A DNA stretch of 64,000 bases from Acinetobacter amyesii (GTDB taxonomy: Bacteria; Pseudomonadota; Gammaproteobacteria; Pseudomonadales; Moraxellaceae), in the NCBI RefSeq assembly GCF_002018365.1, contig NZ_MVKX01000001.1, positions 547,178-611,177 of the forward strand, read 5' to 3'. A program made the translations under genes and the position numbers. Numbering within the stretch: position 1 is the first letter of the stretch; every line of letters begins with the position of its first letter. Under the pieces are notes generated by a model. That model had not been told where the DNA came from and did not search any database. It saw only the letters and a program-made list of their open reading frames with translations. Below, piece by piece: positions 1 through 64,000 of this stretch.

Positions 1-166
1 AAGAAATACATTCAAGAAAAATTTAAAAGCTTAAGTTCTAGATACCCTTAAATAAAGTCATGATTTGTTATACTTAAAAGATATTATTTTATTCATTATA
101 AGCAAATGTTTTTTGATTCATGACTTTTAGAAATACTATATATTTCACACTTTAAATGCACAAAAA

Positions 167-280
167 TTAAGACTCAACCTGTTCAGACTTTCTTAAGTCC
201 AAATAAAACTCAACAATTGACCAAATAACAATCAAAGCAAACATAGCAACAGCGAATAACACAGCAGTTAAATAAATCAT
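167..280 (-). CDS. Small single-span membrane protein, 37 aa, unknown
   Basis: A 37-codon reading frame on the minus strand that is not in any family I recognise. Residues 4-24 form one uninterrupted hydrophobic segment, followed by a charged tail (YLDLRKSEQVES), the layout of a single-span inner-membrane microprotein with a cytoplasmic C-terminus. The start is well supported: the mRNA reads AACGGAGAACTCAAGC directly before the ATG, giving a GGAG Shine-Dalgarno site at good spacing. A perfect 17-bp palindrome lies about 40 bases upstream in its leader. By analogy with CydX, KdpF or AcrZ it might be an accessory subunit of a larger membrane complex, but no partner gene is adjacent, so this is only inference. 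Confidence 0.6.
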   Translation of the reverse strand: MIYLTAVLFAVAMFALIVIWSIVEFYLDLRKSEQVES

Positions 281-318
281 GCTTGAGTTCTCCGTTAGAA
301 AACGAGTTAAGACCAACA

Positions 319-335
319 GGTTAAAAGTTTTAACC
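319..335. promoter_or_regulatory. Perfect 17-bp palindrome upstream of the 37-aa microprotein
   Basis: GGTTAAAAGTTTTAACC is a perfect 8+1+8 inverted repeat in the gap between the minus-strand microprotein (start at 280) and the plus-strand acyltransferase. The one-base centre is too tight for a stable RNA hairpin, so a dimeric repressor or activator site is more likely than a terminator. There is no T-tract on either side. The regulator is unknown. Confidence 0.45.
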
Positions 336-595
336 TACGACAAAAGTCTAATAAGAATTTCTGACGGTGCCTAGCCATATTTAGCAAATTTTTAAGAGTA
401 TTTTTATCTATGATGATAGCTTTGCTATATAAAATTTAACCGATTTATTGCTAAAAAGTATAATTCTTCAATCCGCCCTTCTTATTCCGATTTGAAATAT
501 ATGCACAATTCAGATCAAAGCTCACTTAAATCCTCTTGACTCATACGACAAACAAGCAGAAATTACACCTTTTTAAAATCACCGTATCACCGACT

Positions 596-1165
596 ATGTT
601 GAAAAAGTTTATTGGCGAATCTGCATTTAAATTGGCAGGCTGGAAATACCACGTAGAACCTGATGTTTTAGAAAATAAACAAGTGATCGTCGGCTTTGAA
701 CACACCTCAATGATGGATGCTGTTCTTTCACTGGCCCTTTGCCAAATTTACGACATTAAAATTCACACGCTGATTAAAAAAGAACTCTTTAAAGGTCCAT
801 TTAAACCTGTCCTTGAAGCGATTGGCGGTATTCCTGTAGACCGTAAAGCCAATAAAGACATCGTGACTCAAATGGTTGAGCATTTTGAAGCCAATGAAAA
901 ATTTAATTTAGTCATTGCTCCAGAAGCGACCCGTGCAGAACGTGGTGAAGCACGAAAACCGATTCGTACAGGCTTTTGGTATATCGCTAAAGCAGCAGGT
1001 GTGCCAATTGTATTAATGTATGCCAACTCAAAAACCAAACAAGGCGGTATTTTCGGTAAGATTTACCCGACTGACCTCGATCACGATTTAGCTTTAATCA
1101 AGCAGCTCTATAAAGATAAAGTAGGTTTAGACATCGTGATCCCAGAACCTAAAAATAAAGACTAA
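596..1165 (+). CDS. PlsC-like 1-acyl-sn-glycerol-3-phosphate acyltransferase
   Basis: Lysophospholipid acyltransferase family protein, which transfers an acyl chain to a lysophospholipid acceptor at the inner membrane. The catalytic HX4D motif is HTSMMD at residues 36-41, followed by the substrate-binding motif GGIPVDRK (77-84) and the APEATR variant of the usual PEGTR motif (108-113). At 189 residues it is shorter than E. coli PlsC (245) and lacks obvious long membrane spans, so it belongs to the short soluble-like branch. I chose the ATG at 596 because the conserved domain starts there. A TTG at 536 in the same frame would add 20 residues with no family support. Neither start has a strong ribosome-binding site. 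It is monocistronic. Confidence 0.8.
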   Translation: MLKKFIGESAFKLAGWKYHVEPDVLENKQVIVGFEHTSMMDAVLSLALCQIYDIKIHTLIKKELFKGPFKPVLEAIGGIPVDRKANKDIVTQMVEHFEANEKFNLVIAPEATRAERGEARKPIRTGFWYIAKAAGVPIVLMYANSKTKQGGIFGKIYPTDLDHDLALIKQLYKDKVGLDIVIPEPKNKD

Positions 1166-1201
1166 GTGCCATTCACGTTTTTTAAGATATACGTATTTAA
1201 A

Positions 1202-1250
1202 GGTATAAATGTATCGTGCTCCACGCATTGTACATTTATATCTTCCTTTT
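1202..1250 (+). terminator. Terminator-like hairpin after the acyltransferase
   Basis: A 12-bp stem with one G-T wobble (arms 1202-1213 and 1231-1242) whose loop can itself pair CGTG with CACG, followed by a T/C-rich stretch. It sits 37 bases after the stop codon. The T-tract is poor, so termination is plausible but not certain. The rest of the gap up to 1466 shows only AT-rich promoter-like sequence before yebC. Confidence 0.4.
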
Positions 1251-1466
1251 ATAACAAGATCAGGCTCCCCCTTTCAGCCCGATTCTCATCATAAGAAAAA
1301 TTACAGTACGAGCGTTTTGACATTTCGCATTAATTTCTCAAATTTGGATATTTTTTTTTCAACTACTCAATTCATGAAATCCAGTACTTTCACACAAAAA
1401 AGCCATTATGGTAGAATTTGCTCAATTTGATAGGCATAAGGCCAATCTACAAGGAGCATATTTCGC

Positions 1467-2219
1467 ATGGCGGGTCATTCCAAGTGGGCTAATACTAAGC
1501 ATCGTAAAGCAAAACAAGATGCGAGCCGCGCTAAAGTATTCACAAAATTTATCCGTGAAATCGTGACAGCTGCACGTTTAGGCGGCGGTGATGTAGCGTC
1601 TAACCCACGTTTACGTGCTGTTGTTGAAAAAGCATTAGTTGCAAACATGACACGTGACACCATTAACCGTGCAATCCAACGTGGTGTCGGCGGTGAAGAA
1701 AATGCTGATCTAAAAGAAGTCACTTACGAAGGTTATGGCGTTGGTGGTGTTGCTGTCATCATTGAAACAATGACTGACAACTTGAACCGTACTGTTCCTG
1801 ACGTTCGTCACTGCTTCTCTAAAACTGATGGTAATTTAGGTACTGCAGGTTCAGTGGCTTATATGTTTACCAAACGTGGTGAGATTACTTTTGAAGATGT
1901 TTCTTTAGAAGATCAAATCATGGATATCGCTTTAGAAGCGGGTGCTGAAGACATCGAAGTGGACGAAGAAGAAATTCTAGTTATCACCACACCAGAAACT
2001 TTCGGTGAAGTTCAAGATGCACTTGCAGCAGCAGGTTTAAAATCTGATAACGCCGAAGTAGTCATGAACCCTTCAACTAAAGCGTTAATTTCAGATATCG
2101 AACAAGCGAAAAAAATCATCAAAATGATTGATATGTTTGAAGATCTTGACGACGTTCAAAACGTATATACCAACGTTGAATTCACCGATGAAGTAATGGC
2201 TGAGTTAGAAGCTCTATAA
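1467..2219 (+). CDS. yebC: YebC/PmpR family regulatory protein
   Basis: YebC/PmpR (TACO1) family protein of 250 residues, the normal full length. The N-terminus [19 protein letters not shown] is the family signature, and the acidic central and C-terminal domains are intact. The family was first described as transcriptional regulators (PmpR in Pseudomonas quorum sensing), and more recent work assigns members a role in translation through proline-rich stretches. Which role applies here cannot be read from the sequence. The start is fixed by AAGGAG eight bases upstream of the ATG. In many gammaproteobacteria yebC is followed by ruvC, but here it stands alone and ends at a strong terminator. Confidence 0.93.
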
Positions 2220-2237
2220 TTCAATCGAGTGATGTAT

Positions 2238-2263
2238 AAAACGCACCCATCGGTGCGTTTTTT
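2238..2263 (+). terminator. Intrinsic terminator of yebC
   Basis: Stem ACGCACC/GGTGCGT (2241-2247 and 2252-2258) with a four-base loop, flanked by AAA upstream and a T-run downstream. It is placed 20 bases after the yebC stop codon. Confidence 0.88.
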
Positions 2264-2308
2264 ATTGCCAAACTTTCAACTGTTTGAGTTTATAGATGAG
2301 GGCTGCAT

Positions 2309-2779
2309 TTAAACCTTATTTAACAAACCATTACAGTTAAAGACATTATATTGTTTAATTACAAAGCTCGAATGTAATGCGACCACATGTTCAATTTTAC
2401 CAATGCGTTTGAGTAAAATTTCACTATAGTTTTCCATATCTCGTGCAACGACTTCCACAATAAAATCGGCAGACTGCCCTGTCACCAAAAATGCATTAAT
2501 GACTTCTGGAATACTTTCTAATTCTTCTAAAAATTTAGCAAAAGTATCTGTATCATGTTTGCTTAAGGACACCTGCAGCAGCACATGCAAACTAAAGCCC
2601 AATTTTTGATAATTAATTTCACGTTTTAGACCACTGATAATATTGTGATCAATCAATTGTTTGATCCGACGATGAACTGAACTGACCGATAAATTCACCC
2701 GCTCTGACAGTTCATTTAAATTAACATCTTCATGGGTCAAAATTTCTAAAATTTGTTTATCAAAACGGTCTAGTTCCAT
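2309..2779 (-). CDS. Lrp/AsnC family transcriptional regulator
   Basis: Feast/famine (Lrp/AsnC) regulator of 156 residues. It has an N-terminal winged helix-turn-helix (about residues 5-45, recognition helix SVSSVHRRIKQL) and a C-terminal RAM ligand-binding domain (about 65-145) ending in a cysteine-containing tail. Such proteins form octamers and sense amino acids. It starts with the typical MELDRFDKQIL, and the ATG at 2779 is the only sensible start. It is divergent from, but 480 bases away from, the repeat-protein gene at 3263, so a regulatory link is possible but unproven. No amino-acid enzyme is adjacent to indicate its ligand. A second family member lies at 40627. Confidence 0.9.
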   Translation of the reverse strand: MELDRFDKQILEILTHEDVNLNELSERVNLSVSSVHRRIKQLIDHNIISGLKREINYQKLGFSLHVLLQVSLSKHDTDTFAKFLEELESIPEVINAFLVTGQSADFIVEVVARDMENYSEILLKRIGKIEHVVALHSSFVIKQYNVFNCNGLLNKV

Positions 2780-3262
2780 CAGTCTACTCCAGCCATTTTT
2801 GAAAACAGTGTTGATGATCCTGATTCATCAAACGTCTGTTGTCATTTTCAATGTTATTTTAAATTTTAAAATCAGCATTAATGTGCAAGTTTTCTCATGT
2901 ATAGCATGATTTATTAAAAATAATAAAGCTCATACGCATTATGAACATAATAATTTGCATTAATTCGACGATTAAATGAATGTTTTTTCATCAAAGTTTA
3001 GTTTTTATATTCTAAATGACGTCTTTAGACAACCTACCAAGAAAGCTTCTCGATGCATTCCATTGATCTGAATAAATCAATTTCAGATAAAAGGAAAATA
3101 TATTTTATTTATATTTTTCAATTTTTTATTTTTACTATATTTTTCAATGTGCGCTCTATTTCACATTTTGCTTTTTTTCACTTATTTACTAGGTTTGGTA
3201 ATTACATTAAAAAATAGCGGCGGTTCATAAATATACAAAAAAACAAAAACGGAAGAATAAAC
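2780..3262. other. AT-rich divergent intergenic region, no gene seen
   Basis: A 483-base gap between the Lrp-type regulator and the repeat protein. It is very AT-rich, with many T-runs near 3100-3180, and must hold the promoters of both divergent genes. I find no credible small reading frame with a ribosome-binding site, no perfect inverted repeat and no terminator. An unusually long leader or an A/T-binding (H-NS-like) silencer region is possible. Confidence 0.5.
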
Positions 3263-4591
3263 ATGGCAATTAAATCACTAAGTTCACTCAGCTCAAAATT
3301 AAGTTCTGTACTAAGTCCTTCCCTACAGCTCAGTACAATTAGCAGCACGGTCAGTAACCTACTTAGCCCGCTTAAACCTACAACCAATATCACGGATACG
3401 CTGACAGGATTATTAGGTAATTTAGGTGGCACAAAGTCTTTTGATTTTAGCGCACTGACTAAATCGCTTCCCCAAGTGATTAGCACGATTCAAAGTCTAA
3501 CATCCAATAACGGTTCAAATTCGGATGCACTCAAGACATTGATGACAACTCTGCAACCACTCCTACAAAACTTAGGTAGCAACGCTGGCTCAACAGAGAT
3601 GAATCAGTTGGTTCAATCACTACCTACCATTGTCAACAGCTTGCAAAGTTTACTGAGTAGCACCAATAATCAAGGCAATCTTCCTGACAATATCAGCAGC
3701 GCTGTAAATGCCATAAAACCACTGCTTGCTATGCTTGGAAGCGCAACTGGGTCAACAGATTCAACGCAAATTATCAATACACTCAGTCAAGTTTTAGAAT
3801 ATGCGCAACCCATTATTCAGATGATTGGGAGCTCGTCTTATGGAAACATTGACTTTGGGCAAATTGCACAAGGTGCAACGACTGCCCTCCTACCTTTATT
3901 AGCCTCAATCAATAAAGATAACTCAACTATTGATATGGAACAGTTGAGCCATGCTTTACCGACTGTGATTGGAAGTGTGACCAATCTAGTGACTGCCATT
4001 TCTTCAGCCAACCAAGGGAATATCCCTGAGACTATTTCAGGGGTGATCAAAGGACTTAATCCGCTTCTAGATTTACTGGCAAAAAGCGATGTCATCGATA
4101 CGGATCAGGCTCAAACCGTCAAAGCGATTTATGATGTATTAAATAGCGTGAGCACCATTTTGGATGTGGTCAACAATCCATCCTTACTAACGCTTTCAAC
4201 TGATTTAAATCAAGTAATTGACTCGTTGAAACCAGTCATTGCTCTGATGGACAGTAATGGTGAAGCGACTCAGTTCCTCGATCAACTGACCATTCCAAAT
4301 CTTGGCGATTTACTTGGCAATCTTGCTCCTGAAAAAATTGATCTGGATTCTATTTCGGATCAGTTCAACCAATTGACTGAAAACCTCACAGGCCAATTAC
4401 CGAATATTAATGACCTATTGGAAAATTTAGGTTCTGCTCAAGGTGATTTTGATATCTCCACCATCATCCCAAGTATTAAAGATGCGATAGAAAATATCTT
4501 CTACCCGGTTATGCCGCTCAATACTTTACAAACCGATAGTATCAGTCCAGTGTTGAATATTATGGATATCCAACAACAAAACTATATTTAA
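3263..4591 (+). CDS. Tandem-repeat protein of unknown function, no Arg/Cys/Trp
   Basis: A 442-residue protein that I do not recognise. Its centre is built of about five degenerate repeats of 46-54 residues (roughly 61-106, 111-160, 165-218, 222-275 and 280-331), each of the type 'LPxxhxxhxxLhxxxxxQGNhPxxIxxhhxxhxPLLxhLxS'. The pair at 120-160 and 231-273 is the clearest. The protein is rich in Leu, Ser, Asn, Thr and Gln, contains no Arg, Cys or Trp, and is acidic overall. There is no signal peptide or membrane span, and the N-terminus is Ser/Leu-rich. GGAAGA lies upstream of the ATG. Lack of cysteine and abundant small polar residues are usual in proteins secreted by type I systems, so export or a surface/biofilm role is one inference. 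An intracellular helical solenoid is the alternative. It ends at a strong terminator. Confidence 0.8.
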   Translation: MAIKSLSSLSSKLSSVLSPSLQLSTISSTVSNLLSPLKPTTNITDTLTGLLGNLGGTKSFDFSALTKSLPQVISTIQSLTSNNGSNSDALKTLMTTLQPLLQNLGSNAGSTEMNQLVQSLPTIVNSLQSLLSSTNNQGNLPDNISSAVNAIKPLLAMLGSATGSTDSTQIINTLSQVLEYAQPIIQMIGSSSYGNIDFGQIAQGATTALLPLLASINKDNSTIDMEQLSHALPTVIGSVTNLVTAISSANQGNIPETISGVIKGLNPLLDLLAKSDVIDTDQAQTVKAIYDVLNSVSTILDVVNNPSLLTLSTDLNQVIDSLKPVIALMDSNGEATQFLDQLTIPNLGDLLGNLAPEKIDLDSISDQFNQLTENLTGQLPNINDLLENLGSAQGDFDISTIIPSIKDAIENIFYPVMPLNTLQTDSISPVLNIMDIQQQNYI

Positions 4592-4606
4592 GGATTGAAA
4601 GTCTTA

Positions 4607-4638
4607 TAAAAAAAGCGCGCCGTTGGGCGCGCTTTTTT
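4607..4638. terminator. Strong bidirectional terminator
   Basis: Stem AAAAGCGCGCC/GGCGCGCTTTT (arms 4611-4621 and 4626-4636) with a GTTG loop, with an A-run on the left and a T-run on the right. It lies between the converging repeat-protein gene and the glutathione transferase gene and can stop transcription from either side. Confidence 0.92.
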
Positions 4639-4673
4639 AAAGCAGTATGACGCAAAGTTTTCATATAAAGGGT

Positions 4674-5438
4674 TTATACACCACGCCAATCTACCCGCGC
4701 ATTCCGTTCTGTTTGGTATATACGTTGCACATATTGACCTAAAGGCAAATCGCTCAAATAGGCTTTGTAAGCTTTAAATTCTTCAGACAAGCTTTCGCCA
4801 TGCTCTTTTTCCCACGGCGTTCCGACAATCTCTAATATCGGCGCCAACATTGAACACACTGCAATATCAGCCAAACCTAATCGGTCGCCTACAAAATAAC
4901 GCCCACCTTGTTCGATCAGACGTTGATTTAAATCAATCACAATTTCATCCAATCGTTCACGAGATGCCGCAACTTTATCTGTATCTAATTGATAACCTTT
5001 AGAAACCAGTGCCTTTATTATGGGCTTGGAATATTTCTCAAACTGACGTAAATAACCCTTTTCACCAATTAAAATATCAAGCGATTCTTCACTTTCATTT
5101 AGTGCATGTGCCAAACCCCAACGGCGCACATGTTGCCCTAACTCAATGGAAAGTTCATTAATTTCCAAAGCATCTTCACGCAGTTTGACATCTGGACGGA
5201 TCAGACTATGTTCGGGGTAGGTCGCATCCAAGTAAAAGGCAATTTGAGTTGAATCTGCCACCCAATGATCTTGATCACGTAAAATCGGCAATTTGTTTTG
5301 CCCTGTTTTAAGCTGTGCAAATGCACGATGCACACCTGGCATTAAATTATGAGCCACATAATCCAACTCTTTATGATCGAGTAACCAGCGCGCCTTTTCA
5401 CAAAAGTGTGAGAGTGGAAACTGGTAGAGAGTTCGCAT
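4674..5438 (-). CDS. Glutathione S-transferase family protein
   Basis: Cytosolic GST-fold protein of 254 residues. The N-terminal thioredoxin-like domain (about 1-78) opens with MRTLYQFPLSHFCEKARW, where Ser10 and Cys13 occupy the active-site region, and it contains the glutathione-binding LPILRD...ADSTQIAFYLD stretch. The all-helical C-terminal domain (about 90-215) carries the GLADIAVCSML segment. It probably conjugates or reduces electrophiles with glutathione, but the substrate is unknown and the gene is alone. It is slightly longer than the usual 200-220 residues because of extra sequence in the helical domain. Confidence 0.85.
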   Translation of the reverse strand: MRTLYQFPLSHFCEKARWLLDHKELDYVAHNLMPGVHRAFAQLKTGQNKLPILRDQDHWVADSTQIAFYLDATYPEHSLIRPDVKLREDALEINELSIELGQHVRRWGLAHALNESEESLDILIGEKGYLRQFEKYSKPIIKALVSKGYQLDTDKVAASRERLDEIVIDLNQRLIEQGGRYFVGDRLGLADIAVCSMLAPILEIVGTPWEKEHGESLSEEFKAYKAYLSDLPLGQYVQRIYQTERNARVDWRGV

Positions 5439-5707
5439 AAATGCTCCAAATTTTTGTTGTAACTGCAGTTTATAAAACCCAGTAATTTTATAGGGATACT
5501 TTAGTCACTGTGTTATTGAAACACAATGTCATTTTTGCACCTATTCTGCATCCGTAGTGCAACTCAAGCTTTATTCAGACGTGAATTCATCTCGATCTCT
5601 GCGCGATTCAATAAGTTATACATTCTCCTTCCCATATCACCTGACTTTATTATGGCTTTCATGTAAAATCATCCACAATTTTTTTATAATACTTTGTGAG
5701 TTATTTC

Positions 5708-6799
5708 ATGGGTTTTAACTGTGGTATTGTCGGCCTGCCGAACGTTGGTAAATCAACGCTTTTCAACGCATTAACCAAAGCTGCGATTGCTGCTGAAAAC
5801 TTCCCATTCTGTACAATTGAGCCAAATACTGGGATCGTACCTGTACCTGACCCACGTATGGATAAACTTGCTGAAATTGTAAACCCACAACGTGTTGTCC
5901 CAACCACTATGGAATTTGTGGATATCGCAGGTCTCGTTGCTGGTGCATCTAAAGGTGAAGGCCTTGGTAACCAATTCTTAGCTAACATTCGTGAAACTGA
6001 TGCTATTGCACACGTTGTACGTTGTTTTGAAGACGAAAATGTCATTCACGTAAATGGCAAAATTGACCCACTTGACGATATCGCAACGATCAACACTGAA
6101 CTTGCACTTGCTGACTTAGAAGCTGTTTCTAAAGCAATTACACGTCTAGCAAAATCTGCAAAAGGTGGCGATAAAGAAGCGATTGCGACTAAAGCTGTTT
6201 TAGACAAAATTTTACCTTTACTGGATGAAGGTAAACCTGCGCGTGCAGCAGACCTTGATGAAGATGAACGTAAATTGGTACGTGGTTACGGTTTCTTAAC
6301 CCTTAAACCAACCATGTATATTGCCAACGTTGCAGAAGATGGTTTCGAAAATAACCCTCACTTAGAAGCAGTGCAAAAATTAGCTGCTGAAGAAAATGCA
6401 ATTGTGGTTCCACTTTGCAACCAAATCGAAGCAGAAATTTCATTACTTGAAGATGAAGACCGTGCTGAATTCCTTGAAGCTTTAGGCATGGAAGAACCTG
6501 GTCTAAACGTAGTTATTCGTGCAGGTTATGGCTTACTTGGTCTTCAAACATACTTCACAGCTGGTGTACAAGAAGTTCGTGCTTGGACAGTAAAAATTGG
6601 TGCAACTGCACCTCAAGCTGCAGGTGTGATTCACACTGACTTCGAAAAAGGCTTTATTCGTGCTGAATGTGTTGCCTACAACGACTTCGTTCAATACAAC
6701 GGTGAAGCTGGCGCTAAAGAAGCAGGTAAATGGCGTTTAGAAGGTAAAACATACATCGTTCAAGATGGCGATGTTTTACACTTCCGTTTTAACGTATAA
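5708..6799 (+). CDS. ychF: Redox-responsive ATPase YchF (OLA1 family)
   Basis: Obg-related P-loop ATPase of 363 residues, the same length as E. coli YchF. The P-loop is GLPNVGKS (9-16), switch motifs include [20 protein letters not shown], and the nucleotide-specificity segment reads NVAE (about 207) instead of the NKxD of true GTPases, which is the family's explanation for ATP preference. A TGS domain closes the protein. YchF associates with ribosomes and dampens the oxidative stress response. I start at the ATG at 5708 ([12 protein letters not shown]) because that matches the family. An in-frame GTG at 5696 would add four residues without support. In many genomes ychF follows pth, but here it is monocistronic with its own terminator. 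Confidence 0.96.
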
Positions 6800-6814
6800 G
6801 ACAGTACTCATAAG

Positions 6815-6840
6815 AAGCCAGCAATTTGCTGGCTTTTTTA
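6815..6840 (+). terminator. Intrinsic terminator of ychF
   Basis: Stem AAGCCAGC/GCTGGCTT (6815-6822 and 6828-6835) with a short loop and a T-run, located 15 bases after the stop codon. Confidence 0.9.
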
Positions 6841-7029
6841 ATTTCAGGCAAAAGCCCAAGCCAAAAATAAGCATATTTAAAAACTTAAAACCTGCTTAAA
6901 AACAAAATTATATCGACACGAATACATGATTTGGTTGCTGAGTCACCACATTCCAACGACTTAAATCTCTACCCTTCTGCTATAAATTTACTCATAGGCA
7001 CTAATGCCTATTTTCATAGAACAATAGCA

Positions 7030-7464
7030 ATGAAAAAAATCAGCACAATTCTAACAGCAGGTATCTTTACAATGCTTAGTGCAACTGCGTTTGCATGTCC
7101 ACAAGGCACCACACTTACAGGTGGTACAGGTGCAAACCATAAAGGTGGTACTTGTGTTTCCATTGCTAAAGATGCAAAACATCAGGAACGTACTGCTACA
7201 CATGCAGCTCAAGTTGCCCAGCATGATGCAAAAGTCGCTCGACACGATGCAAAACAAGCCAGCCAATTGGCTCAGAGTAAAGTGAAACATAATCAAAAAT
7301 TAGCAAAACATGATGCAGCTCAAGCACAGCATCTTGAAACACAAGCAAAATCAGAAGCTAAAACTTCAGCCCATGCTGCCAAAGCTGCAAATACTGACGC
7401 AAAAGCAAAAATCGCTGCACAAAAGGTCGCAGCGGAACAACATAAAGCAGCTGTTAAATCCTAA
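7030..7464 (+). CDS. Secreted Ala/Lys/His-rich protein, unknown
   Basis: A 144-residue exported protein. Residues 1-22 are a typical signal peptide (MKKISTILTAGIFTMLSATAFA, cleavage before CPQG), and the ATG at 7030 is chosen because it starts that peptide. A small Gly/Thr/Cys segment (23-47, two cysteines) is followed by about 95 residues made almost only of Ala, Lys, His, Gln, Asp and Ser. This part contains a loose repeat of the form AxxAxHDAKxAxHDA and predicts one long, very basic helix. The periodic histidines could bind metal and the helix resembles TolA-type linkers, but no function is known. Base composition matches the neighbours. A strong terminator follows. Confidence 0.78.
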   Translation: MKKISTILTAGIFTMLSATAFACPQGTTLTGGTGANHKGGTCVSIAKDAKHQERTATHAAQVAQHDAKVARHDAKQASQLAQSKVKHNQKLAKHDAAQAQHLETQAKSEAKTSAHAAKAANTDAKAKIAAQKVAAEQHKAAVKS

Positions 7465-7489
7465 ACAGTTGAGAATTAACACATCGCAA

Positions 7490-7517
7490 AAAAAAGCCGG
7501 AATTCTCCGGCTTTTTT
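7490..7517. terminator. Bidirectional intrinsic terminator
   Basis: Stem AAAAGCCGGA/TCCGGCTTTT (7492-7501 and 7506-7515) with loop ATTC, with an A-run on the left and a T-run on the right. It separates the convergent secreted-protein gene and the DUF962 gene. Confidence 0.9.
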
Positions 7518-7528
7518 ATTCAAATCAT

Positions 7529-8068
7529 TTATGGGTGAGCGGTATGTAATGCTTTTGCATCCATCTCTGCGCGCTGTCTTCTTGCTTCTGTCAGCATGCG
7601 TTGTTCAAGCTCTTTACGAAAGCCTAGTAGAAACACAAACTCAGCTAGGACAAATAAAGGCCCTATTGCCAAGCCAATGACATCATCCATAAACGCAGGC
7701 TTTTTCTTTTCATAATAATGACCGATAAATTGGATGATCCAACCCACAACAAAGATCCCCACACTCCAAATCAGCCATGACATAAGGCTCATTTTTGCGA
7801 TCATTAAGGCTAAGGGATATGTGACGGCAAACACCAAAAGCATGATCAAACCGAAAATTTTATCTAAACTCAGGTAATAAATGACACTGGCAATAATCAA
7901 CAACAATGCAAGGGTCAGTTCAAAACCTGAAATCATCAGCCCTGCTCGTGCTGTTAGACACATAATCGAAAACACAATAAGCGGAATACCTACAAAATGC
8001 GTCAGCACATTTTTTCGATCCAAATGATATGCTGCATATTGGCTTAGCAGCCTTTCAAGTTTGCTCAT
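7529..8068 (-). CDS. Mpo1-like (DUF962) membrane protein
   Basis: DUF962/Mpo1 (YGL010w) family integral membrane protein, 179 residues. The family signature is at the N-terminus: SQYAAYHLDRKNVLTHFVGIPLI, with His residues in the YHxxxxNxxxHxxG arrangement. A later IQFIGHYYEKKKPAF segment supplies the second conserved His. Four to five hydrophobic segments are visible. Yeast Mpo1 is an Fe(II)-dependent dioxygenase that shortens 2-hydroxy fatty acids. Bacterial members are mostly uncharacterised, so that activity is inference. The start at 8068 is fixed by AAGGAG seven bases upstream; a TTG one codon earlier overlaps that spacer. The gene is divergent from a Crp/Fnr regulator 100 bases away. 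Confidence 0.83.
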   Translation of the reverse strand: MSKLERLLSQYAAYHLDRKNVLTHFVGIPLIVFSIMCLTARAGLMISGFELTLALLLIIASVIYYLSLDKIFGLIMLLVFAVTYPLALMIAKMSLMSWLIWSVGIFVVGWIIQFIGHYYEKKKPAFMDDVIGLAIGPLFVLAEFVFLLGFRKELEQRMLTEARRQRAEMDAKALHTAHP

Positions 8069-8168
8069 CAACTTACTCCTTGTTCATTCACTCATTTCAC
8101 TATATAAAAAATGCATCAATAAAGTTGTCAGCTAATAGACAAGTTGGACCATAAAATAAGGATATGCT

Positions 8169-8876
8169 GTGCTGGACGCTCAATATGTGCATCAACTCAA
8201 TAAAAATGTGTGGTATTCAGGCTTAAATATTTCCTTCCAAGACTTTATCTGCCGCCATGCCCTGACCTTAACTTTCGAAAAAGACGCACGTGTTTTTTTA
8301 TCAGGACAGCGTTTTAATGGTATGTATGCAGTCTTAGAAGGCGCAGTTCGCTTAGGCTATATCGATATTCATGGCAAAGAAGCGATTGCCGCCATTGCTG
8401 AGCCGATTATGTGGTTTGGCGAAATATCCTTGGTTGACCAATTACCACGCTCTCACGATGCCATCTGTACCAAAAAGTCCACCTTATTACACTTACCAGC
8501 TCAAGCAATTCAGCAATTATTACAACAACACCCTGAGTTTTGGTTTCATATTGCCCAGCTCACCAGTCAAAAACTTCGCTATGCCTTTATGGAACTCATT
8601 GCCTTACAAACGCAAAGTTTAAGTCAACGTCTCGCACAGCGTCTGCTGTTTATTTTAAATGGATATGGAAATCATTTGGAAATTGAGCAACACACCATAT
8701 ACATCTCGCAGGAACAACTTGCACAACTGATGAATTGCTCACGACAATCAGTCAATCATGAGCTTCAGCAATTGGAAAAAATGCAGGTGCTTCGTGTTGC
8801 GTTTAAACAAATTGAAATTTTAGATCTAGCGCAGTTACATCAGATTGCTCATGCACTTCCTGTGCATGATGTCTGA
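8169..8876 (+). CDS. Crp/Fnr family transcriptional regulator
   Basis: A 235-residue regulator with an N-terminal cyclic-nucleotide-binding-type beta-roll (about 30-130, including SGQRFNGMYAVLEGAVRL and WFGEISLVDQLPRS), a dimerisation helix, and a C-terminal winged helix-turn-helix (about 165-225, recognition helix SRQSVNHELQQL). The cysteines are not arranged as in Fnr, so an oxygen-sensing Fe-S cluster is unlikely, and the RSHD stretch differs from the Arg/Ser pair that binds cAMP in Crp. The effector is therefore unknown. Translation starts at GTG 8169 behind AAGGA. The DUF962 gene is divergent and may be a target. Confidence 0.87.
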   Translation: MLDAQYVHQLNKNVWYSGLNISFQDFICRHALTLTFEKDARVFLSGQRFNGMYAVLEGAVRLGYIDIHGKEAIAAIAEPIMWFGEISLVDQLPRSHDAICTKKSTLLHLPAQAIQQLLQQHPEFWFHIAQLTSQKLRYAFMELIALQTQSLSQRLAQRLLFILNGYGNHLEIEQHTIYISQEQLAQLMNCSRQSVNHELQQLEKMQVLRVAFKQIEILDLAQLHQIAHALPVHDV

Positions 8877-8972
8877 CATTTGTGATTTAAATAAGTGCAT
8901 TTAATTGCACCAGAATGATTCTTTATAGTTATTTTGCTTTTATTTGTGGCACTTCACTTTATCGAGTTTTGA

Positions 8973-9131
8973 TCAAGACAATAATTGGCAAACATTTACA
9001 CTGTCAAAACCATTTGTACATGCTGCAACTTCTTGAGTTGATGCTTCTGATTTGTCTTCAGTCGCTGCTTGTACATTGACTTCTGCAGTCAAAACAGCCA
9101 AAACCGATAATATCATTAATGTTTTTTTCAT
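8973..9131 (-). CDS. Small secreted protein, 52 aa, unknown
   Basis: A 52-residue frame on the minus strand with a clear signal peptide (MKKTLMILSVLAVLTAEVNVQA) and a 30-residue mature part containing an acidic, Ser/Thr-rich stretch and two cysteines (CTNGFDSVNVC) that could form a disulphide. The ribosome-binding site AGGTGA stands six bases before the ATG, supporting the call. No family is recognised. A Fur-box-like sequence lies about 80 bases upstream, suggesting but not proving iron control. It is not part of an operon. Confidence 0.62.
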   Translation of the reverse strand: MKKTLMILSVLAVLTAEVNVQAATEDKSEASTQEVAACTNGFDSVNVCQLLS

Positions 9132-9530
9132 CTTAATCACCTATTCAACGTCTTTAATATAATGTACATACTTCATCTTTTACGCAGTTATTTTTACACA
9201 CTTTATCAAATAATGATAATTTTAATTTTTTATAACATTATCCATACTTTGTATTATTAATATTTTAAAGATATTAATTAAAGAAAAAGACAGACGACTA
9301 GCGTTCTAAAATGGAGTGTTTTTTATCAATAAATCTTTCTAAAAAAATAATTATGTACTTAATAATCAATGTTTTTTATCTATTTAACTTCAGAAAACAA
9401 CCATACAACTTGGAATTTAGCTCAATACCAAGACAGCAGTCTGATTTAATTTTTATAAGAAATAGCGATGCTTTTAGGAGGATTTTCCAATCCTCTCTTA
9501 TAGATTTATTCTTGTTTTTTGATATTTTCC
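9132..9530. other. AT-rich spacer with a Fur-box-like site
   Basis: About 400 bases between the small secreted protein and the next terminator. ATAATGATAAT at 9210-9220 matches the left two hexamers of the Fur consensus, and the flanking half matches poorly, so the whole 19-mer (9209-9227) is a moderate candidate. A GAGGATT/AATCCTC hairpin lies at 9478-9495. A 77-codon frame at 9311 lacks a ribosome-binding site and looks like chance. Nothing else is seen. Confidence 0.35.
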
Positions 9531-9558
9531 AAAAAAAGCAGTGAAACTTCACTGCTTT
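9531..9558 (-). terminator. Intrinsic terminator of the lipoprotein gene
   Basis: Stem AAAGCAGTGA/TCACTGCTTT (9535-9544 and 9549-9558) with loop AACT. On the minus strand it is followed by a seven-base T-run, eight bases after the lipoprotein stop codon. Confidence 0.88.
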
Positions 9559-9565
9559 GATCGGG

Positions 9566-10030
9566 TTAAACGCCTACTTTTTTCGGATCGGTATTTCCGA
9601 GTTCAGGGTTTTCAATCGCACCTTTGCATTGATTTTTATCACGCTCATAATCTGCTTGCTTTTGTGCAACAGTCGAACTCTGATCAATACTTTCACGTGC
9701 CCAAATTTCCAAACTTGTCAAAGCCTTACGACACAGTGCATATTTTCCTTCAGTCACAGAATCGGTCATTTTTACATTAATACGCCATTCCGTACTTAAT
9801 TTACGCGCTGGAACACGGACTTTCTCTTCCATCTGATCGACTTGCTTTGCATAAACAATCGGATCGACTTCATTGATAAACGCCCAAGCTTTGGCAGCAT
9901 ACTCCGTTGCATCATTGGTTAATTTGGGTGCTGCTTTAATTTCGACTTGAGCTTGTTCAGCTCCATCATTACCACAGGCCTGCAACAACACCGTGCTGCT
10001 CAATAATGAAACAATCAGTATCCCACGCAT
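9566..10030 (-). CDS. Putative lipoprotein, unknown
   Basis: A 154-residue secreted protein with a type II signal peptide: a hydrophobic core ILIVSLLSSTVLL followed by the lipobox LQAC, so the mature protein starts with a lipidated Cys. The rest is helical and charged, with two further cysteines (ALCRKAL and NQCKGAI) and no domain I can name. The start at 10030 (MRGILIVS) is preferred because AGAGG stands six bases upstream. An ATG at 10045 in the same frame has a poorer site. It is divergent from the AzlC gene, about 120 bases apart. Confidence 0.72.
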   Translation of the reverse strand: MRGILIVSLLSSTVLLQACGNDGAEQAQVEIKAAPKLTNDATEYAAKAWAFINEVDPIVYAKQVDQMEEKVRVPARKLSTEWRINVKMTDSVTEGKYALCRKALTSLEIWARESIDQSSTVAQKQADYERDKNQCKGAIENPELGNTDPKKVGV

Positions 10031-10148
10031 CTTTAACCTCTGCATATCCGGCTCATTTCAGCAAACATATTCGGCAATATGCTAGTGAATTCGAGTACAA
10101 TACTCAATCATCATTTGACCTGTTGTTCAACTCTTTCAAAGGTGTGTC

Positions 10149-10901
10149 GTGTCTGAGCACAAACTTCCTACAGTTCAGCCTGCGGGTTTTTGGCAAGGTG
10201 CTAAAGATAGCCAAGCCATTATCTTTACCTATCTTCCTGTTTCTTTTGCATTTGGGGTTTCTGCGACTCAATTTGGTTTCACTGCGTGGGAAGCCTTATT
10301 CTTATCATGCTCTATGTATGCAGGTGCCAGTCAGTTTCTCGTCGTTGCGTTACTGGGAAGTGGTACATCCATTTGGATGACTGCACTCACTGTGATTGCT
10401 CTCGATATCCGCCATTTACTCTATGGCCCTGCCTTACAAAACCTGATTCAAGACCGACTCAATTTAAAGAAAACGGCAGTTTGGGCTTGGGGTTTAACCG
10501 ACGAAGTTTTCGCATCAGGTATGATCAAACTGTCGCAACGTCGTCAAGAATGGTCAGAATCTTGGATGTTAGGACTCAGCTTATTTAGTTGGCTGTCTTG
10601 GGCAACAGGCTCATTTTTAGGCGGTTTATTTGCCGATCAAGTCAGCAACCTTCCACAATTTTTACAAGCTGCACTCGACTTCCTACTGCCTGCATTGTTT
10701 TTAAGCTTTTTACTTGCAGCATTTGAGAAAAAACATACATTTGTGGTCACGGTTACAATTATTGTTTCTGCGATTGCCTGCTACTTTATCGACTTGTCTG
10801 CCGCGATTTTTATCGGTATTTCTTCTGGTATTCTTGCCGGTTTATTCAAACATTATGTCTTAAAAAAACCTGATCCAGAACATATGGGTGAAGCATCATG
10901 A
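10149..10901 (+). CDS. AzlC family amino-acid exporter, large subunit
   Basis: AzlC/YgaZ family integral membrane protein, 250 residues with about seven or eight hydrophobic segments. The family motif region includes PVSFAFGVSATQFGF, the SQFLVVALLGSG segment and the ALDIRHLLYGPALQ segment. With its partner downstream it should export branched-chain amino acids (YgaZH exports valine in E. coli). It starts at GTG 10149, giving MSEHKLPTV. Its last codons overlap the AzlD gene by four bases (ATGA), typical of translational coupling in this pair. A second, diverged pair is at 41213-42267. Confidence 0.88.
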   Translation: MSEHKLPTVQPAGFWQGAKDSQAIIFTYLPVSFAFGVSATQFGFTAWEALFLSCSMYAGASQFLVVALLGSGTSIWMTALTVIALDIRHLLYGPALQNLIQDRLNLKKTAVWAWGLTDEVFASGMIKLSQRRQEWSESWMLGLSLFSWLSWATGSFLGGLFADQVSNLPQFLQAALDFLLPALFLSFLLAAFEKKHTFVVTVTIIVSAIACYFIDLSAAIFIGISSGILAGLFKHYVLKKPDPEHMGEAS

Positions 10902-11245
10902 ATCTAGAAATTATCTTGGTCGGGATCTTGGTCGGAATTGCGAATTTTGCATCACGGTTTGGGCCATTTTTTGTAATTCAGAAATTTCAGCAAGGTTCAC
11001 AACAGCGTGGTTCTTTATGGCTCAAAATCGCTTTGGGCTCGATTGGTATCGCTGCAATTAGTTCGATGTTGGTGGTTGCAACCTTACCGCCTTTACTTGA
11101 AACCCCAAATAAAAGCTTTGCCATGTTGGTTGGTTTTGCTGTGCTTGCAGGTTTGTATTTCAAGTTTAAGAAAATTGTACCTGCTACGCTGACTGCGGCA
11201 CTGACTTATGGCTTAGTCTATACCTATATACCTTTTCATCTCTAA
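10898..11245 (+). CDS. AzlD family amino-acid exporter, small subunit
   Basis: AzlD/YgaH family membrane protein of 115 residues with about four hydrophobic segments. It overlaps the AzlC gene by four bases and has no independent promoter, so the two form one transcription unit and one transporter. The TFRxxP-like N-terminal motif of AzlD is represented by ASRFGPFFVI. The protein is somewhat diverged from the second AzlD in this window. No convincing terminator was seen in the following 120 bases. Confidence 0.82.
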   Translation: MNLEIILVGILVGIANFASRFGPFFVIQKFQQGSQQRGSLWLKIALGSIGIAAISSMLVVATLPPLLETPNKSFAMLVGFAVLAGLYFKFKKIVPATLTAALTYGLVYTYIPFHL

Positions 11246-11367
11246 AGCTGAGTCAGCGACAATCCAAATCCCCCTCAAGTACAAGCTTCTTCAGCCTGTG
11301 CTTTTTAATTAGCAATATTTATGAGATAGTCAACGCATAACATAAAAAATCTAGCGAAAACCAATAG

Positions 11368-11986
11368 ATGGCAAAGTACCATTTTATTCAAGGCAAAATT
11401 TATATTCATTCTAGACAACCATCTAAATTGAGTTGGGGACTGCAAAAGCCCATCGAAAGCGTATATTTTCAATGCTTCATTCAAAGCCAACTGTTCAGTG
11501 GTAATTTCTGTGCTGTACATTGCCAACCTGCAGATCAGATCCGCGCCATTTATATCGAGAAAAATCAGCAAAAGACGATTGTGGGCTTATGTAACTGCAC
11601 ACAGCAGATTCTGCACTTACATCCGCGTCGCCTGATGTTTTCACACATCTCGATGCCCCGTCTGTTCAGCAATTTTCTGCAGCTGTCCGGTTTTTTATTG
11701 ATTTTTTCTATTGTGCATTTTCAGCCTCAGTGCATGGCTCAATTCATCATTTCACCTTCTATCGGTAGCTGCGGACGCATTCTATTTCACTGCCGTTTTA
11801 ATTGGCTTAATATTGATTTTATGTATATGCACCGTACCACTGCTCGGATTACTGTACTGGCCCAATTTCCGCCAAACATCTATACAGCTCCGTGCGCTTC
11901 AATGTGCAAATTTGAATTTTAAGCCATTCCCTGCATCTGTAAAAAATGCAAGCATATTTAAAGTGAATTTAAATAAAAACAACTAA
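11368..11986 (+). pseudogene. Membrane protein gene with a +1 frameshift
   Basis: Two overlapping frames appear to be halves of one protein. Frame one (11368 onward) encodes a Cys/His-containing soluble part ending in LFSNFLQLSGFLLIF. Skipping one base at the T6 run 11702-11707 continues in the other frame as LLCIFSLSAWLN and then a strong hydrophobic span (AVLIGLILILCICTVPLLGLL) and a basic tail, stopping at 11986. The joined product would be 205 residues. In frame one the remaining codons give an unlikely Cys/Arg-rich tail. The break may be a real inactivation, a slippage site or a sequencing error. The family is unknown, and there is no good ribosome-binding site. Confidence 0.5.
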
Positions 11987-12154
11987 ATACCACTTTTTAA
12001 AGATTCTCACAGATAAATAATTACACGAAAGCTTACCCATAAAGATATAAAAAAAATTGTTGGACAATATCATTTATTTATGTGAACACTCGCTTATCTC
12101 TCGAACAAGTTCTGCTATGCTTAAATTCCCATAAAATCAAGCATGGATGATTAC

Positions 12155-13360
12155 ATGAGCGTCACTATTGGTACTCCACTTCAGTCTTCAGCGTATAAAG
12201 TCTTACTGTTAGGTTCTGGTGAACTCGGTAAAGAAGTTGTGATTTCATTACAACGTTTGGGTGTAGAAGTTCATGCTGCCGATCGTTATGACCATGCTCC
12301 TGCCATGCAAGTTGCACATTTTTCTCATACTTTAAATATGGCAGATCCTGAGGCACTTAAAGCCTTAATTTCTCAAGTTAAGCCTCATTTGATTGTCCCT
12401 GAAATTGAAGCCATTGCGACTCAAGTTTTGGTCGAAATTGAAGAACAAAGTATTGCCACTGTCATTCCTTCTGCAAAAGCTGTAAACCTGACAATGAATC
12501 GTGAAGGGATTCGCCGTCTAGCTGCCGAAGAGCTTGGACTCCCGACTTCAGCCTACCGATTTGCCAACACACTTGAAGCGTTCCGTGCTGCATGCGATGA
12601 CATTGGCTATCCAAACTTTGTTAAGCCTGTCATGTCGTCTTCGGGTAAAGGACAGTCACGTGTAAAAAGCTTTGATGAAGTTGATGCTGCTTGGGAATAT
12701 GCACAAACAGGTGGGCGTGTAAATCAAGGTACAGTGATCGTAGAATCACAAATTGACTTTGACTTTGAAATCACCCTGCTGACTGTTCGTGCAAAAAATG
12801 CAGAAACAGGTGAAATTGAAACATCATTCTGCGACCCGATTGGCCACCGCCAAGACGCTGGCGACTATGTTGAAAGTTGGCAGCCACAACTCATGACTGC
12901 TCTTGCTTTAGAAGAAGCCAAGCGTATTGCCAATAAAGTAACCATTGCATTAGGTGGATGTGGCATTTTTGGGGTGGAACTGTTTGTCAAAGGCGATAAA
13001 GTATGGTTTAGTGAGGTATCACCTCGTCCACACGATACAGGCCTTGTCACTCTTGCATCGCAATTCCAAAGTGAATTCGAACTGCATGCACGTGCCATTC
13101 TTGGTCTCCCTGTGAATACTGCTCGACACAGTACTGCTGCGAGCGCAGTCATCTATGCAGGCGTGGATGATACCAATTTATCATTTACTGGCTTAAATCT
13201 TGCTTTGGCTAATCCAGACACCGATTTACGCCTCTTTGGTAAACCAGAAGGCTTTAAACGTCGCCGTATGGGCGTAGCAACAGCACGCGCTGAAACCACA
13301 GATCACGCGCGTGAACTTGCTCAACATGCTGCACAACAAGTCAGTGTTCAACAAAACTAA
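12155..13360 (+). CDS. purT: Formate-dependent GAR transformylase PurT
   Basis: Phosphoribosylglycinamide formyltransferase 2, an ATP-grasp enzyme that joins formate to GAR in the third step of purine synthesis without folate. The 401 residues align along their length with E. coli PurT (392), with [19 protein letters not shown] at the N-terminus, [19 protein letters not shown], the ATP-binding [12 protein letters not shown] loop and the [15 protein letters not shown] metal/substrate region. The ATG at 12155 (MSVTIGT) is preferred, with GGAT eight bases before it. An in-frame ATG at 12143 lacks a site. It is followed within 30 bases by glnD, so some co-transcription is possible. Confidence 0.96.
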
Positions 13361-13389
13361 GTTTGTAACACCTTAACGGACCACTGTTC

Positions 13390-16056
13390 ATGATCAATAC
13401 GCTTCCTCTGCTGAATTACATTAAAAGTAACCACGACATTCAGGCGATTAACCAATGGCGCTCAGATGTTGAAAATCAGCTACAGGAATGCTTTGAAAAT
13501 GGACAGTCGATTCGTGATGTGATTTTGGCTCGATCGAATCTAATCGATGAAGCCTTAAAGTTCTTATGGACACATGCTGAACTCGACCAAACCGATCTCG
13601 GTTTGTTTGCTGTCGGCGGCTATGGTCGCCGTGAAATGCTGCCATACTCCGACGTCGATATCATGATTTTATCTGAAGATGAAATCAGCCCAGAACAAGA
13701 AAAACTCATCTCCAGCTTTATTTCAACTCTTTGGGATGTTGGTAATTTCAAGCCGGGCATCAGTGTACGTACTATTAATGATTGTGTTGCTCAAGCCACC
13801 AATGATTTAACCGTGGCAACAGCGCTAATCGAAGCACGCTTGATTGTGGGCAATGAACACCTAGCCAAATGGCCACGCCGTATCGTGTCGCAGACATGGA
13901 CGGATAAAACCTTCTATGATGCCAAAATGCAAGAGCAAGCCAAACGCTATGCTCAACATAACAATACCGAAAGCAACTTAGAACCCGATATTAAAAATGC
14001 GCCCGGTGGTATCCGCGACATCAACCAAATCGGTTGGATTGCAAAGCGTCATTTCCGTGTCAATCGCATCTATGACCTTGTACATTTGGGCTTTATTTCA
14101 GAGTTTGAACTTAGCGTTCTTGAAGAAACAGAAAGCTTTCTTTGGGAAATTCGTCATCATTTACATCGCTTAACCAAGCGCGACGAAAACCGTTTACTGT
14201 TTGATTATCAACGTGACATTGCCGCTAAATTTGGCTATCAGCGTGAAGAAGGTAAATCACCGAATTATCCAATCGAACAGTTCATGAAACGTTACTACCG
14301 TAGCGCTCAGCAAGTGACGACCTTAAATGAAATGCTCTTGGCTTATTTTAATGAATCGGTCATCACGCCACGCTTGCCTGACTATGAACGTAAGATTGAA
14401 GAGATCAATGCCAACTTCAAATTAGTCGATGGCAAATTGGCGGTGCAGCATCATAAAATTTTCTCTGAAAATCCAAGTGCTATTTTAGAAATTTTCTACC
14501 TCTTGGCGAATCGTCCAGAAATTGAAGGGATTCGTGCCCGAACTTTACGTCTATTGTCTCTTGCGGCAAAACGTATTGATCAAAACTTCCGTGACAATCC
14601 TGCACATCAAGCCTTATTTATGGCAATCATTCGCTCACCCTACCGTTTATATGACACCATGGTGGCGATGAAACGTTATGGTGTGCTCGGCAACTATATT
14701 CCTGCCTTTGGGCAAATCATGGGACTCATGCAATACGACTTGTTCCATATTTATACTGTCGATGCCCACACCCTGTTATTACTGCGTAATTTAAACCGTT
14801 TTAAAGAGCCTGAATTTGCTAAGGACTTCCCTGTCGTTAGCTCCGTATTCCAACGACTGGCGCGCCGTGACATTGTTTATTTAGCGGCAATTTTCCATGA
14901 TATCGCCAAAGGTCGTGGTGGTGACCACAGTGAACTTGGTGCAGCGGATGCAATTGATTTCTGCCGTACCCATGGGTTTACTGAACGTGAATGCAACCTT
15001 GTCGCATGGTTGATTCAAAACCATCTCCTGATGTCCGTTACTTCTCAGAAAAAAGACATTTCCGATCCAGATGTGGTGAAAGAATTTGCTGAAAAAATGG
15101 GCGACATGGAGCATCTCGACTATCTTTATACCTTAACAGTTGCTGATATCAACGCAACCAATCCGACGCTTTGGAATACATGGCGTGCATCACTCATGCG
15201 TCAACTGTATACACAAGCGCGTGATGTGATTCGTTCAGGTCTGGGTCGTCCTGTAGACTACCCAATGCTGATTGAAGACACCAAATTTGCAGCCAGTGAA
15301 CTGTTAGTCAATGATTTTGCACTCTACGATGTAGAAACTGTTTGGCAAGAACTTGGTGATGAATATTTCCTGAAAGAATCTGCCGATGAAATCGCATGGC
15401 ATACGCGCGCCATTTTAAAACATGGCAATAATGCTGAGCCATTGGTGATGATGCGAGCACATCGCAAATTTGCACAAGATGCGGTACAGATCTTTATTTA
15501 CACCCAAGATCAGCCTAACTTGTTTGCAACCACAGTGGCTATTTTGGACAGAATGAATCTAGACGTTCAGGATGCTCGGATTATTACTGCATCCACTGCA
15601 TTTAGTTTGGACACTTATGTTGTACTTGACCGTTTTGGCACCTTATTAACAGATCCTGAACGTGAACAAACCGTTATTGAAGCGCTCAAAAAAGCCTTGA
15701 GCCAATCTGACAAGTACCCAGGCCTGATGCAACGTCGTATTCCACGTCAACTGCGTCATTTTGATATTGAAAATACCGTGAGTATTTCTTTTAATGAAGC
15801 GCTTCAACAAAATATGGTTGAAATTGCGACACTTGACCATCCGGGCTTACTTGCTAAAGTCGGTGGTTTATTTATGATGCAAGGCCTAGATATTCACTCT
15901 GCGAAAATTGCAACGCTCGGTGAACGTGCAGAAGATATTTTCTATGTCACTAAAAAAGATGGCTCACCTATGAGCGATTCAGAAGCGGAAACGTTTGCTG
16001 CACAATTAAAGTCAGCACTCGATGAAGCTTCGAATCAGGTTTGTAGTCATCATTAA
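13390..16056 (+). CDS. glnD: Bifunctional uridylyltransferase/uridylyl-removing enzyme GlnD
   Basis: Sensor of glutamine that adds or removes UMP on PII proteins and so sets glutamine synthetase activity and nitrogen gene expression. It is 888 residues, full length for the family. In order: the nucleotidyltransferase domain with [15 protein letters not shown] (76-90), the HD phosphohydrolase domain with [15 protein letters not shown] starting near residue 503, and two C-terminal ACT domains (near 698-780 and 806-885) that bind glutamine. All catalytic motifs are present. It lies between purT and dapC, and the glnD-dapC order is common in gammaproteobacteria. The next gene starts 24 bases after the stop codon. 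Confidence 0.97.
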
Positions 16057-16080
16057 CTTAAATTGATCGGTATCCATTCC

Positions 16081-17250
16081 ATGAACTCCAGTTTGTCATT
16101 ATTGCACCCTTATCCATTTGAAAAGCTAAATAAGCTATTTCAGGATGTGAAACCCGCAGATTTGCCTTTGATTCCCCTATCGATTGGTGAACCAAAGCAT
16201 CCTGCACCGGAGTTTGTGAAACAGGCCATTATTGATAATTTTCAGCATTTATCCACTTACCCAAACAGTAAAGGTTTACCTGAGCTTCGCACGAGTATTG
16301 CAAATTGGTTAACCCGTCGCTTTAAACTCAATAGCATCAGTGCAGATACCAACGTACTGCCTGTGTCAGGTACGCGTGAAGCGATCTTCTCGTTTGTACA
16401 AGCTTTGATTAAACGTGAAGATGCCCCTTATGTGGTGATGCCAAATCCGTTCTACCAAATCTATGAAGGCGCAACTTTACTTGCGGGTGCAGAACCTTAC
16501 TTCATTAACTGTACAGAAGAAAATAACTACCTTGGCGACTTTGACGCTGTACCAGCTGAAGTTTGGGAAAAAACAGCTTTACTGTTTGTCTGCACACCGG
16601 GTAATCCTACAGGTGCGGTACTTTCTAAAGAACAGTTTAAAAAACTGATTGCTCTGTCTGACCAATATAATTTTGTGATTGCATCTGATGAATGTTACTC
16701 AGAGCTTTGGTTTGATGAAGCACCTGTTGGTCTGCTTGAAGTCTGTGCTGAAATGGGCCGTGATGACTATAAAAACTGCGTGGTATTCCACTCATTGTCT
16801 AAACGCTCTAATTTACCGGGTATGCGTTCTGGCTTTGTTGCAGGTGACGCGGCACTTTTAAAACCTTATTTACAATACCGTACTTATCATGGCGCTGCGA
16901 TGCCTGTTCAACACCAGTTGGCTTCAATTGCAGCTTGGGATGACGAAGCACACGTCGAAGAAAACCGCGTCCAGTACCGTGCAAAATTTGAATTATTCCA
17001 ACGCGAACTGAGTCACCTACTACCATTACAAAAACCTGATGCTGGGTTTTACTACTGGTTAAAAGTCGATAATGATGAAACTTTTGCCAAAATGCTCATG
17101 GAAAAAGCACACGTTAAAGTGCTTCCAGGCCGTTATTTATCACGCGATACAGCACAAGGTAATCCGGGTGAAAACCATGTCCGTTTAGCCCTTGTTGCCG
17201 ATATTGCCCAATGTGAAGAAGTGATTCGTCGCTTAAAAGCAGTGCTTTAA
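16081..17250 (+). CDS. dapC: N-succinyldiaminopimelate aminotransferase DapC
   Basis: Fold-type I PLP aminotransferase of 389 residues, assigned to the succinylase branch of lysine/diaminopimelate synthesis. Evidence: the N-terminus HPYPFEKLNKLF, CTPGNPTGAVLS for the PLP region, and the Schiff-base lysine in SLSKRSNLPGMR (Lys241). Position directly after glnD matches known dapC genes. I start at ATG 16081 (MNSSLSLLHPYPF) as in relatives; a TTG at 16063 would add six residues. The aspartate kinase of the same pathway is in this window at 48278. Acting also as an acetylornithine aminotransferase is possible, as for many members. Confidence 0.9.
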   Translation: MNSSLSLLHPYPFEKLNKLFQDVKPADLPLIPLSIGEPKHPAPEFVKQAIIDNFQHLSTYPNSKGLPELRTSIANWLTRRFKLNSISADTNVLPVSGTREAIFSFVQALIKREDAPYVVMPNPFYQIYEGATLLAGAEPYFINCTEENNYLGDFDAVPAEVWEKTALLFVCTPGNPTGAVLSKEQFKKLIALSDQYNFVIASDECYSELWFDEAPVGLLEVCAEMGRDDYKNCVVFHSLSKRSNLPGMRSGFVAGDAALLKPYLQYRTYHGAAMPVQHQLASIAAWDDEAHVEENRVQYRAKFELFQRELSHLLPLQKPDAGFYYWLKVDNDETFAKMLMEKAHVKVLPGRYLSRDTAQGNPGENHVRLALVADIAQCEEVIRRLKAVL

Positions 17251-17276
17251 TTGATTTAAAGCGTTTTGCTTAAAAC

Positions 17277-17305
17277 AAAAAATGCCCCAAATTTGGGGCA
17301 TTTTT
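17277..17305 (+). terminator. Intrinsic terminator of dapC
   Basis: Perfect stem AAATGCCCC/GGGGCATTT (17280-17288 and 17295-17303) followed by T residues, 27 bases after the stop codon. Confidence 0.9.
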
Positions 17306-17392
17306 ATTTGAGTTATTTCTTAACCATCATTCAGAGAAAATCATTTAAGGGTATTCACTTAGAAACAATTATTAAGAAATCACTGAAAACCA

Positions 17393-19582
17393 TTAGAAAT
17401 CAAATGTAGCACTCAATTTAAATGTTCGAGGTTCGCTGAGTGACAAATACGTATAATCGTTCACCGATGCCGAAGCCCAATAGTCTTTATCTAAAACATT
17501 GGTCACACTAAAAATCAAACTGGTAGGTACACTCTTGATTTGGGTTTTATAGTTTGCACCCAAATCTACACGTGTCCAATCTTTAAGTTTCAATGTGTTG
17601 GCATTGTTTGCATAAGTTGAACCCGTATAGACAACACGCCCATTTACACTAACATCTTGCTCAATCGGTAGTTTCCAGTCCGCTTCGACATTGGCTTGGA
17701 ACTCCGGCACACCAATCACACGATGCCCATCAAATAAACCTTGGTATGTGTCTTTTTGTTCGGTATCAATCCACGTTGCGCCGCCCAATATTTTGATTGA
17801 ATCTGTTAATTGACCATAGGCATTAAATTCAAGCCCTTGGTGAATATTCGTCGCTTGACTGATTTGTGCTGTCCCTGAGCTATTCACTGAGGCTTTTTGG
17901 CGATCTGTATAGAAATAATTCAATGTTCCGCCAATCAAGCCATTTTCATATTTCACGCCCAGTTCTTTTTGTTTCGAGACAAATGGATCGGCAATAAAGT
18001 TATTACCTTCACTATCCAAAATCGCTTCGCCTTGAACCAAAGCTTCGATGTAATTGGCATACATAGACCATTCAGGCGTTAATTTATAACTCACGCCCAA
18101 TGCCGGAGTCAGCTGATTTTTATTAATATTGTATTTATAGGTTCCGTAAGAATATACGTCTTGATCAACTTCCTGATAACGCGCACCAAGCATGAGGGTC
18201 AAACGATCATCTAACATCGAAATATTGTCGCCCAAGGCAAAACTTTTCAAGGTACTGACACCTGCTTTTGGATAAGTCCCTTCTACCCCCAACCATTTGT
18301 CAATGTTAGAATCTTCGGTGTAAATCGGATCATAAAAATTATCATTCAAACTGGTGGCATATCCATAGCTATAGCGTTTATCTGCACGATATAAAGAACC
18401 AGAAGCGACCACTTGATGTTTTAAAGCACCTGTTTCAAATTTAGTTTTCACACCGAGTTCTGCTGAGTGATTACGATCTTTACGTGGAATCATCGATGCA
18501 GAAAGTTTTGCCGTTCCTGCTGCGGTATCACTTAATTGCTGGCTTGAGTAAACACCAGCTTCTTCTGATTTGCGAAATCCATATGCGGCATAGGCTGTCG
18601 TTGCATCGGTTAAGTCATATTCAGCACGTACACTTCCGAATAAATCTTCTTCATTTGAATAAGTCCAAGCTTGACCATGATAATTAGCATACTGAGCAGC
18701 ACTCGGAAGCTGTGTAACTGCATTGGTTAAACGTAAACTCGGTCGATTTTCTGAAAGGCGGTTATTGTTATATCCAAAATCACCAGATAGACGGAGACGC
18801 TCCCCTTTGTAGTCCGCAGCAATCAAAGCCAATCCAAGTGTTTTCTTTTCTTGGTCAATCTCGGTTCCACCATCATGGTAAGCTGTATTGACCCGCATTC
18901 CAAATTGATCATCTGTCCCAAAGCGACGTGATACATCCGATGCCACATAGGCACCATTGAAGTTTGTACCCACCGTCACACGTGTTAATGGATCATTACT
19001 GGCACGTTTCGGAAGTAAGTTAATTGAACCACCAATTCCTGTTCCACCCGGGATTGCACCATTTAAAAATGCCGAAGCGCCTTTGAAGACTTCTACCCGC
19101 TCAAACAGTTCTGTTGGAATATATTGGCGTGGCAATATGCCATACAGGCCGTTATATGCCGTATCATCTGATGCCAGTGCAAAACCACGAATAAAATAGG
19201 CTTCTTGAAAGTTCCCATAACCTTTGGCCGTACGCACACCCGCATCTGCTTGTAGCACGTCACCAACACTTTTCGCTTGGCGGTCTTGGATATATTGCTG
19301 GGTATAACTGGTGATATTAAATGGTGTTTCTAAATTTTTCTGATTACCAAAAATACCTACTTTACCGCCTGTCGCGACTTGCCCCCCTGCATAAGGCTTC
19401 ATCAAGCCATTTGCAGAAGCATCCGCACTCACGACCACATTAATGGCTTCTAGCGTTTGAACTTCTGTACTATCGATATTGGCAGCGGGATGTTCCGTTT
19501 CAGCGACTTCATTCGCATAAACATATGTGAACCCTTGTGTAGCACACGCCATCATCACACAGAGCTGCTTCATTTTTAACAT
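17393..19582 (-). CDS. TonB-dependent siderophore receptor
   Basis: Outer-membrane ligand-gated porin of about 729 residues. It has a signal peptide (MLKMKQLCVMMACATQGFTYVYA), then a plug domain (about 60-190, including GNQKNLETPFNITSYT, VGDVLQADAGVRT and ERVEVFKGASAFLNG), then the 22-strand barrel ending in the terminal aromatic (SATFDF). There is no N-terminal STN signalling domain, so it is a simple transducer rather than a FecA-type sensor. The plug resembles ferric-hydroxamate-type receptors, but the ligand cannot be named. The ATG at 19582 starts the signal peptide; a GTG at 19612 is the upstream alternative. A Fur-type operator overlaps the promoter region. Confidence 0.9.
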   Translation of the reverse strand: MLKMKQLCVMMACATQGFTYVYANEVAETEHPAANIDSTEVQTLEAINVVVSADASANGLMKPYAGGQVATGGKVGIFGNQKNLETPFNITSYTQQYIQDRQAKSVGDVLQADAGVRTAKGYGNFQEAYFIRGFALASDDTAYNGLYGILPRQYIPTELFERVEVFKGASAFLNGAIPGGTGIGGSINLLPKRASNDPLTRVTVGTNFNGAYVASDVSRRFGTDDQFGMRVNTAYHDGGTEIDQEKKTLGLALIAADYKGERLRLSGDFGYNNNRLSENRPSLRLTNAVTQLPSAAQYANYHGQAWTYSNEEDLFGSVRAEYDLTDATTAYAAYGFRKSEEAGVYSSQQLSDTAAGTAKLSASMIPRKDRNHSAELGVKTKFETGALKHQVVASGSLYRADKRYSYGYATSLNDNFYDPIYTEDSNIDKWLGVEGTYPKAGVSTLKSFALGDNISMLDDRLTLMLGARYQEVDQDVYSYGTYKYNINKNQLTPALGVSYKLTPEWSMYANYIEALVQGEAILDSEGNNFIADPFVSKQKELGVKYENGLIGGTLNYFYTDRQKASVNSSGTAQISQATNIHQGLEFNAYGQLTDSIKILGGATWIDTEQKDTYQGLFDGHRVIGVPEFQANVEADWKLPIEQDVSVNGRVVYTGSTYANNANTLKLKDWTRVDLGANYKTQIKSVPTSLIFSVTNVLDKDYWASASVNDYTYLSLSEPRTFKLSATFDF

Positions 19583-19615
19583 TGGGAGAGTAATCCTAGA
19601 AAATACGCCCACATA

Positions 19616-19634
19616 ATAAATGATAATGATTAGC
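19616..19634. promoter_or_regulatory. Probable Fur operator for the siderophore receptor
   Basis: AAATGATAATGATTAGC (19618-19634) contains consecutive NAT(A/T)AT-type hexamers (GATAAT, GATTAG) as in Fur boxes. It lies about 40 bases upstream of the receptor start, the usual place for iron-dependent repression. It matches two hexamers well and the third poorly. Confidence 0.6.
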
Positions 19635-19900
19635 GTTTATTCTTTCATTTCATGTTTTACGATGCTTTTTATTTATTACTTTTTATTTTTTAATTGTAAT
19701 TTTTTATTAAGCTCAACTTAACGAATTATACTCACCTGATTGGTGAATAGCGTTTTATTCCATCAAAACACAGACATCAAGCGGTTTATAACTAGTCACA
19801 AAATCAATATCCACTCTTTATCCATCAGATGAAAACCCAAGCAATGACAAATCATTCACGGAGCATAGACAATGATTAACATATGCCTTCTGCTATAGGC

Positions 19901-20410
19901 TTATTGAGGTGGATGAATAGCAAATTCATGTTCAACAGTATAACTGAGATTTTTATCGACCATTGGAATGGGTTCAAGTCGCGCAACCAATAGGGATTTT
20001 TGTACTTTTTGATCAAAGCTTTTAGAGCCTGAACTTGCAATGAGTTTTGAGCTACCAATATAGCCAGTTGCAGCAATCACGGTGAGCTGTAGTTTGACAG
20101 GATGCTTATATGTTTTCATTTCAGACGCAGACAGCACATATTGTGGTGCATTTACCCAAGAGACTTCATACATTTTCAGTTTGACATGTGGATCAATTAC
20201 ATCGGCAACACGCGTAGGTTGGTATTCTTCTACAGGTGTTTTTAATAATTGCAATAATGCGTTGACCTGAGCATCTGTCGTGTAGTCTAGATTGCTGGCA
20301 TCAACAGAAGTTTCTGCAGATTCAGAAGCGTTCAAATTGCTATCTGCCCACGCTGTACTCAAACATACGGGTAAAAAAACCGTTAAAACACAAATTCGAC
20401 GTTTAACCAT
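19901..20410 (-). CDS. Periplasmic TonB-C-like protein
   Basis: A 169-residue exported protein with a signal peptide (MVKRRICVLTVFLPVCLSTAWA). The last 60 residues resemble the C-terminal domain of TonB: KLQLTVIAATGYIGSSKLIASSGSKSFD, then an amphipathic helix, then LEPIP, then a final beta strand TVEHEFAI. Unlike TonB it has no Pro-rich spacer and its anchor looks cleavable, so it is not a standard energy transducer; a periplasmic helper or a diverged transducer is possible. The start at 20410 gives a clean signal peptide, and a TTG at 20437 is the alternative. It lies 320 bases upstream of the siderophore receptor on the same strand, which supports an iron-uptake link. Confidence 0.62.
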   Translation of the reverse strand: MVKRRICVLTVFLPVCLSTAWADSNLNASESAETSVDASNLDYTTDAQVNALLQLLKTPVEEYQPTRVADVIDPHVKLKMYEVSWVNAPQYVLSASEMKTYKHPVKLQLTVIAATGYIGSSKLIASSGSKSFDQKVQKSLLVARLEPIPMVDKNLSYTVEHEFAIHPPQ

Positions 20411-20464
20411 CTGCTTAAACAATGTGATGACCTTCAAATAAAGAGCCGTCAGTATAAAACATCC

Positions 20465-20494
20465 AAAAAAAATAAAGACGCTTTCGCGCCTTTA
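20465..20494 (-). terminator. Intrinsic terminator of the msrB-btuE operon
   Basis: On the minus strand AAAGGCGC-GAAA-GCGTCTTT forms an eight-pair stem with one G-U wobble and a tetraloop, followed by TA and a T8 run (stem 20474-20493, T-tract 20465-20472). It is 30 bases downstream of the peroxidase stop codon. Confidence 0.82.
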
Positions 20495-20524
20495 TATCAA
20501 CCTCAGTGCCACCAATAACTCACT

Positions 20525-21013
20525 TTATTTTGACTGAGCCAATGCTTTTTCAATATCTTCATTCAAGGTTTCAGGCTTGGTCGTGGGTGCATAGCGGTTC
20601 AAGACCTGACCATTTTTCCCAATTAAAAACTTCGTAAAATTCCACTTAATACCATTTCCCAATACGCCTTTCGAGTTATTGGTTAAATAACGGAAAATCA
20701 CATGCGCTTCAGGGCCTTTTACATTCACTTTGGCAAACATCGGGAAAGATACGCCATAATTTTTTTGACAAAACGCGCCAATTTGATCATTCGAGCCCGG
20801 ATCTTGCCCGCCAAATTGGTTGCATGGAAAGCCTAAAACCTCCAAACCTTGATCTTTATATTGTTCGTAAATTTTTTCCAAACCTGCAAATTGAGGAGTG
20901 AACCCACATTTGCTGGCGGTATTTACAATTAATAAAACCTTACCTTCATAATCTGCAAAGGATTTATTACTTCCGTCCAGTAATTCTGCTTCAAACTGGT
21001 GAATGGTGGTCAT
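20525..21013 (-). CDS. btuE: Glutathione/thioredoxin peroxidase (BtuE type)
   Basis: Thiol peroxidase of the GPx family, 162 residues, reducing hydrogen and lipid peroxides. The active site is Cys36 in [12 protein letters not shown], where animal enzymes have selenocysteine. The Gln and Trp of the catalytic tetrad are in [14 protein letters not shown] and [10 protein letters not shown]. Bacterial members of this type are usually reduced by thioredoxin. Its ATG overlaps the last codons of msrB by four bases on the same strand, so the two are translated together, giving one oxidative-damage operon. It ends at a strong terminator. Confidence 0.93.
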
Positions 21014-21429
21014 GGATAAGTTTCCTCATCATTTTTTTCTTTTGTTTCTAATTCTAAGGATGCCGAATTAATACAATAACGTAATCCAGTCGGCTGTGGG
21101 CCATCAGCAAAAACATGCCCTAAGTGAGCGTCACAATGATGACAAACAATTTCTGTTCTGACCATACCGTGCGTCGTATCTACATTTTCTTCTACCGCAG
21201 CAGGTTCAATCGGCTTATAAAAGCTTGGCCAACCACAACCGCTATCGTATTTTGTTTCAGAAGAAAAAAGCGGCTCCCCGCAACAACGACATACATACGT
21301 CCCAGCTTGTTTAGTATTCCAATATTTTCCAGTGAAAGCTTGCTCCGTGCCTTTCTGACGCGTTATGCGAAACTCTTCTGGCGACAATTCTCTTTGCCAT
21401 TCTCTTTCTGTTTTATTGAGTTTTCCCAT
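21010..21429 (-). CDS. msrB: Peptide methionine-R-sulfoxide reductase MsrB
   Basis: Repairs methionine-R-sulfoxide in oxidised proteins. It is 139 residues, full length. The four zinc-binding cysteines are Cys47, Cys50 (CRCC), Cys96 and Cys99 (CHHC), and the catalytic cysteine is Cys119 in RYCIN. No MsrA domain is fused. The mRNA reads AAGGGACGTCATC before the ATG, an acceptable site. It is the first gene of the msrB-btuE pair, overlapping the peroxidase by four bases. The N-terminal [23 protein letters not shown] is the standard MsrB opening. Confidence 0.96.
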
Positions 21430-21657
21430 GATGACGTCCCTTTATATCGTGGTATTTAAAATAGGATAATCCTATATTTACGTCATTCAATCTTAAATTT
21501 CTAGTCTTTATTCAACAATTTACAAAATCTATATAATGACCAAAAAAGCAAAAGGTAAGCAAATATAAAATCATGGTGAGCAAAACACCAAATTAAATGC
21601 TTTTTTGTGAGCAACTTTAGTGATAATCTTAGCGCTACTCTTGCTCAGGATTAAAAA

Positions 21658-23088
21658 ATGTCGCAGAAAAAGAGCGTAATTTTTAAAAATCTGCTGCCCG
21701 TGATCAAACAATATCAACAGGCAGGGTTTACGCATGAAAAAATAGTTGCTTTACTCAGAGATGAACATCATCTCGATTTAGTAACGACCGAGACATTTAA
21801 AAGCTATTTATACCGTTATGCAAAAGTGACCTCCACTCTTTCCGAGAATATAAAAATGCCGAATACGTTTAACACACCACGCGAAATTAAGAAATCGTCT
21901 AAGCTCGAGCATGTTTGCTACGACATTCGCGGACCAGTGTTGCGAGCGGCCAATGAGATGGAAGAGGCTGGCCATAAAATTATTAAATTAAATATTGGTA
22001 ACCCTGCTCCTTTTGGTTTTGAAGCGCCTCAAGAAATTATTAACGACGTGGCACTCAACCTGCCAAATGCAATTGGTTATACCGACTCAAAAGGCATCTT
22101 CCCTGCGCGTAAAGCGATTTGTCAGTATTATCAACAAAAAGGTATCTTAAACATGCACGTGAATGACGTGTATGTTGGTAATGGCGTATCTGAACTGATC
22201 GTGATGGCAATGCAAGGCTTGCTCGACGATGGTGACGAAATGCTAGTGCCTATGCCAGATTATCCGCTTTGGACAGCAGCAGTTAACCTTTCTGGCGGTA
22301 CAGCTATTCACTATAAATGTGATGAAGAAAATTTCTGGTATCCAGATATTGCCGACATGGAAAGTAAAATCACCCCGAATACCCGCGGTATCGTGGTGAT
22401 TAACCCGAACAACCCAACAGGTGCGGTTTACCCACGTCATGTGCTTGAGCAAATTGTAGCTCTTGCGAAGAAATACGACTTAATTTTGTTTGCTGATGAA
22501 ATTTACGACAAGATCGTTTATGACGGTATTGAGCATGTCTCTGTTGCTTCATTGGCGGGCGATCAGCTGTGTATTTCTTTCAATGGCTTATCTAAAGCGT
22601 ATCGAATTGCAGGTTACCGTTCAGGCTGGATGGCAATTACAGGTGATAAATCACGCGCGCTAGACTACATTGAAGGTTTAGACATGTTGGCGTCGATGCG
22701 TCTCTGTGCCAACCACCAAGCGCAATATGCGATTCAAACAGCTTTAGGCGGTTATCAATCAATTAATGATCTCATCCGTCCGGGCGGTCGTTTATATGAA
22801 CAACGCAACATTGCTTGGGAAATGCTGAATGATATACCGGGTGTGTCTTGTGTGAAACCAGAGGGTGCTATGTACTGCTTCCCTAAACTAGATCCTGAAA
22901 TTTACCCAATTCAAGACGATGAGAAATTCATGCTAGATTTCCTCCGTGCTGAAAAAGTGCTTTTGGTTCAAGGTACTGGCTTTAACTGGCCAACACCTGA
23001 TCACTTCCGTGTGGTGTTCTTGCCTGCTGAAAATGAACTACGTGAAGCACTCACTCGTTTAGGTCGTTTCTTGGCGAAAATGCGTTAA
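21658..23088 (+). CDS. alaA: Alanine-forming aminotransferase AlaA with extra N-terminal domain
   Basis: PLP aminotransferase making alanine from pyruvate and glutamate. Residues from about 78 onward (EIKKSSKLEHVCYDIRGPVL) align end to end with E. coli AlaA/YfbQ (405 residues), including LNIGNPAPFGFEAP, VPMPDYPLWTAAV, NPNNPTGAVY and the Schiff-base lysine in NGLSKAYRIAG (about 312). The first 66 or so residues are extra. They read like a small helix-turn-helix (GFTHEKIVALLRDEHHLDLVTTETFKSYLYRY) of the kind seen in plasmid regulatory proteins, so DNA binding or autoregulation is an inference. An internal start would remove this part, but the upstream frame is coherent. It ends at a strong terminator. 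Confidence 0.9.
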   Translation: MSQKKSVIFKNLLPVIKQYQQAGFTHEKIVALLRDEHHLDLVTTETFKSYLYRYAKVTSTLSENIKMPNTFNTPREIKKSSKLEHVCYDIRGPVLRAANEMEEAGHKIIKLNIGNPAPFGFEAPQEIINDVALNLPNAIGYTDSKGIFPARKAICQYYQQKGILNMHVNDVYVGNGVSELIVMAMQGLLDDGDEMLVPMPDYPLWTAAVNLSGGTAIHYKCDEENFWYPDIADMESKITPNTRGIVVINPNNPTGAVYPRHVLEQIVALAKKYDLILFADEIYDKIVYDGIEHVSVASLAGDQLCISFNGLSKAYRIAGYRSGWMAITGDKSRALDYIEGLDMLASMRLCANHQAQYAIQTALGGYQSINDLIRPGGRLYEQRNIAWEMLNDIPGVSCVKPEGAMYCFPKLDPEIYPIQDDEKFMLDFLRAEKVLLVQGTGFNWPTPDHFRVVFLPAENELREALTRLGRFLAKMR

Positions 23089-23111
23089 TTCATAATTGAT
23101 TTAAAAATAAG

Positions 23112-23139
23112 AAAACCGTACGCCATGTACGGTTTTTTT
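23112..23139 (+). terminator. Intrinsic terminator of alaA
   Basis: Stem AAAACCGTAC/GTACGGTTTT (23112-23121 and 23127-23136) with a five-base loop and T-run, 23 bases after the stop codon. Confidence 0.92.
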
Positions 23140-23320
23140 ATTACTGTATCTTTAAATTTGATTTCTTACTGTACTCACACCACAGCTATCTTTTTGAATC
23201 GTTAAGTTTTTAATAATTTATTTTGAGCTTAGACCTTAGTCAAAACTTTAAGATCTGTTGATTTTTCTACAGCATATTCATGTTATTTTTTAACCAATCA
23301 AAAAAATACATGAGTACAGG

Positions 23321-24496
23321 ATGTTCTCAAACAAAATTAAACTGAGCCTATTTCTCTGTCTAAGCATGTGCCTCGGCATCGGGATCTTACGTTTTTCCTA
23401 TACCGCACTACTCCCTTCAACCCGTGAAGCCTTTGGTTGGAGCCCAAGTTTTGCCAGCATCTTAGGCAGTGCCAATTTGCTCGGCTACTTAATCGGCGCA
23501 TTTTGGGCCATGAAATTACCCCAAAATAAAAGCATGGTGAGCTACATCCAACTCGCGGCTATTGCAGGGACACTCAGTTTACTCAGTTGTGCATTTTCAG
23601 GTTTTTCAGAAATTTGGTACAGCACTTGGCGCGTAATTTCAGGGATCAGTGGTGGATTATTGATGATCCTCTCCCCAAGTGTCGTGGCCCAATGTTCACA
23701 GCTTCAAGACCGCTTTAAAATCAACTTTATTGGTTTTAGTGGTATTGGCTTGGGGGTCCTAATGGCAACGCTATTTTTGCCTTACATCCAAGATATTTCC
23801 ACGATGTGGGCTTGGTTGATTTTGTTTTCTTTTTCAGCCCTGATTTGTATGTTACTCAGCGTGCTTTTGAAGGGGTTTAAAACACAGCTCACAACACTCA
23901 CCGAGGTTCCAGCAGTAGAACATAAAGTCGATGGAATTTTCTATTGTCTCTTAATTGTGTATAGCACCAGTGCTTTTGCTTACGTGCCTCATTCATTATT
24001 TTGGATTGACTATTTAACTCACACCCTACACCTCAGCCCGATCGGGATCAATTTCAATTGGATTTTATATGGTTTAGGTAGTGCTTTAGGGGCCTTTGCC
24101 GCTTACTGCTTAGCACAAAAACTGGGAAATATTAGCGCTCTTAAAATTTTATATAGCAACTATGTCTTGGCGATTTTTATAGCGATTATTAATATCCATC
24201 CACTTTTTACTTTTTTATCTTCTTTTGCGACAGGCTTGCTCAATCCGGCAGTGGTTTTTCTCACCTCTTATACCATTTTGCAAATCTATGGTAGCGCCTA
24301 TAAAAAGCTCTGGAGCATTGCAACTCTGTGCTTTGCATCTATTCAATTGATCGGTGGTTTAAGCTTTAGTTTTTTACAGCGAATTGGTATTGATTTTTCA
24401 CAGCAATTTATTATAGCCGCATGCGTCCTCTGCATTGGAACACTACAGCTCTTTTGGTTTACTCGCACAGCAAAATTGAGCAAAAATCTCGTCTAG
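23321..24496 (+). CDS. YbfB-type MFS transporter
   Basis: Major facilitator superfamily protein of 391 residues with about 12 hydrophobic spans. The start MFSNKIKLSLFLCLSMCLGIGILRFSYT and the LPSTREAFGWSPSFASILGSANLLGYLIG region are typical of the YbfB/YjiJ subfamily. That subfamily has the shortened MFS fold of about 390 residues and no known substrate in most species. ATG 23321 follows a weak ACAGG site. The gene is alone and ends before a bidirectional terminator. Confidence 0.82.
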   Translation: MFSNKIKLSLFLCLSMCLGIGILRFSYTALLPSTREAFGWSPSFASILGSANLLGYLIGAFWAMKLPQNKSMVSYIQLAAIAGTLSLLSCAFSGFSEIWYSTWRVISGISGGLLMILSPSVVAQCSQLQDRFKINFIGFSGIGLGVLMATLFLPYIQDISTMWAWLILFSFSALICMLLSVLLKGFKTQLTTLTEVPAVEHKVDGIFYCLLIVYSTSAFAYVPHSLFWIDYLTHTLHLSPIGINFNWILYGLGSALGAFAAYCLAQKLGNISALKILYSNYVLAIFIAIINIHPLFTFLSSFATGLLNPAVVFLTSYTILQIYGSAYKKLWSIATLCFASIQLIGGLSFSFLQRIGIDFSQQFIIAACVLCIGTLQLFWFTRTAKLSKNLV

Positions 24497-24532
24497 GCCG
24501 ATCATATGACATTCAACTGCATCATCAATCAC

Positions 24533-24571
24533 ACATACAAAAGTCATGCATACAAAAATCATGCATACAAA
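24533..24571. repeat. Short tandem repeat CATACAAAARTCATG
   Basis: A 15-bp unit CATACAAAA(G/A)TCATG is present two and a half times in tandem between the MFS gene and its terminator. It is too short for a CRISPR and has no spacer. It may be a slippage-born minisatellite. Confidence 0.6.
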
Positions 24572-24604
24572 GAAAAGACCTATATAAATAGGTCTTTTCT
24601 TTTT
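24571..24604. terminator. Bidirectional intrinsic terminator
   Basis: Stem AGAAAAGACCTAT/ATAGGTCTTTTCT (24571-24583 and 24588-24600) with loop ATAA, with T residues to the right and A residues to the left. It separates the MFS gene from the convergent Lys-rich microprotein. Confidence 0.88.
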
Positions 24605-24621
24605 GATAAAGAGTGAATGGG

Positions 24622-24738
24622 CTAAGCTTTTTTCAGCTTTTTCTTTAATTTTTTCAGAGCAGAATTATGCTTTGAAATTTTGTTCAACCTCGCTTTAATT
24701 TCCTTTTTAAGTGATTTGGTTTTCTTAGACAAATTCAT
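24622..24738 (-). CDS. Lys-rich microprotein, 36-38 aa, unknown
   Basis: A minus-strand frame encoding MNLSKKTKSLKKEIKARLNK followed by ISKHNSALKKLKKKLKKA. It is extremely basic (16 Lys and 1 Arg in 38 residues), with a heptad-like spacing of Leu/Ile that suggests a short amphipathic helix. AAGGAG directly abuts the ATG at 24738, which is too close, whereas the TTG two codons later (24732) is at ideal six-base spacing and may be the true start (36 residues). Nucleic-acid binding or a ribosome-associated role fits the composition, but nothing is known. It lies 84 bases downstream of the Gln-rich gene on the same strand and could be co-transcribed. Confidence 0.55.
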   Translation of the reverse strand: MNLSKKTKSLKKEIKARLNKISKHNSALKKLKKKLKKA

Positions 24739-24828
24739 CTCCTTCTCGTCTACGTATAAATCTTAAATTTAGTTCAATGAGTAAATCGTTTGACCAAATG
24801 AACTTTGAATCACAAAGTCTTTAGCCTA

Positions 24829-25017
<189 letters not shown>

Positions 25018-25353
25018 TTCATTTCTCCTTTTCATCACAAATATCGCAATGTACTGCTGCTAGGTGTACTTCTACTAAAGGACAACAACCAATGTACCGC
25101 TAATTTTTAAGGATCCAAGCCGATAAATGTTTCGAATTACGTCATTGTAAAATCACTGGAGAATAATTAATTTGAAATCAATCCCCCTCTATTTTCTGCA
25201 TTACTTAAGTTCACTCGAATAGTGTGGTTTTAAACTTTTAGTAACATGACAAGCATGCCAGACCATTAGAATAACAGCGTGAAGTCATTTTTTTATCTCG
25301 TCTTTTTTAATGGCATTGAGTAACCCTTTTTCTGTGTGTTTAATTAATTCCCA
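25018..25353. other. Spacer upstream of the Gln-rich gene, no gene seen
   Basis: About 335 bases between the Gln-rich gene and the icd terminator. The promoter of the minus-strand microproteins should lie here. I see no small frame with a ribosome-binding site and no notable inverted repeat. Confidence 0.5.
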
Positions 25354-25385
25354 TAAAAAAGGACTGAATCATTCAGTCCTTTTTA
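25354..25385. terminator. Intrinsic terminator after icd (bidirectional)
   Basis: Stem GGACTGAA/TTCAGTCC (25361-25368 and 25372-25379), extended by A6 on the left and T6 on the right, about 50 bases beyond the icd stop codon on the minus strand. Confidence 0.88.
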
Positions 25386-25436
25386 CCTAGCCTTTTTATA
25401 CATCTAGCTTTTTTACACCTAGATTAGCAAATAAAC

Positions 25437-26690
25437 TTAGTCCATATGCTCAATGATGGCTTGTCCAAACTCCGAACAACGCAAAAGTTTTGCACCTTGC
25501 ATGAGTCGTTCAAAATCATAGGTTACCGTTTTGGCTTCAATCGCCCCCGCAATACCTTTAATAATTAGATCTGCCGCTTCTGTCCAGCCCATATTTCGCA
25601 GCATCATTTCTGCAGACAGAATAATAGACCCTGGGTTTACTTTGTCTTGACCTGCATATTTAGGCGCAGTGCCATGTGTCGCTTCATATACTTGCACAGC
25701 GCCACCAATATTGGCACCCGGTGCAATACCAATGCCGCCAACTTCTGCCGCCAAAGCATCTGAAATATAGTCACCATTTAAATTTAGGGTAGCAATGACT
25801 GAATAATCGGTCGGACGCATCAGAATCTGCTGTAAAAAAGCGTCCGCGATCGCATCTTTAATCACGATCTCTTTGCCCGTTTTCGGATTTTTTATTTTGA
25901 CCCAAGGACCGCCATCTAGTAATTCACCACCAAAGCGCTCAACTGCGACTTCATAGCCCCACTCTTTAAATGCCCCTTCGGTATATTTCATGATATTACC
26001 TTTATGCACCAAAGTGACATTCGGCTTATCGTTATCAATAGCGAATTGAATAGCTTTACGTACCAAACGCTGAGAACCTTCTTTAGATACAGGCTTAATA
26101 CCAATACCACAATTTTCCTCAAAGCGAATCTTGGTGACGCCCATTTCCTCTTTGAGAAATTTGATCATTTTCTTGGCTTCAGGCGAATCTGCTTTCCATT
26201 CAATCCCTGCGTAGATATCTTCTGAGTTCTCTCGGAAGATCACCATGTCTGTACGTTCAGGATGCTGAACAGGTGAAGGAACGCCCTTAAACCAACGTAC
26301 TGGACGCACACAGACGTAGAGGTCTAATTCTTGACGTAACGCAACATTTAGCGAACGAATGCCGCCACCGACAGGCGTCGTTAACGGCCCTTTAATTGAA
26401 ACTACAAATTCGCGTAAAGCCTCAAAGGTTTCTTCGGGCATATAGGTGCCATAAATTTTATTGGCTTTTTCACCACAATAAACTTCCATCCATTCTATGG
26501 CACGTTTTCCACCATACGCTTTTTGTACTGCGGCATTCACCACGGTTTTCATCACGGGCGTGATATCGACGCCAATACCATCGCCTTCAATAAATGGAAT
26601 AATTGGATTATTGGGAACATTGAATGATAAGTCTGAATTTACTGTAATTTTTGTCCCATCCACTGGAACGACGATCTTCTGATAACCCAT
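25437..26690 (-). CDS. icd: NADP-dependent isocitrate dehydrogenase
   Basis: TCA-cycle enzyme converting isocitrate to 2-oxoglutarate with NADP, homodimeric type of 417 residues (E. coli Icd is 416). Visible are the phosphorylatable serine region [25 protein letters not shown], the metal/substrate segment [27 protein letters not shown], and the NADP-binding [17 protein letters not shown]. The serine needed for AceK control is conserved, though AceK is not in this window. I start at ATG 26690 (MGYQKIVVP) because GGGAGGATC lies upstream; an open extension to 26765 is leader sequence. The rluE gene is divergent, 190 bases away. Confidence 0.96.
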
Positions 26691-26879
26691 TTTTATGATC
26701 CTCCCTGAGAAGCGAGTGAAAAAATAATTGCTGTTTGATAAGACTTTTAATTGCGCTTCACGCATAATACTCTAAAGCAAATCTACCTTTTTTGAGATTT
26801 AGATGGGAAATAGCTGCATTTCCCTATTGAATAAATCTTAACCAATTTGAATTATTGTATTTAATAGAAGTTATTTCCT

Positions 26880-27668
26880 ATGAAAATCGTCATCTTAAAC
26901 AAGCCATATGACGTGCTCTCCCAATTCCGTAAAGACGAAGCGCATATGACCATATCTGACTTCGTGGACGATCCTAGTCTACGTATTGCAGGTCGTTTAG
27001 ATATGGACTCTGAAGGTTTGGTATTTTTAACTGATCATGGTGGTTTAAATCAGTACATTACCAACCCTGAAAATAAAAAGTTCAAAACCTACTTAGTGCA
27101 AGTCGATGGCGACATCACAGAAGAAGCACTTGAGCAATTACGTAAAGGCGTTGAGCTGAAAGACGGTATGACGTTGCCAGCCAAAGCCATCAAAGTACAA
27201 CAACCAGAATGGTTATGGGAACGTGATCCTCCTGTACGTTTCCGTGCAAACATTCCAACCTCTTGGGTTGAAATCCAAATTTGTGAAGGCCGTAACCGCC
27301 AAGTTCGTCGTATGACTTCAGCAGTGGGTTTCCCAACTTTACGTTTAATTCGTACACGTATTGGTGCAATCGATTTAGTTCAATTGGCTTTAGAGCCAGG
27401 TGAAACCAAAGAAATTGAACCTTTACTTTACCCGGACTTTCAAAATGTACCTGCAGAAGAACCTTACCGTTCGCGCTCTTATGTGAAAAAACCAGGCGGT
27501 ACAGGTGGTAAGCCAATGGTTCGTAAGAATAAAGATGGCTCAGTGAAAAAGTCTGGTACAAAACGTATTTGGCAAATGGATGAGAGCGAAAAACCAAAAC
27601 GCCGTACCAATGGTACAACTCGTCCGAATACCAAAGCCCCACGTGGCCGCGGTCGTAACGGACGTTGA
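26880..27668 (+). CDS. rluE: 23S rRNA pseudouridine synthase RluE
   Basis: Pseudouridine synthase of the RsuA/RluE group, predicted to modify U2457 in 23S rRNA. The first 195 residues align closely with E. coli RluE (MKIVILNKPYDVLSQF, WLWERDPPVRFRANIPTSW, EGRNRQVRRMTSAVGFPTLRLIR). The catalytic aspartate is in GRLDMDSEGLV, and as in RluE there is no S4 domain. The protein is 262 residues against 217 in E. coli: the extra C-terminal 60 residues are Lys/Arg/Gly-rich and probably disordered, a likely RNA-binding tail. The ATG at 26880 is directly at the family start. Confidence 0.92.
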   Translation: MKIVILNKPYDVLSQFRKDEAHMTISDFVDDPSLRIAGRLDMDSEGLVFLTDHGGLNQYITNPENKKFKTYLVQVDGDITEEALEQLRKGVELKDGMTLPAKAIKVQQPEWLWERDPPVRFRANIPTSWVEIQICEGRNRQVRRMTSAVGFPTLRLIRTRIGAIDLVQLALEPGETKEIEPLLYPDFQNVPAEEPYRSRSYVKKPGGTGGKPMVRKNKDGSVKKSGTKRIWQMDESEKPKRRTNGTTRPNTKAPRGRGRNGR

Positions 27669-27682
27669 TAAAAAGCTTCAAA

Positions 27683-27720
27683 AAAGGCCTACATTTGATG
27701 TAGGCCTTTACATTTTTTTA
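27683..27720 (+). terminator. Intrinsic terminator of rluE
   Basis: Perfect 12-bp stem AAAGGCCTACAT/ATGTAGGCCTTT (27683-27694 and 27698-27709), followed by an interrupted T-run, 15 bases after the stop codon. Confidence 0.85.
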
Positions 27721-27809
27721 TAAATTTAACAATTATTTAAGATTAATTTCATATTTCATCTCTAAAATAAGCTATAACAATATAAACGTTGATTATTTGA
27801 ACATCAAAA

Positions 27810-28838
27810 ATGAGCAGCACATCTACACACAATAGAAGCAAAGTATTAATTATTCATGACAACCGAATTGGACATTTAAATCCAGCTATCGCAGTCAGTG
27901 AAATGATTGAGAAGCGCTTTTATCTACAATCTGAGCAGTTTGCAATCCCCACTTTACCTAAACGTACAGTGAGTATTTTTAAGAAATTGTCTCATTTCCC
28001 AAATTTGTTTCGCACACTCGGGCGCTTATACTTTAAATTCTTGCCACGAAATTTAGAGCATACCGACGTTATTGTCTGTTCAGGTATGCCAAATTTAATT
28101 TATGCCGCTTATTTATCTCAACGTTTCAATATCCCGCTTATTTATGCAGGTGGGACACGTAAATTTAATTGGCGACTTATTGATTGGACGATTACAACGA
28201 TTCCCGAAGATCATTCAGGTCGACAAATCATTATTCCTACAGGTGCTGTACCTTCTAAAATTACTCGCTTAGCGCATATTCCGTCGAATCATGAAGCATG
28301 TCTGTTAATAGGTGGACCGACAAAAGAGTACCCTTTTACCCATCAAGACTTTGAAGAGATGATTCAGCAATTTGTTCAATTCGCAGATCAACATCAAATT
28401 CAGGCTTCGGTCGTATGTTCTCGTAGAACGCCTGCGTTATCAGAACATGTAATTCAAATGTTAAAAGATAAAAATATAGAGCTTGTAAATACCTGTTCCA
28501 AAACTTCTATTTGCGATGTTTTAAAGCGAAGTGAATATATTTTTGTGACTGAAGATAGTGCAACGATGTTATCAGAATCGATCCAAACCGGTCGTATTGT
28601 GATTTCAGTTTGTCGTGAAGATTCTAAAAAAGATGAAATTATTCAAAATTATTTAGATCTTGAATTAATACAACGTAAAACTATTGGGCAGATTACTGAA
28701 GCTGCTTATATCAAGCCAAAATTAAATGCTCAGCATATTGAACAAATCGTGACTCAACAACTTGCAGAAGACTTGAGGGCAAAATCCCAAGAACTCAGTT
28801 TTTATAAATGTCATGCAAAAAAAGCTGTTATTTATTAA
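27810..28838 (+). CDS. ELM1/GtrOC1-family putative glycosyltransferase
   Basis: A 342-residue protein of the mitochondrial-fission ELM1 family (Pfam-type 'Mito_fiss_Elm1'), which in bacteria resembles GT-B glycosyltransferases. Evidence: the N-terminal IIHDNRIGHLNPAIAVSEMI (compare the family's 'GHxNQ' segment), VCSGMPNLIYAAYLSQ, LLIGGPTKEYPFTHQDF and the C-terminal VTEDSATMLSESIQTGRIV, which matches the nucleotide-sugar-binding half of GT-B folds. No membrane span is visible. In other bacteria such genes often sit near LPS-core genes, but here no cell-envelope sugar gene is adjacent, so acceptor and donor are unknown. It has only a weak ribosome-binding site. Confidence 0.78.
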   Translation: MSSTSTHNRSKVLIIHDNRIGHLNPAIAVSEMIEKRFYLQSEQFAIPTLPKRTVSIFKKLSHFPNLFRTLGRLYFKFLPRNLEHTDVIVCSGMPNLIYAAYLSQRFNIPLIYAGGTRKFNWRLIDWTITTIPEDHSGRQIIIPTGAVPSKITRLAHIPSNHEACLLIGGPTKEYPFTHQDFEEMIQQFVQFADQHQIQASVVCSRRTPALSEHVIQMLKDKNIELVNTCSKTSICDVLKRSEYIFVTEDSATMLSESIQTGRIVISVCREDSKKDEIIQNYLDLELIQRKTIGQITEAAYIKPKLNAQHIEQIVTQQLAEDLRAKSQELSFYKCHAKKAVIY

Positions 28839-28863
28839 TTAAAGATTTTATTCGGTAGAAATT

Positions 28864-28888
28864 AAAGCTCACTTAGGCGGGCTTTTTT
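28864..28888 (+). terminator. Intrinsic terminator after the ELM1 gene
   Basis: AAAGCTCAC-TTAG-GCGGGCTTT forms a nine-position stem with one wobble and one mismatch, followed by T6. It is 25 bases after the stop codon. Confidence 0.7.
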
Positions 28889-28922
28889 ACTATTTACTTT
28901 AACTAATCATCTAAATACATGT

Positions 28923-29650
28923 TTACATGAAAAAAGGGGAATTTACATTTCTTGGATACAATTGCATGAATAAATCTCTTTGAATTTTCACCCCATTTTT
29001 ACACTCATAAGAAAGATTGAAGAATTCATCTAATATTTTGTTTAAATTCAATTGATCAACCAATTTTGTTGATAGATGTAATTTAATTTTATAGGTTTCT
29101 GATCTTTTCAAAACATCTATTTTCTCCAAACACTCTAGACTATTTTTTCAATAATTTTAAAGTGATAGGCTTCTTCACCTAAGTTTTCTAAATTTAAATA
29201 TATAGTAATAAATATAACATTATTGTAAATATACTCACCCGAGCTATTATCAGCAGACAGATCATTGCCAAAAGCAGCTCTTGCGTGAAAATCTGAAATA
29301 AAAATTTTTGGAGATAACAGTTTTCGCTGTTCCAACTGTTGTTCTTTTTGTGTTTGAACCAACTGTTTTTGCTGCTCAATTCCATTTTTCATTACTTCAA
29401 TTTGCAACTGTAGCGCTTTTTCTTGCTGTTCCAACGCTTTAGTATTTTGATCTAATTGTTTACCCTGCTGGAGATAACCGAGTATTAACCAAAGAAAAGC
29501 AACTGGAGCAAAGATACCTGCAAGGAAGTCCCCTAGTGAATTCAGCTCTCTATTGGTAAATACAAAATTGTTTTGAACGCAAAACAGTCCTATAACTAAG
29601 AACCAAATTACAGTTATCGAAATTCCAATTATTAAATTTTTACTATTCAT
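28923..29650 (-). pseudogene. Two-span membrane/coiled-coil protein gene broken by a 23-bp duplication
   Basis: On the minus strand a frame starts at 29650 with two membrane spans (about residues 7-26 and 43-63) and a Gln-rich coiled coil (66-112), then stops at 29135 after FKIIEKIV. The rest of the protein continues in another frame (EKIDVLKRSETYKIKLHLS...) to 28923. Between them the sequence GA(A/G)AAAATAG occurs twice, 23 bases apart (plus-strand 29140-29149 and 29117-29126). Removing one 23-base unit restores a single 234-residue frame reading FKIIEKIDVLKRS across the join. No SD-supported second start exists, so I call a recently disrupted gene. The family is unknown, and the locus is AT-rich and may be an accessory insertion. 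Confidence 0.7.
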
Positions 29651-29655
29651 TTTCT

Positions 29656-29686
29656 AATAAAAAACCCATACCTAAGTATGGGTTTT
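29656..29686 (-). terminator. Intrinsic terminator of the M61 peptidase gene
   Basis: Stem AAAACCCATAC/GTATGGGTTTT (29661-29671 and 29676-29686) with loop CTAA. On the minus strand a T-run follows. It lies 26 bases after the peptidase stop codon. Confidence 0.88.
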
Positions 29687-29711
29687 ACATGAAAATTAAA
29701 TACTTATCAAA

Positions 29712-31415
29712 TTAAGCCTTCAACCACTTCTCAGCTTTAGCCTGATCTTCCACTTTAAGTTCCACTTCCGACAATTCTGAGCCTGCAGCTTTCACTTCAA
29801 AGCTCATCAGTTCATCGCGGCGGAATGCTAGTACGGTATAAGTTCCGTCTTGCTTGGCATATTTTTCTGCCAATTTAACCGTCGCTTTTAAACCATCAAT
29901 TGCAATAATCACATCATTTGCAGACAAGCCAGCTTTTGCCGCTGCACCATCACGGCGAGCAGACTGAACCAACATACCTTCAGGCTTATCAGCCAGTTTT
30001 AAACCAAATGGCAAGGATTTGTCATTTTTTAGCGTATAGCTTAAGCCAAACTCTGGGAACAACTGATCTAGCGGCAATTCATCTGTAGTATTAATCAAGT
30101 GATTGATTTGTTCTAACCAATCATCACCTGTTAATTCATTACATAAATTGAAAATTGTCCGTTCATTGACTTGAATTCCATTTTGCGCATTTTCATATAG
30201 CTTACGCATTAAGGCATCAAGACTCGAACCACGTAGGCGTAAGCCAAGATCTAAACACAGCGCCACGAGGCAGCCTTTGTTGTAGTAACTGGTACCTGCG
30301 TTATTTGAGTTTTCATCCTTACGGTAGAATTTCACCCATGCATCAAAGCTTGATTCAGCAACAGTTTGAATTTCACGACCCGGATTTTGCAAATAGCGAT
30401 CAATTTGTGCTTTTAAAAGCTTGATATAAGAATCCTGATTAATCACACCGCTACGCAGCAAGATCAAATCATCATAATACGATGTGAAACCTTCAAAAAT
30501 CCAAAGCAAAGAGGTATAGCCTTCTTTGTTCAAATCATAATTCACAAAGTTTTCTGGACGGATAAATTTTACCAACCATGAGTGGAAATATTCATGACTG
30601 CATAACCCTAAGAAACGCTGATAATCTGCCGATGGCTCTACAGGTTCACTGGCTTTTGGCAAATCATCACGCGGACTAATTAAACTTGTACTGTTTGGAT
30701 GCTCTAAACCACCATAGCTATTGGCCGTTGCCATGGTCATAAAGGTATAGTCTTTAAAAGGTGCCGAACCAAACATCGAAATTTCAGTCGAACATATTTT
30801 TTCGATATCTTGCTGCATACGCTGCGCGTTCATGGCATGTTTGCCCGACACCACAAATTCGTGTGGAATGCCGTTGGCTTCAAAACTAAAACGGGTTTGT
30901 TCCGCCAGTTCAAATGGTGCATCAATTAACTGAGCATAGTTATCTGCATATAAGGTATAACGACCTTTCACTAAACTTTTTGACTTTAATCCTGTCGCAA
31001 GTTGGAAATGTTTTAACTTTGGTGGTAAGAAAACTTCAACCTCAATGGCTGTATCTTCTTGGTCAACTAAACCTAAACATGCGCAAGCTGGATTGACATA
31101 TAAACGGCTTTGATCAACATAAGCCCCACGGACCGACAAATCGAAGGCATATACATCATATTCAACCGTGATCAACTCATGATCTGTATTGAATAAGCGC
31201 CATTTATTTTTTTCAAATTTTTCAATTTGTAACAAACGCCCATCTTCATCATATGCTCGAACAGCTTCGATATGCTTCGAAAATTCACGGATTAAGTAAC
31301 TTCCGGGAATCCAAGTAGGCAGAGAAAGCACCTGTGTAGGATTTGCTAAGAAACGTGCAGTGACATGGACTAGATGTTGACGATAATCGTCAAATTCGAT
31401 TTGATAATGCAACAT
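29712..31415 (-). CDS. M61 family metallopeptidase with PDZ domain
   Basis: Glycyl-aminopeptidase-type zinc peptidase of 567 residues. In order: the N-terminal beta domain typical of M61 (LPTWIPGSYLIREFSKH, 33-48), the catalytic domain with HEYFH (His274, Glu275, His278) and the third zinc ligand Glu308 in WIFEGFTSYYDD, then a C-terminal PDZ domain (about 460-540, with GLSANDVIIAIDG). There is no signal peptide, so it is predicted to be cytoplasmic, as for characterised Sphingomonas relatives that cleave N-terminal Gly and Ala. It is monocistronic and divergent from dacC. Confidence 0.9.
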   Translation of the reverse strand: MLHYQIEFDDYRQHLVHVTARFLANPTQVLSLPTWIPGSYLIREFSKHIEAVRAYDEDGRLLQIEKFEKNKWRLFNTDHELITVEYDVYAFDLSVRGAYVDQSRLYVNPACACLGLVDQEDTAIEVEVFLPPKLKHFQLATGLKSKSLVKGRYTLYADNYAQLIDAPFELAEQTRFSFEANGIPHEFVVSGKHAMNAQRMQQDIEKICSTEISMFGSAPFKDYTFMTMATANSYGGLEHPNSTSLISPRDDLPKASEPVEPSADYQRFLGLCSHEYFHSWLVKFIRPENFVNYDLNKEGYTSLLWIFEGFTSYYDDLILLRSGVINQDSYIKLLKAQIDRYLQNPGREIQTVAESSFDAWVKFYRKDENSNNAGTSYYNKGCLVALCLDLGLRLRGSSLDALMRKLYENAQNGIQVNERTIFNLCNELTGDDWLEQINHLINTTDELPLDQLFPEFGLSYTLKNDKSLPFGLKLADKPEGMLVQSARRDGAAAKAGLSANDVIIAIDGLKATVKLAEKYAKQDGTYTVLAFRRDELMSFEVKAAGSELSEVELKVEDQAKAEKWLKA

Positions 31416-31595
31416 AATGGGCGATATAAAATAAATAAAAGATAACTTATCAATTAGATTAACATTTTTTACAACTGAATGCGGAACTGTCGCAATTGTC
31501 TACAATTATGACTAGTCAGCAGAAAAAAAAAGGCATAGCATGCCTAAAAATTTTTTCGTTTTACCACCAACGGAATGGTTGGTTAAGGAACCTCA

Positions 31596-32909
31596 TTGAA
31601 ACACGTGATCTACTTCATCGCGCTGCTTAGTTTTCTATGCTCCACGATAGCAAATGCTGCCCTTTTAAATATTGTCCCTGAAACTGTTGAAGCTGAAGCT
31701 TGGACCATTTTAGACCCTCAGTCGGGTCAGGTGATTGCAGAACATAATAGCCATGTTCAGCGTGCCCCTGCTTCGCTTACCAAAATGATGGTGGCTTATA
31801 TTGCTTTAAAGGAGATTAAAGCAGGTCATTTAAAGAAAAATGAAATCCTGACCGCCACCCCAGTCGTGCAAGTGGTTCAATGGGATGAATCACAAATGTA
31901 TCTCAAAGCTGGTGAACAAATTTCAGTTGATCAGCTTTTGGCAGGCCTTGTGGTCATGTCTGCCAATGATGCCGCAGTAACCTTAGCTGAACGCATTTCT
32001 GGTGATATTCCAAAATTTATTGAACGCATGAACAAAGAAGCCAAAGCTTTGGGCATGAATGACACCAATTTTCAAAATCCAGCCGGCATTACCATGCCAG
32101 AACATTACTCTTCGGCGGCTGACCTTGCACGTTTAGGGCAAGCGCTAGTGACCGAAACACCTGACTATTTATATTATTCAAAACAACAAAGTTTTAGTTA
32201 TAACCAACGCTTCCACCGTGCAACCAATATCTTATTAAAACAAGATCCCACCGTGGATGGCTTAAAAACAGGTTTTACCAAAGCTGCAGGTTATAACTTA
32301 GCCTTAACAGCCAACCGTTTGATCGCGAATCCTGACGCGCCAGAACGTCGTTTGATTGTTGTGGTATTAGGGGCGAAAAGTGGCTTAAAACGTGCTGAAG
32401 TAGCTCACAGCCTCATGAACTTGGCTTATACCTATACCCGTAATGAAGTTGCAATCAAAGATAAGCAATTAATTGCAGAATTACCTGTGGTTAAATCAAC
32501 CTTGAAAATGTTTAAGGTGGAAACTCAACAACCTAAACTGATTACAACTTCACTTTATGATCAAGCTTATGCCATCGATTTAAAAGCTTTTGACCCTACA
32601 CAGCAACGTATTCTTTTAAATACAGGCAATGGCCAAATTCAAGCCATTGAACCACTTCACGAAACACAGACTAAACTGAGTGTTGAAGTGAATGAAAAAG
32701 AACTCACTGCGCCATTGGCTGAAGTGATGAAATTAGCCACCGTTACGGTTTATCAAAATAATCAGCTGATCAATACCTTTGATATCGAAGATGACGTGCA
32801 AATTGAAGAAGCCAATATTTTTGAGCGTTTTATGATGTGGATTAAAGGCCTTTTTAGCATCTTTAATACGGATGCAGCAGAAGTTAAAACCTACCCTTTA
32901 GGTCAATGA
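31596..32909 (+). CDS. dacC: D-alanyl-D-alanine carboxypeptidase (PBP5/6 type)
   Basis: Low-molecular-mass penicillin-binding protein that trims the terminal D-Ala of peptidoglycan stem peptides. A signal peptide (residues 1-21, ending IANA) is followed by the active-site motifs: SLTK with Ser60 and Lys63, SAN (122-124) and KTG (224-226). The C-terminal beta domain and a final amphipathic helix (RFMMWIKGLFSIF) for membrane binding are present. It is 437 residues against about 400 in E. coli. The start is TTG at 31596, supported by AAGGA at good spacing and by the signal peptide. It is monocistronic with a strong terminator. Confidence 0.93.
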   Translation: MKHVIYFIALLSFLCSTIANAALLNIVPETVEAEAWTILDPQSGQVIAEHNSHVQRAPASLTKMMVAYIALKEIKAGHLKKNEILTATPVVQVVQWDESQMYLKAGEQISVDQLLAGLVVMSANDAAVTLAERISGDIPKFIERMNKEAKALGMNDTNFQNPAGITMPEHYSSAADLARLGQALVTETPDYLYYSKQQSFSYNQRFHRATNILLKQDPTVDGLKTGFTKAAGYNLALTANRLIANPDAPERRLIVVVLGAKSGLKRAEVAHSLMNLAYTYTRNEVAIKDKQLIAELPVVKSTLKMFKVETQQPKLITTSLYDQAYAIDLKAFDPTQQRILLNTGNGQIQAIEPLHETQTKLSVEVNEKELTAPLAEVMKLATVTVYQNNQLINTFDIEDDVQIEEANIFERFMMWIKGLFSIFNTDAAEVKTYPLGQ

Positions 32910-32950
32910 TGTGATTATGTAACTTGTAAGACAATTCGTTATTCGTGCAA

Positions 32951-32987
32951 AAAAGAAGATGGCATACTCGTGCCATCTTCTTTTTTT
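32951..32987 (+). terminator. Intrinsic terminator of dacC
   Basis: Perfect 13-bp stem AAAGAAGATGGCA/TGCCATCTTCTTT (32952-32964 and 32971-32983) followed by a T-run, 42 bases after the stop codon and just before ndh. Confidence 0.93.
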
Positions 32988-33012
32988 CAACAATAATAAA
33001 ATAGGTAATTCA

Positions 33013-34314
33013 ATGAATAACGCTGATGACTCCAAGTTACACCATATTGTCATTGTCGGTGGTGGTGCCGGTGGTTTAGAACTGGTCACCCAACTCGGTG
33101 ATTTACTCGGTAAAAAAAAGAAAGCGCGCATTACCCTTGTTGAAATGAAACTCACGCATGTCTGGAAACCCCTCTTGCATGAAATTGCCGCAGGGACGAT
33201 GTCAGTCAGCGAAGAAGAAATTAACTACTATGCACATGCTGCGAAGCATCATTATGAATTTGTCTTGGCTAAGTTTGAAAATGTTCATCCTGCTGAAAAA
33301 ACCATTCAGCTCAGCAAAGTTCAACAAGGAAAATATGAATCTACTCAAGAACAACTGCAACTGAGTTATGACACCCTTGTTCTTGCTTTAGGCTCAGTTT
33401 CTAACGATTTCAATACACCGGGCGTGTATGAACATTGCCACTATTTGGACAGCCTACAACAAGCTGAAATCTTCCAACAAGATCTCTTACAGTTATATTT
33501 GGATGCGCAAAATAGCAATACAGCACGTGAGTTAAAAATTGCCATTATTGGTGCAGGTGCGACTGGCGTTGAACTCTCCGCAGAATTGGTCGAAGCCAAA
33601 CATAATTTTTATAAATATGGTTTAAATAAAATACATCCGCAAAGCGTACAGATCAATTTAATTGAAGGTGCTGATCGGATTCTGCCTGCACTCCCTGAAA
33701 AAATGGCCGAGCATGCACAGCAGCAATTAAAACGCATGAAAATTGAAGTCTTAACCTCTAAACGTGTGGAAAAAGTCGATGCTGAACATGTTTATTTTAA
33801 TGATGGCAGTAAAATTAAAGCTGAACTGAAAGTATGGGCTGCAGGTATTAAAACACCAGAAGTGATATCGAAGCTTGAAGGCTTTGAAAAAGACCGTATG
33901 GGGCGTTTGAGTGTATATGCAACACTACAAACCAAAGCACACCCTGACATTTTCGCGTTTGGTGATTGTGCACATTGTCAACCGCGTGCAGATGAACCCG
34001 TCCTCGGCCCACGCGCTCAAGTGGCAAGCCAACAAGCGTCTTTTCTCGTTGAATGCTTAAAAGCACGTATCCGTGGTCAGCAACTCCCTATGTTCGTATT
34101 TTCAGACAAAGGCTCCTTAGTCTCATTAAGCAAGCATAAAGCAGTTGGTGAACTTTTAGGTCAGGTCAATGTTCAAGGCTTTGTTGCCAAATCAATGTAT
34201 GTTTCATTGTATCGAATGCATCAAGCCACAATTTACGGCTACGCACATGCAGGACTATTAACGGCTAAAGATTTTGTTACACGAAAAATCGCGCCTAAAA
34301 TTAAATTGCATTGA
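33013..34314 (+). CDS. ndh: Type II NADH dehydrogenase
   Basis: Single-subunit, non-proton-pumping NADH:quinone oxidoreductase on the inner face of the membrane, 433 residues. It has two Rossmann motifs: the FAD site IVIVGGGAGGLELVTQLG (12-29) and the NADH site IAIIGAGATGVELSAEL (176-192). VFAFGDCAHC-type FAD contacts follow at about 315, and a C-terminal amphipathic region serves for membrane attachment. The ATG at 33013 is chosen because the FAD motif starts ten residues later; upstream in-frame codons read through the dacC terminator and are not coding. Confidence 0.93.
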   Translation: MNNADDSKLHHIVIVGGGAGGLELVTQLGDLLGKKKKARITLVEMKLTHVWKPLLHEIAAGTMSVSEEEINYYAHAAKHHYEFVLAKFENVHPAEKTIQLSKVQQGKYESTQEQLQLSYDTLVLALGSVSNDFNTPGVYEHCHYLDSLQQAEIFQQDLLQLYLDAQNSNTARELKIAIIGAGATGVELSAELVEAKHNFYKYGLNKIHPQSVQINLIEGADRILPALPEKMAEHAQQQLKRMKIEVLTSKRVEKVDAEHVYFNDGSKIKAELKVWAAGIKTPEVISKLEGFEKDRMGRLSVYATLQTKAHPDIFAFGDCAHCQPRADEPVLGPRAQVASQQASFLVECLKARIRGQQLPMFVFSDKGSLVSLSKHKAVGELLGQVNVQGFVAKSMYVSLYRMHQATIYGYAHAGLLTAKDFVTRKIAPKIKLH

Positions 34315-34363
34315 AATTTACAGATCTGCCCCGATTAATGAAAAAAGCATCATAAACATTTAA

Positions 34364-34407
34364 AAATTGCATTTTTTTGATAAATTTAGTCTACAAAAAT
34401 GCAATTT
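34364..34407. repeat. 13-bp perfect inverted repeat between ndh and slyD
   Basis: AAATTGCATTTTT (34364-34376) and its exact complement (34395-34407) are separated by 18 bases. No T-run follows the right arm, so it is not a standard terminator. It overlaps the -35 side of the probable slyD promoter and may act as an operator or as a weak transcription stop. Confidence 0.55.
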
Positions 34408-34418
34408 CACTTTATGAT
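34390..34418 (+). promoter_or_regulatory. Probable sigma-70 promoter of slyD
   Basis: TCTACA at 34390-34395, a 17-base spacer and TATGAT at 34413-34418, about 33 bases upstream of the slyD start codon. The -35 matches 4 of 6 and the -10 matches 5 of 6. Confidence 0.45.
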
Positions 34419-34450
34419 GTAACCCTTAAAAAATTGAATGGATCAATAAC

Positions 34451-34933
34451 ATGACTGCTATTGCAAATAACTCTGTGGTTTCTTTCCACTACACATTGAC
34501 TAATGCAGAGGGTGAAACTCTCGACCAATCTCAAGGTGAGCCACTAGCATATTTGCACGGCGCTGGTAACATCATTCCAGGTCTTGAAAAAGCACTTTTA
34601 GGCAAAACTGTTGGTGAAAAATTCACTGTAACTGTTCCTGCTGCTGAAGGTTATGGCGAATACAACCCTGACCTAGTTCAAGAAGTTCCTGCTCAAATGT
34701 TCCAAGGCGTGGACAACATCCAACCTGGTATGCAATTCCAAGCTCAAACTGATGACGGCGTTCAAATTGTGACAGTTAAAGCGGTTGAAGGCGACAACGT
34801 TCTTGTTGATGCAAACTTCCCACTTGCTGGTCAAGATTTAACTTTCGAAGTTGAAATCGTAGAAATCCGTGAAGCTTCTGCTGAAGAACTTGAACACGGT
34901 CACGTACACGGTGCAGGCGGTCACCACCACTAA
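34451..34933 (+). CDS. slyD: FKBP-type peptidyl-prolyl isomerase SlyD
   Basis: Cytoplasmic prolyl isomerase/chaperone of 160 residues with the SlyD layout: an FKBP domain split by an inserted IF (chaperone) domain (about residues 75-125, with NIQPGMQFQAQTDDG), and a short His-rich metal-binding tail (HGHVHGAGGHHH). The FKBP core LAYLHGAGNIIPGLEKALLG is complete. SlyD delivers nickel to hydrogenases and helps folding, and the His tail here is shorter and Cys-free compared with E. coli. It is monocistronic. Confidence 0.93.
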   Translation: MTAIANNSVVSFHYTLTNAEGETLDQSQGEPLAYLHGAGNIIPGLEKALLGKTVGEKFTVTVPAAEGYGEYNPDLVQEVPAQMFQGVDNIQPGMQFQAQTDDGVQIVTVKAVEGDNVLVDANFPLAGQDLTFEVEIVEIREASAEELEHGHVHGAGGHHH

Positions 34934-34953
34934 GATCTTCTGATCTCTAGTGC

Positions 34954-34984
34954 AAAAAGGCAAAGTTTTTACTTTGCCTTTTTT
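34954..34984 (+). terminator. Intrinsic terminator of slyD
   Basis: Perfect 13-bp stem AAAAAGGCAAAGT/ACTTTGCCTTTTT (34954-34966 and 34971-34983), 20 bases after the stop codon. Confidence 0.92.
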
Positions 34985-35088
34985 ATTGCGCTTAAAATGG
35001 GTACGCCATATTAAAACTTTTCAAACTATTGAATACAAAAAAGCAGACCATAGCCTGCTTTTTTTAAATGGATAATTAATTCATAATA

Positions 35089-35868
35089 TTAACGACGTTG
35101 GTTATAAATCTGCTGCGCTGCAGGCAGATTTTTACGCATCGCTTCAATACGTTGTGAGTTTGATGGATGCGTAGACAGGAATGATGAACCACCCGCACCT
35201 TCAAGCTTATTCATTTTTTCCCAAAGCGTAATTGCCGATTGAGGGTTATAACCTGCACGTGCCATTAACATTAAGCCACCTTGGTCAGCACGGCTTTCCA
35301 AAGAACGTGAATAAGGCAAACCTACACCAATTTGGCTACCTAACTGCGCAGCTGCAGTGCCCAATTGACCGACATTATTGCCTGCGGCACTTAAACCAAT
35401 ATTCAGCGCAAGATCCGTTAAGGCTTGAGCACCCAATTTACTTTTTGCATGTTCTTCAAGAGCATGGACCATTTCATGTCCCATAACTGCTGCAATTTCT
35501 GCATCGGTTAAATTTAGTTTATTGACGATACCTGTATAGAATACAACTTTACCGCCCGGAGCCACAAAGGCATTGACTTGGTCTGATTTCATGACTGCCA
35601 ATTGCCATTGGAACGCTTGACCCGTTTGGTTCATTTGGTCTGCAAATGGTCGAAGTTTGAGGAATACTGAATTAATTCGTTTATACGTGCTTGATGAGGT
35701 ATCTAACTGATTTTTAGAACGCGCATCCGTCACCATCTGGTTATAACTTTGTGTTGCTTGCGCGTTCAATGTAGCAGTATCCGCTCCTGCCATATCTGCT
35801 ACTGTCGCACAGCCCGAAATCGTCATTACACCGGCCATACACAGGCTCGTTAGAATTATTTTTTTCAT
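35089..35868 (-). CDS. M48 family zinc metalloprotease, lipoprotein (copy 1)
   Basis: A 259-residue envelope protease. A lipoprotein signal peptide ends at Cys20 (TISGC). The catalytic motif HEMVH is at 131-135 with the third-ligand region ESRAD at 191-195, as in the LoiP/YcaL/BepA group of M48 proteases that control outer-membrane protein quality. There is no TPR domain, so it is LoiP-like rather than BepA-like. It is collinear with a paralogue at 36387-37193 (same residue numbers for every motif), only a small membrane-protein gene apart, so the two arose by tandem duplication. It has its own A/T-rich leader, and a hairpin-poor T-run follows the gene. Confidence 0.92.
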   Translation of the reverse strand: MKKIILTSLCMAGVMTISGCATVADMAGADTATLNAQATQSYNQMVTDARSKNQLDTSSSTYKRINSVFLKLRPFADQMNQTGQAFQWQLAVMKSDQVNAFVAPGGKVVFYTGIVNKLNLTDAEIAAVMGHEMVHALEEHAKSKLGAQALTDLALNIGLSAAGNNVGQLGTAAAQLGSQIGVGLPYSRSLESRADQGGLMLMARAGYNPQSAITLWEKMNKLEGAGGSSFLSTHPSNSQRIEAMRKNLPAAQQIYNQRR

Positions 35869-35980
35869 TTAGGCTACTCCAGACCATTAAAATATAAGTA
35901 AATTTATGGATATTATATTCTTATGGTTTGGAGCTTAAAACGAAGTTATAGCGACTTATAATAGTATTTATGTAATTTTT

Positions 35981-36289
35981 TTAAGCCGAAAATTGAAGAA
36001 CTAACCAATAAACTAAACAAACCACATTCAACCCCAAATACACATGCATTAATGGCTTTATTTTTTCTTCCAACTGCACATTTTTTCGTTTAAAAAATAA
36101 GACAGCATTTTGTATCAAAACTATAGGTACAAGGATACAGGCAATAATCACCGACAACCCAATCAGGGCTTGATAAATCAATTGTGGATCTTGAGTTTGG
36201 GCACGAATGATCATCATAGCAATAGTGGGTGCTCCCCCCATCGCAAATAATAAAGAATAAAAAATGGTCGTCGAAATATTCTTTTGCAT
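35981..36289 (-). CDS. Small membrane protein, three spans, unknown
   Basis: A 102-residue frame with three hydrophobic segments (about 8-28, 41-66 and 82-100) separated by short charged loops (IRAQTQDPQ, FFKRKNVQLEEKIK). The positive-inside pattern is coherent, which argues for a real membrane protein. It lies between two M48 protease genes on the same strand, about 100 bases from each, so a shared role is conceivable, but no domain is recognised. Its ribosome-binding site is a GCAGG close to the ATG, with an AGGAAG further upstream. Confidence 0.65.
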   Translation of the reverse strand: MQKNISTTIFYSLLFAMGGAPTIAMMIIRAQTQDPQLIYQALIGLSVIIACILVPIVLIQNAVLFFKRKNVQLEEKIKPLMHVYLGLNVVCLVYWLVLQFSA

Positions 36290-36386
36290 CCTGCACTTCT
36301 CTTCCTAATTCAAATTGCATTTTAGCAACTCACCACAAAGTGTATAGCGTACTAAAATGCAACTTTAGTCTTGAAAACAGCCGATA

Positions 36387-37193
36387 TTAACGACGTACAC
36401 TCGAAGGTGTCGCATTTTTATAATATTGCTGTGCTTCTGGCATCATTTTTTGCATAGCAGCAATACGATCATTATTACTTGGGTGTGTAGACATAAATTT
36501 GCTCAGTGCATCATTGCCACTGTTGTCATTCGCATTCATTTTTTTCCACAACGAGATCGCTGCTTCTGGGTTATATCCAGCTTTTGCCATCATCACTAGG
36601 CCACCTTTATCCGCGCGGCTTTCCAAATTACGCGAATACGGCAAGCCCACACCGAACTGACTACCCAAATCAAGCAAGGTTGCACCATAGCCACCTGCAG
36701 CATTGCCTACATATTGTGAACCGATACTCACCGCAAGATTGGTCAGTGCTGAAGCGCCAATTTTATTTTTTGCATGTTCTTCTAAGGCATGCACCATTTC
36801 GTGGCCCATGATTGCTGCGACTTCATCATCCGTGAGTTTGAGCGTTTCAACAATTCCTGTATAGAAAACAACTTTGCCGCCGGGTGCAACATAGGCATTG
36901 ATTTCTTTAGACTTAATCACAGCAACTTTCCACTCAAAAGCCTGACCCGTTTGATTCATCTGATCTGCAAATGGTTTCATTTTCCAGAAAACACGGTTTA
37001 CTTTTTGATAGGTCGCAGACTTGGTATCGAGCACTTGTTTGCTCTGTGCGTCTTTCAGCATTGCGTTATAAGACTGAGTTGCTTGTAAGTTCAAAGATGC
37101 AGAATCGGCACCTGCAAGATCAGCAATTGTGGTACAACCTGACAAAGAAGCTGCTACGGCAAAGCATGCCAAAGATTTTTTATAATTCATCAT
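36387..37193 (-). CDS. M48 family zinc metalloprotease, lipoprotein (copy 2)
   Basis: Paralogue of the protease at 35089-35868. It is 268 residues, with the lipobox Cys at residue 20 (SLSGC), HEMVH at 131-135 and ESRAD near 195, so all active-site residues are kept and both copies should be active. It differs mainly in a ten-residue insertion near the C-terminus (NANDNSGNDALSKF) and a Ser/Arg-rich end. Two adjacent ATG codons (37193 and 37190) are possible starts, and AGAGATC upstream fits either. A strongly structured intergenic element begins about 200 bases upstream of it. Confidence 0.92.
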   Translation of the reverse strand: MMNYKKSLACFAVAASLSGCTTIADLAGADSASLNLQATQSYNAMLKDAQSKQVLDTKSATYQKVNRVFWKMKPFADQMNQTGQAFEWKVAVIKSKEINAYVAPGGKVVFYTGIVETLKLTDDEVAAIMGHEMVHALEEHAKNKIGASALTNLAVSIGSQYVGNAAGGYGATLLDLGSQFGVGLPYSRNLESRADKGGLVMMAKAGYNPEAAISLWKKMNANDNSGNDALSKFMSTHPSNNDRIAAMQKMMPEAQQYYKNATPSSVRR

Positions 37194-37399
37194 GATCTCT
37201 AGTTATTTATAAAGAGTGTCAAATATATACAAAAAATTGACTGACTCAATATTTTTATGCTTATTTTTTTCAAAATCTTTATTTTTCCATTATTTAAATT
37301 TAATATCTGATGTTATCCGGTAAAAATAATTTCACATTTTTTAAATACTTTTAAGTATATTCGACGGAGTCTTACATCTGGGGTTTAAATAAAGGGATT

Positions 37400-37496
37400 A
37401 GCCTTCGGCTGGAGGTACACTTATGAAACAATGTTTCTCATTAGGCAAAATGAGAAGCGTGCTTCGCAAGGAAACCATCTTGCGGTGCAATGCACC
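37400..37496. repeat. Chain of six abutting hairpins
   Basis: Six inverted repeats follow each other with almost no gap, each starting where the last ends: AGCC/GGCT (37400-37410), GAAAC/GTTTC (37425-37437), CTCATT/AATGAG (37437-37454), GAAGC/GCTTC (37454-37465), CGCAAG/CTTGCG (37465-37484) and GGTGC/GCACC (37484-37496). A Shine-Dalgarno-like GGAGG sits between the first two. No T-run follows. The regularity is far beyond chance and points to a structured RNA or a palindromic mobile repeat unit. The family is unknown to me. Confidence 0.8.
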
Positions 37497-37557
37497 TCAC
37501 CGACAAAACTCGTTCACTAGTGTCAAATTATTCATAGTATTGCAAAAACATTTTTAA
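37423..37557 (+). CDS. Possible 44-aa basic peptide inside the hairpin chain
   Basis: ATG 37423 stands seven bases after a perfect GGAGG and opens a 44-codon frame (MKQCFSLGKMRSVLRKETIL... ending LFIVLQKHF). The peptide is basic with a hydrophobic end and no known relatives that I recall. Five of the six hairpins lie within its coding region, so either the structure controls its translation or the frame is an accidental part of a palindromic repeat element. It has no terminator of its own and points toward the convergent purA gene. Confidence 0.35.
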   Translation: MKQCFSLGKMRSVLRKETILRCNAPHRQNSFTSVKLFIVLQKHF

Positions 37558-37580
37558 TTAAAAGTTATCCTGTCTCAAAC

Positions 37581-37667
37581 ACTTGCGGATGACCTTACCG
37601 CGTATCATTCTTTTATTTGAATCAAATGGCACTTCGGATGTTACTGCGTATTATCAGCTAATAATAC
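37581..37667. repeat. Two copies of a CGGATG...TTAC.GCGTAT motif with hairpins
   Basis: ACTTGCGGATGACCTTACCG followed by CGTATCATT (37581-37609) and ACTTCGGATGTTACTGCGTA followed by TTATC (37631-37655) are clearly related. The second copy forms a GTATTAT/ATAATAC hairpin (37648-37654 and 37661-37667), and the first can form GCGG/CCGC. ATTTGA/TCAAAT lies between them. Together with the hairpin chain to the left they make a structured, apparently non-coding element of about 270 bases. Confidence 0.6.
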
Positions 37668-37701
37668 CTGTCGTTTTTTGAAGTTTTATTCTTCGCTCTA
37701 T

Positions 37702-37730
37702 AAAAAAAGCCCCGCTTTCGCGAGGCTTTT
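37702..37730 (-). terminator. Intrinsic terminator of purA
   Basis: AAAGCC-C-CGC/GCG-A-GGCTTT stem (one mismatch) with a TTTC loop; on the minus strand a T7 run follows. It is 23 bases beyond the purA stop codon. Confidence 0.85.
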
Positions 37731-37752
37731 GACATCTTAATTCAACAGCACA

Positions 37753-39087
<1,335 letters not shown>

Positions 39088-39138
39088 TCATGCTGTTAAA
39101 ATTGGAAAAAACGTGTGTGCCCGCAGGCACATCCGCGA

Positions 39139-40305
39139 TTAAATTTGTTTGATTGTCCACTCGCCATTTGCATTCACCAACTGGTGCGTTGCATATGGTG
39201 CTGAGCTTAAATCATCATTACCTAACAATTGAACCACACTGAACCCTTCGGTACGTGCTGCCTCAATTGCCTTTAATAAATCTGCTTCGATGCCTTTTGG
39301 TGCAACCAAAACTTGGCTTTTCTGAACTTGACCTGCAGTTAATGCATATAAGTCACAAGAGAAACCTGTTGCTGGACGCGCACGACCGAAGTGTTCACCA
39401 ATACCGTCATAACGGCCGCCTTGAGCCAATGGCGCAGCGCGGTTTGGCGCATATACGGCATACATTAAACCAGTGTGATAGTGATATGAACGAAGTTCAA
39501 CCACATCGATACCAATGTGTAAGTCTGGCCAACGGGCTTGGATTGCCGCTTGAGTCGATTTCACTGCATCAAAAGCCAGTTTAAATGCTTCATTTGCCAA
39601 TACATCAGCCGTTAAATTGGCTTGCAATGCATCTAAGTCACTTGCAAAACGACCTAAAGTATAGAAGTCAGCACCATTTGGAATGCTTTGTGTGAATTCA
39701 GCAAGTTCAGGTAGCGCTTTACGTTGATACAAGTCAGATAACTGACGTTCAACCGCTTTGCTCAAGCCAGCTTGTTTTACCATGCTGCGGAATAAACCGA
39801 CATGCCCTAAATCAAGATGGATACCATCTGCATGACCTGCTTTAGCAAGCAAGTTGATCATGACATCAATCAGTTCAACGTCAGCATCAATGCTGTCTGA
39901 ACCAAATAATTCTGCACCCAACTGTAAAGGTGCACGTGTGGTATTAAAACCCTGTGGCTTAGTATGTAGTACTGTACCAGCGTAGCAATAACGAGCTACA
40001 CCTTCGACAGGATGTACATGCGCATCAATACGAGCCACTTGTGGTGTCATATCGGCACGCACACCAAGCAAACGACCTGAAAGTTGGTCGATCACTTTAA
40101 AAGTGGCTAAGTCTAAATCTTGATTCGATTCTGAAAGAGAAGATAGAGATTCGATGTATTCAATGAATGGCGTGTACACCAACTGATAACCTCGAGATGC
40201 GAGGAAATCTAATGCTTCACGACGCAAAGATTCAATCACTTGCGCCTGTTCTGGCAGTACATCAGCTACACCATCAGGTAATAACCATGTCTCTGAAATG
40301 GGCAT
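39139..40305 (-). CDS. hisZ: ATP phosphoribosyltransferase regulatory subunit HisZ
   Basis: Regulatory subunit that pairs with short-form HisG in the first step of histidine synthesis. It is 388 residues with a class II aminoacyl-tRNA-synthetase-like fold related to HisRS: LLPDGVADVLPEQAQV at the start (motif 1 region), GVRADMTPQVARIDAH and RYCYAGTVLHTKPQ (motif 2 region), and AQGGRYDGIGEHFGRARPATGF (motif 3 region). It lacks the C-terminal anticodon-binding domain of true HisRS. Its presence implies a short HisG elsewhere. It is co-directional with purA. An intrinsic terminator with a T-run lies 45 bases upstream of the start codon and may be a leader attenuator. Confidence 0.95.
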   Translation of the reverse strand: MPISETWLLPDGVADVLPEQAQVIESLRREALDFLASRGYQLVYTPFIEYIESLSSLSESNQDLDLATFKVIDQLSGRLLGVRADMTPQVARIDAHVHPVEGVARYCYAGTVLHTKPQGFNTTRAPLQLGAELFGSDSIDADVELIDVMINLLAKAGHADGIHLDLGHVGLFRSMVKQAGLSKAVERQLSDLYQRKALPELAEFTQSIPNGADFYTLGRFASDLDALQANLTADVLANEAFKLAFDAVKSTQAAIQARWPDLHIGIDVVELRSYHYHTGLMYAVYAPNRAAPLAQGGRYDGIGEHFGRARPATGFSCDLYALTAGQVQKSQVLVAPKGIEADLLKAIEAARTEGFSVVQLLGNDDLSSAPYATHQLVNANGEWTIKQI

Positions 40306-40330
40306 GTTGTAAACCTAAATTCTTGTCAGC

Positions 40331-40373
40331 GCGGAACAAATCCGCATAAAAAAATCGGGAGCACACCCGATTT
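40331..40373 (-). terminator. Terminator/attenuator upstream of hisZ
   Basis: On the minus strand AAATCGGG/CCCGATTT (arms 40366-40373 and 40352-40359) is followed by a T8 run and then by a second GCGGA/TCCGC hairpin (40331-40345), ending 25 bases before the hisZ start codon. It is about 250 bases past the Lrp gene's stop codon, so it is better placed as a leader terminator of hisZ-purA than as the end of the upstream gene. The rest of the gap, 40374-40626, shows nothing else. Confidence 0.7.
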
Positions 40374-40626
40374 CTCCTAGTTTAGCACGATAGTTTTACG
40401 CTTGCACACGACTTTTTCATAAAAGATGCTTCAGCATTCATTACTTCATCAACAGCTTTAGCTTTTACAACTAAATTGATGTTTATGCTTATATTTTAAA
40501 ATCCTGTGAACGTTATTTTTTTAACCATTTGATAAAAAATAATAAGCATCCTACTTTCTATAGATGAAGTTTTAAACAAAGTTATAAATATGATCAGGCT
40601 CAATTACTTAATTTAAGACTCGAACA

Positions 40627-41082
40627 TCAATCCAATGGAAGTGCTGTGGTTTGTTTAACAGCCTGTAACGGTATCTCTGTTTTTACATTTTGCACACTGG
40701 CGATCTGCGTTAAATGATGAATCTGAAACTTTCGATAGGCTTCTAAATCTGCCACGACGATACGTAAGAAAAAGTCACAATCCCCTGCCATGAGTTGACA
40801 TTCAACCACTTCAGGCATCGTTTGAATTGCTGCGACAAAATCATTCACGGTTTTTGCATCTTGACCTTTTAGCCAAATCCGAGCAAACACTGTTAAACTT
40901 AAATTCAATTTTGACTGGTTCAGTAAAGCCACATATTTCTCAATATAGCCTTCATCTTCTAGTTGCTTAACCCGTCTCAAACACGGCGAAGGCGATAAAC
41001 CAACAAGTTGGGCCAATTCATTATTTTGTAGTTTTCCATTTTGCTGTAATGCTTGCAAAATGCGTTTATCTATCTGATCCAT
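40627..41082 (-). CDS. Lrp/AsnC family regulator, divergent to AzlCD
   Basis: A 151-residue feast/famine regulator with an N-terminal winged helix-turn-helix (LQNNELAQLVGLSPSPCLRRVKQL) and a C-terminal RAM domain (CQLMAGDCDFFLRIVVADLEAY). The sequence resembles the Lrp branch that includes BkdR and PutR-type local regulators. The ATG at 41082 (MDQIDKRIL) is the usual family start; a GTG four codons upstream is the alternative. It is transcribed away from the azlC-azlD pair, with 130 bases between the starts. This is the classic layout for a local amino-acid-sensing regulator of an exporter (compare Bacillus AzlB-AzlCD). Confidence 0.9.
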   Translation of the reverse strand: MDQIDKRILQALQQNGKLQNNELAQLVGLSPSPCLRRVKQLEDEGYIEKYVALLNQSKLNLSLTVFARIWLKGQDAKTVNDFVAAIQTMPEVVECQLMAGDCDFFLRIVVADLEAYRKFQIHHLTQIASVQNVKTEIPLQAVKQTTALPLD

Positions 41083-41212
41083 CAATAAAGGCACTAAATT
41101 TCACAATAATCTTTATTTTAGCAATTTCATTGCACAATAAAAGCAATCTTTCATAAAATAGCTGCCAAATGCTGCTCAGATATCCATAAAATATTGCTTT
41201 CGATCTCGCTTC

Positions 41213-41971
41213 ATGGAAAACGTCATGTTGATGTTTAGACAAAGTACACTCCATCACACCCATTCAGAGCATTCTATTGAGTTTAAACGAGGTCTAAAAA
41301 CATCTATTCCCATGCTGCTGGGCATTATTCCTTTTGCATTAGTTTTGGGTGCTCAGGCAACCCATAAAGGCTTTTCTAGTTTAGAAGTTCCGCTTTTGAC
41401 TGGCCTTAACTTTGCCGGTGGTTCTGAATTTGCCATTTTAGAAGTTTGGACCAATCCCCCTAATATTCTCATGCTGATGTTTATTACGTTTTTAGTGAAT
41501 AGTCGGCACCTATTAATGGGGGCGAGCCTTGTCCCGTATTTAAGACATCTACCAAATCGTACGGTTTATACCGCTTTATTTTTTATGTGCGATGAAAGTT
41601 GGGCCGTAGGTTTGGCTGATGCGCAAAAAAAATCTAATGCTTTGGGAATTCAGCGCGCCTTTAGTTTAATGTTCTATGCAGGCTTATGCTGTGCTCTATA
41701 TTTGATGTGGGTTGGCTTTACCACGCTAGGGGCAATGATCGGACCGATACTTGGCGATATTAGTCGACTTGGTTTTGATATGGCCTTCCCTGCTGTATTT
41801 CTTGTTTTACTGCGTGGCATGTGGAAAGGCTTTAAAGCAGCGCGCCCTTGGTTGGTCAGTTTGATTGCCGCATCTCTGGCGTATTTGTATTTCCCTGCGG
41901 GCTGGTATGTTCCGATTGGCGCAGTTACGGGTATTGCTTCTGCATTTTTCCTAATTGGAGATGATGTATGA
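41213..41971 (+). CDS. azlC: AzlC family amino-acid exporter, large subunit (second pair)
   Basis: AzlC/YgaZ family membrane protein of 252 residues, clearly diverged from the copy at 10149. Family features: FKRGLKTSIPMLLGIIPFALVLGAQA, LNFAGGSEFAILEVW, FLVNSRHLLMGASLVPYL and LFFMCDESWAVG. It should form the exporter for branched-chain or related amino acids together with the following gene, which it overlaps by four bases. ATG 41213 has no clear site, and the in-frame ATG at 41225 (behind TGGAAAA) is a possible alternative start. The divergent Lrp-type gene is its likely regulator. Confidence 0.9.
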   Translation: MENVMLMFRQSTLHHTHSEHSIEFKRGLKTSIPMLLGIIPFALVLGAQATHKGFSSLEVPLLTGLNFAGGSEFAILEVWTNPPNILMLMFITFLVNSRHLLMGASLVPYLRHLPNRTVYTALFFMCDESWAVGLADAQKKSNALGIQRAFSLMFYAGLCCALYLMWVGFTTLGAMIGPILGDISRLGFDMAFPAVFLVLLRGMWKGFKAARPWLVSLIAASLAYLYFPAGWYVPIGAVTGIASAFFLIGDDV

Positions 41972-42267
41972 TCCACTCTAGCACCCTGATCGCCATCTTA
42001 TTTATTGCCTTAACCACTTACCTGACCCGAATCTTGGGTTATGTATTACTGAAAAACCGTAGCCTCACCAACAAACAACGTCAAATTATGGAAGTTGTTC
42101 CCGGCTGTGTGTTGATCTCAGTGATCGCGCCTTATTTTGTCAAAGATAATCCTGCCGATCTGATCGCGATGGCCATTACCCTATTTGCAGCATCACGTTT
42201 TTCATTATTGCCTACCGTTGTGATTAGCATGCTTTCAGCAGCCGTGTTAAGACAAATTTTGATTTAG
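41968..42267 (+). CDS. azlD: AzlD family amino-acid exporter, small subunit (second pair)
   Basis: AzlD family membrane protein of 99 residues with about four spans, containing the typical LTTYLTRILGYVLLKNR segment (family 'TxxxR' motif) and the VPGCVLISVIAPYF segment. Its ATG overlaps the azlC stop by four bases, so the two are translationally coupled. Downstream, a long-loop hairpin at 42360-42405 probably ends the transcript. Confidence 0.88.
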   Translation: MIHSSTLIAILFIALTTYLTRILGYVLLKNRSLTNKQRQIMEVVPGCVLISVIAPYFVKDNPADLIAMAITLFAASRFSLLPTVVISMLSAAVLRQILI

Positions 42268-42349
42268 TCCCATACGATCATGCGTTGAAAAACGAGTGAA
42301 CTACGATTTGAACCCAATGATGATGAATATTTGGAATCATTATATTGGA

Positions 42350-42420
42350 TAAAAAAATACCCATACCTTGAGATCACATGCCTTCAGCAAATATCGAGGT
42401 ATGGGCAGTCTTTTGTATTT
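42350..42420. terminator. Long-loop bidirectional terminator
   Basis: CCCATACCT/AGGTATGGG (42360-42368 and 42397-42405), extended by three more pairs with one wobble, encloses a loop of about 20 bases. An A-run lies to the left (T-run for the minus strand) and T-rich sequence to the right. It sits between the convergent azlD and coiled-coil membrane protein genes. Confidence 0.65.
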
Positions 42421-42425
42421 TTTGA

Positions 42426-42734
42426 TTAGCTTTGGTCTGTCTTGACCACTTTTGCCAAAAGGTTCACCAACTCTGCATTTTGCAATTCAACTTGCTGTAA
42501 TTTGTGAGTGGTTTGATCTAAAACTTCTTGCTGGATATGCATTTTCTTTGCAAGGTCTTGCATAATTTCCAAAGTCTTTTTCAGGTTGGCTTCAAGATGC
42601 ACCACTTTTTCTTCAAGTGGCAAGGTTTCATGCGCGGTAGATTGCGATACGTCGCGATTAAACTGTAGCCAAATTAAAAATATAACCGCTAGCGCCAATA
42701 ATAAAATAAATCCCCAAAGTAACATCAACATCAT
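42426..42734 (-). CDS. Single-span membrane protein with coiled coil, unknown
   Basis: A 102-residue protein with one N-terminal membrane span (MMLMLLWGFILLLALAVIFLIW) followed by a cytoplasmic or periplasmic region of about 75 residues that is all helix-forming with heptad Leu/Val spacing (LEEKVVHLEANLKKTLEIM... LQQVELQNAELVNLLAKV), a coiled coil. No known domain. The start at 42734 is preferred, with AAGAG eight bases upstream; a TTG two codons earlier is possible. It is monocistronic. Confidence 0.68.
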   Translation of the reverse strand: MMLMLLWGFILLLALAVIFLIWLQFNRDVSQSTAHETLPLEEKVVHLEANLKKTLEIMQDLAKKMHIQQEVLDQTTHKLQQVELQNAELVNLLAKVVKTDQS

Positions 42735-42871
42735 GCTCAATACTCTTTATATCTTTCTTTGACTTTCATCTTAAACAATAAATCGGCTGTGCTTGAATAT
42801 TTTTTAAAGTTTTTCAATATTTTCGAGATACATCAACGTCATTACGCATGATTTTTCATCTAATTTTAGAA

Positions 42872-42905
42872 AATAAAAAAACACCTATAAGCTAATAGAT
42901 GTTTT
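42872..42905 (-). terminator. Intrinsic terminator of the Epd-like gene
   Basis: AAAACACCTAT/ATAGATGTTTT stem with one wobble (42878-42888 and 42895-42905). On the minus strand a T-run follows, 24 bases after the stop codon at 42929. Confidence 0.82.
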
Positions 42906-42928
42906 CTATATCGGATAAGTTTGAATTT

Positions 42929-43957
42929 TTATAGAGAATGAAAACTTTCACATAAATCGAGTAAGCGGTTCGCATAGCCCCATTCATTGTCATACCATGC
43001 AAAAACTTTTGCTTGTTTTCCTACAACCATGGTTTGATTCAAATCGACAATCAATGAATAAGGTGAATGATTAAAATCGCTCGAGACCAAAGGTTCATCG
43101 GTTACTGACATAATTTCATGATAATCAAAACGTGCAGCTTTGCTTAACACTGCATTTAACTCATGTTTGGTGATGACCGATTGGGACACAAAACTTAAAT
43201 CGATTGCAGCAACATTAATAGTCGGTACACGAATCGAATAGCCATCGATTCGATCTTCCATTTTCGGCATCACCCGTTTCAATGCCCCTAGAGCTGAAGA
43301 CGTCGTTGGAATAATATTTTGACCAGAAGCTCGGGCACGACGTAAGTCACGATGTGCATGATCCAATACAGACTGATCCGCAGTCACAGCATGAATTTCT
43401 GTCATGAGTGCGGTGTCTATACCAAAGGCATCATCAATAATTTTGACTAAAGGCACCAAAGCCTGCGTGGTACACGACACACTCGAAATAATTTGATCCG
43501 TCGCTTTGACTTCATGATGATTAACACCATACACAATCGCAGCATCAACACTGTCAAACGGGGCCGCACCAATAATCACACGTTTAGCACCTGCACCAAT
43601 ATGCTGTGTGGCTGCCTCTCTCGATCGAAATAAACCTGTGCATTCGAGTACCACATCGACATTCAGTCGTTGCCAAGGTAAAAGACTTGGCTGTGGCTCA
43701 TTCAACACTTGCACTTTGAGATGTGCTTGAGCACAAGAGATGTCTAGAAAAATCGCGCCATCTTGTTCAAGAATTTCGACTTGGCCTGCAAAACGACCAT
43801 GCGTGGTGTCGTATTTAAACAAATGCACCATGGTTTCCACGTCAGCGACATCATTTATGGCAACAATTTCATAATGAAATTCTTTTGGATTTTCAAACCA
43901 AGCGCGTAATACATTGCGTCCGATTCGACCAAATCCATTAATTGCCACTCGCTGCAT
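42929..43957 (-). CDS. epd: Erythrose-4-phosphate dehydrogenase-like GAPDH family enzyme
   Basis: GAPDH-fold enzyme of 342 residues. It has the NAD site INGFGRIGRN (6-15), the catalytic Cys162 in VSCTTQ, and His189 in EIHAVTADQSV. Several stretches match the Epd branch (which makes 4-phosphoerythronate for vitamin B6) better than glycolytic Gap: DLRRARASGQNIIP, RVPTINVAAIDLS and SSDFNHSPYSLIVD. The usual Asn after CTT is replaced by Gln, which is unusual and touches the cofactor/active-site edge. The start at 43957 is fixed by AAGGAT; eight upstream in-frame codons are leader. An ordinary Gap activity cannot be excluded. No other B6 gene is adjacent. Confidence 0.75.
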   Translation of the reverse strand: MQRVAINGFGRIGRNVLRAWFENPKEFHYEIVAINDVADVETMVHLFKYDTTHGRFAGQVEILEQDGAIFLDISCAQAHLKVQVLNEPQPSLLPWQRLNVDVVLECTGLFRSREAATQHIGAGAKRVIIGAAPFDSVDAAIVYGVNHHEVKATDQIISSVSCTTQALVPLVKIIDDAFGIDTALMTEIHAVTADQSVLDHAHRDLRRARASGQNIIPTTSSALGALKRVMPKMEDRIDGYSIRVPTINVAAIDLSFVSQSVITKHELNAVLSKAARFDYHEIMSVTDEPLVSSDFNHSPYSLIVDLNQTMVVGKQAKVFAWYDNEWGYANRLLDLCESFHSL

Positions 43958-44087
43958 GACCAATCCTTCGTTTTGAAACAAAAATAAAGCATCTATATGT
44001 TAATGGATTTCAACACGAAAACGTTATCATTAATTTGTTTAATGCTTATTGGCTATAATTTATTTTTAATAAAAAAAGAGAACCGCA

Positions 44088-44915
44088 ATGATAAAAAGAA
44101 ACTTCAGCCTAAGAATTGGCCTGCACAAATTGCTCACGGCATTGAAGCTCCCGCAGTCAGTACCCTTCATCATGTGCATAGCGGCCTACTCTAACTTTAG
44201 TTCAGCAGCTGTGTTTCAGCCCTGTACTGCAAGCGACATTCAGAAAATCAAAATAAAATCAGCTGCGAGACCATCAGCAAAAAATTCGGCGCCGACAGAA
44301 GAACCCGCATTTTTTGACTGCATCTATGTGCAAAACAATAAATTCATTCTTAGCTTAAGCAGCCATTCTACCGGAACAAATCAAGATAACGCCGGCAACT
44401 ATAATTTAACGCTCACACTGCTTCAGCCAGCAACGCTCAAGGTATTAAATCAATTTCAGCCCGTTAAACACATCATCCCGAAAACCCGCTTAGATGCTAT
44501 TAAATTTGATCGAACCGCTTTTTCACTCCAACAAGATTTAGTCGGGATCGCCATGTATCAATCCCATATAGGCGGGATCAATTCATCTAGACGTGTGCTT
44601 AATCTGTATTCGATCAAACAGCAAAAGCATATTCAGCAAGTACTCAATGGCCTCACGACCCATTATCAAAGCAGCACACAAAACACAGCATGCGGAGAAT
44701 GGCATACCTTAGAAATGAAACGCACCATTCATTTCACTGGAAAAATGAAGAATAAATTTCCAATTTTCAACATCAAAGAACAAATCAAAGAAACCGATTT
44801 CAACCGCCAATCATGCCGTGCAGAAACCGTTAGAGAACAAAATAATCATCAAATCCAATTTAATGGCGCGCACTATTCGATTCAGCACGTTCAATTAAAT
44901 GATCCCGACCTTTAA
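44088..44915 (+). CDS. Exported protein, unknown
   Basis: A 275-residue protein with a basic N-terminus and a hydrophobic segment at about 24-42 (SVPFIMCIAAYSNFSSAAV), suggesting an uncleaved anchor or long signal peptide, then a soluble periplasmic domain rich in Gln, Asn, Thr and His with four cysteines (PCTAS, FFDCIY, TACGEW, RQSCRA) that could form two disulphides. No domain is recognised. AGAGAA stands before the ATG. It lies divergent from the Epd-like gene and upstream of alaS without any clear operon link. Confidence 0.65.
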   Translation: MIKRNFSLRIGLHKLLTALKLPQSVPFIMCIAAYSNFSSAAVFQPCTASDIQKIKIKSAARPSAKNSAPTEEPAFFDCIYVQNNKFILSLSSHSTGTNQDNAGNYNLTLTLLQPATLKVLNQFQPVKHIIPKTRLDAIKFDRTAFSLQQDLVGIAMYQSHIGGINSSRRVLNLYSIKQQKHIQQVLNGLTTHYQSSTQNTACGEWHTLEMKRTIHFTGKMKNKFPIFNIKEQIKETDFNRQSCRAETVREQNNHQIQFNGAHYSIQHVQLNDPDL

Positions 44916-45105
44916 AATACCAAGGGTATTTAAAATCAAACTTGATATGAATTTGCTGTTAAACATCAGCAAAAAACAGCTGTTCATCTTATTCAAAAAA
45001 ACCTGTCAGCACTGAATAAAAATTAAGCAAAAAACTCACTTGATTCAGAGAAATGCATTAATTCAGATGAATTGTATAAAAAGTCATAGAGATAGCCGAA
45101 AATCA

Positions 45106-45134
45106 TTGGTGACTACACCTTTTTCCGTTATAAT
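45106..45134 (+). promoter_or_regulatory. Sigma-70 promoter of alaS
   Basis: TTGGTG (45106-45111), a 17-base spacer and a perfect TATAAT (45129-45134), followed by a leader of about 100 bases to the alaS start. This is the clearest promoter in the window. The remaining gap from 44916 holds no other feature. Confidence 0.75.
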
Positions 45135-45237
45135 TTAGCGTTTTTAAATTTTATGTCAGCATCTCAAGCCAGCTTTAAAATTTTGTAAGACTTGCTTGAT
45201 ATGCTATTACCAAATCGAAATTAGGAGAGACTTGGTT

Positions 45238-47931
45238 GTGAGTACTCGTTTTATGACATCAGCTGAAATTCGCGAAGCTTTTTTAAGCTACTTTGAATCG
45301 CAAGGGCATACACGTGTCGCGTCGAGTTCTCTGGTACCTGCCAACGACCCAACACTATTGTTCACAAATGCTGGTATGAACCAGTTTAAAGACTGCTTCC
45401 TTGGTCTTGAAAAACGTGACTACGTTCGTGCAACTTCTTCACAAAAATGTGTCCGTGCTGGCGGTAAACACAACGACTTAGACAACGTTGGTTATACAGC
45501 GCGTCACCACACGTTCTTTGAAATGTTGGGTAACTTCTCATTTGGTGACTACTTCAAACGTGATGCCATCACATTTGCTTGGGATTTCTTAACCAATGAA
45601 AAATGGTTAGGTCTGCCAAAAGATAAACTATATGCCACTGTTTACCATACAGATGACGAAGCATTTGATATCTGGAACAAAGAAATTGGTCTAGACGCTT
45701 CACGTATTATCCGTATTGGCGACAACAAAGGCGAAAAATACGCTTCAGATAACTTCTGGGCAATGGGTGATACAGGTCCTTGCGGTCCATGTTCTGAAAT
45801 CTTCTTTGACCATGGCGACCACATTTGGGGCGGCTTGCCGGGCACGCCTGAAGAAGATGGTGACCGTTTCATCGAAATTTGGAACAACGTATTCATGCAG
45901 TTCAACCGTACTGCTGATGGTGTTCTGCATGCCCTTCCTGCACCTTCTGTAGATACAGGTATGGGCCTTGAGCGTATTTCTGCAGTTTTACAGCATGTAA
46001 ACTCAAACTACGAAATCGACCTATTCCAAAACTTACTTAAAGCTGCTGCAGAAATCATTGGTTTAGATACCGCTGAACTTGAAGAAAAAGCGCAAGCAGA
46101 AAACAAACCAGTTGAATACCCTGCTTCACTTAAAGTTGTGGCTGACCATGCACGTTCTTGCTGCTTCTTGATTGCAGACGGTGTGAATCCTTCAAACGAA
46201 GGCCGTGGCTATGTACTTCGCCGTATTATCCGCCGTGCAGTACGTCACGGTAACAAATTGGGTGCAACTGGCTCATTCTTCCACAAAATGCTTCAACCGT
46301 TAATCAATGTGATGGGCGCCGCTTATCCTGAACTTGCTGCACAGCAAGCACGTATTGAAGCTCAGCTTTTAAAAGAAGAAGAACAATTTGCAAAAACTTT
46401 AGAGCAAGGTTTGAAATTGCTTGAAGGTGAATTGGCTCAACTTAAAGGTTCAGTGATTCCGGGCGAAACAGTATTTAAACTTTACGATACTTACGGCTTC
46501 CCGACTGACCTTACAGCAGACATTGCACGTGAACGTGATTTAACCATTGACGAAGCTGGTTTCGAAGTTGAAATGGCAGCTCAGCGTCAACGTGCGCGTG
46601 ATGCTGGTAAATTTGCTGTCGACTACAACTCAATTGTGAAAGTTGAAGGCGAGACTCAATTTGACGGCTATGACGCAACTCAAGGCCAAGGTCAAATTGT
46701 TGCAATCTACAAAGACGGCGAACAAGTTGATGAAGTTTTTGAAGGCGATGAAGCGCTGATCGTTCTGAACCAAACTCCGTTCTATGCAGAAAGTGGCGGT
46801 CAAGTTGGTGATACAGGTATCTTCAAAAACGAAACTGGTATTTTTGAAGTTCAAGACACCAAAAAATCAGGCGGCGCTTTTGTACACCAAGGCATTGTGA
46901 CCATGGGCAACTTAAAAGCGGCTCAAGCAGTTGAAGCGATTGTGAAAGCGGATATCCGTGAAGCAACTTCACGCAACCACTCTGCAACTCACCTGTTGCA
47001 TGCAGCACTGCGCCAAGTTTTAGGTACGCACGTACAGCAAAAAGGTTCATTGGTTGCCAGCGAATTGCTTCGTTTTGACTTTGCCAATGACCAACCTGTT
47101 TCATTTGAACAGCTTCAAGAAATTGAACGCATTGTCAATGCCGAAGTGATTGCCAATACGGCTGTTTCAACTGAACTTTTAGACATCGATGCTGCCAAAG
47201 AAAAAGGCGCAATGATGCTGTTCGGCGAGAAATACGGTGACGAAGTACGTGTACTTTCAATGGGTACAACCAAAGATGAGAAAAACTTCTCTATCGAGCT
47301 TTGTGGTGGTATTCACGTAAAACGCACAGGTGACATCGGCCTATTCAAGATCACTTCTGAAGGTGGTGTTGCTGCTGGCGTACGTCGTATTGAAGCCGTT
47401 ACTGGTACTAAGGCATTTGAAGCTGCGCAAAAAGCTGATCGTGACATTCATGCAATTAACGACTTGCTGAAAGCGCAAAAAGATCAAACTTTAGAAAAAG
47501 TAGAAGCTTTATCTCACACAGCATCTAGCTTGCAAAAGCAAATTGAACAATTAAACCAAAAACTCGCGAGCTTCCAAGCCGCTGAGTTATTGAGTCAAGT
47601 TCAAGAGATTGCTGGCCGCAAAACCTTAATCACCACGGTTCAAGGTGTAGATGCGAAATCACTTCGCAACTTGCACGACGGTGTGAAATCTAAGTTAGAC
47701 AATGCTGTGATCGTGATCGCAGCGGTTGATGCCGACAAAGTGAGCCTGATTGCTTCGGTTGCTAAAGAATACACTGCTGCTGTAAAAGCAGGTGACATCA
47801 TCAAACACCTTGGTCAAGAACTTGGCGGCAAAGGTGGTGGTAAACCTGATATGGCTCAAGGTGGTGCGCCGTATAGCGACAAACTTGAAGCAGTAATGAC
47901 TGACCTCGTTGCATGGTTAGCTGCAAAATAA
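45238..47931 (+). CDS. alaS: Alanyl-tRNA synthetase
   Basis: Charges tRNA-Ala. About 897 residues, full length. Class II catalytic domain at the N-terminus ([46 protein letters not shown]), then the tRNA-recognition region, the editing domain with zinc-type HxxxH (HSATH, about 581) and CGGIH (about 689), and the C-Ala domain ending [11 protein letters not shown]. The start is taken as GTG 45238 behind AGGAG (ten-base spacer); the ATG at 45253, [10 protein letters not shown], is a widely used alternative. The order alaS-lysC-csrA follows, with structured gaps between. Confidence 0.96.
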
Positions 47932-47948
47932 GACCAAAAGTCCTATAG

Positions 47949-48180
47949 CTCAAAGTGATTCACCTCCTTTGAGCAAATCAACAGGTTTAAGCAGTGTGTT
48001 TTTTAATGCTGGATCCTGCTTAAACACTGTTGATGCGTGAAAGCGCAAACTCAATCATCATGTTGAAACCAATATTCAACCTCTGACTAAATGATGAAAA
48101 TGGAGTCTAAAAGGCTGGGTTCATGTGAATCCCCTGCAGACACAAAGTATCTATTTGAACTCCTCCTACCTTGGAGTTCA
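47949..48180 (+). promoter_or_regulatory. Hairpin-rich region between alaS and lysC
   Basis: Five inverted repeats in 230 bases: CTCAAAG/CTTTGAG (47949-47973); a 16-pair arm CAACAGGTTTAAGCAG (47979-47994) with its partner at 48016-48032 containing one bulge; GTTGAA/TTCAAC (48062-48080); GGGTTCA/TGAATCCC with one bulge (48117-48133); and TGAACTCC/GGAGTTCA (48156-48180). A further TAAGTC/GACTTA hairpin (48242-48257) sits just before the lysC ribosome-binding site. No stem has a good T-tract. I do not recognise the consensus of the lysine riboswitch. It may be a structured leader of lysC or a small RNA. Confidence 0.6.
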
Positions 48181-48277
48181 TGAGCTACGTGGTATATTAA
48201 AATCGCGCTCAAGTGCGGTCTTAAAATATGTGTAAGTGCTTTAAGTCTTTAGACTTATTTACTTGGTAAGGATAGTT

Positions 48278-49558
48278 ATGGCATTAATCGTTCAAAAATA
48301 TGGCGGTACCTCAATGGGTACTCCAGAGCGCATTTTAAATGTTGCTCGTCGTGTAAAGCGTTGGCATGATCACGGTCACAAAGTTGTGGTTGTTGTATCT
48401 GCAATGAGTGGCGAAACCAATCGTCTACTTGCTTTAGCGAAAGCCATTACCGAAACACCTGATCCACGCGAATTAGACCAAATGGTGTCTACGGGTGAAC
48501 AGGTAACGATTTCTATGTTAGCAATGGCACTTAACTCTATTGGTGTTGAAGCTAAATCACTTACAGGTCGTCAAGTTGGTATTAAAACCGACAGCGCATT
48601 TACCAAGGCGCGTATTGAAGCGATTGATACGGATGTATTGACTTCAAACCTTGACGCTGGACGTGTCATTGTTGTGGCAGGTTTCCAAGGCTTTGATGCT
48701 GAAGGTAACACAACGACTCTAGGTCGTGGTGGTTCTGACACTTCAGGTGTTGCATTGGCTGCTGCACTTAAAGCTGACGAATGCCAGATTTACACAGACG
48801 TTGATGGTGTTTATACCACTGACCCTCGTGTCGCTCCAAAAGCGAAAAAAGTTGATCGTATTTCTTTTGAAGAAATGCTTGAAATGGCATCACTTGGCTC
48901 TAAAGTCCTTCAAATTCGCTCTGTAGAATTTGCAGGTAAATACCAAGTGCCTTTACGCGTATTATCAAGTTTTGATAATGACGATGATGGCGCATTCGAC
49001 GAAAACTTTAAACAAAACGTCGGGACACTAATCACCACTGAAGCGGAAGACAACATGGAACAACCAATCATCTCAGGTATCGCGTTCAACCGTGATGAAG
49101 CTAAATTAACTATTCTTGGTGTACCGGATAAACCGGGTATCGCTTCAAACATCCTTTCACCAATTGGTGATGCCAATGTTGAAGTGGATATGATTATCCA
49201 AAACGTTGAAGAAGACGGTACAACTGATTTCACATTTACAGTTAACCGCGGTGAATTACCAAAAGCGAAAGCCATTCTTGAAGCGACTGCTCAAGAAATT
49301 GGTGCACGTGAAGTTGCAACTCGCGCAGACATCGTTAAAGTATCGATTGTTGGTGTTGGTATGCGTTCACACGCTGGCGTAGCAAGCAAAATGTTTACTG
49401 CTCTTGCAAAAGAAGGCATTAACATTTTGATGATCTCGACTTCTGAAATCAAAATTTCAGTGATTATCGATGAGAAATACTTAGAGCTTGCTGTACGTGC
49501 TCTACACACTGCATTCGGTCTAGACCGTGAAACAGGTGAATCAAGCGCACGTGCTTAA
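48278..49558 (+). CDS. lysC: Aspartate kinase
   Basis: Phosphorylates aspartate, the entry to lysine, threonine and methionine synthesis. Monofunctional enzyme of 426 residues with the kinase motif KYGGTSMG (7-14), the GRGGSDTSGVALAAAL active-site segment, and two C-terminal ACT domains (about 265-420) for feedback inhibition by Lys and Thr, as in Pseudomonas. The start ATG 48278 has AAGGA six bases upstream; five upstream in-frame codons are leader. It lies between alaS and csrA. The diaminopimelate gene dapC is in this window at 16081. Confidence 0.96.
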   Translation: MALIVQKYGGTSMGTPERILNVARRVKRWHDHGHKVVVVVSAMSGETNRLLALAKAITETPDPRELDQMVSTGEQVTISMLAMALNSIGVEAKSLTGRQVGIKTDSAFTKARIEAIDTDVLTSNLDAGRVIVVAGFQGFDAEGNTTTLGRGGSDTSGVALAAALKADECQIYTDVDGVYTTDPRVAPKAKKVDRISFEEMLEMASLGSKVLQIRSVEFAGKYQVPLRVLSSFDNDDDGAFDENFKQNVGTLITTEAEDNMEQPIISGIAFNRDEAKLTILGVPDKPGIASNILSPIGDANVEVDMIIQNVEEDGTTDFTFTVNRGELPKAKAILEATAQEIGAREVATRADIVKVSIVGVGMRSHAGVASKMFTALAKEGINILMISTSEIKISVIIDEKYLELAVRALHTAFGLDRETGESSARA

Positions 49559-49622
49559 TTAACCTTGCTGTGTGTCAAAATTTGTCATTGTTAGACAGAT
49601 TTTGAAAAACATCGTAAAAATT

Positions 49623-49661
49623 CAGAGCCACTATAGTTTTTTTTATAGTGGCTCTGTTATA
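49623..49661 (+). terminator. Terminator hairpin between lysC and csrA
   Basis: Perfect 13-bp stem CAGAGCCACTATA/TATAGTGGCTCTG (49623-49635 and 49644-49656) with a T-rich loop, followed by a weak TTATATT tail. It lies 65 bases after lysC and implies that csrA has its own promoter in 49662-49790. Confidence 0.75.
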
Positions 49662-49807
49662 TTAAACCTGAGGATTTTAAAATTTACTCAGTTTGCGACT
49701 GTCACAATGATTGTTTCAGATGCACTGCTAAATTTTTTTGCTTTTACAAGTTATGAATTTTACATAACAGATCATTTGCAGGTTTTGCATTTTGCAAGGA
49801 GAGAAAC

Positions 49808-50062
49808 ATGCTGATTCTGACTCGTCGTGTCGGAGAAACATTAATGATTGGAGACCAAGTTAGCGTGACTGTACTTGGTGTTAAAGGTAATCAGGTTCGT
49901 ATTGGCGTGAATGCTCCAAAAGAAGTATCTGTTCATCGTGAAGAAATTTACCAACGAATTCAACATGAACGCGCAATGCACGAACATCTCCAAAACATTG
50001 ATCAAGAATATCAGCCATCTTTTGAAGAAACTGATTATTCACAAAACAACTATAATCGCTAA
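49808..50062 (+). CDS. csrA: Carbon storage regulator CsrA
   Basis: Global post-transcriptional regulator that binds GGA motifs in mRNA leaders. The N-terminal 50 residues ([42 protein letters not shown]) are strongly conserved. The protein is 84 residues against 61 in E. coli, with an extra 25-residue acidic, Asn/Gln/Tyr-rich tail as found in Acinetobacter. AGGAG is seven bases before ATG 49808, and the site itself contains a GGA typical of CsrA autocontrol. It ends at a strong terminator. Confidence 0.96.
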
Positions 50063-50082
50063 GATTTAAGTTGTTTAAATGA

Positions 50083-50112
50083 TAAAGCGGCTCATTAGGC
50101 CGCTTTAAATTT
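50083..50112. terminator. Bidirectional intrinsic terminator of csrA and rnhB
   Basis: Stem TAAAGCGGC/GCCGCTTTA (50083-50091 and 50099-50107) with a seven-base loop, between the convergent csrA and rnhB genes. The T-tract is short on both sides. Confidence 0.75.
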
Positions 50113-50154
50113 ATCTAGAACATGCTTTTACTATAGACGTTCAACTAAGCTTTA

Positions 50155-50724
50155 TTACTGCCCTTCTAGAACTTTACGTACGGGGCCAAAACTACGGCGA
50201 TGTTCATCAATCACCCCATACTGCGCAATCGCTTCGAAGTGCGCTTTGGTTGGATAGCCCTTGTGTTTCGCAAAACCATACTGTGGATATTTTGCATCTA
50301 GCTCAACCATTTCGTGGTCTCGAGTCACTTTTGCCAAAATACTCGCAGCCGAAATCTCCGGATGAATCGCATCTCCGCCCACGACTGCATCACAGCTCAT
50401 CGCTAAACCGGTTGGGACTTTATTACCATCGACCAACACGTGTTCTGGCTGTACATTGAGTTTTTCCACTGCACGACGCATTGCAAGTAATGATGCTTGC
50501 AAAATATTGATCTCATCAATTTCTTGTGCAGAACTTTCAGCAATCGCCCAAGCCAAGGCTTTTTCTTGAATCTCAATAAATAACTTTTCACGTTTTTTTT
50601 CAGTGAGTTTTTTAGAATCGTTTAAACCTTCAATCGGGTTATTTGGATCTAAAATGACAGCTGCCGCAACAACCGAACCCACCAATGGACCGCGACCCGC
50701 TTCATCTGCACCAGCAATTTTCAT
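50155..50724 (-). CDS. rnhB: Ribonuclease HII
   Basis: Removes RNA from RNA/DNA hybrids and single ribonucleotides from DNA. It is 189 residues with the active-site motif [12 protein letters not shown] (Asp7, Glu8), DGNKVP and [11 protein letters not shown] (the third and fourth acidic residues). The start ATG 50724 ([11 protein letters not shown]) has GAGAG upstream; a TTG five codons earlier is the alternative. It is monocistronic, convergent with csrA. The usual neighbour lpxB is not seen. Confidence 0.95.
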
Positions 50725-50737
50725 ATATCTCTCACTC

Positions 50738-50803
50738 AAAATAAAATACGACCCTTAATTTGAATTTGCTGATACTCAGCAATACCAATGTTTGGGTCGT
50801 ATT
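50738..50803 (-). terminator. Nested hairpin terminator of the 4-Cys lipoprotein gene
   Basis: Outer stem AATACGACCC/GGGTCGTATT (50745-50754 and 50794-50803) encloses a second hairpin TTGCTGA/TCAGCAA (50766-50782). On the minus strand, T-rich sequence follows. It lies 15 bases after the lipoprotein stop codon and just upstream of rnhB. Confidence 0.6.
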
Positions 50804-50817
50804 AAATGTTCTAAATC

Positions 50818-51207
50818 TTAGTTTTTAAATGTTTCGATCACGCAAGCATTTAAAGTATTTGTCACGATTTTAGCCGCAAGATTTGCTTGTGAAGTTTTAT
50901 CCATTGCTGCTACAACCAAATCCGTTGCAGTCACGCTAGTTGTCGCTTTCTCGCCTACACATGAACACACTTCAGTTTGTAGTTCAGATTTTTGAGTTTC
51001 TGTTAATAGTTTTGAACCTGTTTTCCAGTAGCTGTTGTTATTTAGCTCAGTCACGCATTTCGCTTGAACACCCACTTTAACAGCCATCATTGCCAAGCTA
51101 TTTGCTGAAGTTGTACCTGTAGATGTACTTGTACCAGTTGTACCAGTCGCAGCACATGCAGAAAGAACAAGCGCTAATGGCGCTAGAACAGCAACTAATT
51201 TTTTCAC
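50818..51207 (-). CDS. Putative lipoprotein with four conserved cysteines (copy 1)
   Basis: A 129-residue secreted protein with a signal peptide and lipobox (LVLSAC), a Thr/Ser/Gly-rich linker, and a domain of about 85 residues with the pattern AKCVTELN...YWK...VCSCV...ATDLVVAAM...NACV. GTG 51207 is the start because AAAGGAA lies eight bases upstream and the signal peptide begins there. The protein at 52030-52404 has the same domain with all four cysteines. The two flank the cytochrome b561 gene. Two disulphides or metal/haem-related binding are possible, but there is no CXXCH motif. The function is unknown. Confidence 0.8.
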   Translation of the reverse strand: MKKLVAVLAPLALVLSACAATGTTGTSTSTGTTSANSLAMMAVKVGVQAKCVTELNNNSYWKTGSKLLTETQKSELQTEVCSCVGEKATTSVTATDLVVAAMDKTSQANLAAKIVTNTLNACVIETFKN

Positions 51208-51419
51208 GAATATTTCCTTTGTTCTGTTAATTAACGCGCATATTGTGCCCCAAATCACACACCATCCGATATGACTATTTAAAATAAATTCGGTAACTGT
51301 GTAGTTAATCATCAAAGCCTGTGTTGCATATTCACAACACTGTGTCCCGATTTTAAACGACGCATATTTTTGTGGTCTGTATTAGAATCTGCATAAGATT
51401 GGACGCTTAAATAATCAAC

Positions 51420-51977
51420 ATGAGCAATAACACACAATACTACACTCGAACAGCTCAGGTCCTACATTGGCTGATGGCAATCATATTCATCGTGGCATGG
51501 TTAATTGGCTTTTATAGTGGCAATTTTCTCAGTTATGACGTCGATGGCAGCTTTAAAGGACAAGTCATTACCCTCCATAAAAATATTGCTACTACGATTA
51601 TTTTTTTGGTGGTGATACGAATCTTTTGGCGCTATACCCACCCCGCTCCAGATTTACCTGACAACATGTCATCCGGCATGAAAACCTTGGCACATTTGGG
51701 TCATTTAGCACTTTATTTTGTACTACTGGCTTTACCGATTACAGGTTGCTTATTTAGTTGGAGCGCAGGTCACCCGGCCCCTGTCTTGTATTTGTTTGAA
51801 ATACCACGTTTGGTCCAAGATAATCCTGAATTATTAGCCATCGTGAAACCGCTACATATTTGGATTTCTTGGGCAGCAGGCTTGCTCTTAGTGGGTCATA
51901 TTTTGGCAGCACTGAAACATCATTTTATTGATAAAGACCATGTGCTCAAAAGCATGACACGACAACCAAAACCTTAA
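51420..51977 (+). CDS. cybB: Cytochrome b561 family protein
   Basis: Di-haem quinol-oxidising membrane protein of 185 residues with four spans. Candidate haem ligands are His in LHWLMAIIF (span 1), HKNIATTIIF (span 2) and HIWISWAAGLLLVGHILAALKHHF (span 4), typical of the CybB family, which in E. coli oxidises ubiquinol with superoxide. ATG 51420 lies shortly after the divergent 4-Cys lipoprotein start. Its 3' end converges with the second 4-Cys protein. Confidence 0.9.
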   Translation: MSNNTQYYTRTAQVLHWLMAIIFIVAWLIGFYSGNFLSYDVDGSFKGQVITLHKNIATTIIFLVVIRIFWRYTHPAPDLPDNMSSGMKTLAHLGHLALYFVLLALPITGCLFSWSAGHPAPVLYLFEIPRLVQDNPELLAIVKPLHIWISWAAGLLLVGHILAALKHHFIDKDHVLKSMTRQPKP

Positions 51978-51984
51978 TAAAGAC

Positions 51985-52017
51985 AAAATAAAAGCCACAT
52001 CATGTGGCTTTTATTTT
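51985..52017. terminator. Bidirectional terminator
   Basis: AAAATAAAAGCCACAT and its near-perfect complement meet around base 52001, giving a long stem with A/T-runs at both ends, between the convergent cytochrome b561 and second 4-Cys genes. Confidence 0.88.
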
Positions 52018-52029
52018 AAGCATTATCTT

Positions 52030-52404
52030 TTAATTCAGTACTTGCTGAGCACAACCGCGCATACTATTTAAAACCGCTTTAGAAATCAGTTTATTCTTTT
52101 CAGTTTCATTCACTGCAGCAGTCATCAGATCTTTCGCACCGATATCATCCATGGCATGCTCACTCACGCACTGACAAATCGCAGCTTGATTGTCTTTTTT
52201 CTGTTGAGCACTCATAAACAACGCAGCGCCTTTCCAAATTTTAGAAGTATTTAATTCTTGCGAGCATTGATATTCAATCACAGGCTTTAGCATACGCTGA
52301 CTTAAACTTGATTTATCTGCAATAGCAGCGGATGAAATCAATACTGAGGCTAAAAATGTAATCGATGGGGCAAATATAGAGCGATTTGAATGAGAGAAAA
52401 GCAT
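52030..52404 (-). CDS. Secreted four-cysteine protein (copy 2)
   Basis: A 124-residue exported protein with a signal peptide (about 1-29, ending SSAAIA) and the same four-cysteine domain as the lipoprotein at 50818: YQCSQELNTSKIWK, AICQCVSEHA, AKDLMTAAV and RGCAQQ. Unlike copy 1 it has no lipobox, so it should be free in the periplasm. Its ATG at 52404 has no clear ribosome-binding site and lies only about 12 bases after the terminator of the adenine deaminase gene on the same strand, so expression may depend on readthrough or on a promoter inside that gene. The function is unknown. Confidence 0.75.
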   Translation of the reverse strand: MLFSHSNRSIFAPSITFLASVLISSAAIADKSSLSQRMLKPVIEYQCSQELNTSKIWKGAALFMSAQQKKDNQAAICQCVSEHAMDDIGAKDLMTAAVNETEKNKLISKAVLNSMRGCAQQVLN

Positions 52405-52415
52405 GATTTAAACAT

Positions 52416-52442
52416 AAAAAAGGCAGTGAATATTCACTGCCT
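52416..52442 (-). terminator. Intrinsic terminator of the adenine deaminase gene
   Basis: AGGCAGTGA/TCACTGCCT stem (52421-52429 and 52434-52442), followed on the minus strand by a T-run, 19 bases after the stop codon. Confidence 0.85.
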
Positions 52443-52460
52443 GAGATTATACGCTGATTA

Positions 52461-53465
<1,005 letters not shown>

Positions 53466-53475
53466 TTATCCTCAT

Positions 53476-53513
53476 AAAAATAAAAAAGGGTGCAAACTGA
53501 GTTTACACCCTTT
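53476..53513 (-). terminator. Intrinsic terminator of the purine permease gene
   Basis: AAAGGGTG-C-AAAC/GTTT-A-CACCCTTT stem with one mismatch (53485-53497 and 53501-53513), followed on the minus strand by T6 and more T-rich sequence. It lies between the permease and the deaminase. Confidence 0.85.
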
Positions 53514-53528
53514 CGCTATTTGACAGTA

Positions 53529-54851
53529 TTAACCGCCAAATGCAGCAAATTTTAATGCCCAAAGTACAGCAATAATCCAGACCATATACGGTACAGTTTT
53601 CGCCTTACCTGTAAGCAATTTAACTAATGCATAGCTAATGAAGCCCATTGCAATACCGTCTGCAATTGAATACGTAAACGGCATAAATACAATTGTTAAG
53701 AATGCTGGGACTGCTTCAGTAATATCATCCCACTCAATATGAACGATACCTTGAATCATCAACACACCAACAAACAACAATGCTGGCGCAGTTGCAAAAC
53801 CTGGTACAGACTGAGCAAGTGGTGCTAAGAACAATGCCAAAATAAACAATACAGCAACTACAACTGCAGTTAAACCTGTACGACCACCGGCAGCAACACC
53901 TGCTGATGATTCGATATAAGGCGTAGTCGAAGACGTACCCAATGCCGCACCCGCAACAATTGCAGATGAGTCAGCAAATAATGCTTTCTTCAAACGTGGT
54001 AATTTACCGTCTTTTAATAAGCCTGCACGGTGTGATACACCGACCAATGTACCTGTAGAGTCAAATAAATCGACCAAGAAGAATACAAAGATCACGCCAA
54101 TCAAACTTGCGGTGAATAGACCTTCGAAGTTCATTTGCATGAATGTTGGAGCGATTGAAGGAATAGCACCTACAACACCTTTAAATTCGTTGAAGCCCAG
54201 CAGGGTTGAAATTGCAGTAATCACCAAAATACTGATGATGATTGCACCACGTACTTTGAAGTGATGCATAACCACAACCATCAAGAAGCCAAGTAAAGCC
54301 AACAAGACAGACGGCTGTTTTAAATCACCCAGACTGACCAATGTTGCAGGGTTATCAACAATAATGCCGGCATTTTTCAAAGAAACCAGCGCAAGGAATA
54401 AACCAATACCGCCGCCAATCGCCAGTTTAAGCGACATTGGAATCGCATTGACAATCGCTTCACGGATTTTGAACATGCTGATAGCGATAAAAACAAGGCC
54501 AGAGACAAAAACAGCTGCTAAAGCAGTTTGCCATTCCACGCCCATACCCAAACATACAGAATAGGTAAAGTAAGCGTTTAAGCCCATACCGGGTGCTAAG
54601 GCAATTGGATAGTTAGCAACAAGACCCATCACCAAACAGCCAATGGCTGCTGCTAGACAGGTTGCGACAAAAACAGCGCCATGATCCATACCCGTTTCGG
54701 ACAAAATCATTGGATTGACAATAATGATGTAACACATTGTCAAGAAAGTAGTTACACCTGCAATGACTTCTGTTTTGAAACTGGTTTTGTTTTCGCTCAG
54801 TTTAAACAGACGTTCAAGCATGTTCTCGGAAGATGGATTAGGAGTCGTCAT
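53529..54851 (-). CDS. NCS2 family purine-base permease (AzgA type)
   Basis: Membrane symporter of 440 residues with 12-14 spans, AzgA/PbuG subgroup, for adenine, guanine or hypoxanthine. Evidence: FKTEVIAGVTTFLTMCYIIIVNP, YPIALAPGMGLNAYFTY, FFLVDLFDSTGTLVGV and GTSSTTPYIESSAGVAAGGRTG, the substrate-binding helices of this subgroup. The next gene on the strand encodes a probable adenine deaminase. The leader contains a long inverted repeat (54894-54934) that may regulate it. Confidence 0.93.
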   Translation of the reverse strand: MTTPNPSSENMLERLFKLSENKTSFKTEVIAGVTTFLTMCYIIIVNPMILSETGMDHGAVFVATCLAAAIGCLVMGLVANYPIALAPGMGLNAYFTYSVCLGMGVEWQTALAAVFVSGLVFIAISMFKIREAIVNAIPMSLKLAIGGGIGLFLALVSLKNAGIIVDNPATLVSLGDLKQPSVLLALLGFLMVVVMHHFKVRGAIIISILVITAISTLLGFNEFKGVVGAIPSIAPTFMQMNFEGLFTASLIGVIFVFFLVDLFDSTGTLVGVSHRAGLLKDGKLPRLKKALFADSSAIVAGAALGTSSTTPYIESSAGVAAGGRTGLTAVVVAVLFILALFLAPLAQSVPGFATAPALLFVGVLMIQGIVHIEWDDITEAVPAFLTIVFMPFTYSIADGIAMGFISYALVKLLTGKAKTVPYMVWIIAVLWALKFAAFGG

Positions 54852-54879
54852 GACCTAGCCCCTATGAAGTAAACTTTAT

Positions 54880-54939
54880 GCATATAAGCATTCCACAAAA
54901 TTAATCATGTGATGTATTCATCATTAATTTTGTGTATGC
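54880..54939 (-). promoter_or_regulatory. Inverted repeat in the purine permease leader
   Basis: CACAAAATTAAT (54894-54905) and its exact complement (54923-54934) are separated by 17 bases that can pair GATG/CATC internally, with outer GCATA/TATGC pairs. It lies 30-85 bases before the permease start. I cannot match it to the purine-riboswitch consensus. It could be an RNA switch, an anti-terminator or a protein site. From 54940 to 55034 nothing else is seen. Confidence 0.55.
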
Positions 54940-55034
54940 CTAAGCAACGAATATGCCAATTCGGCAGATTGTAGGCTTTAAAAAATCCTATTTTCAACAG
55001 CATACAACACAGTACAAATGTTGAAATTTGCAAA

Positions 55035-55062
55035 CAAAAAAGCTGCATAAACCTATGCAGCT
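55035..55062 (-). terminator. Intrinsic terminator on the minus strand
   Basis: AGCTGCATA/TATGCAGCT stem (55041-55049 and 55054-55062), followed on the minus strand by T6. It may end the transcript of the 47-codon gene at 55312, 250 bases upstream, and insulates the permease. Confidence 0.8.
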
Positions 55063-55311
55063 CCTCTATTTATGTCATTTAATTCGTATTTAATATCAAT
55101 AAATACTGATCAAATTAATTTCGGCAAATTATAACACATTGATTTTTTAATGTTTCCACATTTTCATCGCTTTTCAATTTAGTAAATTTAAGGCATTGTT
55201 TTCTTTATAAAGTTTCAAATTATTATATATAAAAATAAAATATCAAGATTTAGACGAATACTTCAAGACCATGCTTGAGCTCAATGCAAAAGCTGCTAGA
55301 TTGACTTTTTT

Positions 55312-55455
55312 TTAGCGCATATAAGGTGATGCGTTCAAATCATCATTGAACACTTGATTAATTTCTTGCTGTCGCTTTAACTCTGCATTTTTATAAACAC
55401 TAAACCCTAAAAATACAATGCTGAGTATAAAAATTGGTATCAGTATTTTTTTCAT
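55312..55455 (-). CDS. Small membrane protein, 47 aa, unknown
   Basis: A minus-strand frame starting MKKILIPIFILSIVFLGFSV, one hydrophobic span (4-20), followed by a charged 27-residue tail (KNAELKRQQEINQ...SPYMR). The coding pattern (Lys-Lys start, clean span, polar tail) is gene-like, but there is no Shine-Dalgarno sequence. A terminator follows 250 bases later. No family is recognised. The surrounding gap 55063-55738 shows nothing else. Confidence 0.45.
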   Translation of the reverse strand: MKKILIPIFILSIVFLGFSVYKNAELKRQQEINQVFNDDLNASPYMR

Positions 55456-55738
55456 AACAAAATTTTATTCATGTTTAAATATTTGGCTATAATAACAAAA
55501 AACTTAAACAAAAAAGTGACATATTTCACAATTTCATATCTTATTAAGTCATTTAATAAGCTATTTGTTCGATCAATGTTAACTTTGTAATATATTTTAG
55601 ACTGCTAGACAAGATAATCGCTGAATGTTTTTTCGAAACCTTTTCCCCTAAAAGCTTCAAATCATAGATCATTTCACCTACGAAATTTAAAGCACGATCA
55701 ATTTCACAGCCCCACCATTACATCTCGAGTGAAGAAGA

Positions 55739-55769
55739 TAAAAAAGCCGCTGACTTAAAAACAGCGGCT
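55739..55769 (-). terminator. Intrinsic terminator of yaaA
   Basis: AGCCGCTG/CAGCGGCT stem (55745-55752 and 55762-55769), followed on the minus strand by T6, 40 bases after the stop codon. Confidence 0.88.
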
Positions 55770-55808
55770 ATTCATATTTTTTACAGATTCAAAATTTCAA
55801 TCTTGAAC

Positions 55809-56591
55809 TTAAGCGGCTTGTTGCTCATCTCGCTTAAAGACCAATTCGCCCTTTAAGCTACTCTCAGCATCGAAATAATAACCATCGGTATTGAACGACT
55901 TGATATCTTCAATACGTTCAATTTTATTTTCCAACAAATAACGCGCCATTAGGCCACGTGCTTTTTTGGCATAGAAGCTGATGACTTTATATTTGCCGTT
56001 CTTTTGATCGAGAAAAACTGGCTTGATGATTTCGGCTTTGATTTTTGATTCTTTGACCGACTTATAGTATTCATCTGAAGCGATGTTGACCAAAAGTTCA
56101 GAGCCAGCTTTTTCCAAATCGTCATTGATGAGATTCGTGATGGTATTATCCCAAAACTCGTATAGGTTATGTCCACGTGGGTTTTGCAACTTGGTCCCCA
56201 TCTCTAAACGATATGGCATCATTAAATCCAGTGGACGCAATAAACCGTATAGACCTGAGAGCATACGCAAATGGGTTTGTGCATATTGAAGGTCTGTGTT
56301 TGCAAGTTGATAAGCATCTAAACCCGTATACACATCACCTTTAAAGGCAAAGATTGCTTGACGTGCATTGGCAAAATCAAAATCAGGCTGCCAATCTCGG
56401 AAGCGCTCAACATTTAAAGTCGCAATTTTCTCACTGACACTCATCAAGCTTGAAATTTCACTTGCCGACAATTTACGTGCAACTGAGATCAATTCTTCAG
56501 AATGATCTAATAGCCGTGGTTGAGTGAATTTTTCAGTCGGTAAAGCGGTTTCGTAATCTAAAGTTTTTGCTGGAGAAATTAAAGCGAGCAT
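55809..56591 (-). CDS. yaaA: Peroxide stress protein YaaA
   Basis: DUF328/UPF0246 family protein of 260 residues. In E. coli YaaA lowers free intracellular iron during peroxide stress, limiting Fenton damage, and binds DNA through an unusual fold. The signature start [14 protein letters not shown], the [15 protein letters not shown] and [21 protein letters not shown] segments and the C-terminal [15 protein letters not shown] are all present. I start at ATG 56591, with CAGGA upstream; an ATG two codons earlier is the alternative. It is divergent from a hydrolase gene. Confidence 0.94.
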
Positions 56592-56715
56592 AAACATCCT
56601 GATTAATTTTTAATTAAACAAACTATAACAGTAGAGTATTTTCAAATCCAATCTGTGTTTTAGATAATATTAATCTGTAAACTATAGACTCTCCCGCTTT
56701 CACATTTTAGTAATT

Positions 56716-57342
56716 ATGTCAGAACAAATGTTCATTCAAGGGCCGATGGGTCAACTTGAAATTTTTGTTGATTATCCACAGGGTGAAGTGAAAGGATTCG
56801 CGGTAGTTACACACCCTCACCCATTGCAAGGTGGTACACCACAGCACAAAGTCCCTGTGCTTTTAGCGCAAATGTTCTTAGAACGTGGCTATGTTGTCTA
56901 TCGCCCAAGTTTCCGTGGTTCTGGCCAAAGTGCAGGAATACATGACGAAGGCAATGGTGAAACCAAAGATACTATGCAAGTCATTGAATTTGCTCGTAAC
57001 CAACATCCGAACCTGCCATTTTATGCAGGCGGTTTTAGTTTTGGTGCAAATGTCATGACTAAATGCTATGCCCTATTGCCAGTAGAATTGCAGCCTGTAC
57101 AAACTATTTTATGTGGCCTACCAACCACAACAGTTGCAGGTGTACGTCATTATGTGACACCACATATTAAGGGTGATATTTTATTTATTCATGGTGAAGA
57201 AGATAATGTCACACTGTTATCTGACTTGATTCAGTGGGCCAAACCACAGCGCCATTTAATCACTGTATTACCCGGTGCAAACCACTTTTTTACGGGTTAT
57301 CTAAAACAGCTTCGTATCGCGATTTCACGCTTTTTAGTTTAA
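56716..57342 (+). CDS. Alpha/beta hydrolase
   Basis: A 208-residue serine hydrolase of the small dienelactone-hydrolase-like type. HPHPLQGG (33-40) shapes the oxyanion hole, the nucleophile is Ser108 in GGFSFGAN, and the catalytic Asp and His are in HGEEDNVT and GANHFF. Short relatives are annotated as esterases or CocE-like proteins of unknown substrate. It is cytoplasmic and monocistronic. The start at 56716 (MSEQMF) has no strong ribosome-binding site. Confidence 0.87.
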   Translation: MSEQMFIQGPMGQLEIFVDYPQGEVKGFAVVTHPHPLQGGTPQHKVPVLLAQMFLERGYVVYRPSFRGSGQSAGIHDEGNGETKDTMQVIEFARNQHPNLPFYAGGFSFGANVMTKCYALLPVELQPVQTILCGLPTTTVAGVRHYVTPHIKGDILFIHGEEDNVTLLSDLIQWAKPQRHLITVLPGANHFFTGYLKQLRIAISRFLV

Positions 57343-57353
57343 AAAATACCAAA

Positions 57354-57391
57354 AAAATGAGTCAGCTTAACTGGCTCATTTTTTTTGCCTA
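57354..57391 (+). terminator. Intrinsic terminator of the hydrolase gene
   Basis: AAATGAGTCAG/CTGGCTCATTT stem with one wobble, followed by T8, 12 bases after the stop codon. The gap to 57625 holds no other feature. Confidence 0.85.
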
Positions 57392-57625
57392 GTGACCGCT
57401 CTACCAACCCAATATTCCAGATAAACTGAACTACTCGCTTTTCGATTTATCCAATTTTTTTGCATTAGTGATCATAATTCGTTCAACATGTAATGACTTA
57501 AGCCGATGCTCGTTTAATTTTGATTACGCCTCAATTTTTTATCTAAAAACCAATTATTTACTTGTTTAAATAAACAACTACAGAAATAATACCCAGAAAA
57601 ATTAAGATAAAATTTAGAGGGAAAA

Positions 57626-58150
57626 ATGAAATTTATTGTTGCTGTGATTTTAAGTCTAGGCATTGCAGCTTTGGTCTATTATTTTAATTCAACCCCATCC
57701 ACAACGACAAATTTGCCAGCGTCTACGGTTGCTGCGAACGATGGTCCCAAAGCCTATTTGACTGCGTCATACAAGATGAATGTCGATGGTCGTGATTTTA
57801 GCTTAAAGATGGTCTATGACTTTCCCAACAGCCAAGTGTGTGAAGCCCAACTCAACAGCACTGACACCATGAATATGATTTCAACCTTTAAGCAACGCTG
57901 TTCGAGTGACTCGGTATGTAAAGAAGCAGATATTTCGTCTTGTTCATCTTTTACCGATCAAAAATATAAAGATATGCTCGATAAAAACTATCATGACACC
58001 CATTATATTTATTTAAGCGATAGCAAATTGACTGATCAACGTGGTGTGATTGTGTTTTGGGGACTCAATGAACAAGAGTCAGAAAAAATGTGTGACTATG
58101 TGAAAAAGAGCAATCGAACCATTAATCCTATCAATATTGAATGTCTATAA
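57626..58150 (+). CDS. Membrane-anchored Cys-rich protein, unknown
   Basis: A 174-residue protein with one N-terminal span (FIVAVILSLGIAALVYYF), a Thr/Ser/Pro linker, then a periplasmic domain of about 130 residues containing seven cysteines (VCEAQL, QRCSSDSVC, SSCSS, KMCDYV, IECL), probably disulphide-linked. GAGGG lies five bases before the ATG. No family is recognised. It has its own terminator. Confidence 0.7.
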   Translation: MKFIVAVILSLGIAALVYYFNSTPSTTTNLPASTVAANDGPKAYLTASYKMNVDGRDFSLKMVYDFPNSQVCEAQLNSTDTMNMISTFKQRCSSDSVCKEADISSCSSFTDQKYKDMLDKNYHDTHYIYLSDSKLTDQRGVIVFWGLNEQESEKMCDYVKKSNRTINPINIECL

Positions 58151-58177
58151 CGTTGTAAATACATTCCGTTAAAAAAA

Positions 58178-58206
58178 CAAAAAAGCAGCGCTATGCTGCT
58201 TTTTTT
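58178..58206 (+). terminator. Intrinsic terminator
   Basis: AAAAGCAGC/GCTGCTTTT stem (58181-58189 and 58195-58203) with T-run, 30 bases after the Cys-rich protein gene. Confidence 0.88.
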
Positions 58207-58234
58207 ATGGATGATTTTTACTTCAATTTTCAAA

Positions 58235-58606
58235 TCATTTTGTCATTTGTTTCCATTGAAACTCACTATATGACTCTTCTTCTTTTAAACTGTTTTCGAC
58301 CGCTTGAGCCAATTGGTTCAATAGACTTTGCTCAGTAATACGATCTAACCAATCTTGGTCTTCATCTGGATAAGAGGTAATTTCACAGACTAGACGACCT
58401 GATTCATCCTGCCCCTGACATGTCACTGAAAGTGGCAATTCATGCTGATCGACACTGACTGCAATCTGATCACCACTTTGCGATAACGTTTGAAAGCCAT
58501 AACGCTCTAATTTATTTGCCAATAATTCAGCAACCTGAGTTTGCGTATCAGCACTGCTTTCAACTCGATTTGATTCGCTATGCGCGGTGAATTGTAGTTT
58601 TCTCAT
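58235..58606 (-). CDS. Cytoplasmic protein, unknown
   Basis: A 123-residue acidic, soluble protein without membrane segments or signal peptide: an N-terminal MRKLQFTAHSESNRV, a helical part (QVAELLANKLERYGFQTL), a beta-rich middle (DQIAVSVDQHELPLSVTCQGQ, VCEITSYPDEDQDW) and a helical C-terminus. I recognise no domain. The start at 58606 has GGAT seven bases upstream; an ATG at 58624 is an alternative. It lies about 100 bases downstream of nothing coupled and ends near the convergent Cys-rich gene. Confidence 0.65.
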   Translation of the reverse strand: MRKLQFTAHSESNRVESSADTQTQVAELLANKLERYGFQTLSQSGDQIAVSVDQHELPLSVTCQGQDESGRLVCEITSYPDEDQDWLDRITEQSLLNQLAQAVENSLKEEESYSEFQWKQMTK

Positions 58607-58718
58607 GTATCTATCCAAAGACATTCTTGTTGTATGGTTTTAGCATAAGCAATTAAAACCAAACAGCCAAGCATTTGCTTGGCTGTTGTTGAATAAATAT
58701 ACAATTTTAGTGAATTAT

Positions 58719-60968
58719 TTATTCACTTACTGCAATCGTTAAACCAGCTTGAGTCGCTAGCTCTGTAAATGTCGGGAAGCTAGTCGCAACAGTTTCTGTA
58801 CCCACGATATTAATTTCACCCGAAGTACGTAAACCTGCCATTGAGAAGCTCATTGCAATACGGTGGTCATGATGTGATTCGATTTGACCACCTGTGAAGA
58901 TTGCACCCCACTCGCCCGTTTTACCTTGACCTTCAATGATGATGCCGTCATCGGTTGGCGTACAGTCGATACCCATAATTTTTAGGCCATCTGCCATCAC
59001 TTGAATACGGTCTGATTCTTTCACTCGAAGTTCAGCTGCACCAGTCAAAATGGTTTGACCTTCAGCGCATGCCGCTGCAATAAACAGTGCTGGAAATTCA
59101 TCAATCGCCAATGGCACTTGATCCTCTGGCATATGAATGCCTTTGAGTGTCCGTGAACCACGAATACGAATATCTGCAATCGGCTCACCGCCAGCGATAC
59201 GTTCATTTTCAACAGTTAGATCAGCACCCATCTGTTTTAAAATTTCAATCACACCTGTACGGGTTGGATTAATACCGACCGCTTCAAGGGTGACATCTGA
59301 ACCTTCGGTAATCGCTGCACCCACCATAAAGAATGCTGCAGATGAAATGTCAGAGGGTACTTGGATATCCGTACCGACTAACTTGCCGCCACCTTGAAGT
59401 GAAATGCGGTTGCCTTCTGTTTTCACGTCATAACCAAATGCACGAAGCATACGTTCTGAATGGTCACGTGTCGGTTCTGGTTCAGTGACAACCGTCTCAC
59501 CTTCCGCCCAAAGACCAGCCAACAAAATACCTGATTTTACTTGTGCAGATGCCATTGGTAAGTCGTAGTGAATACCTTTCAGGTTTTGACTTCCGGAAAT
59601 AGACACGGGCGGCGTACCACGCTCACCTGTAGTTTGAATTTGCGCACCCATTTCACGTAATGGTTTGGCAATACGTTCCATTGGACGTTTTGATAATGAC
59701 GCATCACCCGTCATCACCGAATCAAATTTTTGTGCCGACAACATGCCTGAAAGCAAACGCATTGAAGTGCCTGAGTTCCCCATATACAAAGCGCCTGCAG
59801 GTGCTTTTAAACCATGCATACCTACACCATGAATGGTAACTTCGCCATTTTTAGGGCCTTCAATACTCACACCCATATCGCGGAATGCTTGGAGAGTTGC
59901 CAAGGCATCTTCACCTTCTAGAAAACCAGTGACATGCGTTGTGCCTTCTGCAATAGCACCAAACATGATAGAGCGATGTGACACAGATTTATCACCTGGC
60001 ACAGTAAATTTACCTTGGAATTGCTTTGGACCCGGTAAAATTTTGAATTGCTGTGTCGTCACTTTATTTTTCTCCATCAGTGGTTTCTTTGCGAGCATGT
60101 GATTGAAATGTTGACGTGCCGCTTGTGCATGTCCCAACAGTCCCATCAACGCTTGTGAGTTTTCATCTTCAATCAGTTTGCGAAGAATAGCCAATTGTTT
60201 TTCAAAGCCATCTACCGCATTTAAAATTGCCTTTTTATTGGCAAAAAAGATGTCATGCCACATATGTGGGTCGCTTGCAGCAATGCGTGAGAAATCACGA
60301 AAACCGCCAGCGGCATAACGGAAAATATCTAAATTGTCTTCTCGGTTCGCAAGTTGCTCAACCAAGTTAAATGCCATCAAATGCGGAAGATGACTGGTAT
60401 GGGCCAACACTTCGTCGTGTTTTTCCACATCCATGCAAATTACTTCCGCTTTGGCAGCTTGCCACAATTGAATCAGTTTCTCTACAGCCCAATCTGCACT
60501 GCTTGGTAAAGGTGTCAAAATCACCTTGTGATTAGCAAATAAATCCACCTTACCTGCATGCACACCTGTCAGTTCAGCCCCCGCAATCGGATGCCCCGGT
60601 ACAAAACCAGCAGGTAATTGCTCACCATAGACTGCTTTCGCTGCATCAACGACATTGCCTTTGGTACTCCCAACATCGGTAATAATCGTCTGTTCGGATA
60701 GATAAGGCTTGATCGCTTCAAGGACTTTTTGTGTCGCACGTACAGGTAAAGCCAAAACAACGAGATCTGCAGCTTTGACCGCTTCGGCAGGATCGCTATA
60801 ACCCTGCTGAATAAGTCCTAAAGCTTTTGCATCTTCTAAGGTTTTTTGTGAACGCGTAGACGCCACAATTTCCTTAGCCAAACCTTCAGCAATCATGACG
60901 CGAGCTAGGCTTGAGCCAATCAGCCCAAGCCCAATAAAAGCAACTTTTTCAAATAGTGGCACAGACAT
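58719..60968 (-). CDS. Fused prephenate dehydrogenase / EPSP synthase (TyrA-AroA)
   Basis: Bifunctional enzyme of 749 residues. Residues 1-295 are a cyclohexadienyl/prephenate dehydrogenase (NAD site GLGLIGSSLAR, catalytic GHPIAGAE) of tyrosine synthesis. After a short linker (about 296-307), residues 308-749 are 5-enolpyruvylshikimate-3-phosphate synthase of the shikimate pathway. The EPSP synthase half has all four motifs used to define class II enzymes: GDKS (325-328), SAQVK, RDHSE and NPTR, but keeps Gly400 in GNSGT. The fusion is known in Acinetobacter and relatives. It is the last gene of the pheA-hisC-tyrA/aroA operon, three bases after hisC. Confidence 0.96.
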   Translation of the reverse strand: MSVPLFEKVAFIGLGLIGSSLARVMIAEGLAKEIVASTRSQKTLEDAKALGLIQQGYSDPAEAVKAADLVVLALPVRATQKVLEAIKPYLSEQTIITDVGSTKGNVVDAAKAVYGEQLPAGFVPGHPIAGAELTGVHAGKVDLFANHKVILTPLPSSADWAVEKLIQLWQAAKAEVICMDVEKHDEVLAHTSHLPHLMAFNLVEQLANREDNLDIFRYAAGGFRDFSRIAASDPHMWHDIFFANKKAILNAVDGFEKQLAILRKLIEDENSQALMGLLGHAQAARQHFNHMLAKKPLMEKNKVTTQQFKILPGPKQFQGKFTVPGDKSVSHRSIMFGAIAEGTTHVTGFLEGEDALATLQAFRDMGVSIEGPKNGEVTIHGVGMHGLKAPAGALYMGNSGTSMRLLSGMLSAQKFDSVMTGDASLSKRPMERIAKPLREMGAQIQTTGERGTPPVSISGSQNLKGIHYDLPMASAQVKSGILLAGLWAEGETVVTEPEPTRDHSERMLRAFGYDVKTEGNRISLQGGGKLVGTDIQVPSDISSAAFFMVGAAITEGSDVTLEAVGINPTRTGVIEILKQMGADLTVENERIAGGEPIADIRIRGSRTLKGIHMPEDQVPLAIDEFPALFIAAACAEGQTILTGAAELRVKESDRIQVMADGLKIMGIDCTPTDDGIIIEGQGKTGEWGAIFTGGQIESHHDHRIAMSFSMAGLRTSGEINIVGTETVATSFPTFTELATQAGLTIAVSE

Positions 60969-60971
60969 GAC

Positions 60972-62063
60972 TTAAGCTTTAGCCTCTAAGCCCAACACTT
61001 TAGCCAAGGCAGCTAAGAATTTAGCATTTTCAGCTTCAGTCCCAATTGATACACGTAAATGCTCAGGGATACCAACTGGACGAACAATCACACCTTCTTT
61101 TAATAAAGCATTAAAGGTCTGTGCAGGATCTGCTTTTACATTTACTAAAATGAAGTTCGCACGTGAAGGTACATACGCTAAACCTAGCGCATCAAAGCCT
61201 GACTCAAGTTGCGCCATACCCGCTTTATTCACTACACGTGATTTTTCAATAAATGCTTCATCTTTAAGTGCAGCAACAGCAGCCACCATCGCAAGATGGT
61301 TCACGTTAAATGGTTGACGAATACGATTAAGGAAATCCGTCACTTCAACTGAAGCCAAAGCAAAACCAACACGTAGCGCAGCCAAACCATAGCATTTTGA
61401 CATGGTACGGCTAACGATTAAGTTTGCGTATTGATCTAAGAATTTTAAGCTATTGAAGTTTTCAGGGAAATATTCCACATAAGCTTCATCTAAAACCACG
61501 ATCACATTTGCAGGTACTTTTTGCATGAACGCTTCAAATTCAGCTTCTTCAAACCATGTACCTGTTGGATTATTTGGGTTCGCAATAAAAATCAATTTAG
61601 TATTGTCTTTAATTGCCGCAGCCATTGCATCTAGGTCATGTGAAAAACCTTTTGCAGGCACTTCAATCGCTTCAGCATTAATCGCTTGAGTCACCAGACC
61701 ATACACAGCAAATGCGTGTTGGCTATACACCACAGAGTCTTGCTCTGAAACAAAAGCACGAGCAAAAATTTCTAGAAGATCGTTTGAACCATTACCCAAC
61801 GTAATGCGGTCATGTGCAATACCAAATTGTTTTTCAACTTGGTCTTTCAAAATAAAACCGCCACCATCCGGATATCGACCAATTTCAGCAAGTTCAGCAG
61901 CAACCGCTTCTTTCACTTTGTCAGAACAACCCAATGGGTTTTCATTTGATGCGAGTTTTACGATATCTGTAATACCCAACTCACGCTCAAGTTCACTAAT
62001 TGGTTTACCTGGTTGGTAAGGCTTTAGCTTTGCAATGCCTTCATTGGCTGGGACAAACGTCAT
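60972..62063 (-). CDS. hisC: Histidinol-phosphate/aromatic aminotransferase (HisC type)
   Basis: Fold-type I PLP aminotransferase of 363 residues with LASNENPLGCS, ITLGNGSNDLLEIFAR, ANPNNPTGTW, and the Schiff-base lysine in SRTMSKCYGLAALR. The family residue after Lys is usually Ala (SKAYGLA); here it is Cys, a small change. It lies between pheA and tyrA/aroA, the place where an aromatic-pathway HisC paralogue (HisHb of Pseudomonas) acts on both histidinol-phosphate and aromatic oxo-acids, so a broad aromatic role is inferred. It starts at ATG 62063 and ends three bases before the next gene. Confidence 0.92.
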   Translation of the reverse strand: MTFVPANEGIAKLKPYQPGKPISELERELGITDIVKLASNENPLGCSDKVKEAVAAELAEIGRYPDGGGFILKDQVEKQFGIAHDRITLGNGSNDLLEIFARAFVSEQDSVVYSQHAFAVYGLVTQAINAEAIEVPAKGFSHDLDAMAAAIKDNTKLIFIANPNNPTGTWFEEAEFEAFMQKVPANVIVVLDEAYVEYFPENFNSLKFLDQYANLIVSRTMSKCYGLAALRVGFALASVEVTDFLNRIRQPFNVNHLAMVAAVAALKDEAFIEKSRVVNKAGMAQLESGFDALGLAYVPSRANFILVNVKADPAQTFNALLKEGVIVRPVGIPEHLRVSIGTEAENAKFLAALAKVLGLEAKA

Positions 62064-62132
62064 TTTACACTTCCAGTTTTTTCAAATGATGAAGGTGATC
62101 AACTCCTGATGGAATTGATCACAGTTGTGATC

Positions 62133-63242
62133 TTAAAGAACAGCAATCGGATATGAACCCAATACACGAATTTCTTTAACCAATGGACGAATTTCTTCAA
62201 TCGCTGCTTTGACATTGTCTTGTTCTACATGACCCTCTAAGTCAACAAAGAAGACATAGGCCCATTTTTCAGGCAATGCAGGACGTGTTTCAATACTGGT
62301 CAAACTGATATTGTGTTTTGCAAATGGTGCAAGAATTTCAAGCAACGCCCCTGCACGGTCATGCGCTGAAATCAACAATGATGTTTTATCATTGCCAGAT
62401 GGTGGCACTTTCTCACGACCAATCACCAAGAAACGTGTGGTGTTTTCAGGATTGTCTTCAATATTGCTATGCAAAATTTCAAGGTTATAGATGTTCGCAG
62501 CAACTTCAGAAGCAATCGCCGCAGAGTGCCATTCATTACGAATACGGCGTGCCGCTTCTGCATTTGAACTGAGTGCAACGCGTTCTACACCCGGATAATG
62601 AGCATCTAACCAACCACGGCATTGCGCCAAAGTTTGTTGATGGGCATAAATTTGTTTAATACTGTCTTTACGTGTGTTTTCAGACACTAGGAACTGGTGA
62701 TGAATGCGCAGTTCAACTTCACCAATAACATTGAGATGTGAAGATTTAAAGCAATCTAAAGTATGGTTCACCACCCCTTCAGATGAGTTTTCAACAGGCA
62801 CTAAACCATAGTGTGCGCTGCTTGCTTCAACTTCACGGAACACTTCATCAATTGTTGGTAATGGGCGCACCACAGCGTCTTGACCAAAGTGCTTCAACAC
62901 CGCCGAATGTGTATATGTCCCAACTGGACCTAAGAACGCAATACTTTGCGGTGCTTCAAGGGCTAAACAAGCTGACATGATCTCACGGAATAAACGTGCC
63001 ATCGTCACATCAGACAATGGGCCTTCGTTACGATCCATAACTTTACGTAAAACTTGCGCCTCACGTTCAGGACGATAAAACAATGGATTCTCTTCTGCAG
63101 CAAATTTTGCTTTTGCCACAGCTTCAGCTAGTTTCGCACGACGGTTGATAAGTTGTTGAATCTGCATATCAACAGAGTCGATATCTTCACGAATTTGAGC
63201 TAAGTCCAGAGAAGTCGGAGTGTTTTGATCATCGTTGATCAT
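62133..63242 (-). CDS. pheA: Chorismate mutase / prephenate dehydratase (P-protein)
   Basis: Bifunctional enzyme of 369 residues for phenylalanine synthesis. An AroQ chorismate mutase domain (about 14-95, RREDIDSVDMQIQQLINRRAKLAEA type) is followed by the prephenate dehydratase domain (about 100-280, AFLGPVGTYTHSAV and GLVPVENSSEGVVNHTLD) and a regulatory ACT domain (SAHDRAGALLEILAPF, LTSIETRP) for feedback control by Phe. I start at ATG 63242 (MINDDQNTP) with GAAGGG upstream; in-frame codons up to 63299 are leader. It is the first gene of the operon, 69 bases before hisC. Confidence 0.95.
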   Translation of the reverse strand: MINDDQNTPTSLDLAQIREDIDSVDMQIQQLINRRAKLAEAVAKAKFAAEENPLFYRPEREAQVLRKVMDRNEGPLSDVTMARLFREIMSACLALEAPQSIAFLGPVGTYTHSAVLKHFGQDAVVRPLPTIDEVFREVEASSAHYGLVPVENSSEGVVNHTLDCFKSSHLNVIGEVELRIHHQFLVSENTRKDSIKQIYAHQQTLAQCRGWLDAHYPGVERVALSSNAEAARRIRNEWHSAAIASEVAANIYNLEILHSNIEDNPENTTRFLVIGREKVPPSGNDKTSLLISAHDRAGALLEILAPFAKHNISLTSIETRPALPEKWAYVFFVDLEGHVEQDNVKAAIEEIRPLVKEIRVLGSYPIAVL

Positions 63243-63815
63243 TGTTATGTCGCCCTTCAAAAAAATTTTGCAAACAGTATAACAATAGTTAGCTTTCAAA
63301 TGTTGCGCAATACGACTTTGATGGTTTCAGCCTTAAAAACATACAGTTGATTAAAGCTTCATCAGCTTAACTTAAGAGCCAAAACAGCCAAACTGATAGG
63401 TCAAGCTATAATTGAGACAAATCTTACCTTTTGACAGCTTTATTGATCATTCAACTTAAGCAGCACAATAAATAGACCTTCTCTTTTCATCTAAATTTGC
63501 ATCAGATCCATCCCCTTATATAAGCTCACCAATTCATCTGTTTCATTGGTCATTTCAGTTTTAAATTTTGCTCTCAATACTTGAAGCAAAATAAAAAAAT
63601 TCAAAACTTGGCTTTCATGGCATAGAAATAATTTGAAACTTAAAGATGATCTGTATAAACACTTGGTCATTGATCGTTTTTTCAGTGACTTAATAGGCAC
63701 TTTCATCTAGTGTTTACAGTCATTGACGCATTTATTACAAAAGACACAGGTAATTTTTTTCATTGCTTTGTAGTCTAAATATCAGAAAAAAAATAACAGA
63801 CCCATAGGTACAAGT
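63243..63815. other. Intergenic region upstream of pheA and the DJ-1-like gene
   Basis: About 570 bases that must contain the pheA promoter on the minus strand and the promoter of the DJ-1-like gene. A 71-codon minus-strand frame (63491-63706) has a gene-like C-terminal part but no ribosome-binding site; I do not count it as a gene. I see no leader peptide rich in Phe before pheA and no attenuator hairpin. Confidence 0.4.
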
Positions 63816-64000
63816 ATGCACAAGAAAATTGCAGTGTTAGTGACCTACGATTTTGAAGATATTGAGTACCTTGAGCCTGTGGAGGCCTTTCGAGCCGCTC
63901 GGCACAGCATTATCAATATCGAAGATCAGGTTGGAAAAATCGTTTACGGCATTAAACGCCGTTCCCAGATCACCATTGACCAGAGTATCGACGATGCCTC
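63816..64000 (+). CDS. DJ-1/PfpI family protein, start only
   Basis: The first 61 codons of a gene that runs off the window: MHKKIAVLVTYDFEDIEYLEPVEAF then ARHSIINIEDQVGKIVYGIK. This is the N-terminal Rossmann-like part of a DJ-1/PfpI (type 1 glutamine amidotransferase-like) protein, in which the acidic residue of the EDIEYLEP segment is usually the conserved Glu near the nucleophilic Cys. The Cys lies beyond the edge. AGGT stands eight bases before ATG 63816. Such proteins act as glyoxalases or stress chaperones, and members similar to E. coli YajL/YhbO are common. Confidence 0.8.
   Translation, partial: MHKKIAVLVTYDFEDIEYLEPVEAFRAARHSIINIEDQVGKIVYGIKRRSQITIDQSIDDA

Follow-up and report, generated by a model that had tools for sequence, protein, structure and literature searches.

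The same 245-bp hairpin core occurs in Acinetobacter MITEs with ends of at least three distinct types, namely IS701-like ends, IS4-like ends and a third type without a known insertion sequence (IS). The IS701 and IS4 transposases are distantly related, and the end types are therefore called distinct rather than unrelated. In Acinetobacter amyesii, the core lies in the spacer between purA and an M48 peptidase gene, within the window (the whole stretch of 64,000 nucleotides that was analysed). There, the feature is in all likelihood an old MITE copy, mobilised in trans by a transposase from an IS with the same ends, and its identity as a MITE is well supported. The new part is the hairpin core that is common to MITEs of different ends. 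MITEs are usually viewed as relics bound to one parent through their ends, and one core with at least three end types in a single genus represents a natural experiment on the question whether a MITE's interior is filler or a module under selection.

The hairpin stretch is flanked by two genes (all positions are those of the window):

36387-37193, minus strand: M48 peptidase gene, one flank of the hairpin stretch
37753-39072, minus strand: purA (Pfam adenylosuccinate synthetase), the other flank

A second M48 peptidase gene is located nearby (35089-35868, minus strand), with a small reading frame between it and the gene at 36387-37193. A preliminary description of this spacer had listed six inverted repeats between 37400 and 37496, all of which were found in the window sequence:

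37400-37410: inverted repeat 1, AGCC-ttc-GGCT
37425-37437: inverted repeat 2, GAAAC-aat-GTTTC
37435-37456: inverted repeat 3, TTCTCATT/AATGAGAA, 100% match
37454-37465: inverted repeat 4, GAAGC-gt-GCTTC
37465-37484: inverted repeat 5, CGCAAG/CTTGCG
37484-37496: inverted repeat 6, GGTGC-aat-GCACC

Adjacent inverted repeats of this chain overlap, so that the simultaneous formation of all six is impossible. The GGAGG at 37411-37415 and the ATG at 37423-37425, which opens a 44-codon frame reaching to 37557, were likewise present at a good spacing. The hairpins placed within 37400-37557 could thus be confirmed, but this extent was too narrow, as the repeated unit covers 37306-37658. Folding energies were compared with those of dinucleotide shuffles (n=200 each). 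For 161 nt, the z-values were -2.07 on the plus strand (5 of 200 shuffles as good) and -2.50 on the minus strand (1 of 200); they were -3.67 for 37411-37513 (0 of 200) and -3.53 for 37451-37499 (2 of 200). Covariation across related copies is a stronger argument against chance than these folding energies.

With 37380-37560 as the query, ten places at 83-100% identity were found in the own genome, plus diverged or internally deleted ones, the tail of the match list being at chance level. Fifteen own-genome loci were fetched with their flanks and aligned. Judged by eye, the limits of homology were identical in 14 of these 15 copies and fell at inverted repeats, far outside the hairpins that had been noted. 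The search of genome and genus proposed in the preliminary description has therefore found multiple dispersed copies, at the 15 aligned own-genome loci and in other Acinetobacter genomes. Two internal subtypes occur among the own copies, one with the long hairpin chain (the window type) and one in which a simple hairpin replaces the central 49-base unit. Extra hairpins were seen in some cores, at 37421-37440 in the window, in the left part of the core in L012, L013, L014, L016 and L035, and in the right part in L024. In the long subtype, the extra piece looks like part of the unit's first arm copied in inverted orientation, which gives the impression of hairpins inserted into hairpins.

The window element consists of the following parts:

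37301-37305: left target-site duplication TAATA, 5 bp, from the sequence
37306-37658, plus strand: whole MITE copy, 353 bp, where homology to the other own-genome copies ends
37306-37319, plus strand: left terminal inverted repeat, decayed, TCTGATGTTATCCG (consensus ACTGATGTTACGCA in the alignment of 15 own-genome copies)
37363-37607, plus strand: core common to MITEs of other end types, 245 bp, GACGGAGTC ... CGTATCA, seen when 29 copies of other Acinetobacter genomes were aligned with it
37423-37557, plus strand: 44-codon ORF within the element, not regarded as a conserved gene
37645-37658, plus strand: right terminal inverted repeat, decayed, TGCGTATTATCAGC (consensus TGCGTAACATCAGT)
37659-37663: right target-site duplication TAATA, 5 bp, from the sequence

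With its 353 bp, this element remains below 500 bp and has no transposase gene, the non-conserved 44-codon frame being the sole ORF of at least 40 amino acids inside it. In the own-genome alignment, the consensus ends TAACTGATGTTACGCA ... TGCGTAACATCAGTTA form a perfect 16-bp inverted repeat, with TAACTGATGTTACGCA at both ends. The terminal repeats are decayed in the window copy, which differs from the 14-base consensus by 4 mismatches on the left and 3 on the right (4+3 in 28 bases). TAATA, an exact 5-bp direct repeat, abuts both outer ends as the target-site duplication. Copies are dispersed (15 own-genome loci aligned, 12 distinct places by the covariance model), and an autonomous partner with the same ends, the IS701-family element L094, is present in another genome. 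Indeed, among the possibilities that had initially been raised, the MITE-like palindromic mobile repeat is borne out by the dispersed copies, the terminal inverted repeats, the target duplications and the IS with the same ends. REP and REPIN elements are defined by a RAYT (Y1 transposase) partner and a GTAG-flanked hairpin. Because its ends have decayed, the window copy is probably immobile at present.

At the purA locus of the best-matching relative (G012), 138 bases separate two matched blocks, compared to 556 in the window. The core model had no match at the purA locus of 25 relatives, 24 of these loci holding at least 600 bases beyond purA and one, L133, ending 69 bases beyond it. No exact empty site for the window copy could be aligned among the relatives because their spacers are too diverged.

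We searched 148 sampled Acinetobacter genomes for the exact 16-bp end TAACTGATGTTACGCA, hereafter the T1 end. It was found in 11 of them, and a reversed control pattern had 0 matches. Eight exact inverted pairs were obtained, of which five span 308-359 bp, two span 108 bp and one spans 1120 bp. The 1120-bp element (L094, from genome G082, another Acinetobacter) contains a single reading frame of 354 amino acids encoding a transposase with Pfam DDE domains. This protein belongs to the IS701 family by the NCBIfam model NF049921 (E 9.8e-102, 340.6 bits, cut-off 250), and the element is flanked by a 5-bp TAATA duplication. A further T1-ended IS701-family element, with the same ends, an AAATA duplication and 79.5% DNA identity to the L094 element, was found on the A. 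schindleri plasmid pHZE23-1-1 (L116, 1001-2125). It directly adjoins the aminoglycoside resistance gene aph(3')-VI. The two 108-bp elements with both T1 ends (G082:C29:75801-75908, L104; G108:C25:9284-9391, L093) have about 76 bases inside, which is too short for the core, and are possible minimal T1 MITEs.

At E <= 1e-30, the own genome yielded no L094-like transposase, and 1 of the 148 sampled genomes encodes one. The T1 copies show an exact 5-mer duplication at offset 0 in 5 of 16 cases, where 0.56 are expected (0 of 5000 permutations), and at offset 0 or 1 in 8 of 16 cases, versus 1.06 with permuted partners (0 of 5000); the duplications are a mixture of 5 and 6 bp. An IS701-family element with the same 16-bp ends is the likely kind of mover for the window MITE. 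Its transposase would bind both ends of the 353-bp unit, which would then be moved into the spacer downstream of purA and leave the TAATA duplication, and the ends of the window copy would have decayed after insertion.

ISAba11 resembles these elements in that its transposase, like that of L094, belongs to NF049921, in that the inner part of the inverted repeat, TTACGCA, is the same as in the T1 ends, and in its 5-bp duplications, as described in the excerpt of PMC7885321. However, its transposase and that of L094 share 25.6% identity over 88% of the query, the outer half of its ends differs (TAGGACTTACGCA versus ACTGATGTTACGCA of T1), and the window element is without a transposase.

Copies from other Acinetobacter genomes align over 37363-37607, frequently without alignable ends. 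End types were assigned by the flanks of 106 copies (80 fetched by place, 10 of the 15 own copies and 16 of the 29 others), with end motifs that were derived partly from copies later typed with them:

T1: ends of the element of the window copy
T2: TAATGCCAGTCAGTTAA
T3: TAATACCATTCT / TTGATTGGTATT
T4: ACCTGAGTTCGAT

This gave 32 T2, 15 T1, 12 T3 and 11 T4 copies, and 36 copies with no recognised ends, compared to 0 T1, 0 T2, 71 T3 and 2 T4 assignments among 2120 mononucleotide-shuffled controls. The window copy (L039) fell just below the typing threshold ('none') and was added to T1 afterwards, because it aligns to the other copies. T3 finds its support mainly in the fixed end position (G123, 8 of 8 copies; G064, 2 of 3); the 3-bp duplication, seen in 8 of 10 copies versus 4.58 permuted (104/5000), is weak. 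Two of the 12 T3 calls (L011 and L268) are probably false, since about 3% of the shuffled controls pass. For T4, neither the exact 5-mers at offset 0 (1 of 11; 464/5000) nor the mean match (1212/5000) was significant; significance was reached only by exact 5-mers at offsets 0 or 1 together, in 5 of 11 copies (2/5000). The T4 ends are similar to those of T1, and the two types may be of one IS family.

The T2 ends also bound a 1390-bp IS4-family IS. Duplications of about 10 bp flank 22 of the 32 T2 copies versus 0.86 permuted (0/5000), and 12 of the 32 are inserted in terminator-like hairpins (stem of at least 7 pairs), compared to 4 of 320 control positions. Such a hairpin at the insertion site was seen in none of the 16 T1 copies, in one of the 11 T4 copies and in none of the 12 T3 copies. 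The end type therefore goes with the target, the enrichment in terminator-like hairpins being limited to the IS4-like copies. An IS4-family IS of about 1390 bp with the ends TAATGCCAGTCAGTTAAG was recorded in L151, L152, L154, L158, L159, L163 and L172 at position 1501, and in 7 of 7 copies read by eye the flanks carry the halves of a terminator-like hairpin. This IS looks like a terminator-targeting one, and the same-ended MITEs behave in the same way.

A tree was built with a 'quick' method from 102 of the 106 cores (four G144 rows were dropped), and 45 of its 99 inner branches are drawn open. On this tree, the end types roughly cluster. The typed rows require 5 changes of end type, the minimum being 3, and 23 changes with a minimum of 4 are required if the unassigned rows are counted as a state. 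The 5 changes versus the least possible 3 suggest, on a weakly supported tree, that changes of ends are rare. The internal hairpins belong to the 245-bp core, which is not specific to the window's MITE; such a core would rarely acquire new ends and hence a new transposase.

The centre of the core is a 49-base unit for which covariation suggests the following helices:

37451-37499, plus strand: four abutting helices, drawable as a four-way junction
37451-37454/37496-37499: outer stem, TGAG/CTCA
37455-37458/37461-37464: arm 1, with a 2-nt loop in the window copy
37465-37470/37479-37484: arm 2, CGCAAG/CTTGCG
37485-37488/37492-37495: arm 3

Alignment A1 comprised 39 of 44 copies, L050-L053 and L033 being dropped as members of the short subtype without the hairpin core, and alignment A2 comprised 34 of these 39 (L049, L048, L023, L026 and L024 were dropped). 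The four helices abut without unpaired bases. Among 33 distinct sequences, 97.5% of the cells in these helices are paired (0 of 500 shuffles), as compared to 33-45% in slid controls. Double-change cells number 25 versus 5.3 in shuffles (0 of 500), and 5 pairs have a double change versus 2.5 in shuffles (15 of 500 as high). These double changes are confined to arms 1 and 3. In pairwise comparisons, stems differed on average by 0.111, loops by 0.291 and flanks by 0.329, and the corresponding values for the own-genome copies alone were 0.091, 0.102 and 0.178. The covariance model R1 scores the window copy with 93.9 bits. In L272-L275 of genome G144, which have no recognised ends, arms 1 and 3 of quite different sequence still pair, judged by eye.

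As a single strand, the 49-base unit prefers one long rod, built by pairing each strand of arm 1 with one of arm 3. In the window copy, the 2-nt loop of arm 1 prevents closure of the innermost pair in a single strand. When modelled as RNA, all 34 of 34 sequences have the rod as the lower-energy form, junctions with 2-nt loops being unscorable and counted against the junction. The four-way junction is a candidate fold. As DNA, the rod is lower in 20 of 34 sequences and the junction in 11 of 34, with the unscorable 2-nt-loop junctions (that of the window's arm 1 included) again counted against the junction. For the rod, 87.0% of the cells are paired, 459 of 500 shuffles are as high and there are 2 double-change cells; its pairing is no higher than that of shuffles, which means that the rod is without covariation. 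In the best fold of the whole 161-nt plus strand of the window copy, arms 2 and 3 remain, but the TGAG strand is paired to the extra hairpin upstream. The choice of RNAalifold is a third pairing that retains arms 1 and 3 and lengthens them. Since the arms covary and the rod does not, evolution seems to have kept the local arms, although energy favours the rod.

Model R1 matches 68 of 148 Acinetobacter genomes (E <= 0.001, strict filters) and can thus serve to annotate intergenic repeats in about half of the sampled genomes of this genus. With strict filters, it matches 21 of 199 genomes of a family-wide draw, one of them outside Acinetobacter, and 1 of 194 genomes of an order-wide draw, namely the own genome only. 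The match outside Acinetobacter lies in another genus (G184:C5:330176-330254, E 2.9e-13). In the own genome, 13 matches correspond to 12 places, one being read on both strands, and the counts per genome elsewhere (up to 24 in G093) are possibly inflated by such double-strand reading. A BLAST tally of 147 of 149 in the genus (E <= 1) is too loose to be a prevalence figure. An exact 24-base core motif occurs in three named records, of A. brisouii, Acinetobacter sp. BY419 and A. stercoris. When genes were taken as ORFs of at least 90 amino acids, 40 of 40 copies were intergenic, with raw counts of 22 in tandem, 16 in convergent and 2 in divergent positions. This placement is compatible with the purging of copies from promoters, or with copies being harmless or useful near the 3' ends of genes. 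A phage origin was rejected, as there was no match in 50,697 phage records. The same applies to plasmid carriage, for which there was one match (104 bases at 74%) in an A. baumannii record of 3.97 Mb that is classed as a plasmid, where R1 detected nothing at E <= 0.1.

The covarying arms and the presence of the core between different ends support the view that it may have been selected as a module and re-ended; most likely, it would be a structural module kept during element copying. Nonetheless, we consider it a real, if lesser, possibility that the core is a neutral passenger without a role, the palindromes of which persist only via template-switch correction and descent from one old MITE. 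Template-switch repair can yield compensatory changes in short palindromes without selection on structure, and the double changes of the central unit lie in two short local arms (1 and 3), the kind of place at which template switching would operate. No double change occurs in the outer stem or in arm 2, so that their pairing may be plain sequence conservation, and the energies favour a different fold. On the other hand, the stems change about three times more slowly than the flanks (0.111 versus 0.329; own copies, 0.091 versus 0.178), and the core persists between several end types.

Selection of the core as a module may also be taken further, and here we infer a role for the hairpin core. It could be a self-standing genetic module, in effect parasitic on MITEs and surviving through a switch of ends, a reading that we regard as speculative and rather unlikely in this full form. 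Each change of ends would bring a different transposase and target preference, and the folded form, be it a DNA cruciform or an RNA, would be selected as useful to the element.

It is improbable that the core represents a structured regulatory RNA gene, in other words the functional part of a small RNA that the mobile ends only spread. The stems covary and are slow to change, the copies lie near gene 3' ends, and MITE-derived sRNAs are described for Coxiella in the excerpt of PMC10969869. However, no promoter or terminator stands out over 37150-37800 (5 promoter-like sites versus 2.9 in shuffles, 0 terminator-like ones), the copies are dispersed, and the core was not found in 80 of the 148 Acinetobacter genomes (E <= 0.001, strict filters). 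Moreover, Rfam gave no match in the window at the gathering score; the 17 relaxed matches over 37250-37750 were all below gathering, and a known Rfam family was rejected. Of the structured small RNA that had been suggested at the outset, the stem covariation was thus retained, but the single syntenic copy gave way to a dispersed repeat.

Lastly, the idea that GGAGG and ATG start a real 44-codon gene for a small, translation-controlled peptide has the good spacing of the window copy in its favour, but it is hardly credible and was rejected, because the segment with the start codon is absent from 7 of the 15 own-genome copies and reads ACG in 7 of the 8 that have it, leaving an ATG in the window copy only and no conserved gene.

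A literature search of titles and abstract openings, with most subscription papers outside its scope, returned no description of this repeat, a text search for the end and core motifs gave matches to an 11-letter motif only, and the excerpt of PMC3224125 contained nothing on this Acinetobacter repeat. Related elements have nevertheless been described. MITEAba12 of A. baumannii is, like the window MITE, non-autonomous, with 16-bp ends and an IS parent in the Moraxellaceae, but according to the excerpt of PMC6382973 it is an AT-rich element of 113 bp with an 81-bp core, 9-bp duplications and ISAba12 as the proposed parent. QMITE, ERIC and Correia elements are also short palindromic bacterial MITEs, some of which are transcribed; they belong to other hosts, and the excerpt of PMC10969869 makes no mention of a core common to different end types. 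ISPsy8, ISPa11 and ISPpu9/10 insert into extragenic hairpins (REP palindromes), according to the excerpt of PMC1525189, much as the T2-ended elements insert into terminator-like hairpins. The targets of the T2 elements, in contrast to these REP targets, look like intrinsic terminators.
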